This document shows positions 1-64,000 of a stretch of DNA of 64,000 nucleotides, one piece after another. Within the stretch, counting starts at the first letter, position 1. Every line of letters begins with the position of its first letter. The stretch is taken from NCBI RefSeq assembly GCF_013283195.1, contig NZ_JABEKT010000001.1:1770509-1834508 (forward strand). The letters are read 5' to 3'. The stretch is from Ensifer adhaerens (lineage in GTDB: Bacteria; Pseudomonadota; Alphaproteobacteria; Rhizobiales; Rhizobiaceae). The position numbers and the translations under genes were made by a program. A model generated the notes under the pieces. That model did no database searches and had not been told where the DNA came from. It saw nothing but the letters and a program-made list of their open reading frames with translations.

Positions 1-817
1 GGCCTTTGTCCGACATCTCGAAGACGCCGATCTCATCCGTTGGTCCGAAGCGGTTCTTCACTGTTCGCAGGATCCGGTAGTGATGGCCGCGATCGCCTTC
101 GAAATAGAGCACGGCGTCGACCATGTGCTCGACAACGCGGGGACCGGCGATCTGGCCTTCCTTGGTGACGTGGCCGACGAGCACGACGGCGGTACCCGTC
201 TGCTTGGCAAAGCGGATCATCGCCTGCACGCCGGTGCGCACCTGCGTGACCGTGCCGGGGGCCGAATCGACGATGTCGCTCCAGAGCGTCTGGATCGAGT
301 CGATGATGACGAGGTCGGGACGCTTGCCCTCGGCAAGCGTCGCGAGAATATCCTCGACATTGGTTTCGGCCGCGAGCAACACGTCGCTGTCCGCGGCACC
401 GAGCCGCTGGGCGCGCAGGCGCACCTGGGCCACGGCCTCTTCACCGGAGACGTAGATGACGCGGTGCTTCTGTCGGGCAAGGGCGGCAGCCGCCTGCATC
501 AGCACCGTCGACTTGCCGATGCCTGGATCACCGCCGATGAGCAGGGCGGAGCCGCGAACGAAGCCGCCGCCGGTGGCGCGATCAAGCTCGGATATGCCGG
601 TCTGGATGCGCGGAGCATCCTCGATCTCGCCTGATAGCGTGGTGAGCGCGACGGGACGCCCCTTTTTCGGTGCACGCGAAGGGCCGCCGCCGATGCCGGA
701 GGTCGGGTCGTCTTCGATGATCGTGTTCCATTCGCCGCAGCCCTCGCACTTGCCGGCCCAGCGGGTATGGATGGTGCCGCAGTTCTGGCAGACGAATTGG
801 GTGCGGGCTTTCGCCAT
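1..817 (-). CDS. radA: DNA repair protein RadA, 3' end cut by window edge
   Basis: RadA is a RecA-like ATPase that helps process recombination intermediates during DNA repair. The visible 272 codons begin MAKARTQFVCQNCG at the ATG ending at 817. They show an N-terminal four-cysteine zinc finger (CQNC and CEGC), a Walker A loop GGDPGIGKST and, near residue 255, the RadA-specific KNRFG motif. The frame stays open to base 1, so the C-terminal Lon-like domain lies outside the window; this is an edge truncation and not a broken gene. It follows alr on the same strand after 154 bases. Identification rests on the zinc finger plus KNRFG, which together are diagnostic of RadA and exclude RecA or DnaB. 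Confidence 0.95.
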   Translation of the reverse strand, partial: MAKARTQFVCQNCGTIHTRWAGKCEGCGEWNTIIEDDPTSGIGGGPSRAPKKGRPVALTTLSGEIEDAPRIQTGISELDRATGGGFVRGSALLIGGDPGIGKSTVLMQAAAALARQKHRVIYVSGEEAVAQVRLRAQRLGAADSDVLLAAETNVEDILATLAEGKRPDLVIIDSIQTLWSDIVDSAPGTVTQVRTGVQAMIRFAKQTGTAVVLVGHVTKEGQIAGPRVVEHMVDAVLYFEGDRGHHYRILRTVKNRFGPTDEIGVFEMSDKG

Positions 818-971
818 CGGATATGACTTTCACGGTGCGGAGACTTCAGCGCATCGCCAATGGCGATGCGGCCGGTGATCGGAGAATCACTTTCGCCTCC
901 ACATAATGCCGCGAAACGCGGAACAAAAGGTGATTTTCGGCGACAGACTGTAAAGGAGCGGGAAAGCCGCC

Positions 972-2111
972 TCAGACCGCACCGACATAGTGACGTTCGT
1001 AGCGGCGGCCGAGGCTCGTCAGCATCTCATAGCCGATCGTGCCGCCGGCGCGCGCCACATCGTCCACGGCGATATGCCGACCGAACAACTCGATGTAGTC
1101 GCCGGGGCGAACCGCGTTTTCCGGAAGGTCGGTGACGTCGAAGAGGCTGAGGTCCATGGTCACCCGGCCGACATGCGGCACCTTCTGTCCGTGCAGGAAG
1201 CCGAAGGCGCCCGAAGGCGTCGCTTGCCTGAGGGTCACGCCACCACCCGAGACGGACCGGTGGTAGCCGTCTGCATAACCGACAGCAACAGTCGCGATGC
1301 GACTGTCGCGGTTGAAACGGGCGGACGCTCCGTAACTCGCGTGGCCGCCGGAGACGACGGTGCGCACCTGAATGATCCGGGCTTCAGCCGTCACCACCGG
1401 TTTCATCGGATTGACAACGTCATTGACCGCTTCGCCGCCGTAGACGGCGATCCCAGGGCGCGTCAGCTCGAAATGATAATCATTGCCGAGGAAGACGCCG
1501 CCGGAGTTGGCAAGGCTTGCGTCGACCCCTTCGAATGCGCCCGTCGCTTCGCGGAAGCGCCGAAGCTGGTAGTCGTTGAGCGGGTTGCCCGGGTCGTCGG
1601 CACAGGCGAGGTGGCTCATGATCAGGACGGGGGAAAAGCTGGCAGGGCGCGCCGGATCGTTGGCAAGAGCAACGGCTTCCTCGACCGTCAGCCCCAGCCG
1701 GTTCATGCCGGTATCGACATGCAGCACGCAAGGATGGTCGCCACGCTCGGACAGTGCGGCCATGAAAACGGCCAGCTGTTCCTCGGAGTTGATCACCGGC
1801 ACCAGATCGTTGTCGAAGAACAGCGGCTCGTTGCCGGGCCACATGCCGGCCAGGATGTAAATCCGGGCTTCCGGCACCAGCGGCCGCAGGTCGGCGCCTT
1901 CCTCGGCATTGGCAACGAAGAAATCGCGGGCGCCGGAAGCATAAAGCGCAGGCGCTGCCTCATCGATCCCAAGGCCGTAGGCATCGGCCTTCAGCACCGC
2001 GGCGGCACGTGCTTTGCCCGAGCGGGCATTCATCGAGCGCCAGTTGTCTGCCAATGCATTGAGATCGACCGTGAGCCGGTTGGAGGCGGAGAGAAATTCT
2101 GGACTGAGCAT
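972..2111 (-). CDS. alr: Alanine racemase
   Basis: PLP-dependent enzyme interconverting L- and D-alanine for peptidoglycan synthesis in the cytoplasm. With the start at the ATG ending at 2111 (MLSPEFLSASNRL) the product is 379 residues, normal for the family. The PLP-binding lysine lies in AVLKADAYGLG (K41) and the second catalytic base, a tyrosine, is in HASYGASARF. The open frame continues 25 codons further upstream, but those residues are atypical and the shorter start matches family length. It lies between radA and a divergent araC gene. In related rhizobia alr directly follows dnaB, so here the two have been separated by the araC-azlCD unit. Confidence 0.95.
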   Translation of the reverse strand: MLSPEFLSASNRLTVDLNALADNWRSMNARSGKARAAAVLKADAYGLGIDEAAPALYASGARDFFVANAEEGADLRPLVPEARIYILAGMWPGNEPLFFDNDLVPVINSEEQLAVFMAALSERGDHPCVLHVDTGMNRLGLTVEEAVALANDPARPASFSPVLIMSHLACADDPGNPLNDYQLRRFREATGAFEGVDASLANSGGVFLGNDYHFELTRPGIAVYGGEAVNDVVNPMKPVVTAEARIIQVRTVVSGGHASYGASARFNRDSRIATVAVGYADGYHRSVSGGGVTLRQATPSGAFGFLHGQKVPHVGRVTMDLSLFDVTDLPENAVRPGDYIELFGRHIAVDDVARAGGTIGYEMLTSLGRRYERHYVGAV

Positions 2112-2254
2112 GCCTGGCACTCTGCGTGGACGATCAAAAAGCAATACAGTCAACCACGCTTGCCCGCAAATGCCGTCCTGCCGCATGTCGAGAGGAGAGA
2201 GCGAAGAGCACTTTTATGCAAGACGCTTGTCGTTGCGGACGCTAGGATCGTTGC

Positions 2255-3112
2255 ATGCATACGATCTCGCAGGAACAAGCCCTTGATGTCATGCCGCTGG
2301 AAGGCGCGGAGCGGACCCGATTCTGGCGGGACACCCGATTCGACGGCATGGAGTGTCTGACCGCGACTTTCATCACGCATGAGTTTGCACCGCACGCGCA
2401 TGACACGTTCAGCATCGGCGCGATCGAGGCGGGCTCGCAGATCAGCAAGATCAGGGGCGAACGGTCGCAGGCGGGACCCGGCGACTTCTACCTCATCAAC
2501 CCGGACGAGATCCACGACGGCCACCCGGGTGGCGGCGGTTATCGCTACCGCATGGTCTATCCGAGCACCGAGCTTCTGGTGAATATCCTGGAAGACGTCA
2601 CCGGGCGCCCGTTCAAGGGAACGCCCTCATTCTCGAAACGGATGCTGCGCGACCCGGATCTGGCTCAATCGTTCTATCAAGCACACAAGGCGCTGGAGCT
2701 GGCGACGGGTGCGCTCGAGGCCGAGGAACGCATGTTCGGCGTCCTGGCCACCATGTTCGAACGGCACGGCAGTTCGATCATCGTGCCTGTCGAAACAAGG
2801 GAACAGTCCGCGGTGCAGCGGGCCCGCGACTATCTGACCGAGAATTATGCCGAAGACATTGGCCTCGACGAACTGGCAAAGGTCGCGGGCCTCAGCCGTG
2901 CCCATCTGATCCGGGCCTTCCGGCGACAGTACCATATTACGCCGCATGCCTTCCTCACCGACAAGCGAGTGCGGGCGGCAAAGACGCTGCTGCGGCATGG
3001 CTGGTCGGCGGTCGATACCGCCTATCAATGCGGCTTTGCCGATCAGGCGCATTTTACCCGGCACTTCAAGGCCCGAACCGGAGTGACACCCGGCGCCTTC
3101 CGCGCCGGATGA
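2255..3112 (+). CDS. AraC-family transcriptional regulator, likely controls azlCD
   Basis: A 285-residue regulator with an N-terminal cupin-like AraC ligand-binding domain (roughly residues 15-170, with the typical FAPHAHDTFSIG and PGDFYLINPDEIH strands) and a C-terminal double helix-turn-helix (about 190-285, including LDELAKVAGLSRAHLIRAF and CGFADQAHFTRHF). Genes of this architecture commonly sit next to azlC/azlD exporters, and azlC begins 51 bases downstream on the same strand. It is divergent from alr with 143 bases between the start codons. I infer that it senses an amino acid or similar small molecule and activates the exporter; the ligand cannot be read from the sequence. Confidence 0.88.
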   Translation: MHTISQEQALDVMPLEGAERTRFWRDTRFDGMECLTATFITHEFAPHAHDTFSIGAIEAGSQISKIRGERSQAGPGDFYLINPDEIHDGHPGGGGYRYRMVYPSTELLVNILEDVTGRPFKGTPSFSKRMLRDPDLAQSFYQAHKALELATGALEAEERMFGVLATMFERHGSSIIVPVETREQSAVQRARDYLTENYAEDIGLDELAKVAGLSRAHLIRAFRRQYHITPHAFLTDKRVRAAKTLLRHGWSAVDTAYQCGFADQAHFTRHFKARTGVTPGAFRAG

Positions 3113-3163
3113 TCACTTTCGTTCAATACGCCCGGCTAAACTGCGCCTAGGTGTGCACCGGTC

Positions 3164-3889
3164 ATGATTGATCGGGAGACAAGGGCATTGAGCGATACGG
3201 GATTCTTTCCAGATTTTAGAGCCGGGGCCATGTCGATGGCGCCGCTGATCGTGGCGGTCATGCCGATCGGGCTTGTCTTCGGCGCGGTTGCTGCCGGCAA
3301 GGGTCTTTCGGGGGTTGAGGTGACGTTGATGAGTGCGCTGGTTTTTGCCGGTGGCTCGCAATTCGTGGCCATGGATATCTGGACGCATCCGGCCTCCTGG
3401 GCAGCACTCGCGTTTTCGGCCCTGCTCGTCAATGTCAGGCATGTGCTGATGAGCGCGTCGCTCGGCGCCAAGCTGCAAGGGTTCTCAGGCCCGGCGAAAT
3501 ACGCCTCGATGCTTTTGCTCGCCGACGAGATATGGGCGATGGCCGAGATGCGGGCGAAGGAAGGCAAATTGACGCCGGCCTGGTTCGCAGGTCTCGCTGT
3601 GCCCTTCTATCTCGTCTGGGTGACGACGAGCCTTGCCGGCGCCTTGCTGGGCGCCTTCCTCGGCGATCCCAAGGTGACGGGGCTCGATTTTGCCTTTCCC
3701 GCGGTCTTCATCGTCCTGGTGATGAGCTTCTGGAAGGGGCGCGAGACCGGAGCGGTGCTGGCCGCCAGTGCCGCCGCTGCGGTGCTGACGCACCATTTCC
3801 TTCCTGGCGTCTGGTATATCGCTGCCGGTGCCGCCGCCGGGGTTGCGGTCGCGCTTCTAGGCCGCCGGCGCGAGGAAGCGCACGCATGA
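3164..3889 (+). CDS. azlC: AzlC-family branched-chain amino acid exporter, large subunit
   Basis: Integral inner-membrane protein of 241 residues with several hydrophobic helices, carrying AzlC features: a small-residue-rich first helix (PLIVAVMPIGLVFGAVAAG), a SALVFAGGSQFVA segment and NVRHVLMSASLG. AzlC pairs with the small AzlD protein to export branched-chain amino acids or their analogues, as shown for Bacillus AzlCD and E. coli YgaZH. Its stop overlaps the azlD start in an ATGA. A TTG at 3188 behind an AAGGG is an alternative start that would remove eight residues. The AraC-type regulator directly upstream probably controls it. Exported substrate is inferred from the family only. Confidence 0.88.
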   Translation: MIDRETRALSDTGFFPDFRAGAMSMAPLIVAVMPIGLVFGAVAAGKGLSGVEVTLMSALVFAGGSQFVAMDIWTHPASWAALAFSALLVNVRHVLMSASLGAKLQGFSGPAKYASMLLLADEIWAMAEMRAKEGKLTPAWFAGLAVPFYLVWVTTSLAGALLGAFLGDPKVTGLDFAFPAVFIVLVMSFWKGRETGAVLAASAAAAVLTHHFLPGVWYIAAGAAAGVAVALLGRRREEAHA

Positions 3890-4191
3890 CAGTCGATCCG
3901 CACACGTTTCTCGCCATCCTCGCGATGGCAATTGCCACCATCGCCACCCGCATCGGCGGGCTGGTGCTCATTCGGTTCGTGACGATCGGGGAGACGCAGA
4001 GGCGCGCCCTTGAGGCAATCCCGCCAGCCGTGTTGATGGCGGTGATTGCGCCGACGGCGCTGGTCACCGGGCCGGCGGAAACGATTGCGACCGTGGTCAC
4101 GGCGCTGGTCGCCATGCGCCTGCCGCTGCTCGCAGCCGTCGCGGCCGGCGTTGTCACCGTGGCCATCCTCAGAATGGCCCTGGGGGCGTAA
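3886..4191 (+). CDS. azlD: AzlD-family small exporter subunit
   Basis: A 101-residue protein starting MTVDPHTFLAIL, overlapping the end of azlC by four bases (ATGA), which indicates translational coupling. It has about four hydrophobic segments and the AzlD signature region ATIATRIGGLVLIRF near the N terminus, followed by ALEAIPPAVLMAVIAP. AzlD is the obligate small partner of AzlC in the branched-chain amino acid exporter. Its stop codon lies inside the hairpin at 4181-4202 that separates it from the convergent dnaB. Confidence 0.87.
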   Translation: MTVDPHTFLAILAMAIATIATRIGGLVLIRFVTIGETQRRALEAIPPAVLMAVIAPTALVTGPAETIATVVTALVAMRLPLLAAVAAGVVTVAILRMALGA

Positions 4192-4202
4192 AGACGCCCC
4201 CA
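4181..4202. terminator. Hairpin between convergent azlD and dnaB
   Basis: Arms TGGGGGCGT (4181-4189) and ACGCCCCCA (4194-4202) pair perfectly around an AAAG loop. The azlD stop is inside the hairpin and the dnaB stop is eight bases beyond it. On the plus strand it is followed by AGCTTTCT, a weak T-tract. It probably ends transcription from both sides. Confidence 0.6.
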
Positions 4203-4209
4203 AGCTTTC

Positions 4210-5712
4210 TCAGTGTTCTTCGTACTGGGTGAAGGACGGATCGGCCAGATCGGTAAAGCGGGTGAATTCCGACTGGAAGGCGAGCTTGACGGTGCCGGTC
4301 GGTCCGTGACGCTGCTTGGCGATGATCACGTCGGCCGTGCCCTTCACCTGCTCCATCTTCATCTTCCACTCGTCGTACTTCGGGTCGAACTCGTCGCGCG
4401 GCTCGAGGTTCTTCACGTAATATTCTTCACGGAACACGAAGAGCACGACGTCGGCGTCCTGCTCGATCGAGCCCGATTCACGAAGGTCAGAGAGCTGGGG
4501 CCGCTTGTCTTCGCGGCTTTCCACCTGACGGGAGAGCTGTGACAGCGCGATGATCGGCACGTTCAGCTCCTTGCCGAGCGCCTTCAGGCCGGTGGTGATC
4601 TGGGTGATTTCCTGCACGCGGTTGTCGCTCGACTTGCCCGAACCGGTCATGAGCTGGATGTAGTCGACGACCAGGCAATCAAGGCCGCGCTGGCGCTTCA
4701 GGCGGCGGGCACGGGCCGAGAGCTGGGCAATCGAGATGCCACCGGTCTGGTCGATGAACAGCGGCACTTTCTGCATCATCTGCGAGCAGGCGACGAGCTT
4801 CTCGAAATCGGCTTCGGAGATGTCGCCGCGGCGGATCTTCGAGGAGGAAACCTCGGTCTGCTCGGAAATGATACGGGTGGCCAGCTGTTCGGATGACATT
4901 TCGAGCGAGTAGAAGCCGACGACGCCGCCGTTCTTCGCCTTGAACGAACCGTCGGCCTGGACCTCCGGATCATAGGCGGCAGCGATGTTGTAGGCGATGT
5001 TGGTGGCGAGCGAGGTCTTGCCCATGCCGGGGCGTCCTGCAAGCACGATCAAGTCCGAGCGCTGCAGACCGCCCATGCGGGCATCGAGCGAAAGGATGCC
5101 GGTCGAAATGCCCGACAGGCTGCCGTCGCGTTCGAAAGCCTGGCCGGCCATGTCGATGGCAAGCGCCACCGCGTCGTTGAAGGACTGGAAGCCGCCGTCG
5201 TAACGGCCGGTTTCGGCAAGCTCGAATAGCCGCCGCTCCGCGTCTTCGATCTGGCCCTGCGGCGGCATGTCGAGCGGAGCGTCGAAAGCGATGTTGACCA
5301 TGTCCTCGCCGATGGTGATCAGCGAACGCCGCAGCGCCAGGTCATAGATGGCGCGGCCATAGTCTTCCGCATTGATGATCGAGACGGCGCCGGCGGCAAG
5401 GCGCGCGAGATACTGCGCGACCGTCAGGTCGCCGACCTTGTCGTCTGCCTTGAGAAAGGTCTTGATCGTCACCGGGTTGGCGGTCTTGCCCATGCGGATG
5501 ATATCGCCGGCAACCTCGTAGATGCGGCGGTGCAACGGTTCGAACAGGTGGACCGGCTTCAGAAAGTCGGAGACGCGGTAGAACGCATCGTTGTTGACGA
5601 GGATCGCGCCGAGCAGCGCCTGTTCGGCTTCAAGGTTGTTCGGCGCCTCGCGGTAGTGCTGGTCCGACTGGTCCTTGCCGATAGGGGCTAGCTTTCGCGC
5701 TGCGTCGTTCAT
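4210..5712 (-). CDS. dnaB: Replicative DNA helicase DnaB
   Basis: The hexameric 5'-3' helicase that unwinds DNA at the replication fork. The 500-residue product starts MNDAARKLAPIGKD at the ATG ending at 5712. An N-terminal primase-interacting domain (NNLEAEQALLGAIL onward) is followed by a RecA-like domain with Walker A GRPGMGKTS, a Walker B region LDCLVVDYIQLM and the SQLSRQVESR segment typical of DnaB. The frame stays open 74 codons further upstream, but that region is not DnaB-like and overlaps the probable promoter. No intein is seen. Length and motif order are normal. Confidence 0.97.
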   Translation of the reverse strand: MNDAARKLAPIGKDQSDQHYREAPNNLEAEQALLGAILVNNDAFYRVSDFLKPVHLFEPLHRRIYEVAGDIIRMGKTANPVTIKTFLKADDKVGDLTVAQYLARLAAGAVSIINAEDYGRAIYDLALRRSLITIGEDMVNIAFDAPLDMPPQGQIEDAERRLFELAETGRYDGGFQSFNDAVALAIDMAGQAFERDGSLSGISTGILSLDARMGGLQRSDLIVLAGRPGMGKTSLATNIAYNIAAAYDPEVQADGSFKAKNGGVVGFYSLEMSSEQLATRIISEQTEVSSSKIRRGDISEADFEKLVACSQMMQKVPLFIDQTGGISIAQLSARARRLKRQRGLDCLVVDYIQLMTGSGKSSDNRVQEITQITTGLKALGKELNVPIIALSQLSRQVESREDKRPQLSDLRESGSIEQDADVVLFVFREEYYVKNLEPRDEFDPKYDEWKMKMEQVKGTADVIIAKQRHGPTGTVKLAFQSEFTRFTDLADPSFTQYEEH

Positions 5713-6042
5713 GGTCGTTCGTCTCTGCCTTTTCTGGTGTGCACCCGGTTTGATCTCTGCGTCCATGCCGGTCAAGTGCAGCAGTGCCACAGTCGCTGGC
5801 CATGTGCTGCGACCCGTTGCCTTTGCCCGTTGTTCGACTGATCCACAGGCTGGCGTCACAAAAGTGCGAAAAATAATGCCCGCTTGAAAAACGACGTTGA
5901 CGCTGCGAATCGCTACGACCCGCGACGGCCTCAATTCTAGCGCCGTTTGCCGCTGCGCTCAAAACGGCATCTTGAAAAGAGCCGCCGGATGGATTAGATA
6001 GTGGCAATATAATTAGCATGCTACTAATATGGAAAAGGTACT
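5713..6042. other. Divergent dnaB/marR intergenic region
   Basis: About 330 bases between the divergent starts of dnaB and the MarR-type regulator. It must hold both promoters. The only distinct element I see is the AT-rich palindrome next to the marR start (listed separately). I see no RNA gene or small conserved open frame. Confidence 0.6.
6007..6030. promoter_or_regulatory. Probable MarR/SlyA-type operator before marR-emrB-emrA
   Basis: An AT-rich stretch holds the perfect 10-base palindrome TAGCATGCTA (6014-6023) flanked by ATATAAT and CTAATAT. The core TTAGCATGCTA is close to the SlyA consensus TTAGCAAGCTAA. It ends 12 bases before the marR start and would overlap the promoter, which suggests autorepression. 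Confidence 0.55.
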
Positions 6043-6486
6043 ATGTATCAACCGACCGTGAATCGTGAATTGTTCGACGCCCTGGCGATGGTCAATCGCA
6101 AGCTGCGGGCGGTGTTCGATGCCCGCGTCAAGGAACGCGGACTGACGCTGTCACGGGCAAGGGCGCTGTTTGCGCTGACGAAGAAGGATGGCTTGAACCA
6201 GCGGGAACTGGCCGACGAACTCGATATCGAGACGCCGACGATCGTGCGCCTGCTGGATGGCATGGAAAAGCAGGGCTTTATCGAGCGTCGGGTTGAGGCC
6301 TCGGACCGCCGGGCCAAGCAGGTCCACATGACCGAGCTTGGCCGCACGATCGCCGACGAGATCCTCAGGCTTGCCGATGAGATCCGGGCAGAGGTGCTGC
6401 TGGGTGTCGACGCTGACGAGGTCGCGGCCGCGCTGAAGGTGGTCCGCACCATCGCCGACAACGTTCAATCGCTCGCCAAGGAATGA
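6043..6486 (+). CDS. MarR/EmrR-family transcriptional regulator
   Basis: A 147-residue winged helix-turn-helix repressor. The DNA-binding segment is about residues 45-100: NQRELADELDIETPTIVRLL forms the recognition region and VEASDRRAKQVHMTELGR is the wing typical of MarR proteins. Its last four bases overlap the start of the exporter gene, so regulator and pump are one transcript. A SlyA-like palindrome lies just upstream. The arrangement marR-emrB-emrA matches EmrR systems, where a toxic ligand releases the repressor. The ligand is unknown. The start is supported by an AAGG about six bases upstream. Confidence 0.9.
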   Translation: MYQPTVNRELFDALAMVNRKLRAVFDARVKERGLTLSRARALFALTKKDGLNQRELADELDIETPTIVRLLDGMEKQGFIERRVEASDRRAKQVHMTELGRTIADEILRLADEIRAEVLLGVDADEVAAALKVVRTIADNVQSLAKE

Positions 6487-8198
6487 TGGTGATGAGTGCC
6501 GCCGCGAGCGCTGCAGCCAACGACAACAGGGCCGCCGTCGTCGAAGGCGAGGCGGAGGCGCCCGTAGGCGCAGACGAAGTCTCCCACTTCCCGGCGCCGA
6601 GCGTTGCAACGCCGCCCACGCCGCAGCCGATGAGTGTTGCCAGGTCATCGACCTACGTGGTCTGTTCGGCGCTCTTGTTCCTGACCCAGGGCCTGGGCAT
6701 GAACCTGGCGCTGGCCAATCTTACCCAGCTTCAGGGGTCTCTTTCGGCCACCTCGATCGAGGCCGCCTGGCTCTCGGCGGCCTATATGGCGCCGAATGTT
6801 TCGCTGTCCATCGCGCTGGTCAAGATCCGAGCGCAATACGGGCTGCGCCGTTTCGCCGAAATCGGCATCCTCGGCTTCGTGATCGTTTCGTTGATGAACG
6901 TCTTTGTTTCCGATCTGCATTCGGCGATCGTCGTTCGCTTCATCAGCGGCATTGCGGCTGCCCCCATGTCGACGCTCGGCTTCCTCTATATGCTGGAGGC
7001 CTTCCCGCCGGCGCGCAAATTGACGGTCGGACTTGCCCTGGCGCTGACATGCACAACGATCTCGGCGCCGATCACCCGGCTGATCTCGCCGACGCTGATC
7101 GAGTATGGGCAGTGGCATGGGCTCTATACGCTCGAGATGGCGCTGGCGCTGATGGCCTTGCCAATCATTTATCTCATGCCACTGACGCCGGTGCCGCATG
7201 CGAAGGTGATCCAGCGAACGGATATCCTCAGCTACCTGCTGGTCGCCGTCGGCTTCGGTTGCATTGCCATCGTGCTGACGATGGGGCGGCTCTACTGGTG
7301 GTTCGAGGCGCCATGGCTCGGCGTGCTCCTGGCCATCGCGATCGTGACCCTGACCAGCGTGGTGCTGATCGAACTCAATCGCGAACTGCCGCTGATCGAC
7401 GTTCGCTGGCTCGCCTCCAGGGAAATCCTGCACTTTACCGCGGTGCTGCTGGTCTTCCGTCTGGTCGCCTCCGAGCAGTCGGCGATTGCGGCAAATTTTT
7501 ATCAGCTGCTCGGATTGCAGTTCGAACAGGTCGCAACGCTTTACTGGGTCATTCTTGGCGCATCGATCGCCGGCGGCATGCTCTGCGCCGCACTCATGAA
7601 GCCGGATCACGCACCGTTCGTGCATGTCCTGGCATTGAGCCTCCTGGCAGCCGGCGCCTATATCGACAGCCAGGCGACCAATCTGACGCGACCGGCGCAG
7701 ATGTATATGAGCCAGGCGATGATCGCCGCCGGAACCGCGCTTTTCCTGCCGCCTGCCATGGCCAGCGGCTTCAAGGCGGCGCTGATGAAGGGGCCGAACT
7801 ACATTCTCAGCTTCATCGTCATCTTCCTCTTTACCCAAAGCATCGGCGGCCTGATCGGTACGGCTGCCTTCGGCAGCTTCGTTACCTTGCGTGAGAAGTT
7901 TCACTCCAATGTACTGGCCGAGCAGGTCGTGATGTCGAACCCGCTCATCGCCCAGCGCATCAGTCAACTGGCTGCCGCCTATCGCCGCGTGATCGGCGAC
8001 AGGGCCCTGCTGGACGGCGAGGGCGTCGCGCTGCTTGGACAGCAGGTCACCCGAGAGGCGAACATTCTTGCCTACAACGACGCCTTTCTGCTGGCGTCGG
8101 TCATCGCGCTTTGCGCCTTGGCCGGCCTGCTGGCGCATATCCTTTACAAGCGGATTGCGGGGCGCCTTGTGCCTCCCGCAGCTGCGCTCACGTCTTGA
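6483..8198 (+). CDS. MFS efflux permease, EmrB/DHA2-like
   Basis: A 571-residue membrane protein with a hydrophilic N-terminal leader of about 50 residues and then roughly 14 hydrophobic segments, as in drug:H+ antiporters of the DHA2 group. The first helix begins near TYVVCSALLFLTQGLGMNL. It overlaps marR by four bases and is followed 17 bases later by a HlyD-type adaptor, so the two probably form an EmrAB-like pump spanning the inner membrane and periplasm; the outer-membrane channel would come from elsewhere in the genome. ATG codons at 6483, 6486 and 6492 are all possible starts. Substrates cannot be deduced. Confidence 0.85.
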   Translation: MMVMSAAASAAANDNRAAVVEGEAEAPVGADEVSHFPAPSVATPPTPQPMSVARSSTYVVCSALLFLTQGLGMNLALANLTQLQGSLSATSIEAAWLSAAYMAPNVSLSIALVKIRAQYGLRRFAEIGILGFVIVSLMNVFVSDLHSAIVVRFISGIAAAPMSTLGFLYMLEAFPPARKLTVGLALALTCTTISAPITRLISPTLIEYGQWHGLYTLEMALALMALPIIYLMPLTPVPHAKVIQRTDILSYLLVAVGFGCIAIVLTMGRLYWWFEAPWLGVLLAIAIVTLTSVVLIELNRELPLIDVRWLASREILHFTAVLLVFRLVASEQSAIAANFYQLLGLQFEQVATLYWVILGASIAGGMLCAALMKPDHAPFVHVLALSLLAAGAYIDSQATNLTRPAQMYMSQAMIAAGTALFLPPAMASGFKAALMKGPNYILSFIVIFLFTQSIGGLIGTAAFGSFVTLREKFHSNVLAEQVVMSNPLIAQRISQLAAAYRRVIGDRALLDGEGVALLGQQVTREANILAYNDAFLLASVIALCALAGLLAHILYKRIAGRLVPPAAALTS

Positions 8199-8215
8199 CG
8201 AACAGAGTTACCACC

Positions 8216-9280
8216 ATGCTGAAATTCTTGCGCTCACCCACGACAATCATCGTTTTGCTCGCCGGCCTCTCCGGGCTGACCCTGGTTCTCTATGCCTGGC
8301 GGCTGCCGCCGTTCCACAGTTCCGTGGAGATGACCGAAAACGCTTATGTCAGGGGCTACCTGACGATCATGAGTCCGCAACTGTCAGGTTATGTCGCCGA
8401 GGTTCCGGTGCACGACTACGAGGAGGTCAAGGCCGGCCAGTTGCTGGTCAAGATCGATGACCGAATCTACGCCCAGAAGCTGGCGCAGGCTGAGGCTGCA
8501 CTTGCCGCCCAGAAGGCATCGCTTGCCAATTCACGGCAGCAGGAGTTGTCGGCCAAGGCGGGTATCGCCGCAAGTAAAGCGCAATTGGACAGTGCGAAAG
8601 CGGCGCTTAACAGAGCGGAGGCATCCTGGGGCAGAATCCGGCCGCTGGCGGAAAAGGGCATCTCGACCCGCAGCGATGCGGACCAGTCGAAAGCCGCATT
8701 CGAGCAAGCGATAGCAGCCGTCAATCAAGCGGAGGCCGGCCTGGAGGTCTCGCGGCAGGCGCTGGCGACGACGCTCGGCGCCCGCGCCGGCCTTCAGGCA
8801 GCCGTTGCCGGCGCCGAGGCTGCCGTCGAACTGGCGCGGATCGATCTGGACAACACCCGCATCGTCGCCCCCCGCGATGGCAAGCTCGGCGAGATCGGCG
8901 CACGCCTCGGCCAATACGTCACGCCCGGCTCGCAACTTCTGTTCGTCGTGCCGCACGACGTGTGGGTGCTGGCGAATTTCAAGGAAACGCAGCTCGATGG
9001 CATGAAGGCAGGCCAGCCGGTGACCATTTCCGTCGATGCACTGCAAAAGAGCATGCTGACCGGGCATATCGAGCGTTTCTCGCCGGCCGCCGGCTCCGAG
9101 TTCAGCATCATCCGCCCTGATAATGCCACCGGCAATTTCACCAAGGTCGCCCAGCGCGTTGGTGTGCGGATCGCGGTCGATCCCGGCCAACCGCTTGCCG
9201 ATCTGCTGTCGCCCGGTCTTTCCGTCGTCGTGCGCGTCGACAAGAACGCCGCGCCCGTGGCCGAGCCTGCCCATAGCTGA
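8216..9280 (+). CDS. HlyD/EmrA-family membrane fusion protein
   Basis: Periplasmic adaptor of 354 residues starting MLKFLRSPTTIIVLL. One N-terminal membrane helix (about residues 8-28) is followed by a lipoyl/barrel-sandwich half (SGYVAEVPVHDYEEVKAGQL), an alanine-rich coiled-coil hairpin (about 80-200), and the second lipoyl half with the family motif TRIVAPRDGKLGEI. This is the standard EmrA order. It belongs to the same operon as the MarR regulator and the MFS permease. A strong hairpin terminator follows 24 bases after its stop. Confidence 0.9.
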   Translation: MLKFLRSPTTIIVLLAGLSGLTLVLYAWRLPPFHSSVEMTENAYVRGYLTIMSPQLSGYVAEVPVHDYEEVKAGQLLVKIDDRIYAQKLAQAEAALAAQKASLANSRQQELSAKAGIAASKAQLDSAKAALNRAEASWGRIRPLAEKGISTRSDADQSKAAFEQAIAAVNQAEAGLEVSRQALATTLGARAGLQAAVAGAEAAVELARIDLDNTRIVAPRDGKLGEIGARLGQYVTPGSQLLFVVPHDVWVLANFKETQLDGMKAGQPVTISVDALQKSMLTGHIERFSPAAGSEFSIIRPDNATGNFTKVAQRVGVRIAVDPGQPLADLLSPGLSVVVRVDKNAAPVAEPAHS

Positions 9281-9303
9281 AGCCAAGTCGGCGCAAAAGA
9301 AAA

Positions 9304-9327
9304 AGCCCGGATCCTGGGATCCGGGCT
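9304..9327. terminator. Bidirectional terminator between emrA-like gene and rplI
   Basis: Perfect 11-bp inverted repeat AGCCCGGATCC / GGATCCGGGCT around a TG loop. On the minus strand it is followed by TTTTTC, giving a classic intrinsic terminator for rplI; on the plus strand it also ends the efflux operon. Confidence 0.85.
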
Positions 9328-9353
9328 CTCTCAATCAGAACGGCCAGTAAGGC

Positions 9354-9929
9354 TTATTCTTCTTCGCCGTCGAAGTCGGCTTCCGGGTTGAAGAAGTCTT
9401 CCGGCTTCAGCGCGTCTTCGTCAACGCCGTAGATGGCGTCGGCCGAGGTCAGGCTTTCGCCCTTGGACTGGCGCTCAGCTTCTTCAGCCGAACGGGCAAC
9501 GTTGACTTCAACTGCGATTTCGACTTCCGAATGCAGGTGCAGCGTAACGTTGTGCAGGCCGATCGACTTGATCGGGTGGTTCAGGTCGACCTGGTTGCGG
9601 CCGATGTTGAAGCCGGCGGCAGCCAGAACTTCGATAACGTCGCGAGCAGCAACCGAACCGTAGAGCTGGCCGGTTTCGCCAGCCGAGCGCACGATGATGA
9701 AGGACTTGCCTTCGAGCTTCTCGGCAACCTTCTGGGCTTCCGACTTGCGCTCGAGGTTACGGGCTTCGAGCGTCGAGCGCTCGGCTTCAAAGCGGGTCTT
9801 GTTGGCAGCGTTGGCGCGCAGTGCCTTGCCGAGCGGCAGCAGGTAGTTGCGTGCGAAGCCGTCGCGAACCTTTACGGTTTCGCCCATCTGGCCGAGCTTT
9901 GCGATACGTTCGAGAAGAATGACTTCCAT
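9354..9929 (-). CDS. rplI: 50S ribosomal protein L9
   Basis: Large-subunit ribosomal protein. The N-terminal domain carries the L9 signature ([19 protein letters not shown] and [13 protein letters not shown]), followed by the long connecting helix and a C-terminal rRNA-binding domain. At 191 residues it is longer than the E. coli protein (149) because of an acidic tail (about residue 150 onward, ending DFDGEEE), as is common in alphaproteobacteria. Last gene of the rpsF-rpsR-DUF2232-rplI operon, ending at a strong terminator. Confidence 0.97.
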
Positions 9930-9963
9930 GATCTTGTCCTTTCAGAGTTCAGGTTTGGTGAGG

Positions 9964-10917
9964 TCAGTTTTTTCCCACCGGGGTGACCGCGATGGTGCGT
10001 CGCGTATCGGTCAGTCCCGTCAGGAGGAAGAAGATTGCCGGGATCGTGAACACGAGCACCGACAGGTATGCGATCCACAACACGGGAAGCCGCCAGGACT
10101 TGCCGCGCGTGCGGAAGTGGAAGGATGCGAAACCGGCAAGCAGGAAGCCCGCGCCGAAGGTTCCGCAGATGAGCGCGCCGATCGTCGCCGGAGCGCCGCC
10201 CAGAAAGGTCAGGACCAGCCCGCCGAGAAAAATGAATATTGCATTGCGGTGCATGCGCAGCGTCGACGGAATGTCTTCGCGCGGGCGCAACGACTTGCCC
10301 GACATCTGCACGATGCGGGTGGCGATGTAGTAGGCGGTAAACAGCATCACCACCCAGACGGCGCCCTGGATGAGCGGGAGGGCCAGCGTGAAGATCGACT
10401 TGATCTGCGCAATCGCCGCAGCGTCGGGGTTGTAGAGGGGTTCCTGAGCCTTCACCGCCTCGATGACAATGTCGACCATGCGGTCGGACACGCCAGAATC
10501 ATATCCGACGATGAAGCCGACGATGATCATGCCGGCAGTTACCAGGCCGGCGAGGTGGCTGAGAATGTCGGAAAGCGGGTACCAGGCAAGCGCACCATCA
10601 GGGCCGCCGAGCTCGGTTGCTGGGCGCGCCAGATTGGCGAGATGGCTGAGCCACCCGGCCGGGATGAGCGTCACGACGAGGATCAGCAGCGCGAACTGGG
10701 GTGAAATCAGAGCGGCAGCGGTCGCGCCGGCGCTGATGATGGCGGTGATCGCGGCTGCATTGCCCCAGCCGAGGCCGGCAATAAGAATGGGAAGCGCCGA
10801 AGCGGCATAGAGAACGATCGTAAGCGACGACTGCGTGTTCGCGCCCATCGACAGGAGGGCAGCGGTAACGCCGGCGAGAGCGCCGGTCAGCAGCGATGTC
10901 TTGTTCACGGTGTTCAC
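9964..10917 (-). CDS. DUF2232 family membrane protein in the rpsF operon
   Basis: A polytopic inner-membrane protein of 317 residues with about eight hydrophobic segments, typical of the DUF2232 (YybS-like) family. The function is not known. I place the start at the GTG ending at 10917 (VNTVNKTSLLTG) because AGGA lies eight bases upstream and the first membrane helix follows directly; the frame continues upstream to 11043 without a convincing start. It is inserted between rpsR and rplI, a conserved position in alphaproteobacteria, so it is co-transcribed with ribosomal proteins. Whether it takes part in ribosome or envelope function is unclear. Confidence 0.8.
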   Translation of the reverse strand: MNTVNKTSLLTGALAGVTAALLSMGANTQSSLTIVLYAASALPILIAGLGWGNAAAITAIISAGATAAALISPQFALLILVVTLIPAGWLSHLANLARPATELGGPDGALAWYPLSDILSHLAGLVTAGMIIVGFIVGYDSGVSDRMVDIVIEAVKAQEPLYNPDAAAIAQIKSIFTLALPLIQGAVWVVMLFTAYYIATRIVQMSGKSLRPREDIPSTLRMHRNAIFIFLGGLVLTFLGGAPATIGALICGTFGAGFLLAGFASFHFRTRGKSWRLPVLWIAYLSVLVFTIPAIFFLLTGLTDTRRTIAVTPVGKN

Positions 10918-11112
10918 GGTCGCTGTCCTGCTTCGTGCAGTTAGGGGATGGCCAAGGGTCAGCCCCAACATGGGATTTCCGTGTGTTTCCACACGAGGGT
11001 TCCGATCCGCGCCCAACGCGGAAGGGAGAGGGCAAGGCGTCACGTAAAGGGAGCGCCTTGCCTCAGAGTCGGTTTCCGTTGAGTCAGGCGACCAACGGAA
11101 GGTCAGCCGTTG

Positions 11113-11361
11113 TTACGAAACGACGTAAGGCAGCAGGCCGAGGAAGCGGGCGCGCTTGATCGCCTGGGCGAGTTCGCGCTGCTTCTTCTGGGAAACGGCC
11201 GTGATGCGGGAAGGAACGATCTTGCCGCGCTCGGAAATGTAGCGCTGCAGCAGACGGATGTCCTTGTAGTCGATCCGCGGAGCGTTTGCGCCCGAGAAGG
11301 GGCAGGTCTTGCGGCGACGGTGGAACGGGCGACGAACCGGAGCGGAAGAAACTTCAGCCAT
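11113..11361 (-). CDS. rpsR: 30S ribosomal protein S18
   Basis: Small-subunit protein of 82 residues that binds next to S6 on the 30S platform. The S18 signature is visible: [17 protein letters not shown], then [18 protein letters not shown] and the C-terminal [20 protein letters not shown]. It follows rpsF by 27 bases and precedes the DUF2232 gene. Length and sequence are normal for the group. Confidence 0.97.
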
Positions 11362-11388
11362 TGTCTTTAATCTCCTAAAGTTTCTTGA

Positions 11389-11835
11389 TTAAGCGCGGTC
11401 TTCGCGCGGACGACGCGGGCGGTCTTCGCGGTCGCCACGGTCCGGACGCGGACCACGGTCGCCGAAGCCACGCTCCGGACGGTCGCCATCGCGGCGCGGA
11501 CGGTCGTCGCGGTCGCGCTTCTGCATCATGGCAGACGGGCCTTCTTCGTGCTTCTCGACGGCGATCGTCATGTAGCGCAGGACGTCTTCGTTGATGCGCA
11601 TCTGACGCTCGATTTCGTGAACAGCGGCTGCCGGAGCATCGATGTCCATGAGAACGTAGTGAGCCTTGCGGTTCTTCTTGATGCGGTAGGTGAGGGACTT
11701 GAGGCCCCAGTTCTCGACGCGACCGACCTTGCCGCCGTTTGCTTCGAGGACGCCCTTGTACTGCTCGACGAGACCGTCGACCTGCTGCGGCGTGATGTCC
11801 TGGCGGGCCAGGAATACGTGTTCATAAAGAGCCAT
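11389..11835 (-). CDS. rpsF: 30S ribosomal protein S6
   Basis: Small-subunit protein that pairs with S18. Residues 1-95 form the S6 fold ([46 protein letters not shown]). The remaining roughly 45 residues are a low-complexity tail rich in Arg, Asp and Gly (repeats of RDGDRPERG type), which is longer and more charged than the E. coli tail. First gene of the ribosomal operon; the 125 bases upstream may form an S6:S18-binding leader. The start has an AAAGG ribosome site nine bases upstream. Confidence 0.96.
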
Positions 11836-11960
11836 TGTGGCTTACCTTTCTTGCGTTAATCAGCCCGGACATCGGCGGCTAAGCCTCAACGACTGTTCTT
11901 AGTGGCTGACACGCAGCCGGCAAGAAAGTGTTGTATCGAGACGGTCGAGAGCGGAGACAC
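11836..11960 (-). promoter_or_regulatory. Possible S6:S18-binding leader RNA upstream of rpsF
   Basis: The leader contains a short hairpin-forming segment (11862-11880) whose RNA reads AGCCGCCGAUGUCCGGGCU, with a CCG next to a stem. Leaders with a CCG bulge upstream of rpsF are bound by the S6:S18 complex in many bacteria. The match is by eye and the fold was not computed. Confidence 0.3.
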
Positions 11961-12119
11961 GGGAGGCCGGAAAGACTTGCAATCCTAACGGCTCCCCTCG
12001 AGGAAGCCGGCCCTCCGTTCAGCCACCAGCCAGAAGACCGGGCATTTCGAACAGCGCGCTTATACGCATATTTCAGCGAAAGGCAAGGCTTGGCCGGTCT
12101 TTTCGCCCGGTTTTGCCTT

Positions 12120-12632
12120 TCAAGCAGTTCCCGCGGTCTTCTTCCACTTGCGCAAACGCCCGCGGGCATTGGCATAGGGTGAGGACGTGTTGAACTGGAT
12201 CATGCGGCCAAGCGGCCATTTGCCGTACCAGGGCTGACCGTAGAGTGCTCGGTCATCGCGCGCCTCGATCAGGGCGACCAATCGATCCTTGCTGGCTGCG
12301 AGGCGCGACAGGCGTTCTGCGGGTGGAAGCGCCTGGTAGTCATTATAGAATTCCTGCGCGAGCCGGCCGAGTTCGTTCCACTTGTATCCCGTCTCCGGAA
12401 AATCGACCGGCAGGCCTTGCTCGTCCCGTTCGATCCACTTGATCACCAGTTCGCCCCAGCCGATGAGGTAGGCGACGAGGTCGCCCACACTCATCATCGT
12501 GCCCTTGGCATGCCCATCGAGCGAAGGCTCGGCGAATCGCTCCGGTGCTATGCCGTCGAGTTCGCGGCGGAGTTTGGCGAACTCCGTCTGGATGGCGAAG
12601 AGCAGTTCCGCTTTCGTCTGGGGCACGGACAT
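12120..12632 (-). CDS. ClbS/DfsB-family four-helix bundle protein
   Basis: A 170-residue cytoplasmic protein of the ClbS/DfsB (DUF1706) family, a DinB-like helical fold. Visible family features are the N-terminal KAELLFAIQTEFAKLRREL, the MSVGDLVAYLIGWGELV segment and the C-terminal YANARGRLRKWKK. ClbS itself protects E. coli from colibactin by opening its cyclopropane warhead, but most family members are uncharacterised and no toxin cluster is present here. Its start lies 14 bases after the stop of the aldo/keto reductase on the same strand, so the two are probably co-transcribed. Confidence 0.85.
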   Translation of the reverse strand: MSVPQTKAELLFAIQTEFAKLRRELDGIAPERFAEPSLDGHAKGTMMSVGDLVAYLIGWGELVIKWIERDEQGLPVDFPETGYKWNELGRLAQEFYNDYQALPPAERLSRLAASKDRLVALIEARDDRALYGQPWYGKWPLGRMIQFNTSSPYANARGRLRKWKKTAGTA

Positions 12633-12646
12633 GGGCTGTTTCGCGC

Positions 12647-13690
12647 TCAGATCGGCATGGGATAGAGTCGGTGCAGGCGGCGAATGCCGTTCATGACGTC
12701 CTGCGACAGCGTCATTCCGGCCGCACCGAGATCCGTCTTCAACTGTTCCATCGAGGTTGCGCCGATGATGGCGGAAGCCATGAACGGGCGGGAGAGGCAG
12801 AAGGCGATCGCCAGCTGCGAGGGGTCGATCCCATGCTCGCGGGCCAGCGCCACATAGCCGGCGACGGCCGGCTCCTGGTGCGGCGTGAAGCGGCCGCCGA
12901 GATCGCCGTTGATCGCAAGCCGCGAGCCGGTCGGCCTGATGCCGTCGAGGTACTTGCCGGTCAACAGGCCGGCTGCGAGCGGCGAATAGGCGAGAAGCCC
13001 TACGTCCTCGTGATGCGAAAGCTCGGCGAGATCGAGGTCGTAGGCTCTGTAGAGAAGATTGTATTCGTTCTGGATCGAGGCGACGCGTGGCAGGCCGTGG
13101 CGTTCGGCCATGTCGATGAGCTTCATCGTGCCCCAGGCGGTGTCGTTCGAGAGACCGATTGCCCGCACCTTGCCGGCTTTCACCACGTCACCGAGCTTTT
13201 CGAGGATCGCCTGGAGGTCGGCCGCTACATGGGCCTTGTTCTGTTTGGCGGGCTCGTAGGACCAGGCATTGCGGAAATGGTAGTGACCGCGGTTCGGCCA
13301 ATGGATCTGGTAGAGGTCGATGTAATCCGTCTTCAGCCGCTTGAGGCTGGCGTCGACCGCTTCATCGATGCCCTCGGGGGTGATCGGGCCGCCATTGCGA
13401 ATATAAGGTCGCCCGGAGCCGGCAACCTTGGTGGCGACCACGACGTCGTCGCGACGGCCGCGTTTGGCCAGCCACTCGCCGATGAAGCGCTCGGTATCGC
13501 CATAGGTTTCGGCCGAAAGCGGCGTCGTTGGGTAGAGTTCAGCAGTGTCGATGAAGTTCACACCCTTGTCGAAGGCGTAGTCGAGTTGTTCGTGCGCCTC
13601 GGCTTCGGAGTTCTGCGAGCCCCAGGTCATTGTGCCCAGGCAGATTTCGGAAACCTTGATGTCGGTCCGGCCAAGCGTGTTGTAACGCAT
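12647..13690 (-). CDS. Aldo/keto reductase, Tas-like
   Basis: NADPH-dependent oxidoreductase with the TIM-barrel aldo/keto reductase fold, 347 residues, starting MRYNTLGRTDIKVSEICLG. Similarity along the whole length to the E. coli Tas protein is evident: LGTMTWGSQNSEAEAHEQLD, FIDTAELYP (catalytic D and Y), DYIDLYQIHWPNR (catalytic H) and ASAIIGATSMEQLKTDL. The frame runs 58 codons further upstream but those residues are not Tas-like. The physiological substrate is unknown. It sits upstream of the ClbS-like gene and divergent from fabD. Confidence 0.88.
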   Translation of the reverse strand: MRYNTLGRTDIKVSEICLGTMTWGSQNSEAEAHEQLDYAFDKGVNFIDTAELYPTTPLSAETYGDTERFIGEWLAKRGRRDDVVVATKVAGSGRPYIRNGGPITPEGIDEAVDASLKRLKTDYIDLYQIHWPNRGHYHFRNAWSYEPAKQNKAHVAADLQAILEKLGDVVKAGKVRAIGLSNDTAWGTMKLIDMAERHGLPRVASIQNEYNLLYRAYDLDLAELSHHEDVGLLAYSPLAAGLLTGKYLDGIRPTGSRLAINGDLGGRFTPHQEPAVAGYVALAREHGIDPSQLAIAFCLSRPFMASAIIGATSMEQLKTDLGAAGMTLSQDVMNGIRRLHRLYPMPI

Positions 13691-13936
13691 TGCGTGATGG
13701 TCCTTATGGATGGCGGGTCTCGACCCAGGACGAAGGGTGCCCGCGATAGAAAAGGGTGAAGGCCGCAAGCCCAGGGGAGGTTGAACGGGCAGGGCGGCGA
13801 TGCGCGGCAAACTTACGCCTTGATTGGCGAAGATCAAGGGCAAAAGGCCGCCTGAAGCCCGCAAAGCCGGGCCTGCGCGCTTGACTCACCGTTCAGGAAT
13901 GTGAATGGAGAGGAAAACTAGGGAAGGGACAATCCC

Positions 13937-14881
13937 ATGAGTATTGCATTCACGTTCCCGGGCCAGGGCAGCCAGGCTGTCGGTATGGGCAAGGATCTGG
14001 CGGACGCGTTTCCGGAAGCAGCGGCGGTGTTTGCCGAGGTTGACGACGCGCTCGGCGAGAAGCTCTCCGAGGTCATGTGGAACGGCCCCGAGGAAACGCT
14101 GACACTGACGGCCAACGCCCAACCGGCGCTGATGGCCGTGTCGATGGCGGTGATCCGTGTGCTGGAAGCCAAGGGCCTCGATCTGAAGAGCAAGGTCTCG
14201 TTCGTGGCCGGCCATTCGCTCGGCGAGTATTCGGCGCTCTGTGCCGCCGGAACCTTCTCGATTGCCGACACGGCGCGCCTCCTGCGCATCCGCGGCAATG
14301 CCATGCAGGCGGCCGTTCCCGTCGGCAAGGGTGCGATGGCGGCGATCATCGGTCTTGAGCATGCGGATGTCGATGCCATCTGCCGCGAAGCCTCCGCTCT
14401 CGGCTCCTGCCAGATCGCCAATGACAATGGTGGCGGTCAGCTGGTAATCTCCGGCGAGAAGGCGGCCGTCGAAAAGGCTGCGGCACTTGCGTCGGAGAAG
14501 GGCGCCAAGCGCGCCCTGATGCTGCCGGTTTCGGCTCCTTTCCATTCGAGCCTGATGGCGCCCGCGGCCGATGCGATGCGCGAGGCGCTTGCCAAGGTTG
14601 ATAAGCACAATCCGTCCGTCCCCGTCATCGCCAACGTCCTGGCCGCTCCGGTCAGTGACGCCGAAGAGATTGCGCGCCTTCTGGTCGAGCAGGTGACGGG
14701 CCAGGTTCGCTGGCGCGAGACGGTGGAGTGGTTCGCCGCCAACAACGTCACGACGCTTTATGAAGTGGGTTCCGGCAAGGTTCTCACCGGGCTTGCCCGC
14801 CGGATCCACAAGTCCGTCACCGGCATTACCGTCAACACGCCTGCCGATATCGACACCGCGCTCTCGGCGCTTCTGGCCTGA
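13937..14881 (+). CDS. fabD: Malonyl-CoA:ACP transacylase
   Basis: Loads malonate from malonyl-CoA onto acyl carrier protein, the entry step of fatty acid elongation. The 314-residue protein has the nucleophile serine in GHSLGEYSA (S94), the catalytic histidine in APFHSSLM (H203) and an N-terminal FPGQGSQAVGMG. It heads the fabD-fabG-acpP-fabF cluster and is followed 27 bases later by fabG. Length and motifs are normal. Confidence 0.96.
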   Translation: MSIAFTFPGQGSQAVGMGKDLADAFPEAAAVFAEVDDALGEKLSEVMWNGPEETLTLTANAQPALMAVSMAVIRVLEAKGLDLKSKVSFVAGHSLGEYSALCAAGTFSIADTARLLRIRGNAMQAAVPVGKGAMAAIIGLEHADVDAICREASALGSCQIANDNGGGQLVISGEKAAVEKAAALASEKGAKRALMLPVSAPFHSSLMAPAADAMREALAKVDKHNPSVPVIANVLAAPVSDAEEIARLLVEQVTGQVRWRETVEWFAANNVTTLYEVGSGKVLTGLARRIHKSVTGITVNTPADIDTALSALLA

Positions 14882-14908
14882 GTGCTCCAGTTATAAGGAA
14901 TCAATCCG

Positions 14909-15646
14909 ATGTTCGATCTTTCCGGCCGTAAGGCTCTTGTAACCGGTGCATCCGGTGGTATCGGCGAAGAAATCGCCCGCATGCTGCACGCCCAGGGCGC
15001 AATCGTCGGCCTCCACGGCACGCGCGTCGAAAAGCTTGAGGCGCTTGCCAACGAACTCGGCGAACGCGTCCAGCTGTTCCCGGCCAACCTTTCCGATCGC
15101 GCCGAAGTCAAGGCGCTCGGCGAAAAGGCCGAAGCTGAACTGGGTGGCGTCGACATCCTCGTCAACAATGCCGGCATCACCAAGGATGGCCTTTTCGTTC
15201 GCATGAGCGACGAGGACTGGGACAATGTGCTCGAGGTCAACCTGACCGCCGTGTTCCGCCTGACCCGCGAACTGACCCATCCGATGATGCGCCGCCGCTT
15301 CGGCCGTATCGTCAACATCACCTCGATCGTCGGCGTCACCGGCAATCCCGGCCAGGCCAACTACTGCGCCTCGAAGGCCGGCATGATCGGCTTTTCGAAG
15401 TCGCTCGCTCAGGAAATCGCCACCCGCAACGTCACCGTCAATTGCGTTGCGCCGGGCTTCATCGAGAGCGCCATGACCGGCAAGCTGAACGACAAGCAGA
15501 AGGACGCCATCATGGGAGCGATCCCGATGCGGCGCATGGGCACCGGTGCCGAGGTTGCATCTGCGGTCGCCTATCTCGCTTCGAACGAAGCAGGTTACGT
15601 CACCGGCCAGACCATTCATGTCAACGGTGGCATGGCAATGATCTGA
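14909..15646 (+). CDS. fabG: 3-oxoacyl-ACP reductase
   Basis: NADPH-dependent reductase for the first reduction in fatty acid elongation. The 245-residue short-chain dehydrogenase has the cofactor motif TGASGGIG (12-19), NNAG at 86-89 and the catalytic triad S139, Y152, K156 in the YCASK context. The C terminus ends GGMAMI, as usual for FabG. Position directly after fabD and before acpP/fabF supports FabG over other short-chain dehydrogenases. Confidence 0.96.
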   Translation: MFDLSGRKALVTGASGGIGEEIARMLHAQGAIVGLHGTRVEKLEALANELGERVQLFPANLSDRAEVKALGEKAEAELGGVDILVNNAGITKDGLFVRMSDEDWDNVLEVNLTAVFRLTRELTHPMMRRRFGRIVNITSIVGVTGNPGQANYCASKAGMIGFSKSLAQEIATRNVTVNCVAPGFIESAMTGKLNDKQKDAIMGAIPMRRMGTGAEVASAVAYLASNEAGYVTGQTIHVNGGMAMI

Positions 15647-15981
15647 TGCGGTGTCGGGGCCTTACATGCCGTGCATGCCAACGGGCGTGATCTCGGCCTG
15701 CAATGCTCCGGCATATCCTCTGCCAAATGCCTGAAATTCAATGTTGAGCAAGCGATTGTCAGGCATTTTCGCACTTTGCGGCAGACCTAAACCGTGTTAA
15801 TCGGGCCATGACTGTTAGCAGTCGACCGGCCCCGCCAGGTGTCCGGCAGCCTTGGCTGCCTTGGGTTTGCCGCGGTTCTGGTTGGATGGATTGCCCGTTG
15901 GACCGTCTTGGTCTATCAGGCGTATTGAGAGTACCGGTGCCAGAAAGGCGCCCAGAGAAACGAAGGTCGAGGAACTCCGAC
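15647..15981 (+). other. fabG-acpP intergenic region with a long hairpin
   Basis: About 335 bases without a convincing gene. It contains a perfect 10-bp inverted repeat AAATGCCTGA (15725-15734) and TCAGGCATTT (15759-15768) with a 24-base loop. acpP is usually expressed far above its neighbours, so an internal promoter is expected here; I cannot place one firmly. Confidence 0.5.
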
Positions 15982-16218
15982 ATGAGCGATATCGCAGAAC
16001 GCGTAAAGAAAATTGTTATTGATCATCTTGGCGTCGACGCCGAAAAGGTCAGCGAAGGCGCAAGCTTTATCGATGACCTCGGCGCGGACTCGCTCGACAC
16101 CGTCGAACTGGTCATGGCATTCGAAGAAGAATTCGGCGTCGAAATCCCGGATGATGCCGCGGATTCGATCCTGACTGTCGGCGACGCCGTCAAGTTCATC
16201 GAAAAGGCCCAGGCCTAA
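15982..16218 (+). CDS. acpP: Acyl carrier protein
   Basis: The 78-residue acidic carrier that holds growing acyl chains on 4'-phosphopantetheine. The attachment serine is S37 in the GADSLDTVE motif. The start [12 protein letters not shown] at 15982 gives the standard length; an in-frame upstream ATG at 15808 would add unrelated residues. It lies between fabG and fabF in the fatty acid cluster. Confidence 0.97.
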
Positions 16219-16438
16219 TATTTCACGGCCAAGCCGTAGACGGGCCGCGTTCAGCGGCCCGTACCAGCCCAGGGGAAGTGGGCTGTCCCGTGCTGAGCGC
16301 GGGTTCTCGATCAGCAATGCGGTCCGGCATTTCCCTCTGATCGTTGCTACAAGAACTTAAAATGGATGCACGGATCGGGTTCGTCACACGTGGTCCGATC
16401 CGGCTCTGAAATTGAACAGTCAGGGTGGGTCGCGGACT

Positions 16439-17704
16439 ATGAGACGTGTCGTTATCACCGGTACCGGCATGGTATCTCCTTTGGGTTGCGGAACCGAGGC
16501 AACTTGGGCGCGCCTGATCGCGGGCGACAATGCTGCGCGCAGGGTCACGGAATTCGAAGTCGAAGATCTGCCCGCGAAAATTGCGTGCCGCCTTCCATTC
16601 GGCGATGGCTCGAACAACACCTTCAATGCCGATGACTGGATGGAGCCGAAGGAACAGCGCAAGGTTGACCCCTTCATTGTCTACGCGATGGCCGCTGCCG
16701 ACATGGCGCTGGCCGACGCCGGCTGGAAACCCGAAAACGACGAAGACCAGATTGCAACCGGCGTCCTGATCGGTTCGGGCATCGGTGGTCTCGAAGGCAT
16801 TGTCGAAGGTGGCTATACGCTGCGCGACAAGGGCCCTCGACGCATTTCGCCCTTCTTCATTCCCGGCCGCCTGATCAACCTTGCCTCGGGCCAGGTTTCG
16901 ATCCGCCACAAGCTGCGCGGTCCCAATCACTCTGTCGTCACCGCCTGCTCGACCGGCGCGCATGCTATCGGCGACGCGATGCGCCTTATTGCGCTCGGCG
17001 ACGCCGACGTCATGGTGGCCGGTGGTGCGGAATCGCCGATCTGCCGTATCTCGCTTGCGGGCTTTGCCGCCTGCAAGGCGCTGTCGACACAGCACAATGA
17101 TGATCCGCAAAGGGCATCGCGTCCCTATGATGTCGATCGCGACGGTTTCGTCATGGGCGAAGGCGCCGGCATCGTGATCCTGGAAGAACTGGAACATGCC
17201 AAGGCGCGCGGCGCGAAGATCTATGCCGAAGTCGTCGGCTACGGCCTTTCCGGCGACGCCTATCACATCACGGCGCCGTCCGAAGATGGCGATGGTGCCT
17301 ATCGCTGCATGCAGATGGCGCTGAAGCGCGCCGGATTGACGGCGGCCGACGTCGACTACATCAACGCCCACGGCACCTCGACCATGGCCGACACGATCGA
17401 GCTTGGTGCAGTCGAGCGGCTTGTCGGCGAACATGCCTCGAAGATTTCCATGTCGTCGACCAAGTCGGCAATCGGCCACCTGCTGGGTGCTGCCGGTGCG
17501 GTCGAAGCGATCTTTTCGGTGCTGGCGATCCGCGACAACATCGCGCCGCCGACGCTGAACCTCGACAATCCCTCCGTCGAGACCAAGATCGACCTGGTGC
17601 CGCATGTTGCCCGCAAGCGCGAGATCAATGTCGCTCTGTCGAACTCCTTCGGCTTCGGCGGTACAAACGCTTCGCTGGTTTTGCGCCGCTATACCGGCAC
17701 TTGA
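16439..17704 (+). CDS. fabF: 3-oxoacyl-ACP synthase II
   Basis: Condensing enzyme that elongates acyl-ACP and is needed for cis-vaccenic acid synthesis in Gram-negative bacteria. The 421-residue protein starts MRRVVITGTGMVSPLG. The catalytic triad is visible as C170 in TACSTGAHA, H311 in NAHGTSTMAD and H347 in SAIGHLLGAAG, which is the FabF/FabB pattern. It follows acpP and ends the fatty acid part of the cluster. An upstream in-frame ATG at 16412 is less likely. Confidence 0.96.
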   Translation: MRRVVITGTGMVSPLGCGTEATWARLIAGDNAARRVTEFEVEDLPAKIACRLPFGDGSNNTFNADDWMEPKEQRKVDPFIVYAMAAADMALADAGWKPENDEDQIATGVLIGSGIGGLEGIVEGGYTLRDKGPRRISPFFIPGRLINLASGQVSIRHKLRGPNHSVVTACSTGAHAIGDAMRLIALGDADVMVAGGAESPICRISLAGFAACKALSTQHNDDPQRASRPYDVDRDGFVMGEGAGIVILEELEHAKARGAKIYAEVVGYGLSGDAYHITAPSEDGDGAYRCMQMALKRAGLTAADVDYINAHGTSTMADTIELGAVERLVGEHASKISMSSTKSAIGHLLGAAGAVEAIFSVLAIRDNIAPPTLNLDNPSVETKIDLVPHVARKREINVALSNSFGFGGTNASLVLRRYTGT

Positions 17705-18075
17705 TAATGCCGAGCTTATCAACGGGGCGATGTTCATCACAGCCCCGTTGATCCTGCTTTTGCCGCATTGCTCGCTACAAGCATGTAGCAGGAGGACGTG
17801 CCGCCTTTTTGTAGGGGGATTGGCACTGCCTGACGGCTATGTTCGCGCAAGGCACATCTGACAGTCTGTTGTATCGCTATTGCCGCGCGCATGCTGGCTG
17901 TCGTCGAGCGAAAAAATGCCGTTGACTGGCGGGTGCGCCGAAACCATTTATTCCACTGCCGGCCCCAAGGGCTGGCTGCGGCTCAAACGTTTTGATTTAT
18001 ACCTGCCACGGTCCAGGCCGAAATTCGCACCGCGGCAGCTAGAATGAGGATGCGAATTTCGGGTTCGGGACAATC
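17705..18075 (+). other. fabF-mltG intergenic region
   Basis: About 370 bases. The first 50 hold the hairpin terminator. The rest should contain the mltG promoter, but no strong motif is visible and no conserved small frame is recognised. Confidence 0.5.
17718..17752 (+). terminator. Probable terminator after fabF
   Basis: Perfect 11-bp arms ATCAACGGGGC (17718-17728) and GCCCCGTTGAT (17742-17752), 13-base loop, followed by CCTGCTTTTG. Starts 13 bases after the fabF stop. It would separate fatty acid genes from mltG-yicC-gmk. Confidence 0.65.
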
Positions 18076-19263
18076 GTGAGCGACTCAAACGAGAACGGCG
18101 CGGCGCAATTCGGCCGCAGTGACACCGGGAACAACGGGCCGATCATTCCGAAATCGGCCAGCGAAGCCTTGCGGCCCGAGAAGGCACCGCAGCCGCCGAA
18201 GCGTTCGCGCAAGGCGCGCAGCCAGGTTGTGATCTTCCTGAATTTCGTCATGACCGTTATCGTTTTCGCCGCACTCGCCGCGGCCGGCGCGGTCTACTAC
18301 GCCATGCACCAATACGAGAAGGCAGGCCCGCTCGAAGCCAACAAGAACTTCATAGTCAGAAGTGGCGCCGGTATCAGCGAGATCGCCAGCGGTCTCGAAC
18401 GTGGCAACATCATCACCGATGGCCGCGTCTTCAGGTTCGTCTCGGAGGCTTACCTCGACAACGACACGCTCAAAGCAGGCGAATACGAGATCAAGGCCGG
18501 GTCTTCGATGCAGGAGATCATGCAACTGCTGAAATCCGGCAAGTCCATTCTCTACTCCGTGTCGCTGCCCGAAGGACTGACCGTCAAGCAGATGTTCAGC
18601 CGGTTGTCCGGTGACGAGGTTCTTGTCGGCGATCTGCCAAAGGAACTGCCTGTCGAGGGTTCGTTGAAGCCGGACACCTACAAATTTACCCGCGGCACCA
18701 AGCGTGTGGAAATCGTGCAGCAGATGGCGGCCGCCCAGAAGGCATTGGTCGACCAGATCTGGGAGAAGCGCGATCCGAACCTTCCGGTCTCGACCGTCGA
18801 GGAGTTCGTCACGCTTGCTTCGATCGTGGAAAAGGAAACCGGGCGTGCCGACGAACGTCCACGCGTTGCCTCCGTCTTCATCAACCGGCTGGACAAGGGC
18901 ATGCGCCTGCAGTCCGACCCCACCATCATCTACGGCATTTTCGGCGGCGACGGGAAACCGGCGGACCGGCCGATCCTGAAGTCGGATCTCGACAAGAATA
19001 CGCCCTACAACACCTACATCATCAAGGGCCTGCCGCCGACGCCGATCGCCAATCCAGGTCGCGCAGCACTTGAAGCCGTTGCCAATCCGTCGCGCACACC
19101 GGAGCTCTACTTCGTTGCCGACGGCACGGGCGGCCACGTTTTTGCCGTCACATTGGATGAACACAACGCCAATGTTCGCCGCTGGCGCAAGGTAGAAGCC
19201 GAAAAGGCAGCTGAAGCGGCAAAGGCCGCCCAGGACGCAGCGACGGCGGCGCAGCCTCAGTAA
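18076..19263 (+). CDS. mltG: Endolytic murein transglycosylase MltG
   Basis: Cleaves nascent glycan strands near the inner membrane and helps set peptidoglycan strand length. The 395-residue protein begins at a GTG, has a cytoplasmic tail of about 50 residues rich in basic residues, one membrane helix (FLNFVMTVIVFAALAAAG) and a periplasmic YceG domain. The catalytic glutamate lies in LASIVEKETG, and the domain also shows SDPTIIYGIFG and the conserved YNTYIIKGLPPTPI. The C terminus is an alanine-rich tail. In many bacteria mltG travels with fabF or tmk; here it follows fabF after a terminator. Confidence 0.93.
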   Translation: MSDSNENGAAQFGRSDTGNNGPIIPKSASEALRPEKAPQPPKRSRKARSQVVIFLNFVMTVIVFAALAAAGAVYYAMHQYEKAGPLEANKNFIVRSGAGISEIASGLERGNIITDGRVFRFVSEAYLDNDTLKAGEYEIKAGSSMQEIMQLLKSGKSILYSVSLPEGLTVKQMFSRLSGDEVLVGDLPKELPVEGSLKPDTYKFTRGTKRVEIVQQMAAAQKALVDQIWEKRDPNLPVSTVEEFVTLASIVEKETGRADERPRVASVFINRLDKGMRLQSDPTIIYGIFGGDGKPADRPILKSDLDKNTPYNTYIIKGLPPTPIANPGRAALEAVANPSRTPELYFVADGTGGHVFAVTLDEHNANVRRWRKVEAEKAAEAAKAAQDAATAAQPQ

Positions 19264-19367
19264 CAACAGCCTTGCATTGTGGACGGACTTACCACGGCGC
19301 GGATATCCCTTGCGGGATACCGCGCCGTCGCCTTATTGCTTCTCCAGAAAATGCAACGGAGGTGAGG

Positions 19368-20255
19368 ATGCCGCTCCAATCGATGACCGGCTTTGCCCGG
19401 AGAGAAGGCAGCAGCGGCCGCCATCGCTGGGCTTGGGAACTGCGCTCCGTCAACGGCAAGGGCCTTGATGTCAGGCTACGCTTGCCGCAAGGGCTTGAGC
19501 GGTTCGAGCCGGGCGTACGCCGGCTTGCTGCGGAGTTCTTTTCCCGAGGCAATCTGCAGGTCAGTCTGTCCGTCAGCGGAGCGGAGAACGTTGTTGAGGC
19601 GGTGGTGAACCAGGCGGCGCTGACAGCGGTCCTGGGCCTGCGTGAGCAACTCGGCGACCTCGTCGACCCCGCGCCGCTGAAGTTCGACACGCTGCTGGCA
19701 ATTCGGGGCATCGTCGACTTCCGCGAACCCGAGGAGAGCGAAGCGCAACGTGCCGCCCTCGACGACGATATCATGACCGGACTCAAGCTCGCTCTGAACG
19801 ATCTGCGCGAAATGCGCGAGGAAGAGGGCGGTGCGCTCTGTCAGATCCTGCTGGGGCAGGTCGAGACCATCGAGACGCTGACGGCAACGGTCGAAACCGA
19901 TCCCTCGCGCAGCCCGGCGGCAATTGCCGAAAAGCTGGCGCAGCAGGTGGCGCTGGTGGTGGGTAACGGCTCTTCGCTCGATCGCGACAGGCTGTATGCC
20001 GAAGTGGCACTGCTCGCCACTAAGGCCGATCTGAGAGAGGAGCTGGACAGGCTTGGCTCTCATGTTGTCGCCGCCCGCGACCTCTTGTCGAAAGGCGGGC
20101 CGGTCGGCCGCAAGCTTGATTTCCTGGCACAGGAATTTAACCGGGAATCGAATACAATCTGTTCCAAGTCGAATGCGGCTGCGGTCTCTGCCGCCGGCAT
20201 CGAGTTGAAAGTTGTGATCGATCAGTTCCGCGAACAGGTTCAGAATCTGGAGTAA
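19368..20255 (+). CDS. yicC: YicC-family endoribonuclease
   Basis: Member of the YicC family, shown in E. coli to be an endoribonuclease involved in small RNA turnover. The 295-residue protein begins MPLQSMTGFARREG, the canonical YicC start, behind a GGAGGTGAG ribosome site. The C-terminal DUF1732 region has the conserved ELDRLGSHVVAARDLL and GRKLDFLAQEFNRE. An upstream ATG at 19272 is in frame but unlike YicC. gmk starts three bases after its stop, a gene pairing conserved widely in bacteria. Confidence 0.93.
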   Translation: MPLQSMTGFARREGSSGRHRWAWELRSVNGKGLDVRLRLPQGLERFEPGVRRLAAEFFSRGNLQVSLSVSGAENVVEAVVNQAALTAVLGLREQLGDLVDPAPLKFDTLLAIRGIVDFREPEESEAQRAALDDDIMTGLKLALNDLREMREEEGGALCQILLGQVETIETLTATVETDPSRSPAAIAEKLAQQVALVVGNGSSLDRDRLYAEVALLATKADLREELDRLGSHVVAARDLLSKGGPVGRKLDFLAQEFNRESNTICSKSNAAAVSAAGIELKVVIDQFREQVQNLE

Positions 20256-20258
20256 CGC

Positions 20259-20918
20259 ATGAAACCGGCGACACCTTCGCCCATCAAGATCGCCCGCCGC
20301 GGGCTGATGCTGGTCATTTCCTCACCCTCGGGTGCGGGAAAGTCGACGATCGCGCGCAACCTGCTGGAAGCCGATCCCGAAATGAGCATCTCGGTCAGCG
20401 TGACCACGCGCCAGCGTCGTCCAAGCGAAATTGATGGCCGGCACTATCACTTCAAGTCGATCCGCGAGTTCGAAGCGCTTCGGGCGACCGACTCGCTGTT
20501 GGAATGGGCTGAGGTTCACGGCAATTTCTACGGCACGCCGCGCGACGCCGTCGAGGCCGCGATGGCCGCCGGCCGCGACATGCTCTTCGATATCGACTGG
20601 CAAGGCGCCCAGCAGCTTCAGGAGAAGATGGCCGGCGACGTCGTCTCGATCTTCATCCTGCCGCCATCAATGGCGGAGCTGCAATCGCGGCTGCATCGCC
20701 GTGCCGAAGACAGCGAGGAAGTGATCGCCACGCGCCTGGCCAATTCGCGTGCTGAAATCGAACATTGGCGCGAATACGACTACATCGTTCTCAACGACGA
20801 TCTCGACCGTGCCTTTTCGTCCGTCCGTGCGATCGTCGAGGCGGAACGCCTGCGTCGGGACCGTCGTCCGGGCCTGTTCGAATTCGTCAACGGGCTGCTG
20901 ACGGAAAACCCGTTCTGA
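20259..20918 (+). CDS. gmk: Guanylate kinase
   Basis: Phosphorylates GMP to GDP in the purine nucleotide pathway. The 219-residue protein has the P-loop [10 protein letters not shown] at about residues 21-30, the GMP-binding segment [19 protein letters not shown] and the lid region ending [12 protein letters not shown]. It is directly downstream of yicC. A GC-rich hairpin and a RIME-like palindrome follow. Confidence 0.96.
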
Positions 20919-20925
20919 CCACGAC

Positions 20926-20949
20926 AGCGGCCGGGCAATACCGGCCGCT
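20926..20949. terminator. GC-rich hairpin after gmk
   Basis: Perfect 9-bp stem AGCGGCCGG / CCGGCCGCT with a six-base loop, eight bases after the gmk stop. No T-tract follows, so termination may be weak or factor-dependent. Confidence 0.5.
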
Positions 20950-20992
20950 CACCCGGCAACGGTTGTCCGACAAGCATGTGCGCGACGACGCA

Positions 20993-21105
20993 CGCGAAGC
21001 TTTTTCTGCGAAAAGTATCATGACGGCTTTCCGTCAGGAAACGCATGGAAACAAAGCGATAGAGCGTCTTGGTGAATCTGTTTCACCGGTAGCGCTCAGG
21101 GCGCT
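20993..21105. repeat. Diverged RIME-like palindromic repeat, copy B
   Basis: Bases 21025-21067 align without gaps to 31153-31195, with 35 of 43 positions identical (counted by eye). The flanking part (TCTGTTTCACCGG...GCGCTC) also resembles the other copy. The element lies between the convergent ends of gmk and rsmA. Such intergenic mosaics (RIME) are described in rhizobia; assignment to that family is by memory. Confidence 0.55.
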
Positions 21106-21141
21106 GAACCAGAACCTAAAGAGCCGTTTGCCCGCAAGAGG

Positions 21142-21969
21142 CTAAAGGCAGTTCGCCAGTCGGCAGAATTCTTCCACGGAAAGCGTTTCCGCGCGCCGCT
21201 GCGGATCAATCTCGGCTTTTGCCAGCAGCGCTTCGCCACCAAGCGGCTTCAGGCTCTGCCGGAGCATCTTGCGACGTTGGCCGAAGGCGGCATGAGTGAC
21301 CCTTTCGAGCGAGGTCACCGCGCACGGGATAGGATTGGCAATCGGCTCCAGATGCACCACCGAAGATGTCACCTTTGGTGGTGGCGTGAAAGCCTGGGGC
21401 GGCACGTCGAAGGCCATGCGGGCATTCGTCCGCCAGCCACACAGAACACCCAGGCGACCGTAGTGATCGTCGTCCGCATCAGCGACGATCCGCAAGCCCA
21501 CCTCGCGCTGGAACATCAGCGTCAGCGATTGCCAGAAGGGGGGCCAAGTCTTTGGCAGGAGCCAGTTGACGAGAAGCTGCGTGCCGACATTGTAAGGCAG
21601 GTTGGCAATGATCTTGACGGGGCCGCCACCGCTGATTGCCTCGAAATCGATCTTCAGCGCATCGCCTTCGATGACCTCAAGCCGGTTCGGATAGTGATCG
21701 GAGATTTCGGCAAGTGCTGGCAGGCAACGGGAATCCCGCTCGATCGCCACCACCTTCTTTGCGCCCAGCGCCAGGATCGCACGTGTCAGTCCGCCTGGCC
21801 CAGGTCCGACCTCGATGACCGTCACATCCTCGAGCGCCCCGGCCGTCCGGGCGATCTTCTGGGTGAGATTGAGGTCGAGCAGGAAGTTCTGCCCAAGCGC
21901 CTTCTTGGCGTCGAGGCCATGACGCTGAATTACGTCCCGTAGCGGCGGGAGTCCGTCGAGAGCGGCCAT
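21142..21969 (-). CDS. rsmA: 16S rRNA dimethyladenosine transferase
   Basis: Dimethylates two adjacent adenosines near the 3' end of 16S rRNA (KsgA). The 275-residue protein has the N-terminal [14 protein letters not shown], the SAM site [14 protein letters not shown] and the catalytic motif NLPYNVGT. Its start overlaps the last base of pdxA, so it is the end of the lptFGD-surA-pdxA-rsmA operon. The surA-pdxA-rsmA order is widely conserved. Confidence 0.95.
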
Positions 21970-22997
21970 CAGACGATAACTCCTGCGGTATTATTGGAAA
22001 GCTCTGCCGCGAGTGTCAGGGCCGCGAACAGGCTGTCGTCACGGGCGATACCCTTGCCGGCGAGACTGAAAGCAGTACCGTGGTCGGGCGACGTACGGAT
22101 GAAGGGAAGGCCAAGCGTGACGTTGACGCTGTCGTCGAAACCAAGTGCCTTGGCCGGGATCAGCGCCTGATCGTGGTACATGCAGATCGCGACGTCGTAG
22201 GTCGCGCGCGCCCGGTCGTGAAACATTGTATCGGCGGGCAGTGGCCCGGTGGCGTTGATGCCTTCCGCGCGCAACCGCTCGACGACCGGACGGATGATTG
22301 CATCGTCCTCGGCGCCCAGGGCTCCGCCTTCACCTGCATGCGGATTGAGCCCGGCGATCGCCAGCTTCGGCTTGTGGATGCCGAAGCGCGTGCGAAGGTC
22401 GGTGGCGGTGATTGTGCAGGTCCGGTAGATCAAGTCAGCTGTGAGCTGGGCCGGAACGTCTTTTAGTGGGATGTGGATCGTGACAGGCACGGCCCGAAGC
22501 TTGGGGCCGGCCAGCATCATCACCGGCAACAGGGTTTCGCCGGTGGCCTTCTCTGCGAGATCCGCCAGGTACTCGGTATGGCCCGGAAAGCGAAAGCCGG
22601 CGAGATAGAGCACGGCCTTGGCAATGGGGTTCGTGACCACCGCCGAAGCTTCGCCATTCATGACCAGCCGCACCGCCGTGTCGATGGCACCCGTTACGGC
22701 CGGCGCGTTGGCAGAATTTGCCTCGCCAGCGATGACGGGAGCCATGCAGCGCACGGGCAGAACGGGCAGGGCATCATCAAAATGGGAGACTGCGTTCGCA
22801 CAATCGGTCTCGCGGATCGAGACCGCATGGCCTAGCAAGTCGGCTCTGGCGGCCAGAGCGGCGGGATCGCCGATGAAAAGGAACGGCGGTGTCGAGCGTT
22901 CGCGGCGACCAAGCCACGCGGTCAGGCTAAGGTCCAACCCGATCCCGGCAGGATCGCCCATGGTCAGGGCGAGGGGCCCGCCGGTCGTATCGCGCAT
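21969..22997 (-). CDS. pdxA: 4-hydroxythreonine-4-phosphate dehydrogenase
   Basis: NAD-dependent enzyme of the DXP-dependent vitamin B6 pathway. The 342-residue protein shows the N-terminal [13 protein letters not shown], metal-ligand histidines in FPGHTEYLA and [14 protein letters not shown], and the C-terminal [16 protein letters not shown]. It starts 15 bases after the SurA-like gene and shares one base with rsmA. Confidence 0.95.
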
Positions 22998-23012
22998 TTT
23001 TGCCCGCTGATC

Positions 23013-23954
23013 TTACTTGTTGACGATCTGCGCCTTCTTGCGCAGTTCCTCGATATATTTTTCGCTGTTCGGATCTTCGCCGCCGGCCTTCTTCTTGCCG
23101 AGGTCCTCGGCGCGGAAGACGATTTCGGCTGCGGTGTCATCATTGACCTGGCGCTTCTTGCAGATGGCGAGAAACTCGACGCCCTTTTCGGTCACGCGCG
23201 TTCCCGTCGTGTTGCCGTCGCCGGCCTTCTCGACAAGTGGCTTCCATTCGTCCGGCAATTGCTGGGCCAGCATGCGGCCGAGATCGCGAATGGAAACGTC
23301 GCGATAGTTCGCCGCAAAAACCTTTGCCGTATCGCATCCCGGGAACTGAGCACGCGCTGCGTTGGCTTCCGCTTGACGCTTGCCGGTGATGGCGCCGCGC
23401 TTCTTCTCCGGAATGACGAAGATGACCTGCTTGAAATAGTATTCGGTCGTGACCGGCTTGTTGCCGCCGCCTTCCATCATCCGCTTGACGAGATCGGCGC
23501 CCTGCAGGCGGTTTCCACTACCGAAGCGGAAATTGACGGCGCGCGGCCAGCTCATCTGCACGGCGATGAACTGCTTGAAGTGTTCGGAGCCAACACCGGC
23601 CTGGTCGAGGATCTTGCCAAGCTGCTCGGGAGAGAGCTTGTTGCCGGCCGCAAAGCGCGCAAAGGCCGCGTCCACGTCCTGCGTGCTGACCGACTGGCCG
23701 ATCCGTGCGATTTCTGCGCGCTTCAATACTTCGTCGACGAGTTGCTTCTTGGCTTCCTCTGCACTGCCGCCCTGGCGTTGCAGGCGAAGGAAGGCGACGC
23801 GCTTGGCAATGTCGCCGGAGGTGATCACGGTGTTGTTGACCGTTACCTTCACCTGGCTCGCAGCCTGCGCGCTGGCGCAAACGGCAATGCTCAGGCTGCC
23901 GGCCAAAGCCATTACCGAAAGCGTCCTCAAGATCGACATTTTCCCGCCCATCAT
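23013..23954 (-). CDS. SurA-like periplasmic chaperone / peptidyl-prolyl isomerase
   Basis: A secreted protein of about 313 residues with a clear signal peptide (ILRTLSVMALAGSLSIAVCASAQAA is hydrophobic and ends with an Ala-X-Ala site). The N-terminal half resembles the SurA chaperone module (TSGDIAKRVAFLRL, then QLVDEVLKRAEIARI). The C-terminal half resembles a diverged parvulin domain (YYFKQVIFVIPEKK, SIRDLGRMLAQQLPDE). SurA folds outer-membrane proteins, and the position just after lptD fits. ATGs at 23954, 23951 and 23939 are possible starts; AGGA sits before the first two. Confidence 0.85.
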   Translation of the reverse strand: MMGGKMSILRTLSVMALAGSLSIAVCASAQAASQVKVTVNNTVITSGDIAKRVAFLRLQRQGGSAEEAKKQLVDEVLKRAEIARIGQSVSTQDVDAAFARFAAGNKLSPEQLGKILDQAGVGSEHFKQFIAVQMSWPRAVNFRFGSGNRLQGADLVKRMMEGGGNKPVTTEYYFKQVIFVIPEKKRGAITGKRQAEANAARAQFPGCDTAKVFAANYRDVSIRDLGRMLAQQLPDEWKPLVEKAGDGNTTGTRVTEKGVEFLAICKKRQVNDDTAAEIVFRAEDLGKKKAGGEDPNSEKYIEELRKKAQIVNK

Positions 23955-24138
23955 CTTTTCCTGTCCTTGGCGCGGTCGAAACGTGGTGCTTCGATCCGCA
24001 TCCCGGCTCACGCCGTTGCTCTATCTTGTCGGAGGGAATGCATAATACATGCGGCCAAACGATGACAAGACCGTTTGGCCGGCCCGATAGCGGGTGGAGG
24101 GGCAATCCTTTGGCGAATGCCCCTCCGGCTAAAGCGTA

Positions 24139-26490
24139 TCAATAGTAGTCCAGCTCTTCGAACTTGGTGTCGCCGACATTGACGTCGCCGAGTGTACGGA
24201 AGCTGATGCGGGCACCGATCGACCAGTCGTTTGCAATCGTGCTGTCGGTATCGCGTTCCTGCTTGTAGACGAGCGAGAACAGCGTGTCCTGATCGTCATA
24301 GGTGATGCCGAAGCCGTTGCGCGAAATGACATCGTTGTTGATGTCGTAGGTTATCGCGCCGAAGACCGACCAGTAGTCATGGAACCGGTAGGCTGCCGCG
24401 GTCTGGATTTCGTCCTGATTGCTTTGCGAGCCATAAAGCGGCTGCGCCTCAATGCGCGTATAGGTCATGGCTGCCTGCCAGGTCAGGCCGAGATAGCCGA
24501 CGGTGGCATCGGCGCGGCGCAGAGCCAAATCCTCTTCGTCGAGACGGCCGGAAAGGTTTGCCATCAGGCCAGACGGCGCATCGATACCGAGCATGGCGAC
24601 GTAGTCGGACCGGTTGCTTTCGAGGCCTGAATTCGCCCCCGCCTTGACCAGGTCGTCCGTTGCGAACGAGTTCAGGCCGCCGAGATGGTAGGATTGACCG
24701 ACGATGCCGCGCAAGCCGTAGCCGCTGTCGAATGTCCCGGTATAGCGAAGACCGACATTGGCGCGGGTGCCGCCTTCGATGCGATCGAAGCCCGAAAACT
24801 TGTCGCGATCGAACAGGTTCGTCGCGTCGAAGACGAAGCTCTGCGCATCCTCGTTGGGCAGGCCGCCGGCATATTGCTCGTTGGGACGGGCATAGACCTG
24901 GGCGATCGGCTCGAGGACGTGGCTGCTATTGTCGCCCACGAACAGGATCGGGTAGCGCGCCTCGAGGCCTGCCGTCAGCATGCGCCGCGTGGCGGCATCG
25001 CTGTTGTTGAAGTCCCCCGTATAGCCGGCACCCGGGTCCGTCATGTTCAGGCCGAGCGCGTCACCGCGGGCGGCCAGCAACGGCGTCAGGACGATCCCGC
25101 CCGGAGCGATGTAGGTCCGCTTCCATTCGAGTTCCGCAGTCAGGCGATGCGTCGTTCCTTCGAGGCCACGGTACCGATTGACCACGCCTGGAATGGAATC
25201 GAGGTCGAGCCGGTTGCGCTTTATGTTGGTGAGGTTCACCGTTGCCGAAAGTTCGCCGCCCAGAACCGGCTGAGGCGCCTTGTAGGAATAGTCCAGAACC
25301 TGTGCTGCCGGCTGCTGGTTTTCAGCAACGCTGCTTGCGTCCGCGTCCTGAATGTCGAAATAGAAGGCGCGCAGGTCGAAATAGTTCCGCTTGCCAAGGC
25401 CGGTCAGGTAGGCCTGGTTGACATAGGTCGTTCCGTCGAACGTCGACAGTTCATAGGTCTTGGCGAAGTTGTTGTCGGACTGGACGAGGACATTCCAGCC
25501 GAACGTCCAGCGCGGATTGATCTCGAATTCGCCCTTGGAGGCGATCATGCCGCGATTGGTTTCGAGCGCATCGACCGTGCCGGGCGTAAACCGGCTCCTG
25601 TCGAGCTGGCTGATGCCGGCAACGCTCAAGGTGTGAAGGCCGTTGTGGAATCTCTGGCGGAACTCACCTTCCAGCAGGAAGCCCTGCCGGCTGAGACCCG
25701 TCAATGTTGCCGTCGCGTCCATGTGGGGCGAGATCGCCCAGTAGTAGGGAATGCCGACGCCGGCGCCGAGCTTCTGCGTGTAGCGGAACTTCGGAAACAG
25801 GAAGCCGCTCTTGCGCTTTACCGTGTGGTCGGGAATCTCCATCACCGGAATGTAGGCGATCGGCTTACCAAAGAGCTCGAAGCGGGCGTTTTCCAGCTTG
25901 ATCGTGCGCGTGCGTCCATTCTGGACAATGCGTTGCGCCTTGATGTGCCACAGCGAACGGTGATCGGGCTTCGTCGTGCACGGCGTGCAGGCCGTGTAGA
26001 CGGCCTCGTTGAGGATGAATTCTTCGCCGTTCCGGCGCTCGCCGCTGGTCGCGGCAAGCCGCGTCAGATCCGTCGTCTCGATGCGCATGGCATCGACGAA
26101 ACCGTCGCCGAAGTCGTCGGTCACGTCCATTTTTTCGGCGTAGACGACATTGCCGCCCGGCTCGATCAGCTGGATTTCACCGGTGGCATGAATGCGGCCC
26201 GCCTTCTGGTCGTATTCGACCTGCCGGGCCACCATCTTGTAACCGCCGTAGTCGATCTGCACGTTGCCGCGCACAATCACCTTCTCGGCGTCCTTGTTGT
26301 AGACAAGCTCATTGGCGGAGAGAAGCAGCTTGGCATCTTCCGGCATGTTCGGGCGCAGCGAATCAAGGCGCTCCGAAGTCTGCTGCGCGAGCGCGGGCGC
26401 ACTCATTCCCATGGCAAGTGTCTGCAGCGCCACGCCTGCGAACAGGGCAGCGTTGATCAGCTTTGTACGTTTGCGGTTGCCTGCCGCCAC
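24139..26490 (-). CDS. lptD: LPS-assembly outer-membrane protein LptD
   Basis: Outer-membrane beta-barrel that inserts lipopolysaccharide into the outer leaflet. The 783-residue protein has a signal peptide (cleavage near ALAQQ), an OstA/LptA-like domain (about residues 55-160, with the VIVRGNVQIDYGGYKM strands) and a large C-terminal barrel ending ELDYY. Only two cysteines are visible in the whole protein, as a CxxC at 168-171, unlike the four-cysteine disulfide pattern of E. coli LptD. It shares one base with the end of lptG, so LPS transport genes are co-translated. Confidence 0.94.
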   Translation of the reverse strand: MAAGNRKRTKLINAALFAGVALQTLAMGMSAPALAQQTSERLDSLRPNMPEDAKLLLSANELVYNKDAEKVIVRGNVQIDYGGYKMVARQVEYDQKAGRIHATGEIQLIEPGGNVVYAEKMDVTDDFGDGFVDAMRIETTDLTRLAATSGERRNGEEFILNEAVYTACTPCTTKPDHRSLWHIKAQRIVQNGRTRTIKLENARFELFGKPIAYIPVMEIPDHTVKRKSGFLFPKFRYTQKLGAGVGIPYYWAISPHMDATATLTGLSRQGFLLEGEFRQRFHNGLHTLSVAGISQLDRSRFTPGTVDALETNRGMIASKGEFEINPRWTFGWNVLVQSDNNFAKTYELSTFDGTTYVNQAYLTGLGKRNYFDLRAFYFDIQDADASSVAENQQPAAQVLDYSYKAPQPVLGGELSATVNLTNIKRNRLDLDSIPGVVNRYRGLEGTTHRLTAELEWKRTYIAPGGIVLTPLLAARGDALGLNMTDPGAGYTGDFNNSDAATRRMLTAGLEARYPILFVGDNSSHVLEPIAQVYARPNEQYAGGLPNEDAQSFVFDATNLFDRDKFSGFDRIEGGTRANVGLRYTGTFDSGYGLRGIVGQSYHLGGLNSFATDDLVKAGANSGLESNRSDYVAMLGIDAPSGLMANLSGRLDEEDLALRRADATVGYLGLTWQAAMTYTRIEAQPLYGSQSNQDEIQTAAAYRFHDYWSVFGAITYDINNDVISRNGFGITYDDQDTLFSLVYKQERDTDSTIANDWSIGARISFRTLGDVNVGDTKFEELDYY

Positions 26491-27572
26491 TAGCCATCCT
26501 CCTGGTTTAAAAGAATCGTCGAGCCCAGCGCCATCGCTACAACAACTGGCAACCAGGCTGCAACGAAAGGAGGCACTATACCGCTGCTCCCGAATGCTTT
26601 GACAAGCACGGTGACGACATAAAGCACGAAGCCCGATAGGATTCCACCGAGAATTACCGAGCGGGATTGGTTGAACCGGCTAAATTTCAGCGACACGCAC
26701 GCGGCAATCAGCGTCATGGCGACAAGTAGCAGCGGCAAGGACAAAAGGGAGTGGAATTGGGTTTCCATGCCGTTGGTCGAAAAGCCGAATGAGCGAGCCA
26801 CTTCGATCTTTCGAGGGAGGTCGAAAAACTGAATGGAATCAGCCTTTGCAAGCCTTTCCTGAACAAACTCCGGCTTCAAATTGGTGCGCAGTTGTGCCGT
26901 TTGCAGACGACGAGGCAGCTGTCCGCTGCGTGTTTCCGCGACGTCGTTAAGAAGCCAGTAACCATCTTCGAGTTTCGCCGAGGCGGCATCCTGTCTCAGA
27001 ATGATCGAACCCTGTGGATCGAAGTGGATGACGGTGACGTTGACAAGCGTCGTGCCGCCGTCCTGAACCGAGCGGGCGCCAATGATTGTATCGGTGCCCT
27101 GGTAGATCTGTCTGAGCCACGGGATCGAGCCGGCATCCGAGGTCCGCGACGAACCAAGGGCGGCAAGCATGGCCTCTTCCTTCTTGGCACCCCAGGCTGC
27201 CAGCGGGTTGAGTGCGAGCACGGCGAGCACGCCGAACAGGAAGGCGCCAAGGACAAACGGACGCAGGAACTGCCACACCGAAATGCCCGCAGCCCGGGTG
27301 ACCACGAGTTCGTAACGCCTGTTGAGCGAGATCAGGGCGGCCATCGCAGAGAAAAGCGCGACGAAGGGAACGGTCTGCTGCAGAATGGTTGGGATCCGGA
27401 AGGCACTGATCAGCAACGCGGCCGTTATCGAATAATGCGGAAGGTTGGACAGGCGGCTCGCCTGTTCGCTGAAGTCGATGATGAAGACCAGCGAAAAGAT
27501 ACCGACCAGAAACCAGAAGGTTGTGACGACGTAACGGGTGAGGAAGTAGCGACCGAGGGTGGTGAAGATCAC
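26490..27572 (-). CDS. lptG: LPS export ABC transporter permease LptG
   Basis: One of two permeases of the LptB2FG complex that extracts LPS from the inner membrane. The 360-residue protein has the LptF/LptG arrangement: three N-terminal helices, a periplasmic beta-jellyroll region (about 110-260) and three C-terminal helices. The start MIFTTLGRYFLTRYV is typical of LptG. It overlaps lptF by four bases and lptD by one base. Confidence 0.93.
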   Translation of the reverse strand: MIFTTLGRYFLTRYVVTTFWFLVGIFSLVFIIDFSEQASRLSNLPHYSITAALLISAFRIPTILQQTVPFVALFSAMAALISLNRRYELVVTRAAGISVWQFLRPFVLGAFLFGVLAVLALNPLAAWGAKKEEAMLAALGSSRTSDAGSIPWLRQIYQGTDTIIGARSVQDGGTTLVNVTVIHFDPQGSIILRQDAASAKLEDGYWLLNDVAETRSGQLPRRLQTAQLRTNLKPEFVQERLAKADSIQFFDLPRKIEVARSFGFSTNGMETQFHSLLSLPLLLVAMTLIAACVSLKFSRFNQSRSVILGGILSGFVLYVVTVLVKAFGSSGIVPPFVAAWLPVVVAMALGSTILLNQEDG

Positions 27573-28738
27573 GATGCGTTGCTCCCGTCAGGGGCCGGGC
27601 GCACGAGGCGAAGGCGCACCATCAACTCGGACAGCTTTTCCTGCCAGGTCATGGGAATGTCGAGCCGACGGTTGCTGGCGAGCTGGTGAATGGCAAGCGC
27701 GCCGGTGGCAAGTGGAACGACATACATCAGCGGAACGAACCAGACCGAATCTTCGGCGCTGTTGCCCGCATAGAAGGTCATCCAGCGAATGACCAAGGCG
27801 GAGCCGAGGGCGCTGACCATCGGGTGGACTCGCGCCTCGCGGTGCGAGCGGGCATCGCTGCAGAAGACAAGCGCGATCAGGCCGAACAGCAGCGGGAACG
27901 TCCATTCCGTTAAGCGGCGGTGCAGCTCGGCGGTGAAGGCAAGCGGGTTACCCTGATAGACGGGATCGTTGGGGTCCGGGTTGAAAAGATTGGGAAGGTC
28001 GCGATCCTTGGCACGGATCGTCGCTTCGCGCGTCGTCTTCGTCATGTCGGCGAGATCGAAGGCGTAGGAATCGAACTTGATGATCGACACGCCGCCGTCG
28101 GGCAGCTTTCGCTGAACTTCGCCGTCCTTCATGACCAGCGCCGAGCTCTTCTCGTCCACGGCACCTTCGCGCGCATAATAGACGAGCTCGAAAGCCGGGT
28201 TGCGGGAATCGGCGACGAAGATCCCTTCGAGCACGCCACCGCCGCGTCGGCCGCCAACCTGCACATAAAGCCCGTCGGTAATCTTGCGGAAGGCATTCTC
28301 CTGGACGACCGAGGAAAGCAGGTCCGCATTGGCCGTTGCCAGCATTTTGCGCACGGCGACGCGCGAATAGGGCTCAACAAAATTGTCGACCACGAAGGAG
28401 AGGACGCTCAGGCCGGCAGCGAGAAGGATGATCGGACGGATGATCGTCATGCGCGAGCTTCCGGCAGCATTCAGCACCGTCAGTTCAGAATCGGTGTTCA
28501 TCGTCGTCAGCGTCTGGGTCACGCCGATGACCAGCGCGAACGGCAGAATGATCGGTACGACCGAGGGCAGGATGAGCGTCGCGAGTTTGAGGAACGCAAA
28601 GACCGACTGGCCGCTATCGGTGACCAGATTGACGTTGGTCAGGGCCTGCGTCGTCCACACGATGCCGAGCAACGGCAAAAGTGTCGCGAGGAACATGGTC
28701 AGGGCACGCCGGAAAATGTAGCGTTCGATCAGCTTCAT
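27569..28738 (-). CDS. lptF: LPS export ABC transporter permease LptF
   Basis: Partner permease of LptG in the LPS extraction complex. The 389-residue protein starts MKLIERYIFRRALTMFLA, the usual LptF beginning, with three N-terminal helices, a periplasmic domain (about 110-280) and three C-terminal helices. First gene of the six-gene operon that runs to rsmA. The ATPase LptB is not in this window. Confidence 0.93.
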   Translation of the reverse strand: MKLIERYIFRRALTMFLATLLPLLGIVWTTQALTNVNLVTDSGQSVFAFLKLATLILPSVVPIILPFALVIGVTQTLTTMNTDSELTVLNAAGSSRMTIIRPIILLAAGLSVLSFVVDNFVEPYSRVAVRKMLATANADLLSSVVQENAFRKITDGLYVQVGGRRGGGVLEGIFVADSRNPAFELVYYAREGAVDEKSSALVMKDGEVQRKLPDGGVSIIKFDSYAFDLADMTKTTREATIRAKDRDLPNLFNPDPNDPVYQGNPLAFTAELHRRLTEWTFPLLFGLIALVFCSDARSHREARVHPMVSALGSALVIRWMTFYAGNSAEDSVWFVPLMYVVPLATGALAIHQLASNRRLDIPMTWQEKLSELMVRLRLVRPAPDGSNAS

Positions 28739-29063
28739 GTCCGTTTCCGGTCCAAATTCCTGCTCATGTTTCCGTCCCGCATCGCTGCATCGAAACGCCT
28801 GTTTCTGCTGCCGCCATCAGCGGGAACCGAGCTTTCGTCTCATCTCCCGCATTGCTCAAAGGGTAAAGCAACTGGGATAATTTAAGGCGAAGAACCTCGG
28901 TTAACCGCATGTAAACATCTGAGGGCATCTTGCCAAGCCGTTGAAAAGCGAGAAGGGTGCCGACCACAGCTTTGACGGCGGCAGACGCAGCGAATGTTTG
29001 CCACTGTAACCGCCCGGTAACAGGGGCGAGCGCGTAAGACCAAGAAATGCCCGGAGTTTTGTA
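28739..29063. other. Divergent lptF/pepA promoter region
   Basis: About 325 bases holding promoters for the lpt operon and pepA. It contains the 10-base palindrome CGGTTAACCG (28898-28907) and, overlapping it, TTAA-N7-TAAAC (28901-28916), one mismatch from the CtrA consensus TTAA-N7-TTAAC. Both may be chance. No gene is seen. Confidence 0.35.
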
Positions 29064-30554
29064 ATGTCTATGAAATTTGAGTTCACCTTCGCCAAGTCTC
29101 ATCGCCCGGCGGGTGGTGTTGCAATCCTGTTGAAAGCGACCGTTGGACAGGCAGCGGGCGCCGATGTCGCCGATCCGGAAGGCGTTCTGGCCAAGGCGGC
29201 GAAGATCAAGAAGTTCAGCGGCAAGGCATTCTCCACCCTCGATATCCTCGCGCCGCATGGCTCGCCCGCAGATCGGATCATCGTGCTCGGCCTCGGTAAC
29301 CCCGATGCATTGACCGATCACGATTGGCTGAAGGCAGGTGGTGCCGCAGCGGCGAAGTTGCGTGGGGCCGAAAAGGCTACGATCTTCATCGACGTTCCCG
29401 ATCTCGAAGTCAGCGGCAAGGCGGCGGCCGACTTCGCGCTCGGTATGGAAATGAACGCCTACAACTTCGACGGCTACAAGACGAAAAAGGCCGATGATGA
29501 GGCCAAGTCCCCGGGCAAGCCGGTGAAGGTCACCATCGTGACCGGCGCGGTGATTGCGGCGAAGAAAGCTTTTGCGACGGCGCAGGCGGTCGGCGAGGGT
29601 GTGTTCCTTGCCCGCGACCTGGTCAACGAGCCGGCAAACGTCCTCGGTCCGCTGGAGTTCGCCGCCAAGGCGAAGGAGCTGGAGAAGCTCGGCGTCGAGG
29701 TGGAGATCCTCACCGAAAAGGAAATGAAGAAGCTGGGAATGGGCGCGCTTCTCGGCGTTGCCCAGGGCTCGACGCGCCCGCCGCGACTGGTCGTGATGCA
29801 GTGGAAGGGCGGCAAGTCCAAGGAGCGCCCGGTTGCCTTCATCGGCAAGGGCGTCGTGTTCGACAGCGGCGGCATCTCGATCAAGCCGGCTGCCGGCATG
29901 GAAGAGATGAAGGGCGACATGGGCGGCGCCGCCGCCGTTACCGGCCTGATGCACGTGCTTGCGGCGCGTCACGCCAAGGTCAATGTCGTTGGCATCATCG
30001 GCCTTGTGGAAAACATGCCCGACGGCAGCGCGCAGCGTCCGGGTGATATCGTGACGTCGATGTCCGGACAGACGATCGAGGTCATCAATACCGATGCCGA
30101 GGGACGTCTCGTGTTGTGCGATGCGCTCTGGTATTGCAACGACCGCTTCAAGCCGCAGGCGATGATCGACCTCGCAACGCTGACCGGCGCGATCATGGTA
30201 GCGCTTGCCACCCATCACGCCGGCCTGTTCTCCAATGACGACCGCCTGGCCGGCCAATTGCTGGCCGCCGGCATTGCCACGCAGGAGCGCCTCTGGCGCA
30301 TGCCGCTTGGCAAGGAATACGACAAGATGATCGACAGCAAGTTTGCCGACATGAAAAACACCGGTGGACGTTATGGCGGTGCGATTACCGCGGCGCAGTT
30401 CCTGAAGCGCTTCGTCGGGGACACGCCCTGGGCCCACCTGGATGTCGCCGGCACCGCGATGGGGTCGCCGACTGACGAAGTCAATCAGTCGTGGGCCTCC
30501 GGTTTCGGCGTTCGTCTGCTCGATGAGTTGGTCCGCGCGAGCTACGAGTCCTGA
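29064..30554 (+). CDS. pepA: Leucyl aminopeptidase, M17 family
   Basis: Cytosolic metallo-aminopeptidase removing N-terminal residues from peptides. The 496-residue protein has the M17 active site: the metal and base region [14 protein letters not shown] and the signature [13 protein letters not shown]. It is divergent from lptF and is followed 41 bases later by holC, an order conserved in many Proteobacteria. ATGs at 29064 and 29070 are both possible starts. Confidence 0.95.
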
Positions 30555-30595
30555 CCGGCATCGCAGGCGATGACGAAGGCCGTGGAGAGATCGGC

Positions 30596-31045
30596 ATGAC
30601 CGAGATCCTTTTCTATCATCTGACGGAATCGAAGCTCGAGGATGCACTTCCGCCGTTGCTCGACAAGAGCGTCGAGCGCGGCTGGAGAGTGGTGGTGCAG
30701 ACGGTCGATGCCGAGAGGCGCGATGCGCTCGACACACATCTCTGGGTCTACCGGGACGAAAGCTTCCTGCCGCACGGGACAGACGCCGGGGACCTTGCTG
30801 CCGAGCAGCCGGTTCTCCTCGTCGCCGACGAAGGCAACCAGAACGCCGCAACAGTTCGTTTCCTTGTCGATGGCGCCAATCCGCCACCGGTCGAGAGCTA
30901 TGAGCGAATCGTCTTCATGTTCGACGGCTACGACCAGCAACAGCTCGAAGCCGCCCGCGGGCACTGGAAACGGCTGAAAGGTGAGGGCCACAGCCTCACC
31001 TATTGGCAGCAGAACCGTGATGGCCGATGGGAAAAGAAGGCCTGA
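30596..31045 (+). CDS. holC: DNA polymerase III subunit chi
   Basis: The chi subunit links the clamp loader to single-strand binding protein at the replication fork. The 149-residue protein has the HolC pattern: MTEILFYHLTESKLEDALP at the N terminus, HLWVYRDESFLPHG in the middle and the conserved FMFDGYDQQQLEAARGHWK. It directly follows pepA. An intrinsic terminator follows 29 bases after the stop. Confidence 0.92.
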   Translation: MTEILFYHLTESKLEDALPPLLDKSVERGWRVVVQTVDAERRDALDTHLWVYRDESFLPHGTDAGDLAAEQPVLLVADEGNQNAATVRFLVDGANPPPVESYERIVFMFDGYDQQQLEAARGHWKRLKGEGHSLTYWQQNRDGRWEKKA

Positions 31046-31074
31046 TCGACACATCCGCAATGCTTGACCATGAA

Positions 31075-31100
31075 AAAGCCCGCAGGAAACCGCGGGCTTT
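31075..31100 (+). terminator. Terminator after holC
   Basis: Arms AAAGCCCGC (31075-31083) and GCGGGCTTT (31092-31100) around an eight-base loop, followed by CTCTTTC. Ends the pepA-holC unit. Confidence 0.8.
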
Positions 31101-31120
31101 CTCTTTCGCCGTCGTCTCGG

Positions 31121-31232
31121 CGACTAGAGCATTTCCAGGAAAAGTGCGAAGCGGTTTTCCGTCAGGAAATGCGTAAAAACAAGGTGCTAGAGCGTTTCTG
31201 CGACTCTGTCTAAACCGGAAACGCTCTAGTCG
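31121..31232. repeat. RIME-like palindromic element, copy A, with 10-bp terminal inverted repeats
   Basis: A 112-base element bounded by perfect inverted repeats CGACTAGAGC (31121-31130) and GCTCTAGTCG (31223-31232). Inside are two further hairpins, GCATTTCC...GGAAATGC and TAGAGCGTTTC...GAAACGCTCTA. Its right end lies within the sugar dehydrogenase gene and supplies its TAG stop codon. A diverged copy is at 20993-21105. Confidence 0.7.
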
Positions 31233-32152
31233 TGGAAGGCTTCGACGAACTTGCGTCGTCCGAGCATGAACGCATCGGCGACGTGGCGCAGTGGCGCGAG
31301 ATCGACGTCCGATGTCTTGGCCCTGATGATTTCGGCGAAACGCTTGTAGAGCATCGGATATTCCTGTTCCGGCTCCTCGTGCACGATCTTGCCGTCGATT
31401 GAGAGTTTCGCGCCGCCTTCCGACAGCACCATTTCGCCAGCGTCGGTCTGCGCTACAATATCCCAGCTCTGTTTGCCGGTCTGGCGCCAATCGAATTCGG
31501 CCGAAACCGCCAGCTTGTCCGCGTCGGTGAAGGCGATCGTGGCAGCGATCGGGGCATCGCGGTTTTCCGGGAACTCCAGCGTGGCCGCGGTAATGAACAA
31601 TGGTCGCGGCAGGATATGCGTGACGATAGAGAGCGCATTGATACCAGGATCGAAAATGCCGAGGCCGCCCGCTGCCCAGATCCAATCCTGGTTCGGGTGC
31701 CACTGCCGCACATCCTCTTTCCAGACGATCTTCACATCGCGGATTGTCGTTGCCGCGAGAAACGACTTTGCCGCCTCGACGGCAGGCGCATAGCGCGAAT
31801 GCCAGCTCGCAAACAGTGAAAGGCCCTTAGAAGTAGCGAGCGATTCGAGGTCTGCAACCTCACTCAAGGTGGCGCCCGGCGGCTTTTCGAGGAAGACGTG
31901 CTTGCCCGCTTCAAGGGCAGTGCGCGCCGCCTCGTATCGGTATTGCGGCGGCATGCAGAGCGACACCGCATCGATTGCGGGAACGGCCTCCAGCATTGCC
32001 TCGATTGACTTGAAGTTATCGATGCCATCGACGGTGCCGTGGCGGCTCGCCGCGGCAATCAGCCGGTAGTCGCCGTTCTTGGCGATGGCAGGCAAATGCT
32101 GGTCACGAACGATCTTGCCGACGCCGACAAGCGCGATTTGAATTGGAGGCAT
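31226..32152 (-). CDS. Gfo/Idh/MocA-type galactose/arabinose 1-dehydrogenase
   Basis: NAD(P)-dependent oxidoreductase of 308 residues. The N-terminal Rossmann motif is ALVGVGKIVRDQHLPAI, the family EKPPGATLSEV contains the conserved lysine, and the middle segment VKIVWKEDVRQWHPNQDWIW with GGLGIFDPGINALSIVT closely resembles the Azospirillum L-arabinose 1-dehydrogenase and Pseudomonas galactose dehydrogenase. It would oxidise the aldose to a lactone, the first step of non-phosphorylating sugar use. No lactonase or dehydratase gene lies beside it. The last codons and stop overlap the RIME-like element. Which sugar is used is not certain. Confidence 0.85.
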   Translation of the reverse strand: MPPIQIALVGVGKIVRDQHLPAIAKNGDYRLIAAASRHGTVDGIDNFKSIEAMLEAVPAIDAVSLCMPPQYRYEAARTALEAGKHVFLEKPPGATLSEVADLESLATSKGLSLFASWHSRYAPAVEAAKSFLAATTIRDVKIVWKEDVRQWHPNQDWIWAAGGLGIFDPGINALSIVTHILPRPLFITAATLEFPENRDAPIAATIAFTDADKLAVSAEFDWRQTGKQSWDIVAQTDAGEMVLSEGGAKLSIDGKIVHEEPEQEYPMLYKRFAEIIRAKTSDVDLAPLRHVADAFMLGRRKFVEAFHD

Positions 32153-32378
32153 GGTGTTTCGCTCATATTAGTATGATTTATTGCCGGTTCTTGTAGCAGA
32201 TTGCGCGGCGCGGGCAAGCGCTGCCGAGAAAAGCTGGTCCCGTTCGCCGAGCCGAAAACAAACGGCAGTGGCCCCATTCTCTCTGGCCTCCCGTGCCCTA
32301 GCTTCTACAATCCATGATGCCAATCAATATGGTCAGCAAACGTGACACGAGTGGTAACAGGCAGAACGAGGAGAGACC

Positions 32379-33221
32379 ATGCACCAGCACATCCGCCACG
32401 CCAGCCGCGACGAGCTCGATGCCATCATCGATTGGGCGGCTCGCGAGGGCTGGAACCCGGGGCTCGACGATGCGGCGGCGTTCTGGGCGGCGGATCCGGA
32501 AGGATTTTGGGTGGCGGAGCGCGAGGACAGGCTGGCAGCCTCCATCTCATTGGTGCGCTATGACGAGACCTATGCCTTTCTCGGTTTCTACATAACGGCG
32601 CCGGAGTTTCGCCGGCAGGGCATCGGGGGTCAGATGTGGCAGCAGGCGCTGACGGCGGCCGGGCAGCGCATCGTCGGTCTCGACGGCGTTGTTGCCGAGC
32701 AGGAAAATTATCGCCGGTCCGGCTTCGTTCTCGCCCACGCAAACATCCGATACGGCGGCATCGTCGACGTGGTCGAACCTCCAGGTACCGAGCTGATCGA
32801 GGTCGCGCCGGTCCACACGCCGATGCTGATCGACTACGACCGCCGCTTCATGCCGGCCCGGCGCGACGCCTTTCTCACCGAATGGCTGAGACCTGGCCGG
32901 ACGCGTCGAAGCATCGTGCTGTTTCGGGACGGTGCTGTTTCCGGCTACGGCACGCTGCGATCCTGCCGCCAAGGCTACAAGATAGGCCCGCTCTTTTCCG
33001 AAAGCGAGACCGTGGCCGACCTGGTGTTTCGAAAGCTCGCCGCGACGGTGAAAGGCGAGGAGGTCTATCTCGACATTCCCGAGCCGAACGCCTCGGCGCG
33101 GGGGCTCTGCGAGCGCTACAACATGAAACCGGTTTTCGAAACGGCGCGGATGTATCGAGGCATTGCGCCCGACCTGCCACTTGCCCGGATCTACGGCATC
33201 ACCACCTTCGAACTCGGCTGA
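32379..33221 (+). CDS. GNAT-family N-acetyltransferase with a second C-terminal domain
   Basis: A 280-residue cytoplasmic protein. Residues 1-130 form a GNAT fold with the acetyl-CoA site region FYITAPEFRRQGIGGQMW (R-x-x-G-I-G). Residues 140-280 form a second, GNAT-like domain seen in the YitH/DUF1248 group (FLTEWLRPGRTRR, GYGTLRSCRQGYKIGPLF). The acceptor substrate is unknown. The start has a GGAGAG ribosome site. It stands alone, convergent with the ABC-F gene. Confidence 0.82.
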   Translation: MHQHIRHASRDELDAIIDWAAREGWNPGLDDAAAFWAADPEGFWVAEREDRLAASISLVRYDETYAFLGFYITAPEFRRQGIGGQMWQQALTAAGQRIVGLDGVVAEQENYRRSGFVLAHANIRYGGIVDVVEPPGTELIEVAPVHTPMLIDYDRRFMPARRDAFLTEWLRPGRTRRSIVLFRDGAVSGYGTLRSCRQGYKIGPLFSESETVADLVFRKLAATVKGEEVYLDIPEPNASARGLCERYNMKPVFETARMYRGIAPDLPLARIYGITTFELG

Positions 33222-33263
33222 CCGGCGATCACACGCCGGAAGAGCCAGCTCGAAAGCGTTGGA

Positions 33264-35153
33264 TCAATTGGCCATCGCTTCTTCGTACTCGGACGAGAGC
33301 TCGAGCCACTGTTCCTCTGCATGCGCAAGTTTTTCGACCGCGTCGGAGCGTTCCTTGGCCTTCTGTGCAGCTTTGGCCGGCGTCTTTTCATAGAGCGCAG
33401 GATTGGCGAGTTCGGCGTCGAGCGCTTGAATCACTTTCTCCAGTTTTCCCGTCAGCGATTCGATTTCGTTGATCTTTTTCCTCAACGGGGCGAGCGAGGC
33501 GCGCTTGTCCGCGTTGGCTTTGCGCTGGTCCGCCTTCGACAGCGAATCGTCCGCGCCGACTGACTTGGACTTGTCTTCCTTCGCCTTCGGTCCCCCAACG
33601 ATCAGGCTCCGATAATCCTCGAGGTCGCCGTCGTAGCTCGTCACCGTCCCGTCCCGCACGAGCCACAGCCGGTCGGCGGTCGCCTCGATCAGGTGGCGAT
33701 CGTGCGAGATCAGGATCACCGCACCGGAATAGTCGTTGAGCGCCGTGATCAGCGCATTGCGGCTGTCGATATCCAGGTGGTTGGTCGGCTCGTCGAGGAT
33801 CAGGAGGTTCGGAGCGTCGAACGCGGCAAGGCCCATCAGCAGGCGCGCCTTTTCGCCGCCCGACAGGTCCTTGGCGGGTGTCTCCATTTTCTCGGTCGCC
33901 AGGCCCATCTGCGCGACGCGGGCACGCACTTTCGCTTCTGGCGCTTCCGGCATGCGACGGCGCACGTGTTCGACGGCGCTTTGTGTCGGGATCAGATCGT
34001 CCAGCTGGTGCTGTGCAAAGAAACCGACCTTGAGGTTCGGGGCGATCTTCAATTCGCCGGATTCGGGCGCAAGCCGTCCGGAAATGAACTTGGCGAAGGT
34101 CGACTTGCCGTTGCCGTTCGACCCGAGCAGGGCGATGCGGTCGTCGGTGTCGATGCGCAGGTTCAGGCGCTTGAGGATCGGCTTGCCCGGCTCGTATCCG
34201 ACGGTGCCGCCGGTGACGGCGATGATCGGGGAAGCCGCTTCCTTTTCCGGGTCGGGGAAGGAGAAGCCCTGGACGTGATCCTCGATCACGGCGGCGATCG
34301 TGCCCATGCGCTCCAGCGCCTTGACACGGCTCTGTGCCTGACGGGCCTTGGTGGCCTTGGCCTTGAAGCGGTCGATGAAGCTTTGAAGGTGCTTTCGCGC
34401 CGCGTCGTTCTTGGCCTTCGCCTTCATCTGCAGCTCGTCAGCTTCCGCCTTCTGCCGCTCGAACTGGTCGTAGGGGCCGCGATAGTAGGTGAGCTTCTTC
34501 TGGTCGAGATGCACGATGGCGTTGACGGCCGTATTCAACAGGTCGCGGTCATGGCTGATGATGATGACCGTGTGCGGATAGCGACGAATGTAATCCTCAA
34601 GCCAGAGCGTGCCTTCAAGGTCGAGATAGTTGGTCGGCTCGTCGAGCAGCAAGAGGTCCGGCTCGGAAAAGAGCACGCCTGCAAGGGCCACCCGCATTCG
34701 CCACCCGCCGGAGAAGGAGGAGGCGGGACGCAGCTGTGCTTCGTGGTCGAAGCCGAGGCCGGCGAGAATGCTGGCGGCCCGCGCTTCGGCGGAGTGAGCG
34801 CCGATGTCGGCAAGCCGTGTCTGGATTTCGGCGATGCGGTGTGGATCGGTCGCGGTCTCCGCTTCGGTGACCAGCGCCGTGCGTTCCTTGTCCGCCTTGA
34901 GCACGATCTCGATCAGCGGCTCCTCGGTGCCCGGCGCTTCCTGAGCCACCTGGCCGATCCGCGCGTTCTTCGGCAGCGCAATCGTGCCGGCCTCCGACGC
35001 GAACTCGCCGGTAATGATGCGGAAGAGCGTCGATTTGCCGGCGCCGTTTCGCCCCACAAGCCCGGCCTTCGTGCCTGCAGGCAGCGTCACGGATGCGTTT
35101 TCGATGAGGAGACGGCCCGCGATGCGGGCGGAAAGGCCGGAAATCTGGATCAT
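33264..35153 (-). CDS. ABC-F family ATPase (Uup/YheS-like)
   Basis: Soluble twin-ATPase protein of 629 residues; ABC-F proteins act on ribosomes during stalled or difficult translation. Two nucleotide-binding domains are seen: Walker A GRNGAGKST near residue 35 and GSNGNGKST near 346, signatures SGGWRMRVALAG and LSGGEKARLLMG, and the inter-domain linker with the KATKARQAQSRVKAL helix. There is no membrane domain. The C terminus (about 540-629) is a charged coiled coil, as in Uup or YheS. Whether it is closer to Uup or YheS cannot be decided by eye. Confidence 0.93.
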   Translation of the reverse strand: MIQISGLSARIAGRLLIENASVTLPAGTKAGLVGRNGAGKSTLFRIITGEFASEAGTIALPKNARIGQVAQEAPGTEEPLIEIVLKADKERTALVTEAETATDPHRIAEIQTRLADIGAHSAEARAASILAGLGFDHEAQLRPASSFSGGWRMRVALAGVLFSEPDLLLLDEPTNYLDLEGTLWLEDYIRRYPHTVIIISHDRDLLNTAVNAIVHLDQKKLTYYRGPYDQFERQKAEADELQMKAKAKNDAARKHLQSFIDRFKAKATKARQAQSRVKALERMGTIAAVIEDHVQGFSFPDPEKEAASPIIAVTGGTVGYEPGKPILKRLNLRIDTDDRIALLGSNGNGKSTFAKFISGRLAPESGELKIAPNLKVGFFAQHQLDDLIPTQSAVEHVRRRMPEAPEAKVRARVAQMGLATEKMETPAKDLSGGEKARLLMGLAAFDAPNLLILDEPTNHLDIDSRNALITALNDYSGAVILISHDRHLIEATADRLWLVRDGTVTSYDGDLEDYRSLIVGGPKAKEDKSKSVGADDSLSKADQRKANADKRASLAPLRKKINEIESLTGKLEKVIQALDAELANPALYEKTPAKAAQKAKERSDAVEKLAHAEEQWLELSSEYEEAMAN

Positions 35154-35477
35154 TGCGGCCTTTTGCCCGGAGTCAGGGCGGAAGGCAAGAGCTGTGCGGC
35201 GGCTGCCGTTTCGAGCCTGCGTCTTGAGGTGGGGTTCGCAGTTTTCAAGGGGCCATTGTTATCAATTCATGAACAACGCGTTCCGACAATCGATACTACA
35301 CATCCTCATCGTGAGGGACCATCTGTTTAATCGAAGGGCAGCGAAAGGCTCTTCCGACCGCCTCGATCGACTGAACGCCATCGGCAAGGCCACCGCGTTC
35401 CAGCAAAGACCGATCCGGCCAAACGTAGTTTTGACAAACCCCTCGTTCAATCGAACGAGCCTCCCAGGAGCAAGACG
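35154..35477 (+). other. Intergenic region before the small secreted protein gene
   Basis: About 325 bases between the divergent ABC-F and small secreted protein genes. It holds a perfect TTGACA (35431-35436) and an 18-base palindrome just after it, both listed separately. No gene is recognised in the first 250 bases. Confidence 0.45.
35431..35459 (+). promoter_or_regulatory. TTGACA element with overlapping palindromic operator candidate
   Basis: TTGACA at 35431-35436 is a perfect -35 box. Five bases later comes the palindrome CTCGTTC-AATC-GAACGAG (35442-35459), which would cover the spacer and -10 region. No good -10 box is visible at 17 bases. The arrangement suits repression by a dimeric regulator, possibly the MarR protein encoded at 36202. 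Confidence 0.45.
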
Positions 35478-35765
35478 ATGAAAACCACTGTTCACACCGC
35501 ACTCGCCGCAGCCCTCGTTGCAACTGCCGTCATCGGTGGCGCCTCCGCCGCCTTTGCCGGCGGCAGCTACTACGAAGGCATCAGCCCGACCCCGCTGTTT
35601 ACCGAACGCGCGCCCAAGGCCGTCGGTAGCTCCACCTTGAACATCCGCGGTTCGGAAGCCGGCTATATCGACCGCACGGCCACCGGCTCGGTCTACAACT
35701 ACGACGCCAAGCCGCGGGTCGCGCAGGGCGGCGAAGGCGAATACTACCAGGGTATCTCCCGTTAA
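35478..35765 (+). CDS. Small secreted protein, tandem paralogue 1, unknown function
   Basis: A 95-residue protein with a clear signal peptide (hydrophobic LAAALVATAVIGGASAAFA, cleavage after AFA). The mature part is about 68 residues, starts GGSYYEGISPTPLFT and ends EYYQGISR, so a YYxGI motif occurs at both ends; a middle DRTATGSV is shared in spirit with the next gene. It has a strong AGGAG ribosome site seven bases before the ATG. I do not recognise the family with confidence; it resembles small rhizobial secreted proteins of the DUF680 type. The second paralogue begins 69 bases downstream. Confidence 0.75.
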   Translation: MKTTVHTALAAALVATAVIGGASAAFAGGSYYEGISPTPLFTERAPKAVGSSTLNIRGSEAGYIDRTATGSVYNYDAKPRVAQGGEGEYYQGISR

Positions 35766-35783
35766 GGCGCATTCCGTCGCCGG

Positions 35784-35806
35784 TCATGGGGCTTTCAGCC
35801 CCATGA
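35784..35806 (+). terminator. Hairpin between the two small secreted protein genes
   Basis: Perfect 10-bp stem TCATGGGGCT / AGCCCCATGA around a TTC loop. No T-tract follows, so it may be a partial terminator or an mRNA-stabilising structure that changes the ratio of the two proteins. Confidence 0.5.
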
Positions 35807-35834
35807 GACTTCATCCCCATCAAGGAACAGACCC

Positions 35835-36113
35835 ATGACCAAGTCCATCGCAACGCTTCTCGTTGCAGCAGCGACGCTCGCCGGCGCTTCCGCGGCCTTT
35901 GCAGGCGGCAGCTACTATGAAGGCGTCAGCCCGGCGCCGCTGTTTACCGGTCGCGCTGCCGCTTCTGCCGGTGCAGGCGTGTCAGCAAGCACGGCCGAAA
36001 GCGGTGATTATTATGCCGGCATCGAGAACAAGTCGGTTGATGCCGCAGCGACCGGTGCGATTGCCAACGGCCACGCAAAGGCATTCGGCAAGGTCAGCCA
36101 GGACAGCCAATAA
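35835..36113 (+). CDS. Small secreted protein, tandem paralogue 2, unknown function
   Basis: A 92-residue protein with a signal peptide (SIATLLVAAATLAGASAAFA) and a mature start GGSYYEGVSPAPLFT that is almost identical to paralogue 1. Further on it has SGDYYAGIEN and DAAATGAI, matching the order of motifs in the first protein. The two arose by duplication and have diverged in the centre. The pair is presumably one transcript, ending at the strong hairpin at 36134-36170, with a marR gene immediately after. Function unknown. Confidence 0.75.
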   Translation: MTKSIATLLVAAATLAGASAAFAGGSYYEGVSPAPLFTGRAAASAGAGVSASTAESGDYYAGIENKSVDAAATGAIANGHAKAFGKVSQDSQ

Positions 36114-36133
36114 CAAACGCCCAACGGACGACC

Positions 36134-36170
36134 AGATAACCCGGTCCCGCCAAGCGGGGCCGGGTTATCT
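36134..36170 (+). terminator. Strong terminator after the secreted pair
   Basis: AGATAACCCGG (36134-36144) pairs with CCGGGTTATCT (36160-36170), and the inner bases extend the stem to about 17 bp with a three-base loop. It is followed by CGTTTTG. It lies 31 bases before the marR gene. Confidence 0.85.
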
Positions 36171-36201
36171 CGTTTTGGCGTTGCCAACGAGGTGATTTGC
36201 C

Positions 36202-36672
36202 ATGACAGAAAAAATTCAAGTCGCAGAAAGGCTCTTTGAACTCTATCACCGCGTCCATCGCCTGGTGAATGCGTCCATGAGTGAAGAAGGCGTCTCGCTC
36301 GCGCGCAGTAAGTTCCTGTTTTACCTCAGTGAACTTGGCCCTTGCCGCTGTGCCGACATCGCTTCGGCGCTCAGCTTTGCCCCGCGAACGGTGACCGAGG
36401 CGATCGATGGACTGGAGCGGGACGGCATGGTTGTCCGCGAACCGGACCCCGAGGATCGGCGGGCGAAGATCATTTCGATTACCGATCTCGGTCGGGCCGG
36501 CCTGGAAGCGGCGCTTCAGCCCCGTCGGCAGGTGATCGAGGAGCTCTTCTCGACGCTCAATGATGCGGAGCGCACGGATCTCTATCGTCTGCTCGGTCTG
36601 CTTGGTGACAAGGCTTGCGAAATCGGCGCGAGCCGGATGATCGACCATGAGCGGCAGGCAGAGGCCGCATAG
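36202..36672 (+). CDS. MarR-family transcriptional regulator
   Basis: A 156-residue winged helix-turn-helix protein. The recognition region is CADIASALSFAPRTVTEAID and the wing is REPDPEDRRAKIISITDLG. It follows the two small secreted protein genes, separated by a strong terminator, so it probably has its own promoter. The palindrome in front of the first secreted gene is of a size suited to a MarR dimer, so control of that pair is a reasonable guess. The ATG has GAGGTGA upstream. Confidence 0.88.
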   Translation: MTEKIQVAERLFELYHRVHRLVNASMSEEGVSLARSKFLFYLSELGPCRCADIASALSFAPRTVTEAIDGLERDGMVVREPDPEDRRAKIISITDLGRAGLEAALQPRRQVIEELFSTLNDAERTDLYRLLGLLGDKACEIGASRMIDHERQAEAA

Positions 36673-36757
36673 GCAAAGGAGCACGCGGCTAAGGCATGTT
36701 CACGCAAAACCGACCGCGTGAAGCGCGGCAGGCGCATTATCGAGATTGTGATGCGCC

Positions 36758-37843
36758 TCAGGCGGCGTGCGGCGAATAGATCTTGTCCCGCCTGCCGCCC
36801 AGTTCCGTCGAATAGACGAGAACGCCCGAGCGAGAACCCGCGCGCGCGGCCGAAAGTGCCAATTCTGCCTGCTGCATGAAATCGGACGGCGTCGCCATCG
36901 GCTGGGCCACAGCGATCCCGGCCGCGAGCGAAAGCGTTTCGGCCGTGAAGGCGCGGCCGGGCAGGGCGACGCGCAACGCCTCCACCGATTGTCGGATGCG
37001 TTGCGCAATCGCTTGAGCATTCTCCTCTGTGACATCGCTGCAGAGGAACGCAAACTCATGGCCGCCGACGCGCGCAACGAAGTCGCTCTTCTTGATCGAC
37101 TTGCGAAACAGTGTCGAAAGCTTGCCGAGCGCCTTTTCCGCGGTGGCGGCGCCGTGCTGCTCGGCAAGACCGCGCAACCCCTCGACGGACGCGACGATCA
37201 GGGCAACCGGCTCTGTTTCACCTTCCGATTCAAGCAGCGTTTTCAAGCGTGCCGACAGGGCCAGGCGATTGGGCAGGCCGGTGACGGGGTCTCGGTTCAA
37301 CGGCTTGCGGCTTTCGGCGAACGCGCCTTCCAGCGCTGCAAAGCGCTCGGCACTTGACTGCACGGCTGTCAGAAACGCCTGTTCCTCATTCATCAGCAAG
37401 CCGGCCGCATCTCGCAGTCTTGCTGCGTCATCGGCAAACTCCGTAAGGCCCGCAACCGGATCTGAGGTAAGGCGGATCTTGAAGCGGTCAAGCTGGCTTC
37501 TGAAGGCATGTCGTTGCGCAAGGCTGTGCCTCAGCTGCAGCGCAAGGTCGTTGAGTTCTTCTTGAGCCGTTGCCCTCGCTCGATCGGCAGCAAGCGCTCC
37601 ATGGGCTATGAGGCGATGCTTGAGCCCAAGTTCATCAAGGGCGTCCTGCTTCGGTGTGGCGCCGAGCGCTGCAAGGTCGCGCGAAAGCTGCGGCAACCGG
37701 CCGGACAAGGCTTCATAGACAAGCTCATAATTGCGGGGCAGCGCCGCGATGCTGAGCTGAGACATGGACTGCGCCACCTTCAGAATGATGGCGGTGCTCT
37801 TCGTCTGAGATCGGCTGGTGTTCGCGGCGGCTTGCCTGGTCAT
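36758..37843 (-). CDS. GGDEF-domain protein with degenerate active site
   Basis: A 361-residue protein without membrane helices. Residues 1-170 are a helical region (ALPRNYELVYEALSG near the N terminus is seen in other rhizobial GGDEF proteins). Residues 180-345 form a GGDEF domain, recognisable by RDPVTGLPNR and RVGGHEFAFL. The signature is GGHEF (260-264), with His in the place of the catalytic Asp/Glu; the upstream metal-binding Asp and the FKxxND residues are also missing (ASVEGLRGLAEQHG), and the RxxD inhibitory site reads KKSD. It therefore probably does not make c-di-GMP. It is divergent from the adenylation-acyltransferase gene. Confidence 0.85.
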   Translation of the reverse strand: MTRQAAANTSRSQTKSTAIILKVAQSMSQLSIAALPRNYELVYEALSGRLPQLSRDLAALGATPKQDALDELGLKHRLIAHGALAADRARATAQEELNDLALQLRHSLAQRHAFRSQLDRFKIRLTSDPVAGLTEFADDAARLRDAAGLLMNEEQAFLTAVQSSAERFAALEGAFAESRKPLNRDPVTGLPNRLALSARLKTLLESEGETEPVALIVASVEGLRGLAEQHGAATAEKALGKLSTLFRKSIKKSDFVARVGGHEFAFLCSDVTEENAQAIAQRIRQSVEALRVALPGRAFTAETLSLAAGIAVAQPMATPSDFMQQAELALSAARAGSRSGVLVYSTELGGRRDKIYSPHAA

Positions 37844-38092
37844 TCCGTGGTCGTCCTCGATGCCTTTGTCGGATCTGCAGACACTATGGGCTGGCCGCAT
37901 TTAAGGGAGTCTGAAGGCAGCGCGGCGGTGGTCGAATCCGCGCGGTATGGTTGCCGGAATCTCACCGAGGGCAAGGTTGACGCAACCGAACGGAGCAGGG
38001 CCGTCGAAACTTGCTATTTTAGTTCATGTTTATAGTTGACGGAGCCAGTCAGCAATTATATGCCGCCTTGCTAAATCGGGCAGGAGGCTCGA

Positions 38093-40747
38093 ATGCAGAG
38101 TGGCGGTTCGACAATGCCCCCTTCGTTCATTGCGGATCTGGCGACATGGGGCGAACGCGCCGCTCTGGTTCTTCCCGGCCAGCGGCTCGTGAGCTACCGC
38201 GAACTGCATGAGAGGGTCGACCGTCAGGCCGCGTTGTTTCCGCGCAGCCGCGCGCTCGTAACGCTTGAGCCCGAGCTTTCCGAACACGCGATCATAGCCT
38301 ATCTGGCGGCGCTGAGAGCCGGACATGTGGTTGCCATGCAGGCACCGCGCAGTGCCGGCGACCCAGCCTGGACAGACATGCTTGAGCCGGATTGCGCCTA
38401 TCGCCGCATCGACGGCCGCTGGCGAACGGAACATCTTTGCGGCAGCGACGAGCCCCTTCATCCGAACCTTAGCGTCCTGCTGTCGACCTCGGGCAGTACA
38501 GGTGGCTGCAAGGCGGTGCGACTTTCCATCGCCAATATTGCAGCCAATGCCCGCTCGATCGCCGAATATCTCGATCTTGGCGCCGACGACCGCGCCTGTC
38601 TGATCCTGCCGCTGCATTACTCCTACGGCCTTTCCGTGCTGAATGCCCATCTGAGCGTCGGCGCCAGCCTCTACGTTCCCAACGGCTCCATCCTTGACCG
38701 GGGGTTCCTCGACGGTCTTGCGGCGAGCGGCTGCACCAATCTTTCCGGCGTGCCCTATTCCTATGAACTCCTGGAAAAGGTCGGGTTTCGCGATCGTGCG
38801 TTCCCGCAGTTGCGTTTCATGACGGTTGCCGGCGGACGGCTGGCGCCCGAGCGTGTCCGTGCCTACGACGAGCATCTTCGCGCCCAGGGCGCCAACTTGT
38901 TCGTCATGTACGGTCAGACCGAAGCGACGGCCCGCATCGCCTACGTGCCGCCGTCTCGGCTTGCGGGCAACGAAGACCGGATCGGCATTGCCATTCCAGG
39001 AGGCAACCTGTCGATCGAGGATGAGCAGGGGCGACCGATTGCCGGTGCAGGTGTCTCCGGCGAACTCGTCTATCGCGGCCCGAATGTCATGATGGGCTAT
39101 GCCTCGTCGCGCCAAGATCTGGCCCGCGGTGCCGACCTCGCGGAACTGCGTACGGGCGACCTGGCTGTCCGCGAGACAGATGGTCTCTTCCGTATCGTCG
39201 GGCGCATGAAACGCATGTCCAAGATTGCCGGCCTGCGCATCGGCCACGATGCCGTCGAGCAGGCGCTGGAGCGGCGGGGCATCGTCGCGGCGATCGTCGG
39301 CGATGACGACGGATTGCATGCCTTTTTCGAGGGAGATGCCAAACCGGAGGACATGCGACGCTTGCTCGTGGCTGCGAGCGGCCTGACACTTGCCCATATC
39401 AGGGCCACGCATGTGCCGGACATCCCGAGATTGCCGTCGGGCAAGGTCGACTACACCGCATTGAACCTTGCAGCAAAGCAGGCGGTCGCGGCAGGCGACG
39501 GCGATCGCCAAGGCATTGAGAGCCTTTTCCGACAGGTGTTCTATCCTGCAAGGGTGAAGCCAGAGGACAGTTTCCTCTCGCTTGGCGGAGATTCGCTGCG
39601 TTTCGTGCAGCTCTCGATCGGTCTCGAGAAAGCGCTCGGTCAAGCGCCGGAAATGTGGGAGGCCATGCCGATTGCGACGCTCGCCGCGCTGGAAAGGCGA
39701 GAGACGACCACCACGCGGATTGGAATGGATCTTATCATCCGTGCCTTGGCGATCTTGCTCGTCGTTGTTCATCACGAGACCCTGTGGCCGTTGCCGGGCG
39801 GGTCGGCTGCCATGGTCATCCTTGCCGGCTTCAGCCTTGCTCGATTCCAAATGGGGCCACTTCTGGCGGGCGACGGCCTTGCCATTCTGCGGCCGCTCGC
39901 GCAGATCCTTGTGCCGTATTATCTCATCGTTGCCGCCTACGCTGCCGTTTGGGGCGAGGTCCCCTGGGCCTCCGTTTTTCTCGTCGGCAATTTCGGATTT
40001 GCCGATCCGGAGACACGTGGGATGGTGCCTTACCTCTACTGGTTCATCGAAGCCTATTGCCAGATGATGCTGGTCTTCGTTGCGCTGTTTGCGATCCCGC
40101 GCTTCCGGCGGATTGCTGTTCGGCGAGCCTTTGCGACGGGCATGCTTTTGCTCGGGGTGGCGCTGGCCGCCCGGCTGGCGTTGCCGCTGTTGTGGCCAAT
40201 CGGCAACCGGCAGATTTTCACCCTGCCATGGATCTTCTATCTCGCGGTGATCGGCTGGTGCGCGGCGATCGCCGAAACGCATCTGCAGCGGCTGCTGCTG
40301 GTATCGGCGGGAACGGGTGCCTTCCTGTTCTTTGGTCTTTACGAGGGTGTCTGGATCGGCACGAAGATCAAATACCTGCTGTTGATCGCCGTGCTCGTCG
40401 TGCTGGTCTATGCGCCCCGCGTGAGCGTGCCGCGCTGGACCGTGCAGCTCGTGCTGCCGCTATCGGCTGCCGGTTTCCATATCTACATCCTGCATCGTTT
40501 CGTGCCGGAACTGTTGCTGGCGCCGTTGCAGGGACAGCTTCCGACGGTGCTGTTCTCCACGGTGTCGATCGCCGGCGGCATCGCACTTGGCCTTGCCGCA
40601 TGGCTGCTGCAAGGCCGGCTGCTCAAGACAGCTGCGAGCGGGAGCCTGTCGCTTGACCGACTGCGGCCGGTCGCCCTGCGCGCCGCTTTATCCCGCCCAC
40701 TTCTCGCCTTCGGCCCGCAGAAAGAACGCGAGATCCAGCACAACTGA
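38093..40747 (+). CDS. Adenylation-carrier-membrane acyltransferase fusion protein
   Basis: An 884-residue three-part protein. Residues 15-455 are an AMP-binding (ANL) adenylation domain with STSGSTGGCK (131-140), YGQTEAT (273-279), TGD (354-356), GRMKRMSKIAGLRI (370-383) and the catalytic lysine in LPSGKVDY (K451). Residues 470-535 are a carrier domain with the phosphopantetheine serine in LGGDSL (S501). Residues 545-870 hold about ten hydrophobic segments beginning IIRALAILLVVVHHETLW, which resembles acyltransferase-3 (OafA-like) proteins including the paired histidine at 560-561. I infer that it activates an acyl or aminoacyl group, holds it on S501 and transfers it across or at the inner membrane. 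Substrate and acceptor are unknown. ATG at 38114 is an alternative start. Its end overlaps dinB by 60 bases. Confidence 0.82.
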   Translation: MQSGGSTMPPSFIADLATWGERAALVLPGQRLVSYRELHERVDRQAALFPRSRALVTLEPELSEHAIIAYLAALRAGHVVAMQAPRSAGDPAWTDMLEPDCAYRRIDGRWRTEHLCGSDEPLHPNLSVLLSTSGSTGGCKAVRLSIANIAANARSIAEYLDLGADDRACLILPLHYSYGLSVLNAHLSVGASLYVPNGSILDRGFLDGLAASGCTNLSGVPYSYELLEKVGFRDRAFPQLRFMTVAGGRLAPERVRAYDEHLRAQGANLFVMYGQTEATARIAYVPPSRLAGNEDRIGIAIPGGNLSIEDEQGRPIAGAGVSGELVYRGPNVMMGYASSRQDLARGADLAELRTGDLAVRETDGLFRIVGRMKRMSKIAGLRIGHDAVEQALERRGIVAAIVGDDDGLHAFFEGDAKPEDMRRLLVAASGLTLAHIRATHVPDIPRLPSGKVDYTALNLAAKQAVAAGDGDRQGIESLFRQVFYPARVKPEDSFLSLGGDSLRFVQLSIGLEKALGQAPEMWEAMPIATLAALERRETTTTRIGMDLIIRALAILLVVVHHETLWPLPGGSAAMVILAGFSLARFQMGPLLAGDGLAILRPLAQILVPYYLIVAAYAAVWGEVPWASVFLVGNFGFADPETRGMVPYLYWFIEAYCQMMLVFVALFAIPRFRRIAVRRAFATGMLLLGVALAARLALPLLWPIGNRQIFTLPWIFYLAVIGWCAAIAETHLQRLLLVSAGTGAFLFFGLYEGVWIGTKIKYLLLIAVLVVLVYAPRVSVPRWTVQLVLPLSAAGFHIYILHRFVPELLLAPLQGQLPTVLFSTVSIAGGIALGLAAWLLQGRLLKTAASGSLSLDRLRPVALRAALSRPLLAFGPQKEREIQHN

Positions 40748-41200
40748 CGGGCGGCCGAGCGCTGTCAGTGTCGCATGCAGCTGGCCGCGATGATGGGTCT
40801 GGTGGTTGAAGACATGGGCCAGCGTAGGTCCGAGCGTCTGCGTGATGCTGACCGGGTTGCTGAGCGGCGTGTAGGTGAATTTGGCCGCGAGCCGCGCCTC
40901 ATCGAGCCCGTCGAGCCAGGTGATCATCCGTGCATCTTCCCGTTCGCGTGCACCGGTAAGGCCGGCGAGATCGTCATGGAGCATCGCATCCAGCACTGTC
41001 GGCGCGTCACCCTCGCCGGTGAAGCGCTTCATCCAGATCCGATCGGCGGCGAGGATATGATTGAGCGTCGCAAGGACCGAACCGAAGAAGGCACCCGTGC
41101 TCTGCCGCAGTTCGCTGTCGGGCAGTTCTGCCGCTGCCGCGTAGAGCCGGCGGTTGGCCCAGTTGTTGTAGTCGGCGAACATGCGAAAATGATCGAGCAT
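40688..41200 (-). CDS. DinB-family protein
   Basis: A 170-residue four-helix bundle protein of the DinB/YfiT group, many of which are metal-dependent thiol transferases. Three histidine-containing segments expected to bind a metal are present: ATLNHILAADRIW, and HVFNHQTHHRGQ with its two spaced histidines. The N terminus is MLDHFRMFADYNNWANRRL, typical of the family, with a GGAGAAACAG ribosome site. Its 3' end overlaps the acyltransferase fusion gene by 60 bases on the opposite strand. Function in the cell is not known. Confidence 0.85.
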   Translation of the reverse strand: MLDHFRMFADYNNWANRRLYAAAAELPDSELRQSTGAFFGSVLATLNHILAADRIWMKRFTGEGDAPTVLDAMLHDDLAGLTGAREREDARMITWLDGLDEARLAAKFTYTPLSNPVSITQTLGPTLAHVFNHQTHHRGQLHATLTALGRPSVVLDLAFFLRAEGEKWAG

Positions 41201-41340
41201 CTGTTTCTCCTTTTCAGTGGCAAGGCTAACGCAGATCCGCATTCCTGTGGCGAATGCCACCCATGAAATTTAATGATTTGATCGTACGGCCCGTCTGGCA
41301 TCCAATGGAACAAGCCAATTCATTCTCGCCGGGAGATCAC

Positions 41341-42030
41341 GTGAGCAGGAAGCTTTATTCGCTTTGCGGTACCGACAGGGCACGACCCTTCTCGCCACAT
41401 GTCTGGAAGACCAAGCTTTCGCTTGCGCACAAGGGGCTCGATTTCGATGTCGTGCCGGTCGGATTTACCGAGATCCCGAAGGTGGAGGAGGGCGCGACCA
41501 GGCTCGTGCCGCTCCTGCGCGACGGCGACCAACTGGTGCAGGACAGTTTCGCGATTGCCGTCTATCTTGAGGAGAACTATCCGGATCGACCGTCGCTGTT
41601 CGGCGGCCCTGGCGGCGTGGCCATGGCTCGCTTCGTCGAGGGCTGGTCGCAGACGACACTACATCCGGCGATCGCCCGCATCGTCATCACGGATATCCAC
41701 GACAGCCTCGACCCGGTCGATCGGGCCTATTTCCGGGAAAGCCGCGAGGCACGTTTCGGCGCATCGCTTGAGGCCGTGGCTGAAACCGGGGGTGCTGCCC
41801 TTGCGACCTTCGCCGAAAAGCTTGAGCCGTTGCGCCATATGCTGAAGTTTCAGCCCTATCTCGGTGGCGATCGTCCGCTCTTTGCCGACTACATCGTCTT
41901 CGGTGCCCTGCAGTGGGCGCGCATCGTCTCACCGCAACAGCTGCTTTCGCCGGGCGATCCGGTAACCTCCTGGTTCGAGCGTTGCCTCGACCTGCACGAT
42001 GGCATCGGACGCTCTGTGACAGCGGCGTGA
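41341..42030 (+). CDS. Glutathione S-transferase family protein
   Basis: A 229-residue protein with an N-terminal thioredoxin-like domain (MSRKLYSLCGTDRARPFSPH, LVPLLRDGDQLVQDSFAIAVYLEENYP with the glutathione-binding Asp-Ser) and a C-terminal helical domain ending with FADYIVFGALQW. I use the GTG at 41341 behind GGGAGA; an ATG at 41308 is in frame but adds residues unlike the family. Substrate unknown. It stands between dinB (divergent) and ndk. Confidence 0.85.
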   Translation: MSRKLYSLCGTDRARPFSPHVWKTKLSLAHKGLDFDVVPVGFTEIPKVEEGATRLVPLLRDGDQLVQDSFAIAVYLEENYPDRPSLFGGPGGVAMARFVEGWSQTTLHPAIARIVITDIHDSLDPVDRAYFRESREARFGASLEAVAETGGAALATFAEKLEPLRHMLKFQPYLGGDRPLFADYIVFGALQWARIVSPQQLLSPGDPVTSWFERCLDLHDGIGRSVTAA

Positions 42031-42132
42031 AACCCGCAGCGCTGCCTGCGAATCGTGAGCGAACCCCCTTGTTTTGCGCGGGATTGGCGGCTAATGAACC
42101 GCCACTTCTCAAGAAAACAAGGGATTGAGCCA

Positions 42133-42555
42133 ATGGCGATTGAACGTACCTTTTCGATGATCAAGCCGGACGCAACGAAGCGTAACCTGACCGGCGCCAT
42201 CACCAAGATGCTCGAAGACGCCGGCCTGCGCGTCGTTGCTTCCAAGCGCGTCTGGATGAGCCGCCGCGAAGCCGAAGGCTTCTACGCCGTTCACAAGGAG
42301 CGTCCGTTCTTCGGCGAACTCGTCGAGTCCATGTCCTCCGGCCCGACCATCGTTCAGGTTCTCGAAGGCGAAAACGCCATCGCCAAGAACCGCGAAATCA
42401 TGGGCGCCACCAACCCGGCAAACGCTGACGAAGGCACGATCCGCAAGGTTCACGCTCTTTCGATCGGCGAAAACTCGGTTCACGGTTCGGACGCTCCGGC
42501 AACGGCTGCTGAAGAAATCGCATACTGGTTCTCCGGCACCGAAATCGTTGGCTGA
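42133..42555 (+). CDS. ndk: Nucleoside diphosphate kinase
   Basis: Transfers the terminal phosphate between nucleoside triphosphates and diphosphates through a phosphohistidine. The 140-residue protein starts [18 protein letters not shown] and has the active-site histidine in [10 protein letters not shown]. Length is standard for the family. An upstream in-frame ATG at 42055 is not needed. A strong terminator follows. Confidence 0.97.
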
Positions 42556-42602
42556 ATCAAGATCTGCATTTCCGGCCATAACGGCTTGAATTGATTAGAT
42601 TG

Positions 42603-42630
42603 AACCGGAGCGGAAACGCTCCGGTTTTTT
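42603..42630 (+). terminator. Terminator after ndk
   Basis: Perfect 10-bp stem AACCGGAGCG / CGCTCCGGTT around a GAAA loop, running into a T-tract at 42625-42630. A textbook intrinsic terminator that also abuts the stop codon of the convergent lipoprotein gene. Confidence 0.92.
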
Positions 42631-43139
42631 CATGTCGGGCACTTGGCCGTCTCAAAATGCTCCGGCGCCTTGCCATCCCTGAAGACCGCCGGGTTCTTGT
42701 CATAGGCGGGGCCCTCGACCAGCGCCTTCGCCGGCATCATGTCCTGATCGATATCGGAAGTGACAGTCGTCTCGATCGTCTGCAGCGCCTGTCCAGCCGG
42801 GCCCTTGACTTCGATCGTCACGGCATAGGGCCTTTCCTTCTTCACGCAGGTGATATCGGGGCTTTCCAGCACCACCTTTTCCAGCTTCGCAAACAGCTTG
42901 CGCGTCAGGGTCAAAGGTTCGCCGCCAGCCGGGTTCTCGAAGGTCGCAACGACGATGCTTCCCTCCGGCACCGGTTCGAGCTTGCTCAGCGTGATCATGT
43001 AGGTGGCGTAGGCAAGCCGGTAGTTGAAGACGAACATCTTGCCCGTCAGCTTCAAGGGATCGGGTCCGGTCTCCCGCTGACAGCCTGCCATCAGCAGTGT
43101 CGCCGTCATCGCGGCAAGTATTGCAAGCGTCCTCGTCAT
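42630..43139 (-). CDS. Predicted lipoprotein, unknown function
   Basis: A 169-residue protein with a lipoprotein signal: MTRTLAILAAMTATLLMAGC, where the lipobox cysteine is residue 20. The mature part has no domain I recognise; it contains two more cysteines (ITCVKK and AKCPT) that could form a disulfide. Its start overlaps the end of the CGNR regulator gene in an ATGA, so the two are translationally coupled. Two-gene units of a regulator and a lipoprotein suggest a shared role, but nothing specific can be said. Confidence 0.75.
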   Translation of the reverse strand: MTRTLAILAAMTATLLMAGCQRETGPDPLKLTGKMFVFNYRLAYATYMITLSKLEPVPEGSIVVATFENPAGGEPLTLTRKLFAKLEKVVLESPDITCVKKERPYAVTIEVKGPAGQALQTIETTVTSDIDQDMMPAKALVEGPAYDKNPAVFRDGKAPEHFETAKCPT

Positions 43140-43696
43140 TCCCCAGCCTCCTCCTTGCTGCGGTGATAGTGGCGCCTGGCCTTGCTGCGATTGCCGCAGA
43201 CCGCCATGTCGCACCAGGTGCGGCTGCGGTTGCGGCTTCTGTCCAGAAACAGCCAGCCGCAATTGGGGCAGATCTTCATTCGCTCGGGCTCGGGACTGGC
43301 GGCAAGGCTGAGGGCGGAATGGGCCGTTGCGGTATCGAGCGCAAGGGCCTGTTCTTTGTTGCCGGCACCGCGCAGAACCGAGGCGATTGCTTCCAGCAGG
43401 TCGGCCATCAGCTCTGGCCGGTGTCCCCCCGCCACAGTTGCGCGAAAATGCCGATCCGTCGCCTCGCGCAACGTCAGCAGCCTGCCGCGGTTCCGTTCGG
43501 AAACAGGCAGCAGTGTGCCGAAGCGCGGGCTTTCGGCGCAGAATTGGTTGGCGGCAACGGCGAAGGCGTCGAGCGCCGCGACGTCGGCAAAGCGATCGAT
43601 GCGCCTTTCGGGATCGAAGCGTAAAATCACGGAGTTGGCGACATCCAGCGCCAGTGCGCCGCCGGCAAATCGGTGCGCGGTCCAAGTAAAGGTCAT
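43136..43696 (-). CDS. CGNR zinc-finger (ABATE domain) transcriptional regulator
   Basis: A 186-residue protein with an N-terminal ABATE ligand-binding domain (starting RFAGGALALDVANSVILR) and a C-terminal CGNR zinc finger: CPNCGWLFLDRSRN followed by TWCDMAVCGNRSKARRHY, giving four cysteines and the CGNR motif. Such proteins are described as putative stress-related regulators and the exact DNA targets are not known. It is coupled to the downstream lipoprotein gene and is divergent from the LivH-like permease. Confidence 0.85.
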   Translation of the reverse strand: MTFTWTAHRFAGGALALDVANSVILRFDPERRIDRFADVAALDAFAVAANQFCAESPRFGTLLPVSERNRGRLLTLREATDRHFRATVAGGHRPELMADLLEAIASVLRGAGNKEQALALDTATAHSALSLAASPEPERMKICPNCGWLFLDRSRNRSRTWCDMAVCGNRSKARRHYHRSKEEAGE

Positions 43697-43763
43697 CAGT
43701 GATTCCTAACTAGCAAAACTGATTTTACCAGTTATATTGATGTTGTCACGCTCCGGATGCGCC

Positions 43764-44660
43764 ATGCTCTATTTCCTGCAGCAGATCGCCAATGCCGTCC
43801 CGATCGCCGCGCTCTATGCCGCGTTGGCCTTTGGCTATGCGATTGCCTTTGCCGTGACCCGCAGGGCCGATCTCACCTATGGCGCGCTCTTTGCCTTCTC
43901 CGGGCAGATGTTTGTGTTGTTTGCCAATTTCGGCTGGAACCAACTGTGGCTGGTGCTGCCGGCAGCGCTTGGCGTCGGGGCGGCCGCCGGCCTGACGCTC
44001 GGCGTCGGGGCAGGGCTTGTCGCCGGGCGCTACGTGATGCGACCGCTCGCCTTCTCGTCCGCCAATACCGTCGTCGTCGCCTCGCTCGGCTGTCTGCTGG
44101 TGCTGATGGAGACCGCGCGGCTGGCCTCGGACACCAGGAGCCTGTGGCTTCCGCCGTTTCTGAACGGCAACATCGTCTTCTGGTCCGACCCGAAATTCCC
44201 GGTGACGCTGACGGTAATCCAGTTGCTCAACACGCTGTTGATGATGGCGCTGATAACGGGCGGCCACTGGTTTCTGGCGCATAGTCGCGCTGGCCGATCG
44301 TGGCGAGCCGTGTCGGAGGATCGTGGCGCCGCCGCCCTTTGCGGCATCGACGCCGGCCGTGTCTACATCGTCGCCTATGGGGCGGCAGCATCGACTGCCG
44401 CCTTCTGCGGTATCCTGGCCGCGTCCTATTATGGCAACATGGATTTCGGCACCGGGCTCACCTTCGGGGTCAAGGTGTTGTTCATCGCGGCAATCGGCGG
44501 GCAGACGTCGCCGCTTTGCGCCGCCTTGGGCGCCGCAGCCATCGGTCTTCTGGAGACGCTATGGGGTGCCTACGGCCCGATGCTCTGGCGGGATTTTGCG
44601 ATCTTCGGCTTCCTGATCATCGTGCTTGCGGTGACGCGGCAGGAGAAAGCTATCCCGTAA
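43764..44660 (+). CDS. LivH-type branched-chain amino acid ABC permease, solitary
   Basis: A polytopic membrane protein of about 298 residues with around eight helices and the LivH pattern: N-terminal ALYAALAFGYAIAFAVTRRADLTYGALF, the EAA-like loop region EDRGAAALCGIDAGRVYIVAYG and the C-terminal GGQTSPLCAALGAAAIGLLET. LivH normally works with LivM, LivG, LivF and a binding protein, none of which is beside it. It may be served by components encoded elsewhere or have another role. The frame is open from 43737 (TTG, then ATG at 43740); the start is uncertain and no good ribosome site is visible. Confidence 0.75.
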   Translation: MLYFLQQIANAVPIAALYAALAFGYAIAFAVTRRADLTYGALFAFSGQMFVLFANFGWNQLWLVLPAALGVGAAAGLTLGVGAGLVAGRYVMRPLAFSSANTVVVASLGCLLVLMETARLASDTRSLWLPPFLNGNIVFWSDPKFPVTLTVIQLLNTLLMMALITGGHWFLAHSRAGRSWRAVSEDRGAAALCGIDAGRVYIVAYGAAASTAAFCGILAASYYGNMDFGTGLTFGVKVLFIAAIGGQTSPLCAALGAAAIGLLETLWGAYGPMLWRDFAIFGFLIIVLAVTRQEKAIP

Positions 44661-44677
44661 TGTCGGGGTTGGGCGCG

Positions 44678-45142
44678 TCAGCGCTTCCAGCGATCGCGCG
44701 CCGTGTCATCGGCATCCTTGGCGCTGACCCAGCCGCCGGTCGTACCGTCGGCAAGATGTTCCTTTTTCCAGAAAGGAGCAGAGGTCTTGAGGAAGTCCAT
44801 GATGAAGTTGGCGCCGTCGAAGGCCGCCTGGCGATGCGGCGACGCGGTGACCACGAGCACGATGTTCTCGCCAGGATTGATCTTGCCGTAGCGATGGATC
44901 GCCGTTGCCGCCTGCAGCCCGAAGCGTTCGATCGCCAGTTCACAGATGCGGGTGATTTCCGCCTCCGCCATCCCTGGATAGTGTTCGAGCTCGAGAGCGG
45001 CAAGCGTGCCGGCTTCGTCGCGGCAGAGGCCCGAAAACGTCACGACCGCCCCGATCTCGGGGCGGTCGAAAGAAAGACGGGAAACCTCGGCCGACAGGTC
45101 GAAGTCCTCGCGCTGAACGCGCACGGTGACGAGCGCGCCCAT
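44678..45142 (-). CDS. moaE: Molybdopterin synthase catalytic subunit
   Basis: The large subunit of molybdopterin synthase, which inserts sulfur into cyclic pyranopterin to form the dithiolene of the molybdenum cofactor. About 154 residues, with the MoaE motifs HYPGMAEAEI, HRYGKINPGENIVLV and the catalytic-lysine region TSAPFWKKEH. It directly follows moaD. I use the ATG ending at 45142; a GTG ending at 45154 would overlap moaD and add four residues. Convergent with the LivH-like gene. Confidence 0.93.
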   Translation of the reverse strand: MGALVTVRVQREDFDLSAEVSRLSFDRPEIGAVVTFSGLCRDEAGTLAALELEHYPGMAEAEITRICELAIERFGLQAATAIHRYGKINPGENIVLVVTASPHRQAAFDGANFIMDFLKTSAPFWKKEHLADGTTGGWVSAKDADDTARDRWKR

Positions 45143-45146
45143 GGTG

Positions 45147-45407
45147 TCAGCCACCGGTCATCGGCGGGAACAAGGCGATCTCGCGCGCGCCGGCGATTGG
45201 TTCGTCATGCTCGACATGTTCCTGGTTGATCGCCGCGCGGATGACATTCTGGTGCTCGAGCGCCGTCTCGTATTCTTCTCCCAGCGTCTTCAGGTGGGAG
45301 AGCAGGTCGGCAATGGTGACGACACCAGCCGGAACCTCCAGCGTTTCCTCACCCTTGCCGATGCGTTCGCGCACCCAGGAGAAATAGACGAGATTGACGG
45401 TGCTCAT
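45147..45407 (-). CDS. moaD: Molybdopterin synthase sulfur carrier subunit
   Basis: Ubiquitin-like sulfur carrier of 86 residues ending in the required Gly-Gly (FPPMTGG), whose C-terminal thiocarboxylate donates sulfur to molybdopterin. N terminus VNLVYFSWVRERIGK is typical of MoaD. It overlaps pgsA by four bases (ATGA) and is followed by moaE, so the pgsA-moaD-moaE unit is co-translated, an arrangement common in rhizobia. Confidence 0.94.
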   Translation of the reverse strand: MSTVNLVYFSWVRERIGKGEETLEVPAGVVTIADLLSHLKTLGEEYETALEHQNVIRAAINQEHVEHDEPIAGAREIALFPPMTGG

Positions 45408-45991
45408 TCGTTGACCACGTGCTTCAGGCCGGCGCGGAAATAGTCGTAGCCGCTATAGAGCGTGATCGCCGCGGCGATCCACAGCAGGCCGATGCCGATC
45501 TCCGTCGTATAGGGCAGGATCTTGTCGCCGGCGGGGCCGGCCAGCAGAAACACGATTGCCACCATCTGGATCGTCGTCTTCCACTTGGCGATGCGCGTCA
45601 CCGGCACGCTGACCTTGAGCGCTGCCAGATATTCACGCAGGCCCGAAACGAGGATTTCGCGGCACAGGATGATGATGGCGGCCCAGATCGACCAGCCGGC
45701 AATCGTACCATCGGCGGCAACGAGCAGCAGGATCGATGCCACCAGCAGCTTGTCGGCGATCGGGTCGAGCATCTTGCCGATGTTCGACGTCTGCTTCCAT
45801 ATGCGGGCGAGATAGCCGTCGAAGAAGTCGGTGATCGAGGCGATGGCAAAGAGAGTGACCGCCGTCCAGCGCGCGAAATCCGAACTGTGCAGCCGGCCCT
45901 CGATGAAAAAGCAGAGCACGATCAGCGGCACGATCAGGATTCGGAAATAGGTGAGCAGATTGGGGATGCTGTAGGCGACGGGCGTGGGCAT
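45404..45991 (-). CDS. pgsA: CDP-diacylglycerol-glycerol-3-phosphate 3-phosphatidyltransferase
   Basis: Makes phosphatidylglycerol phosphate, the committed step to phosphatidylglycerol, in the inner membrane. The 195-residue protein has the CDP-alcohol phosphotransferase signature in DGYLARIWKQTSNIGKMLD followed by PIAD, with all four aspartates, plus about four to five membrane helices (first: YFRILIVPLIVLCFF). It precedes moaD with an ATGA overlap. Its product is the substrate for LpiA/MprF, encoded about 11 kb away. Confidence 0.94.
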   Translation of the reverse strand: MPTPVAYSIPNLLTYFRILIVPLIVLCFFIEGRLHSSDFARWTAVTLFAIASITDFFDGYLARIWKQTSNIGKMLDPIADKLLVASILLLVAADGTIAGWSIWAAIIILCREILVSGLREYLAALKVSVPVTRIAKWKTTIQMVAIVFLLAGPAGDKILPYTTEIGIGLLWIAAAITLYSGYDYFRAGLKHVVNE

Positions 45992-46113
45992 GGATTCGGG
46001 TTCTCTGTCTTCCTCGGAGGTACAGAATGACTTTGCGGCCCTCAGGTCAACAAATCATTGTGCGAAGGGTGTCATAATTGGCGCATCCCACCTGAACGTC
46101 GGGTGAACTGCCA

Positions 46114-46161
46114 CTGCATAATTCCCTTAATCGGCATCGATTTAGCGGCAAGATTATGCAG
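46114..46161. repeat. Inverted repeat between uvrC and pgsA
   Basis: Perfect 9-base arms CTGCATAAT (46114-46122) and ATTATGCAG (46153-46161) with a 30-base interior that itself contains the near-palindrome TTAATCG-GCAT-CGATTTA. It lies in the roughly 230 bases between the end of uvrC and the start of pgsA, same strand. Could be a regulator site or an RNA structure in the leader. Confidence 0.45.
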
Positions 46162-46221
46162 CACGCTTAAACCTTTGCAGCGCCATCCGCGCATCTTTGT
46201 CGATGGGTGGCACTGCCAAGG

Positions 46222-48246
46222 TCATTTTGCCGCGTCCTCGTGAAAATGCTCGTAGACCAGCCGCGCGACCGCCTCGGAAATCCCGTTGACCGCCATCAGG
46301 TCGCTCATGCCGGCGCGTGAAACGGCCTTGGCGGTGCCGAAATGGGTGAGCAATGCGCGCTTGCGCGTCGGCCCGATGCCGGCGATCTCGTCGAGCGGAT
46401 TTTTCACCATCTCCTTCTTGCGTCGGGCGCGGTGCGAGCCGATCGCAAACCGGTGCGCTTCGTCCCGCAGCCGCTGGATGAAATAGAGCACCGGATCGCG
46501 TGGCGGCAGGGTGAAGCTGTCGCGCCCAAGCGCGAAGAAGCGCTCGCGCCCGGCATCGCGGTCGACGCCCTTGGCGACACCGATCGCCGTCACGCAATCC
46601 TCGACATCGAGTTCCTTCAGGATCGCGCGCACGGCCGTCATCTGTCCCTGGCCGCCGTCGATCAGGATGACATCAGGCCAGGCGGGGAAGGCGGCATCCT
46701 CGGTAATCTCCGCCGTCCGGTCCGGCTTGCCCACTTCCTTCAGCAGGCGTGAGAAGCGACGGGTCATCACCTCCCGCATCATGCCGAAGTCGTCCCCGGG
46801 CGTGATGTCGGTCGATTTGATGTTGAACTTGCGATACTGGCCTTTGACGAAGCCTTCCGGGCCGGCGACCACCATGCCGCCGACGGCATTGGTGCCCATG
46901 ATATGCGAGTTGTCGTAGATCTCGATCCGGCGCGGCGCCCGTTCGAGCTTGAACGTCTCGGCAAAACCGTCGAGCAACCGCGATTGCGAGGCCGTTTCCG
47001 CCAGCTTGCGGCCATGGGCCTCGCGAGCGTTGGCAAGCGCATGATCGACAAGATCCTTTTTCTCGCCACGCTGCGGCACCTGGATCGCCACCTTGTAGCC
47101 GGACTTCTCGCTCAGCGCTTGACCGAGCAGTTCCTGTTCCTCGACCGCCTCGCACAAGAGGATCTGCCGTGGACAGGGCTTGTCGTCGTAGAACTGGGCG
47201 AGAAAGGCCGAAAGTACTTCTGCCGTCGGCAACGACGGATCGGCCTTCGGGAAATAGGCGCGGTTGCCCCAGTTCTGCCCGGTTCGGAAGAAGAACACCT
47301 GGATGCAGGAGGTACCGCCTTCGTGGTGGATTGCGAAGACATCAGCCTCTTCGACGCCGGCCGGGTTGATGCCCTGGTGGCTCTGCACGTGGCTGAGGGC
47401 GGCGAGCCGGTCGCGATAAAGGGCGGCACGCTCGAAGTCGAGGTTTTCCGAGGCCTCGCCCATTGCTGCCGCAATCGTCGCCTTCACCGCCTGGCTCTTG
47501 CCGGACAGGAAGTCCTTCGCCTCGGACACCAGTTCGGCATAGCCCTCATTGCTGATTTCGCCCGTACAGGGCGCCGCGCAGCGCTTGATCTGGTGCAGAA
47601 GACAGGGACGCGTGCGCGTTTCGAAGACGCTGTCGGTGCAGGTCCGCAACAGGAAGGCGCGCTGCAGCGAGTTGATCGTGCGACCGACGGCGCCCGCCGA
47701 GGCGAAGGGTCCGAAATAGTCGCCCTTTCGGCTGCGCGCGCCGCGGTGTTTGTAAAGGGCCGGTGCACGGCTGTCGCCTGTGACAAGGATGTAAGGAAAG
47801 GATTTGTCGTCGCGCAGAAGCACGTTGAAGCGCGGCCGAAGTCGCTTGATCAGGTTGGCTTCGAGCAGAAGCGCCTCGATCTCCGTGCGGGTGGTGACGA
47901 ATTCCATGTTCGCGGTCTCGCGAATCATCCGCGAAATGCGGTTGGAGTGGCCACGCCCTTGCGCGTAGTTGCCGACGCGCTTTTTCAGGCTGCGTGCCTT
48001 GCCCACATAAAGGACGTCGCCGTCCTCGTTGAACATGCGATAGACACCGGGGCCGTTCGGGAGCCGCTTGACGAAAGCCTGGATGAGTTCGGCGCCCTTG
48101 AGGCCTTCGACCTCATTGCGGTTTTCCGCCCATTCGATGGCCGGAGCCGCGGGGGCGCCTTCGGCGACCTCGATCAGGTCGTCGTCGTCCTCGGCATCGT
48201 TGCCGTCATAAAGGATGCCGCCGTCGGTCGGCACGCGTCCGTTCAT
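46222..48246 (-). CDS. uvrC: Excinuclease ABC subunit C
   Basis: Makes the dual incisions in nucleotide excision repair. The 674-residue protein has an acidic N-terminal extension of about 55 residues, the GIY-YIG nuclease ([20 protein letters not shown]), a UVR domain for UvrB contact, the RNase H-like second nuclease ([24 protein letters not shown]) and a C-terminal helix-hairpin-helix pair ([16 protein letters not shown]). It overlaps the upstream SDR gene by an ATGA. Confidence 0.96.
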
Positions 48247-49007
48247 TCCACTATCTCCCTGATGTCAGGCGTTTCCCAGGCGAGGTGCTGGCCGCCGTCC
48301 AGCGCGATCATCTGCCCGGTAATCGACGGCGTGTCGAACAGGAAGCGGATCGTCCGCCCGAATTCGCCGAGCGCCGGACCGCGCCTGAGAATCAGCGCAT
48401 CGACCTGTGCCTGGAAATCGCGCGGATCCTGTCGCTCGTTCGGCAAGGTCGGCCCTGGGCCGATGCCGTTGACGCGGATATCCGGCGCGAGTGCCTGAGC
48501 CATCGTTTGTGTTGCCGTCCACAAAGCGGACTTCGACAACATATAGGAATAAAAGCGCGGGTTTGGAGACCAGACGCGCTGGTCGATCACATTAACGACG
48601 AGGCCGGAGACGCCGCGCGGCAGCTGGCGGGCAAAGTCACGCGTGAGCAGGGACGGGGCTTTCACATGCAAGGCGAAATGCCGATCCCATACCGTTTCGT
48701 CGAAAGCATCGAGGCTATCCTTCTTGAACAACGAGGCATTGTTGACGATCAGGTCGATCGGTCCGAGCGCCCCGTTGACCTGCGCCATCAGCGCGGACGT
48801 TTCCTGGGTGTCCGTAAGGTCTGCCTTCACTGCAACGGCGCCGACGTCTTTTTTCGACAATGAGGCCGCAAGTGCCTCGGCCTCATCGAGCGAGCCGTTC
48901 GCGTGGATGGCGACCGCGAAGCCGTGCGCCGCGAGGTCTTCAACTATAGCCTTGCCGATCCGTTTGGCGCCACCGGTTACGAGTGCCACCTTCAGTGCTT
49001 TCTTCAA
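48243..49007 (-). CDS. SDR-family oxidoreductase upstream of uvrC
   Basis: Short-chain dehydrogenase of about 254 residues with the cofactor motif [18 protein letters not shown] and the YMLSKSALW active-site region (Y-x-x-x-K). I choose the TTG ending at 49007 (reading [13 protein letters not shown]) because the Rossmann strand follows at once and GGGA lies upstream; the open frame reaches 49094 but adds non-SDR residues. It resembles pteridine/folate-like reductases (the GGAKRIG form). It overlaps uvrC by four bases, so the pair is co-translated. Substrate unknown. Confidence 0.82.
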
Positions 49008-49372
49008 CGTTTCATCCCGCTTTTCGAATCTCCGTGCCAGCGGACGAAGATATAGGCAAGAAACGCCGCCCTGAAACTCTCCCTGATCAATCATTTCGCA
49101 AAAATTAATGGAATTCGCGTAAATTGTATTATTTTGAAGTTATATAGTATAGCTTTCGTTAATCTTGAATTATGGTTAATAAAATCCCTGTGGCGTGAAA
49201 GCAACATCAAACTTTGGACGTGATTGTGCCACCAAAATTTCACATTTTGGCTCTTGTGAATCCTCATTTGCTGGCCAATTTCAGCTCAACCGGGCGGGTT
49301 AATTGAAAGTTGTCCGATGTTTCATTGAGGGATCCCAACCCTTGGGGCATCGGTTCGTAAAGGAGAATATTT
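49008..49372 (+). promoter_or_regulatory. AT-rich leader upstream of the RopB-like porin gene
   Basis: The 365 bases between the divergent SDR and porin genes are much richer in A and T than the rest of the window, especially 49090-49200, with runs such as TTATATAGTATAG. A strong promoter and a long untranslated leader for the abundant porin mRNA are likely. No open frame of note is present. AGGAGAATATTT before the ATG serves as ribosome site. Confidence 0.6.
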
Positions 49373-50011
49373 ATGCGTACGCTCATCACCACCCTCATGG
49401 CTTCGGCCGTATCCCTCATCGCCTTCCAGGCCGCCCAGGCTGCAGACGCGATCGACGAAGTTCCGGCAGCTCCGGCAGCCGAGTACACCGAGCCGGCAGC
49501 CAAGAACTGGTCGGGCGCCTATGTCGGTGGTACCGCTGATTGGCACCATGGTCAGGCCGACGCGACCGGCAACAACACCGCAGCTGGTTTCGGTGGCGGT
49601 CTCTACGGCGGTTACAACATGCAGAGCGGCCAGATCGTATACGGCGGTGAAGCTGACGTCGGTTACTCCGGTCAGGACTCCACCAGCGGCGACCTGCGCA
49701 TGAAGCAGGGCGTCAACGGCTCGCTGCGCGCTCGCGTCGGTGTCGATCTGAACCCGGTTCTGCTCTACGGTACGGCAGGTCTCGCCGTTGGCCAGGCCAA
49801 GGCATCGAACTCGGCTGGCTCGGACAAGAACACCATGGTCGGCTGGACCGCTGGTGCTGGTGCCGAAACTTTCGTCACCGACAACATCACCGCACGCGTC
49901 GAATACCGTTACACCGACTACGGCTCGAAGGACTTCAACGTTGGCGGTACCAACGTATCGTCCGGTTACGACGAGCACAGCGTCCGCGTCGGTATGGGCG
50001 TCAAGTTCTGA
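49373..50011 (+). CDS. ropB: RopB-like outer-membrane beta-barrel protein
   Basis: A 212-residue outer-membrane protein with a signal peptide (ISFQ-type hydrophobic core, cleavage near AAQAAD), a short Pro/Ala-rich linker and an eight-stranded barrel of the OMP_b-brl type. Strand motifs are NWSGAYVGGTADW, GLYGGYNMQSGQIVYGGEAD and the closing strand SVRVGMGVKF with terminal phenylalanine. It matches the RopB group of rhizobial outer-membrane proteins, which support envelope stability. Codon use looks highly optimised, as expected for an abundant protein. A strong terminator follows. Confidence 0.88.
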   Translation: MRTLITTLMASAVSLIAFQAAQAADAIDEVPAAPAAEYTEPAAKNWSGAYVGGTADWHHGQADATGNNTAAGFGGGLYGGYNMQSGQIVYGGEADVGYSGQDSTSGDLRMKQGVNGSLRARVGVDLNPVLLYGTAGLAVGQAKASNSAGSDKNTMVGWTAGAGAETFVTDNITARVEYRYTDYGSKDFNVGGTNVSSGYDEHSVRVGMGVKF

Positions 50012-50032
50012 TCGGCTTCTGCCGGATCAAGG

Positions 50033-50058
50033 AAAAGGCCGGGGAGACCCGGCCTTTT
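50033..50058 (+). terminator. Terminator after the RopB-like gene
   Basis: Stem AAAAGGCCGGG (50033-50043) and CCCGGCCTTTT (50048-50058) around a GAGA loop, continuing into a T-tract to 50061. It also serves the convergent GST gene, whose stop begins at 50060. Confidence 0.92.
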
Positions 50059-50059
50059 T

Positions 50060-50650
50060 TTATGCCTTGAATTTGGAATATTCAGGAAAGTGCTTCTCGA
50101 ATTTGCTCGGCCAGTTCTTCAGCTTGGCGCGTCCCCGCTGCCATTCTCCGCTGAAGCGCAGCTCGACGTAGCGAAGCAATGCCGCGAGCGCGAAATGCCC
50201 GGCATGCAGCTTGGCTCCCGTCTTGGGCAGGTTTTCGTTCAGGTGGTCGAGGCCGCGTTCGACCTTGGTCCACTGCATGTCGATCCAGGGCTGATGCACC
50301 TTTTCCGGCGGGTGGATGCGCTTCTCGTAGACGATGGCCAGCAGGCAGTCACAGATGCCGTCACACAGCGCCTCGAGAATGTCGACGTCGGTGCGTTTCC
50401 CGCCATTCTTCGGGTAGAGCTTGCCCTTCGTTTCCCGGTCAATGAAGTTCATGATCGCACGGCTGTCGTAGATCGATTTGCCGTCGCCGGTGATCAGCGT
50501 CGGAATCTTGCCGAGCGGATTGCTGCCGATAAGCTCAGGCGAGTTGGCATTGGTGTCGGTCAGGGCGCTCTCCACCGCAAATCCGGCATAATGCGCAGCC
50601 ATGCGGACCTTGTTGGAGTAGGGGGACGTGGGCGAGTAGAGTATTTTCAT
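50060..50650 (-). CDS. Glutathione S-transferase family protein
   Basis: A 196-residue GST. The thioredoxin-like N-terminal domain starts MKILYSPTSPYSNKVRMAA, with NPLGKIPTLI and the glutathione-binding DSRAIMNFID; the C-terminal helical domain contains LCDGICDCLLAIVYEKR and ALAALLRYVELRF. The frame runs 32 codons upstream without family similarity. Substrate unknown. It is unrelated in position to the GST at 41341 and probably independent. Confidence 0.87.
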   Translation of the reverse strand: MKILYSPTSPYSNKVRMAAHYAGFAVESALTDTNANSPELIGSNPLGKIPTLITGDGKSIYDSRAIMNFIDRETKGKLYPKNGGKRTDVDILEALCDGICDCLLAIVYEKRIHPPEKVHQPWIDMQWTKVERGLDHLNENLPKTGAKLHAGHFALAALLRYVELRFSGEWQRGRAKLKNWPSKFEKHFPEYSKFKA

Positions 50651-50751
50651 CGAGCATCTTTCCCTTTCGCGCATGGCTCCCGACGAGAAAAACGGAAGGC
50701 CAGGCGCTGTTTCAAAATAGCAGGCCCCGTATGGTGCCCCCGGCATCGACG

Positions 50752-50853
50752 TAAAGCGCGTAGCGATCGTTCAGATCCGCTTGGCGCGCTTTAAGTTCTT
50801 GTCTTTACGCATGTCGCAATCGCAAAACCGCGGCACACTTTTGCGCGACATGC
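50752..50853. repeat. Double-hairpin intergenic palindromic element
   Basis: Two adjacent perfect 9-base inverted repeats: TAAAGCGCG (50752-50760) with CGCGCTTTA (50785-50793), and GCATGTCGC (50809-50817) with GCGACATGC (50845-50853). It sits between the start of the GST gene and the end of the RNase T2 gene. It is unlike copies A and B of the RIME-like element and resembles another palindromic repeat seen often in rhizobial genomes. Confidence 0.5.
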
Positions 50854-50854
50854 T

Positions 50855-51571
50855 TTAGGATGCCGGCGGCAGGATAACGGTGTCCCTTCGGCAGGCCTGG
50901 CGATCGACTTCCGGGCAGGGGCGGAAATTCAGCCCCTTGTCGAAGCAGATCCTGATTTCCTCCAGCCGCTTGTCCTCGCAGGTAACAGCGACCGCGTTGG
51001 TCGTCATGCCGGGATTTCTGGCCACGAAGCCCGCCTCTATCGCGCTGACGGAAAGCGAATTCTCCCGACGCGGTGTACTGAGTTCCTCCGGCAATACGAC
51101 GCGCTCACGCGCCGCCCGGGTGACGGCGAAATAGTCCTGCTGGCTGAGACCAGAGCAGGTGCCGTGCTTGCGCCATTGGTGCCCGATCAGCCCCATGGAC
51201 GGGATAAGGTCGAGATACTGGCGGCCAAGTGTCTCCGGTACGCGATCCGATTGCCGCGTCGGGCAGAAATCCGGGTAGCCTCGGTCGTTCTGCGGCCACA
51301 GCCCATGCACGATCAGCCCGCGATTGCTGCCTATCTTACATTGACCGGTTTTGCCGGACGGGTCGTTGTCGTCGCACCATGTTGGCGACCAGGAGAGTGA
51401 GAGAACATAGAAATCAAAGCCCTGGCCAACAGGGATGACAGCATCGGCTTTTGCTTGGTCCGGAGCTTGTGCCGGTGGCTTCTTCTGCGCGCTGTCGTCG
51501 CTGCAGCCCGCAAGTGCCAGCGCAAAGAAAAGCGCCGGCAGGAGCCGGCGCTGTCGGCAATGCGTTGGCAT
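50855..51571 (-). CDS. RNase T2-family lipoprotein
   Basis: A 238-residue secreted ribonuclease. The N terminus is a lipoprotein signal ending LAGC (Cys 23), followed by a Pro/Ala linker. The RNase T2 domain shows FYVLSLSWSPTWC, the first active-site motif VHGLWPQ (H89) and the second HQWRKHGTC (H131, K135, H136). The position normally occupied by a catalytic Glu in the second motif is Gln132 here. The start at the ATG ending at 51571 lies two bases after the upstream gene's stop; a longer frame to 51592 would overlap it. It would act on RNA in the periplasm or at the outer membrane. Confidence 0.87.
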   Translation of the reverse strand: MPTHCRQRRLLPALFFALALAGCSDDSAQKKPPAQAPDQAKADAVIPVGQGFDFYVLSLSWSPTWCDDNDPSGKTGQCKIGSNRGLIVHGLWPQNDRGYPDFCPTRQSDRVPETLGRQYLDLIPSMGLIGHQWRKHGTCSGLSQQDYFAVTRAARERVVLPEELSTPRRENSLSVSAIEAGFVARNPGMTTNAVAVTCEDKRLEEIRICFDKGLNFRPCPEVDRQACRRDTVILPPAS

Positions 51572-51573
51572 GA

Positions 51574-52020
51574 TCAGCGAAGCGAAGCGCAATGGGCGCC
51601 GTAGACGTACCAGGGATCAAGCCCGCCGACGCAGAATTCGATACTGCGGCCGATACCGGCAAAGCCCCAGTTGCGCTCGATAAGGTAATAGAGCGACCGC
51701 TGTTCTCCGTCGGTCATGACGGCTGTTGCGCGGCAGTATTCGCGCTCGACGCGGTGCGTGTAATCCCGCAGCTCAAGCCGGTTCTGGCCCATGTTGCGAA
51801 TCTCGGCAATCGAGAGATTGGCGTGCAGATAGTTCGCAGCCCTGTACTCGAACCGCGAGGTGATGAAACCGAGAACCGAGGCGTCGCCACAGACGCCTGC
51901 GCTATAGGACGTCGGCTGGTCGCGGTAAGTCCCGAGATAGTCGGCCGCCGTGGCGGCGGGCGCCGTCGCGGCGGCGATGGAAAGCGAGGCCAGAAGCGTT
52001 GCGGCGAACTTGCGAGTCAT
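51574..52020 (-). CDS. Secreted four-cysteine protein of unknown function
   Basis: A 148-residue protein with a signal peptide (FAATLLASLSIAAATAPAATAA, cleavage near ATAAD). The mature part has four cysteines (GVCGD, EYCRA, EFCVG, AHCAS) that could form two disulfides. It does not match a family I know by name; it resembles conserved rhizobial hypothetical proteins. Its stop is two bases before the RNase T2 start, so the two are translationally coupled and both exported. A role as partner or inhibitor of the RNase is possible but unproven. Confidence 0.75.
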   Translation of the reverse strand: MTRKFAATLLASLSIAAATAPAATAADYLGTYRDQPTSYSAGVCGDASVLGFITSRFEYRAANYLHANLSIAEIRNMGQNRLELRDYTHRVEREYCRATAVMTDGEQRSLYYLIERNWGFAGIGRSIEFCVGGLDPWYVYGAHCASLR

Positions 52021-52067
52021 GGGCGTCTCCCTGGATCGTCTCGCAAGATTGCGGCTTTCTGAGCCTT

Positions 52068-52940
52068 TCAGTCAAGGGCCCGGGTTGCTGCTTCTTCTCC
52101 ACGCAGCCAGAAGCAGCGCGATGACGCAAAACGGTCCTGTCCGAGCCGGGTTTTCAGGAAGGGCAACAGCACGTCGAGTTCGCCCTTGAGCGTGAAGGGC
52201 GGGTTGACGATGATCAGGCCCGAACCCGACAATCCGGTGGTTTCGCGGTCGCTGCGCACCGAGAGCTCGGCGCAAAGCATCTTCGGGATTTCGAGCGCCT
52301 TGAGCGCCTCATGGAAAGCCTTGATCGGCGCATTTTTTTTCAGGGCATACCACAGGCAGAAGGTGCCGCCGGCAAACCGGCGATAGCCCTTGGCGAGGCC
52401 GTCGGCCAACCGCTCGTATTCGCCCTCGATCTCGAACGGAGGGTCGACGAGGATCAGGCCGCGCTTTTCCTTTGGTGGCAGGTGAGCGCCGAGCGCCAAC
52501 CAGCCGTCAAGCTCGGTGACGCGGCTCTGGAAGTCGCCGTCGAAGAGCCGGTGCAGCGTTTCATAGTCATCCGGGTGCAACTCCATCGCCGACAGACGGT
52601 CCTGAGGGCGAAAGAGCATGCGGACCAGCTTCGGAGAGCCGGGATAACGCGTCAACTCCGTACCGGGGTTCAGCTCGCGAACGGTGGCGAGGTAAGGTTC
52701 GAGGATTGCGGCGATCGGCGCCGGAAGGTCGCCCTCGAGCAGCCGGCCGATACCGTCGCGCCATTCACCGGTTTTTTGAGCCTCTTCGCTCGACAGATCA
52801 TAGAGGCCGATGCCCGCATGGGTATCGAGGACCCGGAACGCCTTCTCCTTCTGCTGCAGATAGGTGACGAGCCGGGCCAGCACCGCATGCTTGAGAACAT
52901 CGGCGAAATTGCCCGCGTGGTAGATATGCCGATAGTTCAT
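52068..52940 (-). CDS. rlmJ: 23S rRNA (adenine-2030-N6)-methyltransferase
   Basis: Methylates A2030 of 23S rRNA. The 290-residue protein begins MNYRHIYHAGNFADVLKH, the canonical RlmJ start, and carries the N6-adenine methyltransferase motif ILVDPPFEIEGEY plus FRVLDTHAGIGLYDL in the SAM-binding region. Length is normal. It is divergent from the molybdopterin oxidoreductase with about 87 bases between the starts. Confidence 0.94.
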   Translation of the reverse strand: MNYRHIYHAGNFADVLKHAVLARLVTYLQQKEKAFRVLDTHAGIGLYDLSSEEAQKTGEWRDGIGRLLEGDLPAPIAAILEPYLATVRELNPGTELTRYPGSPKLVRMLFRPQDRLSAMELHPDDYETLHRLFDGDFQSRVTELDGWLALGAHLPPKEKRGLILVDPPFEIEGEYERLADGLAKGYRRFAGGTFCLWYALKKNAPIKAFHEALKALEIPKMLCAELSVRSDRETTGLSGSGLIIVNPPFTLKGELDVLLPFLKTRLGQDRFASSRCFWLRGEEAATRALD

Positions 52941-53027
52941 GAGGGCCGCCGATGGCTGTTATCAATTGTTTCGATGGATGGGCGTTTGGCTCTTTGAGCC
53001 CGATTGTCGATGCCATATAGAAAAGCC

Positions 53028-55145
53028 ATGAACGTTGCGACCCCCATCAAAGCAGAAAAGTCGATCGGCCACTCCGTCTGTCCGCACGACTGTCCCTCGG
53101 CTTGCGCACTGGAAGTGGATCTGACCGCCGAAGGCCGGATCGGACGCGTGCGCGGCGCCGCCGCCAACACATATACCGCTGGCGTCATCTGCGCCAAGGT
53201 CGCGCGCTATTCCGAGCGCATCTATCATCCCGACAGGCTGATGGTGCCACAGCGTCGCGTCGGGCCAAAGGGCGGTGGCAACTGGCAGGAGATTTCCTGG
53301 GAGGCGGCTCTCGACGAAATCGCCGACCAGTTCGTCAAGGCCGAGCAGAAGTTTGGGGCCGAGGCCATCTGGCCCTATTTCTACGCCGGCACCATGGGCC
53401 AAGTGCAGCGCGATTCCATTGACCGCCTCCGCCACGCCAAGCGCTATTCCGGCTTCTTCGGCTCGATCTGCACCAACATGGCCTGGACCGGGTTTTCGAT
53501 GGCGACCGGTTCGCTGCGTGGTCCCGATCCGCGTGAGATGGCGAAATCCGACTGCGTGGTGATCTGGGGGACGAATGCGGTTGCCACCCAGGTCAACGTC
53601 ATGACCCATGCGATCAAGGCCCGCAAGGAACGCGGCGCCAAGATCGTCGTCATCGACATCTATGACAATCCCACGGTCAAGCAGGCGGATATGGGCCTGG
53701 TGCTGAAACCGGGAACGGACGCCGCACTTGCCTGCGCGGTGATGCATGTCGCCTTCCGTGACGGTTATGCCGACCGCGCCTACATGGCCGAATTCGCTGA
53801 CGACCCGGCCGGGCTCGAATCACATCTGGCATCGCGCACGCCGGAATGGGCATCGGCGATCACAGGTCTGTCCGTCGAGGAGATCGAGGCGTTCGCCAGA
53901 CTCGTCGGCACGACGCCGAAAACGTTCTTCCGCCTCGGCTACGGCTTCACTCGCCAGCGCAACGGCTCGGTGGCGATCCATGCTGCCGCCTCCGTCGCCA
54001 CGGTGCTCGGTTCGTGGAAGCATGAAGGCGGCGGTGCGTTTCATTCCAACAACGACATCTTCAAGCTCGACAAGCGCGAGCTCATCGGGACCGCGTTTCA
54101 TGACCCTGATGTGCGCATGCTCGACCAGTCGCAGATCGGCCGGGTGCTGACCGGCGATGCCGAGGCGCTGCGCCATGGCGGCCCGGTGACGGCGATGCTG
54201 ATCCAGAACACCAATCCGGTGAATGTCGCGCCTGAGCAACGGCTGGTGAAACGCGGCTTTCTGCGCGACGACCTCTTTGTCGCGGTGCACGAGCAGTTCA
54301 TGACCGACACGGCGCAGCTCGCCGATATCGTGCTGCCGGCGACGATGTTCCTGGAACATGACGACCTTTATCGCGGTGGCGGCCACCAGCATATCCTGAT
54401 CGGGCCGAAGGTGGTGGAGCCGCCATCGACCGTGCGCACCAATCTTTTTGTCATCGAGGAACTGGCCAGGCGCCTCGGCGTGGCAGATCATGCCGGCTTC
54501 GGCTTGTCCGAGCGCCAGCATATCGACCTGCTGCTCGCCAACTACGGCATCGGCTACGAAGAGATGAAGCGCGAGAAATGGCTCGACTGTCAGCCAGCGT
54601 TCGAGGACGCGCATTACCTCAAAGGCTTTGGCCATCCCGACGGCAAGTTCCGCTTCAAGGCGGACTGGACCGGCACACCGGCGCCGAACCGCCCGCCCAA
54701 ATCTATGGGCTTGCAGGGGCCGCATGCGGCGCTGCCGGAATTCCCTGACCATGTCGACCTGATCGAGGTTGCGGACGCGGACCATCCCTTTCGTCTGGCC
54801 ACATCGCCGGCCCGCTCCTTCCTCAACTCGACCTTCGCCGAGACCCCGTCTTCGATCCAGAAGGAAGTCCGCCCGCTCGTGATGATGCATGCGGATGATG
54901 CAGCGTCGCTCGGCGTCGGCGACGGTGACATCGTCAAGCTCGGCAATCAACGCGGCGAGGTGCGCCTGCATGTCACAGTCGGTGGCGGCGCGCGCCGCGG
55001 TGTGGTGATCGCCGAAGGCTTGTGGCCGAACGGCGCCCATCTCGACGGCGAGGGCATCAACGTGCTGACCGGTGCCGATGCTGTTGCACCCTATGGTGGC
55101 GCGGCCTTCCACGACAACAGGGTCTGGGTCCGACCCGCCCCCTAG
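53028..55145 (+). CDS. Molybdopterin-dependent oxidoreductase, solitary
   Basis: A 705-residue enzyme of the DMSO reductase superfamily. The N-terminal [4Fe-4S] site is HSVCPHDCPSACALEV with a later cysteine in GVICAK. The bis-MGD-binding domains follow (SICTNMAWTGFSMATGS, IWGTNAVATQVNVM, and a C-terminal dinucleotide-binding domain ending VWVRPAP). No twin-arginine signal is present, so it should be cytoplasmic. There are no neighbouring electron-transfer subunits or dedicated chaperone. It starts at the ATG at 53028; the ATG at 53004 is an alternative. The substrate is unknown. moaD and moaE, needed for its cofactor, lie about 8 kb upstream. Confidence 0.86.
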   Translation: MNVATPIKAEKSIGHSVCPHDCPSACALEVDLTAEGRIGRVRGAAANTYTAGVICAKVARYSERIYHPDRLMVPQRRVGPKGGGNWQEISWEAALDEIADQFVKAEQKFGAEAIWPYFYAGTMGQVQRDSIDRLRHAKRYSGFFGSICTNMAWTGFSMATGSLRGPDPREMAKSDCVVIWGTNAVATQVNVMTHAIKARKERGAKIVVIDIYDNPTVKQADMGLVLKPGTDAALACAVMHVAFRDGYADRAYMAEFADDPAGLESHLASRTPEWASAITGLSVEEIEAFARLVGTTPKTFFRLGYGFTRQRNGSVAIHAAASVATVLGSWKHEGGGAFHSNNDIFKLDKRELIGTAFHDPDVRMLDQSQIGRVLTGDAEALRHGGPVTAMLIQNTNPVNVAPEQRLVKRGFLRDDLFVAVHEQFMTDTAQLADIVLPATMFLEHDDLYRGGGHQHILIGPKVVEPPSTVRTNLFVIEELARRLGVADHAGFGLSERQHIDLLLANYGIGYEEMKREKWLDCQPAFEDAHYLKGFGHPDGKFRFKADWTGTPAPNRPPKSMGLQGPHAALPEFPDHVDLIEVADADHPFRLATSPARSFLNSTFAETPSSIQKEVRPLVMMHADDAASLGVGDGDIVKLGNQRGEVRLHVTVGGGARRGVVIAEGLWPNGAHLDGEGINVLTGADAVAPYGGAAFHDNRVWVRPAP

Positions 55146-55160
55146 CCACGGGATGCATCG

Positions 55161-56054
55161 ATGAGCGGCGACCATCAACATGCGGATGTCAGCAACACGC
55201 CGGTCTCGCGCCTCTGGGGTGCGCTCGGGCTTACGGGCGGCTTCATGCTGGCCGAGGTCGTCGGCGGCATTCTGACCGGCAGCCTGGCGCTGATCTCGGA
55301 TGCAATGCATATGCTGACCGACGCGGCCGCTCTTGCGATCGCGCTCGTTGCCATCCATGTCGGCCGCCGGCCTTCCGATCTGCTGCGCACCTATGGATAT
55401 GCCCGCTTCGAGATTCTCGCGGCGGCCTTCAACGCCTTGCTGCTGCTCGCCGTCGCCTTCTACATTCTCTACGAGGCCTGGCAGCGCCTGTCGCTGCCGC
55501 AGGAGATCCAGTCCGCCGGCATGCTGCTGATCGCCGTCGTCGGCCTCGTGGTCAACCTGATTTCGATGCGGCTTCTGACCAGCCACAAGGAAGAGAGCCT
55601 CAACGTCAGGGGTGCCTATCTCGAGGTCTGGTCGGACATGCTCGGTTCGGTGGCGGTGATAGCGGGTGCGGCGATCATCTGGTTCACCGGCTGGCAGTGG
55701 GTTGATTCGTTGCTCGCCGTCGGAATCGGCTTCATGGTTTTCCCGCGCACCTGGGTGCTCTTGAAGGCGTGCGTCAACATTCTCCTGGAAGGCGTGCCAC
55801 CGGGCATGCGCCTGGCGGATGTGCATGCAGCGATCACCACCGTGCCGGATGTTGCTTCGGTGCATGATCTGCACCTCTGGGCGATTACCCAGAGCCAGCC
55901 GTCGCTGACCGCACATATCGTTCTGGCCGAGGATGCCGACGGCGAGACGGTGCGGCGTGCGATCGAGCAGCGCCTGCGCGACGAGTTCGATCTGCACCAC
56001 ACGACGTTGCAGATGGAGCGCGAAAGCTGCGCACCTTCAGAACATATTCATTGA
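55161..56054 (+). CDS. Cation diffusion facilitator family metal exporter
   Basis: A 297-residue inner-membrane antiporter of the CDF family (CzcD/ZitB type). Six membrane helices are visible, with metal-binding pairs in SLALISDAMHMLTD (helix II) and EVWSDMLGSVAVI (helix V), then a cytoplasmic C-terminal domain containing ASVHDLHLWAITQSQ. The C terminus ends with histidines (SEHIH). Likely exports Zn2+ or a similar divalent ion. It begins 15 bases after the molybdo-oxidoreductase and overlaps the reading frame region before the NUDIX gene, so a transcript of three genes is likely. Confidence 0.9.
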   Translation: MSGDHQHADVSNTPVSRLWGALGLTGGFMLAEVVGGILTGSLALISDAMHMLTDAAALAIALVAIHVGRRPSDLLRTYGYARFEILAAAFNALLLLAVAFYILYEAWQRLSLPQEIQSAGMLLIAVVGLVVNLISMRLLTSHKEESLNVRGAYLEVWSDMLGSVAVIAGAAIIWFTGWQWVDSLLAVGIGFMVFPRTWVLLKACVNILLEGVPPGMRLADVHAAITTVPDVASVHDLHLWAITQSQPSLTAHIVLAEDADGETVRRAIEQRLRDEFDLHHTTLQMERESCAPSEHIH

Positions 56055-56101
56055 CGGTCGACAGCGACCGCATTCTTCCTCTCCCGATCAAGGACCCCGC
56101 C

Positions 56102-56698
56102 ATGACGAAACACAACGATCCACGTGTGAGGATCATCGACCGGCGCACGCTGTCGGACGGTTTCATTCATCTGGAGGAAGTCACGCTCGAGCAGGACATG
56201 TCCAATGGGGGGACTGCGACACTGAAGCGTGAAGTGCATGATCACGGCCGCGCCGCGACCATCCTGCTGTTCGATCCCAGGCGTAAGAGCGTTGTGTTCG
56301 TTCGGCAGTTGCGCGTGCCGGTGCTGCTGCAGGGCGATCCCGCCTATCTGATCGAAGCGCCGGCGGGCCTGCTCGACGACGATACGCCGGAGGTGGCCAT
56401 CTGCCGCGAAGCAATGGAGGAAACGGGATATCACGTCGATGCGGCCAGGCATCTCTTCGATGCCTATATGAGCCCCGGTTCATTGACGGAGCGAACCAGC
56501 TTCTTCGTCGGGCTGATCGACGTGGAGGAAAAGGCCGGTGACGGCGGCGGCCTGGCGCATGAGGGCGAGGATATCGAGGTTCTCGATATTCCCTTTGACG
56601 AAGCGGTCGCGATGATTGCCACCGGCGAGATCTGCGATGCCAAAACCATCATGCTGCTACAATGGGCGCAGCTGAACCGTGGCGCGCTTACGGCATAA
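56102..56698 (+). CDS. NUDIX hydrolase, NudK-like (GDP-mannose or ADP-ribose pyrophosphatase)
   Basis: A 198-residue NUDIX protein. Comparison with E. coli NudK is close across the whole length: KREVHDHGRAATILLFDP, the Nudix box AGLLDDDTPEVAICREAMEE then TGY, LFDAYMSPGSLTE, and EDIEVLDIPFDEA. NudK hydrolyses GDP-mannose; relatives act on ADP-ribose. The ATG at 56102 has AAGGA upstream; the frame runs to 56051 and would overlap the CDF gene. The gene lies directly after the CDF gene on the same strand. Confidence 0.88.
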   Translation: MTKHNDPRVRIIDRRTLSDGFIHLEEVTLEQDMSNGGTATLKREVHDHGRAATILLFDPRRKSVVFVRQLRVPVLLQGDPAYLIEAPAGLLDDDTPEVAICREAMEETGYHVDAARHLFDAYMSPGSLTERTSFFVGLIDVEEKAGDGGGLAHEGEDIEVLDIPFDEAVAMIATGEICDAKTIMLLQWAQLNRGALTA

Positions 56699-56801
56699 GA
56701 TCTTGTTTTGTAAGCAAACAATACATTACGGATATTTCACTTTTTGATCGTTCTCCGGTAGGCTACAGCGCTGATGTCTTCATCAATGACATGGGCAACC
56801 C

Positions 56802-59411
56802 ATGACGTCCTCCCTTACGGAACGTGCAGCCAACGACGATCAGCAGGTCGAGGCAGGGTGGAGGCCCTTCCTGCGTCGTAACCGGCGCTACCTTCAGGCG
56901 CTCGCAACCTTGCTGGTCATCGGCCTCTTCGGCCTTGCGATCTTCCATCTGACCTCCGAGGTCCAATATGACGACGTGGTCCAGGCGCTTGCCGATACCA
57001 GCTGGACCTCCGTCGTTGCGGCTATTCTCTTCACCGCCCTGAGCTTTTTCGCTCTTACCTTCTACGACGTCGGTGCGCTGGAGTATGTCCGGCGAAAGCT
57101 CCCCTATGCCGATGTCGCGTTGACGGCGGCTTGCGCCTATGCGGTCGGCAACACGGCCGGTTTTGGTGCCTTGAGCGGTGGCGCCATCCGCTACCGCGCC
57201 TATTCGCGTCTGGGCATCGAACCGGAAAACATCGCCCGGATCATCGCCTTTGTCACGCTCGCCTTTGGCCTTGGGCTTCTGACGGTCACATGCCTGAGCC
57301 TGCTCGCCGTCGGCGAATATGTGGCGCCGTTGACGGGGCTGGACCCGTTCTGGCTGCGCATGATCGCCGTTGCCATTCTCGGCGTCGTGCTCGCCGTCTT
57401 CGTTAAGGGGCGGGACGGACATGAGGTGACCATCGGGCGCTTTGCTCTGCGGATGCCGGATTCGCGCACATCCTCACGCCAGTTCCTCGTCACGGCGCTG
57501 GACCTGGCGGCGTCGGCCACCGTGCTCTACGTGCTGCTTCCCGCAGGCACGATCGGATGGCCCGCTTTCCTCGCGATCTATTCGCTGGCCGTCGGCATCG
57601 GCGTGCTCAGCCACGTGCCGGCTGGTCTCGGTGTTTTCGAGACGATCATCATCGCCACGCTGGGTCACAACGCCGATGTCGACACCATCCTCGGCGCGCT
57701 GGTTCTCTACCGCGTCATCTACCATGTCCTGCCGCTGCTGATCGCGATCGCCGTCGTCGTCGGCATCGAACTCCGCCAATTGTCCGGGCATCCTGTCGCC
57801 TCCAGCGTGCGCCGTATCGGCGGCCGCATTACGCCGCTTTTGTTGGCGACGCTCGGCATCGTGCTGGCGATCATGCTGGTGCTCTCGAGCGTCACCCCGA
57901 CGCCGGACGAAAATCTGGCGTTCCTCGAGGCCTTGCTGCCGCTGCCGATCGTCGAAGGCGCGCATTTTCTCGCAAGCCTGCTCGGTCTGGCGCTGGTCAT
58001 CGTCTCGCGCGGCCTGGCGCAGCGGCTGGATGGCGCCTGGTGGGCGTCGGTCGCCATCGCCGTTGCCGCACTGCTGCTTTCGCTGATCAAGGCAGTTGCG
58101 TTGGTCGAGGCCGGCATGCTGGCCTTCTTCCTTGTCGGCCTCATCGTCAGCCGCCGCCTGTTCGTGCGGCCGGCTTCGCTCTTCGGTCAGGCGCTGACGC
58201 TGCCGTGGCTGACTGCGCTCGGCGTCATCTGCCTCGGCGGATTTGTCGTTCTCATGTTCGTCTATCGCGATGTCGACTACAGCCACGAGCTCTGGTGGCA
58301 GTTCGAATTCTCCGCTGAAGCGCCGCGCGGCCTGCGTGCGCTGCTCGGCGTCACCATCGGCGCCAGCGCCATTGCCATCTGGAGCCTGATGCGCCCGGCG
58401 GCCTCGGGTGCCGCTCCGGCAAGCGACGACGCCATGGAACGGGCCCTGGCAATCGTCGATGCGCAGGACATGTCCGATGCCAATCTGGTGCGCATGGGCG
58501 ACAAGAGCCTGATGTTTTCCGCCGACGGCCGCGCTTTCATCATGTATGGCCAACGCGGCCGCTCGTGGATCGCGCTGTTCGATCCGGTGGGTCCTGTCGA
58601 CGCCTGGCCGGAACTGATCTGGCAATTCATCGAGACGGCCCGCGCCAGCGGCTGCCGCGCGGTGTTCTACCAGGTCTCGCCGCTCGGGCTTGCTTACTAT
58701 GCCGATGCGGGGCTTCGCGCCTTCCGGCTTGGTGAACTCGCCCACGTCGATCTCGCCCGGTTCGAGATGAAGGGCGGGAGATGGGCCAACCTTCGCCAGC
58801 AGGTCAGCCGCGCCCAGCGCGACGGGCTCGAATTCAGGATGGTGGCGCCGGCGGACGTTCCGGCGATCATGGGCGAACTGACCGCGATTTCCGATGCCTG
58901 GCTCGCCCACCACAACGCCAAGGAGAAGGGGTTTTCCCTCGGTGCCTTCGACCCTGACTATCTGGCCGAACAACCGGTGGCTGTCCTGACCTACGAGGGA
59001 CGGATCGTCGCCTTTGCCAATATCCTGGTGACCGCGACGAAGCAGGAGGGCACCGTCGATCTCATGCGCTTTGCGCCGGATGCACCCAAGGGATCGATGG
59101 ATTTCCTCTTCGCCCAGGTGATGGAATACTTGAAGGCGGAAGGGTACCGCACCTTCAATCTCGGCATGGCGCCGCTGTCGGGCATGTCTTCGCGCCAGAT
59201 CGCGCCGGTCTGGGACCGGGCAGGGCGGACGTTCTTCGAACACGGCGAACGCTTCTACAACTTCAAGGGCCTCCGCGCCTTCAAGTCTAAATTCCACCCG
59301 CACTGGCAGCCGCGCTACCTCGTGGCGAGTGGCGGCATCAATCCGATCCTTGCCTTGATGGATGCAACATTCCTGATCGGCGGCGGCCTCAAGGGAGTGA
59401 TGAAAAGATGA
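56802..59411 (+). CDS. mprF: Lysylphosphatidylglycerol synthase/flippase (LpiA/MprF)
   Basis: An 869-residue protein that adds lysine from lysyl-tRNA to phosphatidylglycerol and flips the product outward, making the surface less negative. Residues 30-530 contain about 14 membrane helices (flippase, with GNTAGFGALSGGAIRYRAYSR). Residues 540-860 form the soluble synthase domain (DUF2156), with GDKSLMFSADGRAFIMYG, KGSMDFLFAQVMEYL and a C-terminal FKSKFHPHWQPRYL. In rhizobia lpiA is acid-induced and is followed by acvB, as here (ATGA overlap). Related Rhizobium species use the pair for acid tolerance. Confidence 0.94.
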   Translation: MTSSLTERAANDDQQVEAGWRPFLRRNRRYLQALATLLVIGLFGLAIFHLTSEVQYDDVVQALADTSWTSVVAAILFTALSFFALTFYDVGALEYVRRKLPYADVALTAACAYAVGNTAGFGALSGGAIRYRAYSRLGIEPENIARIIAFVTLAFGLGLLTVTCLSLLAVGEYVAPLTGLDPFWLRMIAVAILGVVLAVFVKGRDGHEVTIGRFALRMPDSRTSSRQFLVTALDLAASATVLYVLLPAGTIGWPAFLAIYSLAVGIGVLSHVPAGLGVFETIIIATLGHNADVDTILGALVLYRVIYHVLPLLIAIAVVVGIELRQLSGHPVASSVRRIGGRITPLLLATLGIVLAIMLVLSSVTPTPDENLAFLEALLPLPIVEGAHFLASLLGLALVIVSRGLAQRLDGAWWASVAIAVAALLLSLIKAVALVEAGMLAFFLVGLIVSRRLFVRPASLFGQALTLPWLTALGVICLGGFVVLMFVYRDVDYSHELWWQFEFSAEAPRGLRALLGVTIGASAIAIWSLMRPAASGAAPASDDAMERALAIVDAQDMSDANLVRMGDKSLMFSADGRAFIMYGQRGRSWIALFDPVGPVDAWPELIWQFIETARASGCRAVFYQVSPLGLAYYADAGLRAFRLGELAHVDLARFEMKGGRWANLRQQVSRAQRDGLEFRMVAPADVPAIMGELTAISDAWLAHHNAKEKGFSLGAFDPDYLAEQPVAVLTYEGRIVAFANILVTATKQEGTVDLMRFAPDAPKGSMDFLFAQVMEYLKAEGYRTFNLGMAPLSGMSSRQIAPVWDRAGRTFFEHGERFYNFKGLRAFKSKFHPHWQPRYLVASGGINPILALMDATFLIGGGLKGVMKR

Positions 59412-60793
59412 TGCGGATCTCTGATCTCTGGAAGCCTCTGGTAGGCGCCGCCCTTCTGGCGACCACGGCGATTGCACCGGTCTCGGCGCAGGAGAAGCCG
59501 GCGACCTACGATACGGGCATGATCCCGGCACCCCACGTCCTCGTCCCGCAGGACACGGCGTCCGCCCTCGTTGTCCTGTTGTCCGGCGCCGAGGGCTGGA
59601 GCGACAAGGAAGACGCGGTGGCGCGCGACCTCGTCGATGACAAGGCCGTTGTGATCGGCATCGATCTCAAGGCCTATCTGACCGCTCTCGGCAAGGATGA
59701 CGGCGACTGCATCTATATGGTCTCGGATATCGAAGCGCTGAGCCAGCAGGTTCAGCGCTCTCTCAAGAGCGATGCCTATCTGCCGCCGATCGTTGCCGGC
59801 GTCGGCGCAGGCGGGGCCATGGCGCTGGCAATTGCCGCCCAGACGCCCGCCGCGACCATCGGCCAGACGCTCGCCGTCGATCCCGAGGAAGGCATCGCGT
59901 TGACGAAACAGCTCTGCACGCCGGCAGAAAAGGCGCGCAAGGGCGACCGCATGGTGTACGGCCTGACGGACGGCCCCCTTCCTGATCCGATCTCCGTCGT
60001 CTTTACGCCGACGGCATCCGACGACGGCCGAAATCACGTGGCAGCGCTCGCAGAAAAACACCCCGATATCACACAGGAAGACACTGACGGCGAAGCCTAT
60101 GCGACCCTTTCCAGCCATCTGACGGATCTGATCGATAACGAGGCCGCGTCCGACAACCCATTCGGCTTGCCTCTGACTGTGCTCGATACCAAGCCCACCC
60201 GCGATACGATGGCCGTGATCTATTCTGGCGATGGCGGCTGGCGCGATATCGACAAGCAAGTCGGCGACGTGCTGCAGCAACAGGGCGTCCCCGTCGTCGG
60301 CATCGATTCCCTGCGCTATTTCTGGTCCGAGCGCGACCCGCAGGCGACCGCCGACGATCTCGCCAAGGTGATGGATTACTATCGGAAGCGCTGGAACGTC
60401 CGAAACGTCTTGCTGATCGGCTATTCCTTCGGTGCCGATATCCTGCCACGCACGTTCAACCTGCTCCCGCCGGCCGAGCGCGCCCGCGTGCGGCAGGTCA
60501 CGCTGATGGCGTTGTCGCATCGGGTCGACTACAAGATCTCGGTGCTTGGCTGGCTCGGCGCATCCGGGCAGGGCGATGCCGGCGATCCTATCGACGATAT
60601 CAAGCGCATCGACCCATCGCTGGTGCAATGCATCCATGGCACGGAGGAAGAGGACGATGCCTGCCCTGACCTGAAGGGCACAGGTGTCGATGTCGTCGCC
60701 ATCGAAGGCGGGCACCATTTCGACGAGGACTATCCGGCGCTGACCGGTCGCGTGCTCGACGCGCTCGACCGGCGGCTGGCTTCCGCGAAGTAG
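59408..60793 (+). CDS. acvB: AcvB/VirJ-family lysyl-phosphatidylglycerol hydrolase
   Basis: A 461-residue periplasmic protein with a signal peptide (cleavage near SAQEK). Residues 50-240 form a diverged VirJ-like domain (LLSGAEGWSDKED) and residues 250-455 a second alpha/beta-hydrolase with IYSGDGGWRDIDK, the nucleophile elbow IGYSFGADILP (Ser about residue 339) and a late GGHHFDEDY histidine. Agrobacterium AcvB hydrolyses lysyl-PG; it and VirJ also affect virulence. It overlaps mprF by four bases, so the maker and the remover of the same lipid are co-translated. The stop is seven bases from the convergent purN. Confidence 0.93.
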   Translation: MMRISDLWKPLVGAALLATTAIAPVSAQEKPATYDTGMIPAPHVLVPQDTASALVVLLSGAEGWSDKEDAVARDLVDDKAVVIGIDLKAYLTALGKDDGDCIYMVSDIEALSQQVQRSLKSDAYLPPIVAGVGAGGAMALAIAAQTPAATIGQTLAVDPEEGIALTKQLCTPAEKARKGDRMVYGLTDGPLPDPISVVFTPTASDDGRNHVAALAEKHPDITQEDTDGEAYATLSSHLTDLIDNEAASDNPFGLPLTVLDTKPTRDTMAVIYSGDGGWRDIDKQVGDVLQQQGVPVVGIDSLRYFWSERDPQATADDLAKVMDYYRKRWNVRNVLLIGYSFGADILPRTFNLLPPAERARVRQVTLMALSHRVDYKISVLGWLGASGQGDAGDPIDDIKRIDPSLVQCIHGTEEEDDACPDLKGTGVDVVAIEGGHHFDEDYPALTGRVLDALDRRLASAK

Positions 60794-60800
60794 TCCGGTC

Positions 60801-61475
60801 TCAGGCGGCCGGCGAGATCAGGATGGAGGATGCGGGCGACGGATCGACGTTCTCAGTGACGACCCGCCCGTCATCCATACGAACCTTGCCTTCGGCCAGC
60901 AGCCGGAGCGCCATCGGGTACGTCCTGTGCTCGACCGTCAGCACGCGGGCGGCAAGCGTGTCGGCCGTGTCGCCGTCGACGACGGGCACCACCGCCTGCG
61001 CGACGATCGGGCCTTCGTCCATGCCTTCGGTGACGAAATGCACGGTGCACCCCGCCACCTTCATGCCGGCGTCGATGGCACGCTGATGGGTGTGGAGGCC
61101 GGGAAAAAGCGGCAGAAGCGACGGATGGATGTTGATGATCCGGCCTTCGTGGCGCTGGATAAAGGTCGCCGACAGCAGCCGCATATAGCCTGCAAGGCAG
61201 ATGATATCAGGAGACAGCCGATCGAGTTCGGCAAGGATCGCCGCTTCGTGCGCGTCCTTGCTGTCGAAATCCTTGCGCAGGAACGCATAGGTCGGGATGC
61301 CGAGCGCTTCCGCCTTGGCAAGCCCACCGGCGTCTGCCTTGTCAGCGATCACTGCAACGATCTCGGCTGGAAAACCAGGCTCAGCCGCGGCCTTGGCCAG
61401 CGCGAGCATGTTGGAGCCGCCGCCCGAAATGAAGACGACGACTTTTTTCCGGCCTGCCGTCACGTCCTTGATCAT
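60801..61475 (-). CDS. purN: Phosphoribosylglycinamide formyltransferase
   Basis: Folate-dependent GAR transformylase of purine synthesis. The 224-residue protein has the N-terminal [14 protein letters not shown], the catalytic [18 protein letters not shown] and the [16 protein letters not shown] segment. A short non-conserved tail ([14 protein letters not shown]) ends the protein. It overlaps purM by four bases and is convergent with acvB. Confidence 0.96.
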
Positions 61476-62542
61476 AGGGCGAGGCTGCCCTTGTAGATCG
61501 TGCCATGGGCGCCTTCTCTGCGGGCGACCATGCGACCGAGCGTGAAGACGGTTTCGCCTTCTACTTCAAGCACGGCGGCCACTTCCTGCGCCTTGTCTGC
61601 CGGAACGACGGCGATCATGCCGACGCCGCAGTTGAAGGTCCGCAGCATTTCGTTGGCCGCGACGCCGCCGGTCTGGGCGAGCCAGGAGAACACCTTCGGT
61701 GCCTTGATGGCATCGAGGTCGATTTCGGCGGCAAGATGCTTCGGCAGCACGCGCGGAATGTTTTCAGGGAAGCCACCGCCGGTGATGTGCGCCAGCGCCT
61801 TGATCGAGCCGGTTTCGCGGATCGCCTTCAGGAGCGGCTTCACATAGATGCGCGTCGGCGTCATCAGCAGGTCTGCGAGTGTGCCTTCGCCGAAGGGGGC
61901 AGGCGCATCCCAGGCAAGACCCGACAGTCCGACGATCTTGCGCACGAGAGAATAACCGTTGGAGTGAACACCCGACGAGGCGAGACCGAGAATGACGTCG
62001 CCTTCACTGATGTCGCCGGCGGGAAGCAACTGCCCGCGCTCGGCCGCACCGACGGCAAAGCCGGCAAGGTCGTAGTCGCCGCCGGAGTACATGCCCGGCA
62101 TTTCCGCAGTTTCGCCGCCGATCAGCGCGCAACCGGACTGGCGGCAGCCGTCGGCAATACCGGCGACGATTGCGGCACCCTGATCCGGGTCGAGCTTGCC
62201 CGTGGCGAAGTAGTCGAGGAAGAACAGCGGTTCCGCACCCTGGACCACCAGATCGTTGACGCACATGGCAACGAGGTCGATGCCAACCGTATCGTGCTTG
62301 TTGGCATCGATGGCGATCTTGAGCTTGGTGCCAACACCGTCATTGGCGGCAACGAGCACGGGGTCGGTGAAGCCTGCAGCCTTCAGGTCGAAAAGGCCGC
62401 CGAAGCCGCCGATCTCGCCGTCGGCACCCGGGCGCCGGGTCGAGCGCACATGTGGCTTGATTTTCTCCACCATCAGATTGCCGGCATCGATATCCACGCC
62501 CGCATCACTGTAGGTGAGGCCGTTCTTTCCCGACTGGCTCAT
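61472..62542 (-). CDS. purM: Phosphoribosylformylglycinamidine cyclo-ligase
   Basis: AIR synthetase, closing the imidazole ring in purine synthesis. The 356-residue protein starts [19 protein letters not shown] and has [52 protein letters not shown] and [12 protein letters not shown], all typical of PurM. The frame runs 50 codons further upstream, but those residues are not PurM-like. It leads the purM-purN pair and is divergent from the PerM-family gene. Confidence 0.96.
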
Positions 62543-62802
62543 GCTGGTTCTCCAAGGCTGGTCGCGCGACAGGTATTTTGCGGATGCGAATTGCACGGCG
62601 GGCAAGGGAGTGCAAGCCGACAGCCTGTCTTCTCGGCCTTTTTTCACCATTTTGCCCATATCCCACCGGCAAGACGGCGGTCGAGAGTTCAATTTGGGGG
62701 CCTGGGAGGCGCGCGGACTTGACCGCCGCGCCGCCGGCCCCCTATCTCCACAACGAGAATATGATGCGGCAACGGCATGCTTGGCGTGTTACGGGGAACA
62801 CC

Positions 62803-63924
62803 ATGGACATAAAAGTCAGCGGTTCGGGACTTCAGCGCCAGGTTATTTTCTGGCTGCTGGTGCTTGCCGCCTTCATCGCCTTCCTGATGGTTTTCAGCTC
62901 GATCCTGCTGCCGTTCCTGGCCGGCATGGCGCTGGCCTATTTCCTCGATCCGGTCGCTGACCGCCTTGAACGCCTCGGCCTTAGCCGCCTGATGGCGACA
63001 GTCGTGATTCTCATCGGCTTCGTGGTCATCTTTGCCCTGTCTTTGATGATCATCATTCCCGTGATCTTCACGCAGGCCGCCGATTTCATCCAGAAGATGC
63101 CCGGCTATATCGCCAAGCTGCAGGAATTGTTGACCGACAGCCAGTCGACCTTGTTGCCGGACTGGCTTGCGGACCAGATGACGGCGATCAAGCAGAATTC
63201 GGCCAAACTGCTGGAGCAGGGCGCCAGCTTCCTCGGCACGCTCTTCCAGCAGCTCTGGAATTCCGGCATGGCGCTGCTCGACATCCTGTCGCTCTTCGTC
63301 ATTACGCCTGTTGTCGCCTTCTATCTGCTGCTCGACTGGGACCGGATGGTCGATAGGGTCGACAGCTGGGTGCCGCGCGACTATGTCGGCGTCGTCCGCC
63401 AGATCGCCCGCGACATGAACACGACGATCGCTGGCTTCGTTCGCGGTCAGGGCTCGCTCTGCATCATCCTTGGCCTTTACTATGGCATCGGCCTATCTCT
63501 CGTGGGTCTCAATTTCGGCCTGCTCATCGGCCTGTTTGCCGGCATGATCAGTTTCGTCCCCTATGTCGGCTCGATGGTGGGGCTGGTGCTGGCGGTCGGC
63601 GTGGCGCTGGTGCAGTTCTGGCCGGATTATCTCTGGATCGGGCTTGTCGCCGCCATCTTCTTCAGCGGCCAGTTTCTGGAAGGCAACATCCTGCAGCCCA
63701 AGCTGGTCGGCAAGAGCGTCGGCCTGCATCCGGTCTGGCTGATGTTCGCGCTCCTTGCCTTCGGCGCCCTCTTCGGTTTCGTCGGGCTGCTGGTTGCCGT
63801 TCCCGCGGCGGCGGCCATCGGCGTGCTTGTTCGCTTCGGCATCCAGCGATACCTTGATAGTGACCTCTACCATGGGCATGGGAAGGTCGCGGTGAAGAAG
63901 ACAAAGGGCAATCAGCCCGGCTGA
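62803..63924 (+). CDS. AI-2E/PerM-family membrane transporter
   Basis: A 373-residue inner-membrane protein of the AI-2E transporter (PerM) family with about eight helices: an N-terminal pair (VIFWLLVLAAFIAFLMVF), a soluble middle segment, and the C-terminal group with GSLCIILGLYYGIGLSLVGL, GMISFVPYVGSMVGLVLAV and a family-typical EGNILQPKLVGKSVGLHP. The start MDIKVSGSGL has GGGGA upstream; an ATG at 62761 is in frame. Despite the family name, most members have not been shown to transport autoinducer-2. It lies between purM (divergent) and hda (28 bases downstream), an order conserved in rhizobia. Confidence 0.87.
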   Translation: MDIKVSGSGLQRQVIFWLLVLAAFIAFLMVFSSILLPFLAGMALAYFLDPVADRLERLGLSRLMATVVILIGFVVIFALSLMIIIPVIFTQAADFIQKMPGYIAKLQELLTDSQSTLLPDWLADQMTAIKQNSAKLLEQGASFLGTLFQQLWNSGMALLDILSLFVITPVVAFYLLLDWDRMVDRVDSWVPRDYVGVVRQIARDMNTTIAGFVRGQGSLCIILGLYYGIGLSLVGLNFGLLIGLFAGMISFVPYVGSMVGLVLAVGVALVQFWPDYLWIGLVAAIFFSGQFLEGNILQPKLVGKSVGLHPVWLMFALLAFGALFGFVGLLVAVPAAAAIGVLVRFGIQRYLDSDLYHGHGKVAVKKTKGNQPG

Positions 63925-63951
63925 TCGTCCCCTCCTTGTCCCGAGTACAGC

Positions 63952-64000
63952 ATGACAAAACGTCCCTTCGAACAACTGCCATTGGCATTCGACCACGACC
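63952..64000 (+). CDS. hda: DnaA regulatory inactivator Hda, start only
   Basis: Only 16 codons are in the window (MTKRPFEQLPLAFDHD). The QLPLAF segment is the sliding-clamp-binding motif found at the N terminus of Hda, which stimulates ATP hydrolysis by DnaA after initiation. Its position right after a PerM-family gene and near purM-purN matches other rhizobia. The gene continues beyond base 64000; the call is based on the motif and context. Confidence 0.75.
   Translation, partial: MTKRPFEQLPLAFDHD

Follow-up and report, generated by a model that had tools for sequence, protein, structure and literature searches.

The locus that we followed up in Ensifer adhaerens raises the question of what a single protein does when it joins an adenylation domain, a carrier domain and a membrane acyltransferase domain. 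The gene lies in a stretch of 64,000 nucleotides (hereafter, the window), and its features are collected in Table 1. An earlier, sequence-only reading had placed adenylation motifs, a carrier serine and an OafA-type membrane region in one 884-residue chain, and the reading frame, together with Pfam, profile and fold matches, confirmed this arrangement. The domain search that it proposed as a check succeeded in part: AMP-binding (143.1 bits) and PP-binding (Table 1) exceeded their cut-offs, whereas Acyl_transf_3 (PF01757) did not (17.8 bits; cut-off, 31). Among 47 homologues, matches at E ≤ 1 were obtained for AMP-binding in 47, for PP-binding in 43 and for Acyl_transf_3 in 33 (best AT3 E value, 1.7e−9). 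The AlphaFold2 model of the whole chain had a mean pLDDT of 84.3 and a pTM of 0.51. In database listings, the gene product usually goes under AMP-binding protein, synthetase or hypothetical.

Table 1. Features of the gene and its promoter, in positions of the window
Feature	Position	Strand	Evidence
IRO box (RirA-type operator) TGA-N9-TCA, here TGAC-N7-GTCA, 42-56 nt before ATG	38037..38051	+	promoter alignment, motif search
Shine-Dalgarno-like AGGAGG, 5 nt before ATG	38082..38087	+	read from sequence
Whole gene: adenylation, carrier, TmAT/AT3 acyltransferase, 884 aa	38093..40747	+	ORF list, Pfam, conservation, AlphaFold2
Adenylation (ANL) domain, residues about 8-462	38114..39478	+	P-loop 132-137, S177 in motif A4, YGQTE 273-277, Lys451
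Carrier (PP-binding) domain, residues 478-534; Ser501 at 39593-39595	39524..39694	+	PF00550 24.2 bits, cut-off 20.8
TmAT/AT3 membrane domain, residues 538-850	39704..40642	+	predicted structure, fold match, profile match, conservation
R-X10-H within membrane domain	Arg550 39740-39742, His561 39773-39775	+	conservation

The fusion could have been produced by a sequencing error joining two frames. This was ruled out, since one open reading frame of at least 600 aa, covering more than 650 residues of the window protein, was found in all 92 homologous loci (L022-L113), and the gene is present in all 16 genomes of the genus (the window's own included). These 92 loci, minus 4 identical ones and with the window protein added, gave the 89 rows used below to measure conservation. 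On a plasmid of Rhizobium sp. RCAM05350 (L110:6001-8863) the gene looks broken, with a first frame of 708 aa and a further piece in another frame, and four shorter entries (P0022, P0126, P0127 and P0133) are perhaps fragments. A long open frame on the opposite strand (38030-40282) overlaps the gene. It looks like shadow coding, because just 9 of the 88 relatives keep the same phase open for at least 700 codons (median, 408).

The adenylation domain has the ANL core motifs and the catalytic lysine, as expected of an NRPS-like A-T pair, and both K451 and the MYGQTE motif are invariant (89/89 rows). In A domains that activate amino acids, an aspartate anchors the amino group of the substrate. Alignments showed that VinN and HitB carry this Asp opposite position 177, where 83 of the 89 rows have Ser and 6 have Cys; the oxalate ligase has Val at the aligned place. 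Because the Asp is replaced by Ser or Cys, the substrate is likely to be a small non-amino carboxylic acid. The best NCBIfam match was the model of exosortase-associated acyl-CoA ligases, with a score (149.5) far under its cut-off (592.35), and a whole-chain sequence search and VIA listed adenylating enzymes, some of the matches extending into the carrier. The carrier serine named in the sequence-only reading, S501, held up: the domain exceeds the PF00550 cut-off, and S501 and G499 are both invariant (89/89).

The membrane domain was modelled separately (pLDDT, 93.8; pTM, 0.91), and, among the families listed, the fold match of this model was HGSNAT, a TmAT enzyme. In a single profile-profile comparison with AT3 proteins of relatives, 289 columns were aligned with a probability of 95.9% and an E value of 5.3e−9. 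The comparison profile had 28 rows, among them one 49-residue piece (L157) too short to be judged for RXXR; two rows (L155 and L160) had been dropped for a wrongly picked frame. Sequence searches of the PDB with the membrane domain gave no match, and Pfam found no MBOAT match in the window protein. The OafA-like character of the region is thus supported by the TmAT fold of the predicted structure. By profile and fold the C-terminal part does match an acyltransferase family, while its own PF01757 score lies below the cut-off.

The R-X10-H of helix 1 is described as absolutely conserved in AT3/TmAT proteins (PMC9833829). In the fusions, the arginine (R550) is Arg in 85 rows and Lys in 4, and H561 is His in all 89. 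Its neighbour H560 is His in 70 rows, Gln in 17 and Val in 2, so that of the histidine pair at 560-561 pointed out earlier only the second member is conserved. The same source describes an RXXR on helix 3 as highly, not absolutely, conserved and ties it to acetyl-CoA (PMC9833829); the motif is a usual and not a defining trait of the family. With the register set by a conserved proline, the canonical RXXR occurred in none of the 89 rows; an RXXR five residues earlier was present in 31, the window protein not among them. We rejected the loss of the motif as proof of a carrier donor, considering both this shifted RXXR and the control AT3 proteins over the Pfam cut-off, 9 of 27 of which also lack the canonical motif. 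These nine belong to one orthologous type, L114 and eight like proteins (L137, L139-L143, L145 and L153). We presume that this type is perhaps ExoH.

Our preferred reading, which we hold to be probable, makes the protein a self-loading transmembrane acyltransferase, produced under iron scarcity and working by activation, tethering and transfer. The adenylation domain would convert a small non-amino carboxylic acid and ATP to an acyl-adenylate, and S501 would receive the acyl group on its phosphopantetheine arm. From the arm, the thioester would be offered to the cytoplasmic face of the TmAT domain; this domain would carry the acyl group across the membrane, H561 serving as base or relay, and deliver it to an acceptor at the outer surface (a surface glycan, a lipid or an exported chelator). 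Neither a partner protein nor a separate acyl-CoA would be required. We infer this order of reactions and the feeding of the TmAT domain by the arm, not by CoA. The alternative is that the TmAT domain takes ordinary acyl-CoA and that the A-T part acts independently or is a relic. Structures of HGSNAT contain CoA or acetyl-CoA, judging by their titles, and the literature covered takes acyl-CoA to be the donor of AT3 enzymes; the invariance of the A and T catalytic residues in 89 rows and the single fused clade nevertheless make this improbable. The field has yet to settle how AT3/TmAT enzymes acquire their donor, and a natural fusion to a loading arm would allow donor delivery to be probed in one protein by defined point mutants.

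The sequence-only reading had compared the protein to DltA-DltC-DltB. Its scheme of activating, tethering and passing on remains the best mechanism, and the two systems share an adenylate, a carrier thioester and a membrane transfer. Taken literally, the comparison is not supported: DltB is an MBOAT, whereas the membrane part here has the TmAT fold, and the Asp of VinN and HitB is absent. There is also one chain instead of several proteins, and a DltD partner was not seen. A Dlt-like aminoacylation, with D-alanine or another amino acid put onto an envelope polymer, has against it both the Ser or Cys where amino-acid enzymes carry Asp and the TmAT membrane domain, and we consider it very unlikely. 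The NRPS-like Pls and PosA also combine an A-T start with a membrane-bound part, but they use diamino acids and polymerise, while the fusion lacks the amino-acid Asp and has a TmAT domain. With the AT3/TmAT superfamily (OafB, OatA, HGSNAT) the protein shares the ten-helix fold and the R-X10-H in helix 1 and, presumably, a cytoplasmic N-terminus and outward transfer; in contrast to these, its membrane domain is preceded by an A-T pair as soluble partner. The fusions of AT3 domains named in the literature covered involve SGNH, alanine-racemase and eukaryotic NRF domains. Each module comes from a known family, and the combination looks new: literature searches, with most subscription journals outside their reach, returned no description of this architecture.

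At E ≤ 1e−60, all 16 genomes of the genus gave a match to the protein, as did 14 of 397 of the order (one over the A domain only) and 8 of 385 of the class (four over the A domain only), the window's genome being counted each time. By their titles, the best 80 of 484 loci in a collection scan, some from genomes also in the order sample, were mostly from Ensifer, Sinorhizobium, Rhizobium and Mesorhizobium, with others from Aurantimonadaceae, Paracoccus, Kiloniellaceae and Caenispirillum. In a tree of 49 A domains, with some long branches, 39 fused ones lay on one side of a branch (support, 95/94; 96% of bootstrap trees). Nearest to them were five unfused ligases. Carrier loading probably preceded the fusion, as judged from gene order, because a small carrier-like gene adjoins four of these five (L130, L131, L133 and L021). 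The first three scored just under the PP-binding cut-off of 20.8 (20.3, 17.8 and 20.5 bits), and that of L021 was recognised by eye only, with no Pfam match. In three of these rows (L021:9324-13572, L131:6645-14068 and L133:989-4990), the sister A domain and the carrier-like gene are followed by LuxE and LuxC, and the L131 row also contains an MBOAT and an AlgX-type SGNH protein. These rows resemble the fusion in setting a related A domain beside a carrier-like gene, and differ from it in having separate proteins, another carrier motif, no TmAT fusion and no IRO box. A ligase that probably already served a carrier was thus joined, perhaps in a single event, with a carrier domain and a membrane domain.

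In Ensifer and Sinorhizobium the gene has a fixed place, with neighbours common to 28 loci and the window, and elsewhere the neighbours change from genus to genus, as expected for a self-contained movable gene. The sequence-only reading had noted no biosynthetic cluster around the gene, and indeed no conserved one was found. The neighbours were dropped as a guide to the acceptor, being housekeeping-like around the window and variable elsewhere. As a hint without statistic, iron-type neighbours were picked by eye from 168 clusters: a substrate-binding protein/permease/ATPase triplet, which we take to carry iron, precedes the gene in 6 of 51 loci (L063, L064, L065, L072, L090 and L113; Pfam was run on L063 only), and a TonB receptor and a PepSY_TM protein stand directly before it in a Kiloniellaceae MAG (L061:2068-5792). 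A GGDEF protein is encoded directly upstream in the window (36758-37900, minus strand); 16 of the 29 syntenic loci have it, and those of S. meliloti (L058) and S. fredii (L043) lack it.

The strongest lead to function, absent from the earlier note, is an iron-responsive operator. The sequence TGA-N9-TCA is the published IRO box of RirA (PMC8822346, PMC6386902). We aligned the promoters of 29 syntenic Ensifer/Sinorhizobium-type loci, including the window and one locus titled only Rhizobiales bacterium (L036). TTGAC was invariant, and TGA-N9-TCA stood at that place in 28 of 29, the exception being L036. The spacer of the 28 boxes is free to vary, except that position 4 is C (28/28) and position 12 nearly always G (27/28); the TGA and TCA letters were fixed by the search, so that the independent observations are the place and these two bases. 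Among 51 other loci, which leave out L107 because the script did not find its core gene, 36 had the box between 250 nt upstream and 120 nt downstream of the called start, where shuffled sequences predicted 2.6; its strict form, TGAC-N7-GTCA, was present in 5 of the 51. In equal windows, 26 of 28 and 36 of 50 loci had it at this gene, compared with 25 of 355 and 54 of 484 other genes of the same loci (Fisher test; P = 5e−24 and 3e−20, only indicative, as related loci are not independent); these counts leave out genes with short flanks. As a positive control, the 11 TonB-receptor genes of this genome were checked, and 4 had the motif within 300 nt upstream. Further fused loci, some Rhizobiaceae included, lacked the box in 10 of 15 cases; none was found at the five unfused sister-ligase loci, and the promoter scan found no sigma-70-like site.

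The regulator would be RirA. That the sequence serves another regulator or arose by chance could be argued from its six fixed bases, from the main text of an S. fredii RirA ChIP-seq study, where this gene is not among the ten peaks described, and from the window itself, which has two strict occurrences where 0.58 were expected; because of this last count, a single site there proves nothing without comparison across loci. That comparison makes such an origin quite improbable, with the box aligned at one place in 28 of the 29 promoters despite a variable spacer and enriched at non-syntenic loci, and the published induction of the S. meliloti counterpart, SMc00592, fits that of iron genes (PMC2848241).

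This counterpart was identified by gene order. In strain 4H41 (L058) the gene is followed by DinB, GST and ndk, on towards moaE and pgsA, and counting from ndk (SMc00595) and uvrC (SMc00602), with one small gene between moaE and pgsA, gives SMc00592; the window has an 86-codon frame between moaE and pgsA. SMc00592 is listed as "Hypothetical, transmembrane protein" in a 36-gene swarming-specific set, up to 17 of them iron-related, in a fadD mutant (PMC2848241). Its M values on swarm agar in Table 2 of that study (−0.44, 1.47, 1.30 and −0.23) form a profile close to those of hmuV (−0.06, 1.48, 1.53 and −0.12) and hmuT (−0.34, 1.49, 1.39 and 0.09). This study was the one paper on SMc00592 that locus tags led to; other matches, among 20 listed of 671, were unrelated. 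The regulatory link to the iron response was not suspected before, and it points to an undescribed acylation in that response of rhizobia, by a gene that all 16 searched genomes of the genus carry.

Two kinds of acceptor may be considered for the self-loading acyltransferase. It might be a surface glycan or lipid, changed in an iron-starvation or surface-growth response. Compiled AT3 proteins modify surface sugars (PMC9558356), SMc00592 is up on swarm agar (PMC2848241), and the L131 sister ligase stands in the LuxE/LuxC row that also contains the MBOAT and the AlgX-type SGNH protein; as no conserved glycan locus adjoins the gene, we regard this as plausible but somewhat short of an even chance. 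Alternatively, the TmAT domain might give an acyl tail or a chelating acid to an exported iron chelator, which would suit the iron operator before the gene. NIS siderophore synthetases (PF04183) occurred in 5 of 13 sampled fusion genomes, a small and related set, compared with 35 of 384 without the fusion (P = 0.006), and two synthetase genes of this kind are present in the genome of the window. The function therefore cannot depend on such a siderophore, the other 8 fusion genomes having no NIS synthetase, and with no linked siderophore cluster seen, an exported chelator is possible but doubtful; we leave the envelope slightly ahead of it. The most specific version is rather unlikely: a dedicated, movable iron-starvation gene whose TmAT domain makes its own thioester donor, is fed by the carrier and not by CoA, and decorates the surface or an exported chelator with an iron-capturing acid, giving, for example, a surface-anchored or membrane-retained chelator.

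Two other features of the window were recorded. A branched-chain amino-acid-type permease (43737-44660, plus strand), without obvious partner genes adjoining, is shared by 28 loci, window included. An overlapping gene pair 16 kb from the fusion gene (56802-60793, plus strand) encodes, by Pfam, lysyl-phosphatidylglycerol synthase domains and a VirJ-domain protein, and we take it to be of the lpiA-atvA type.
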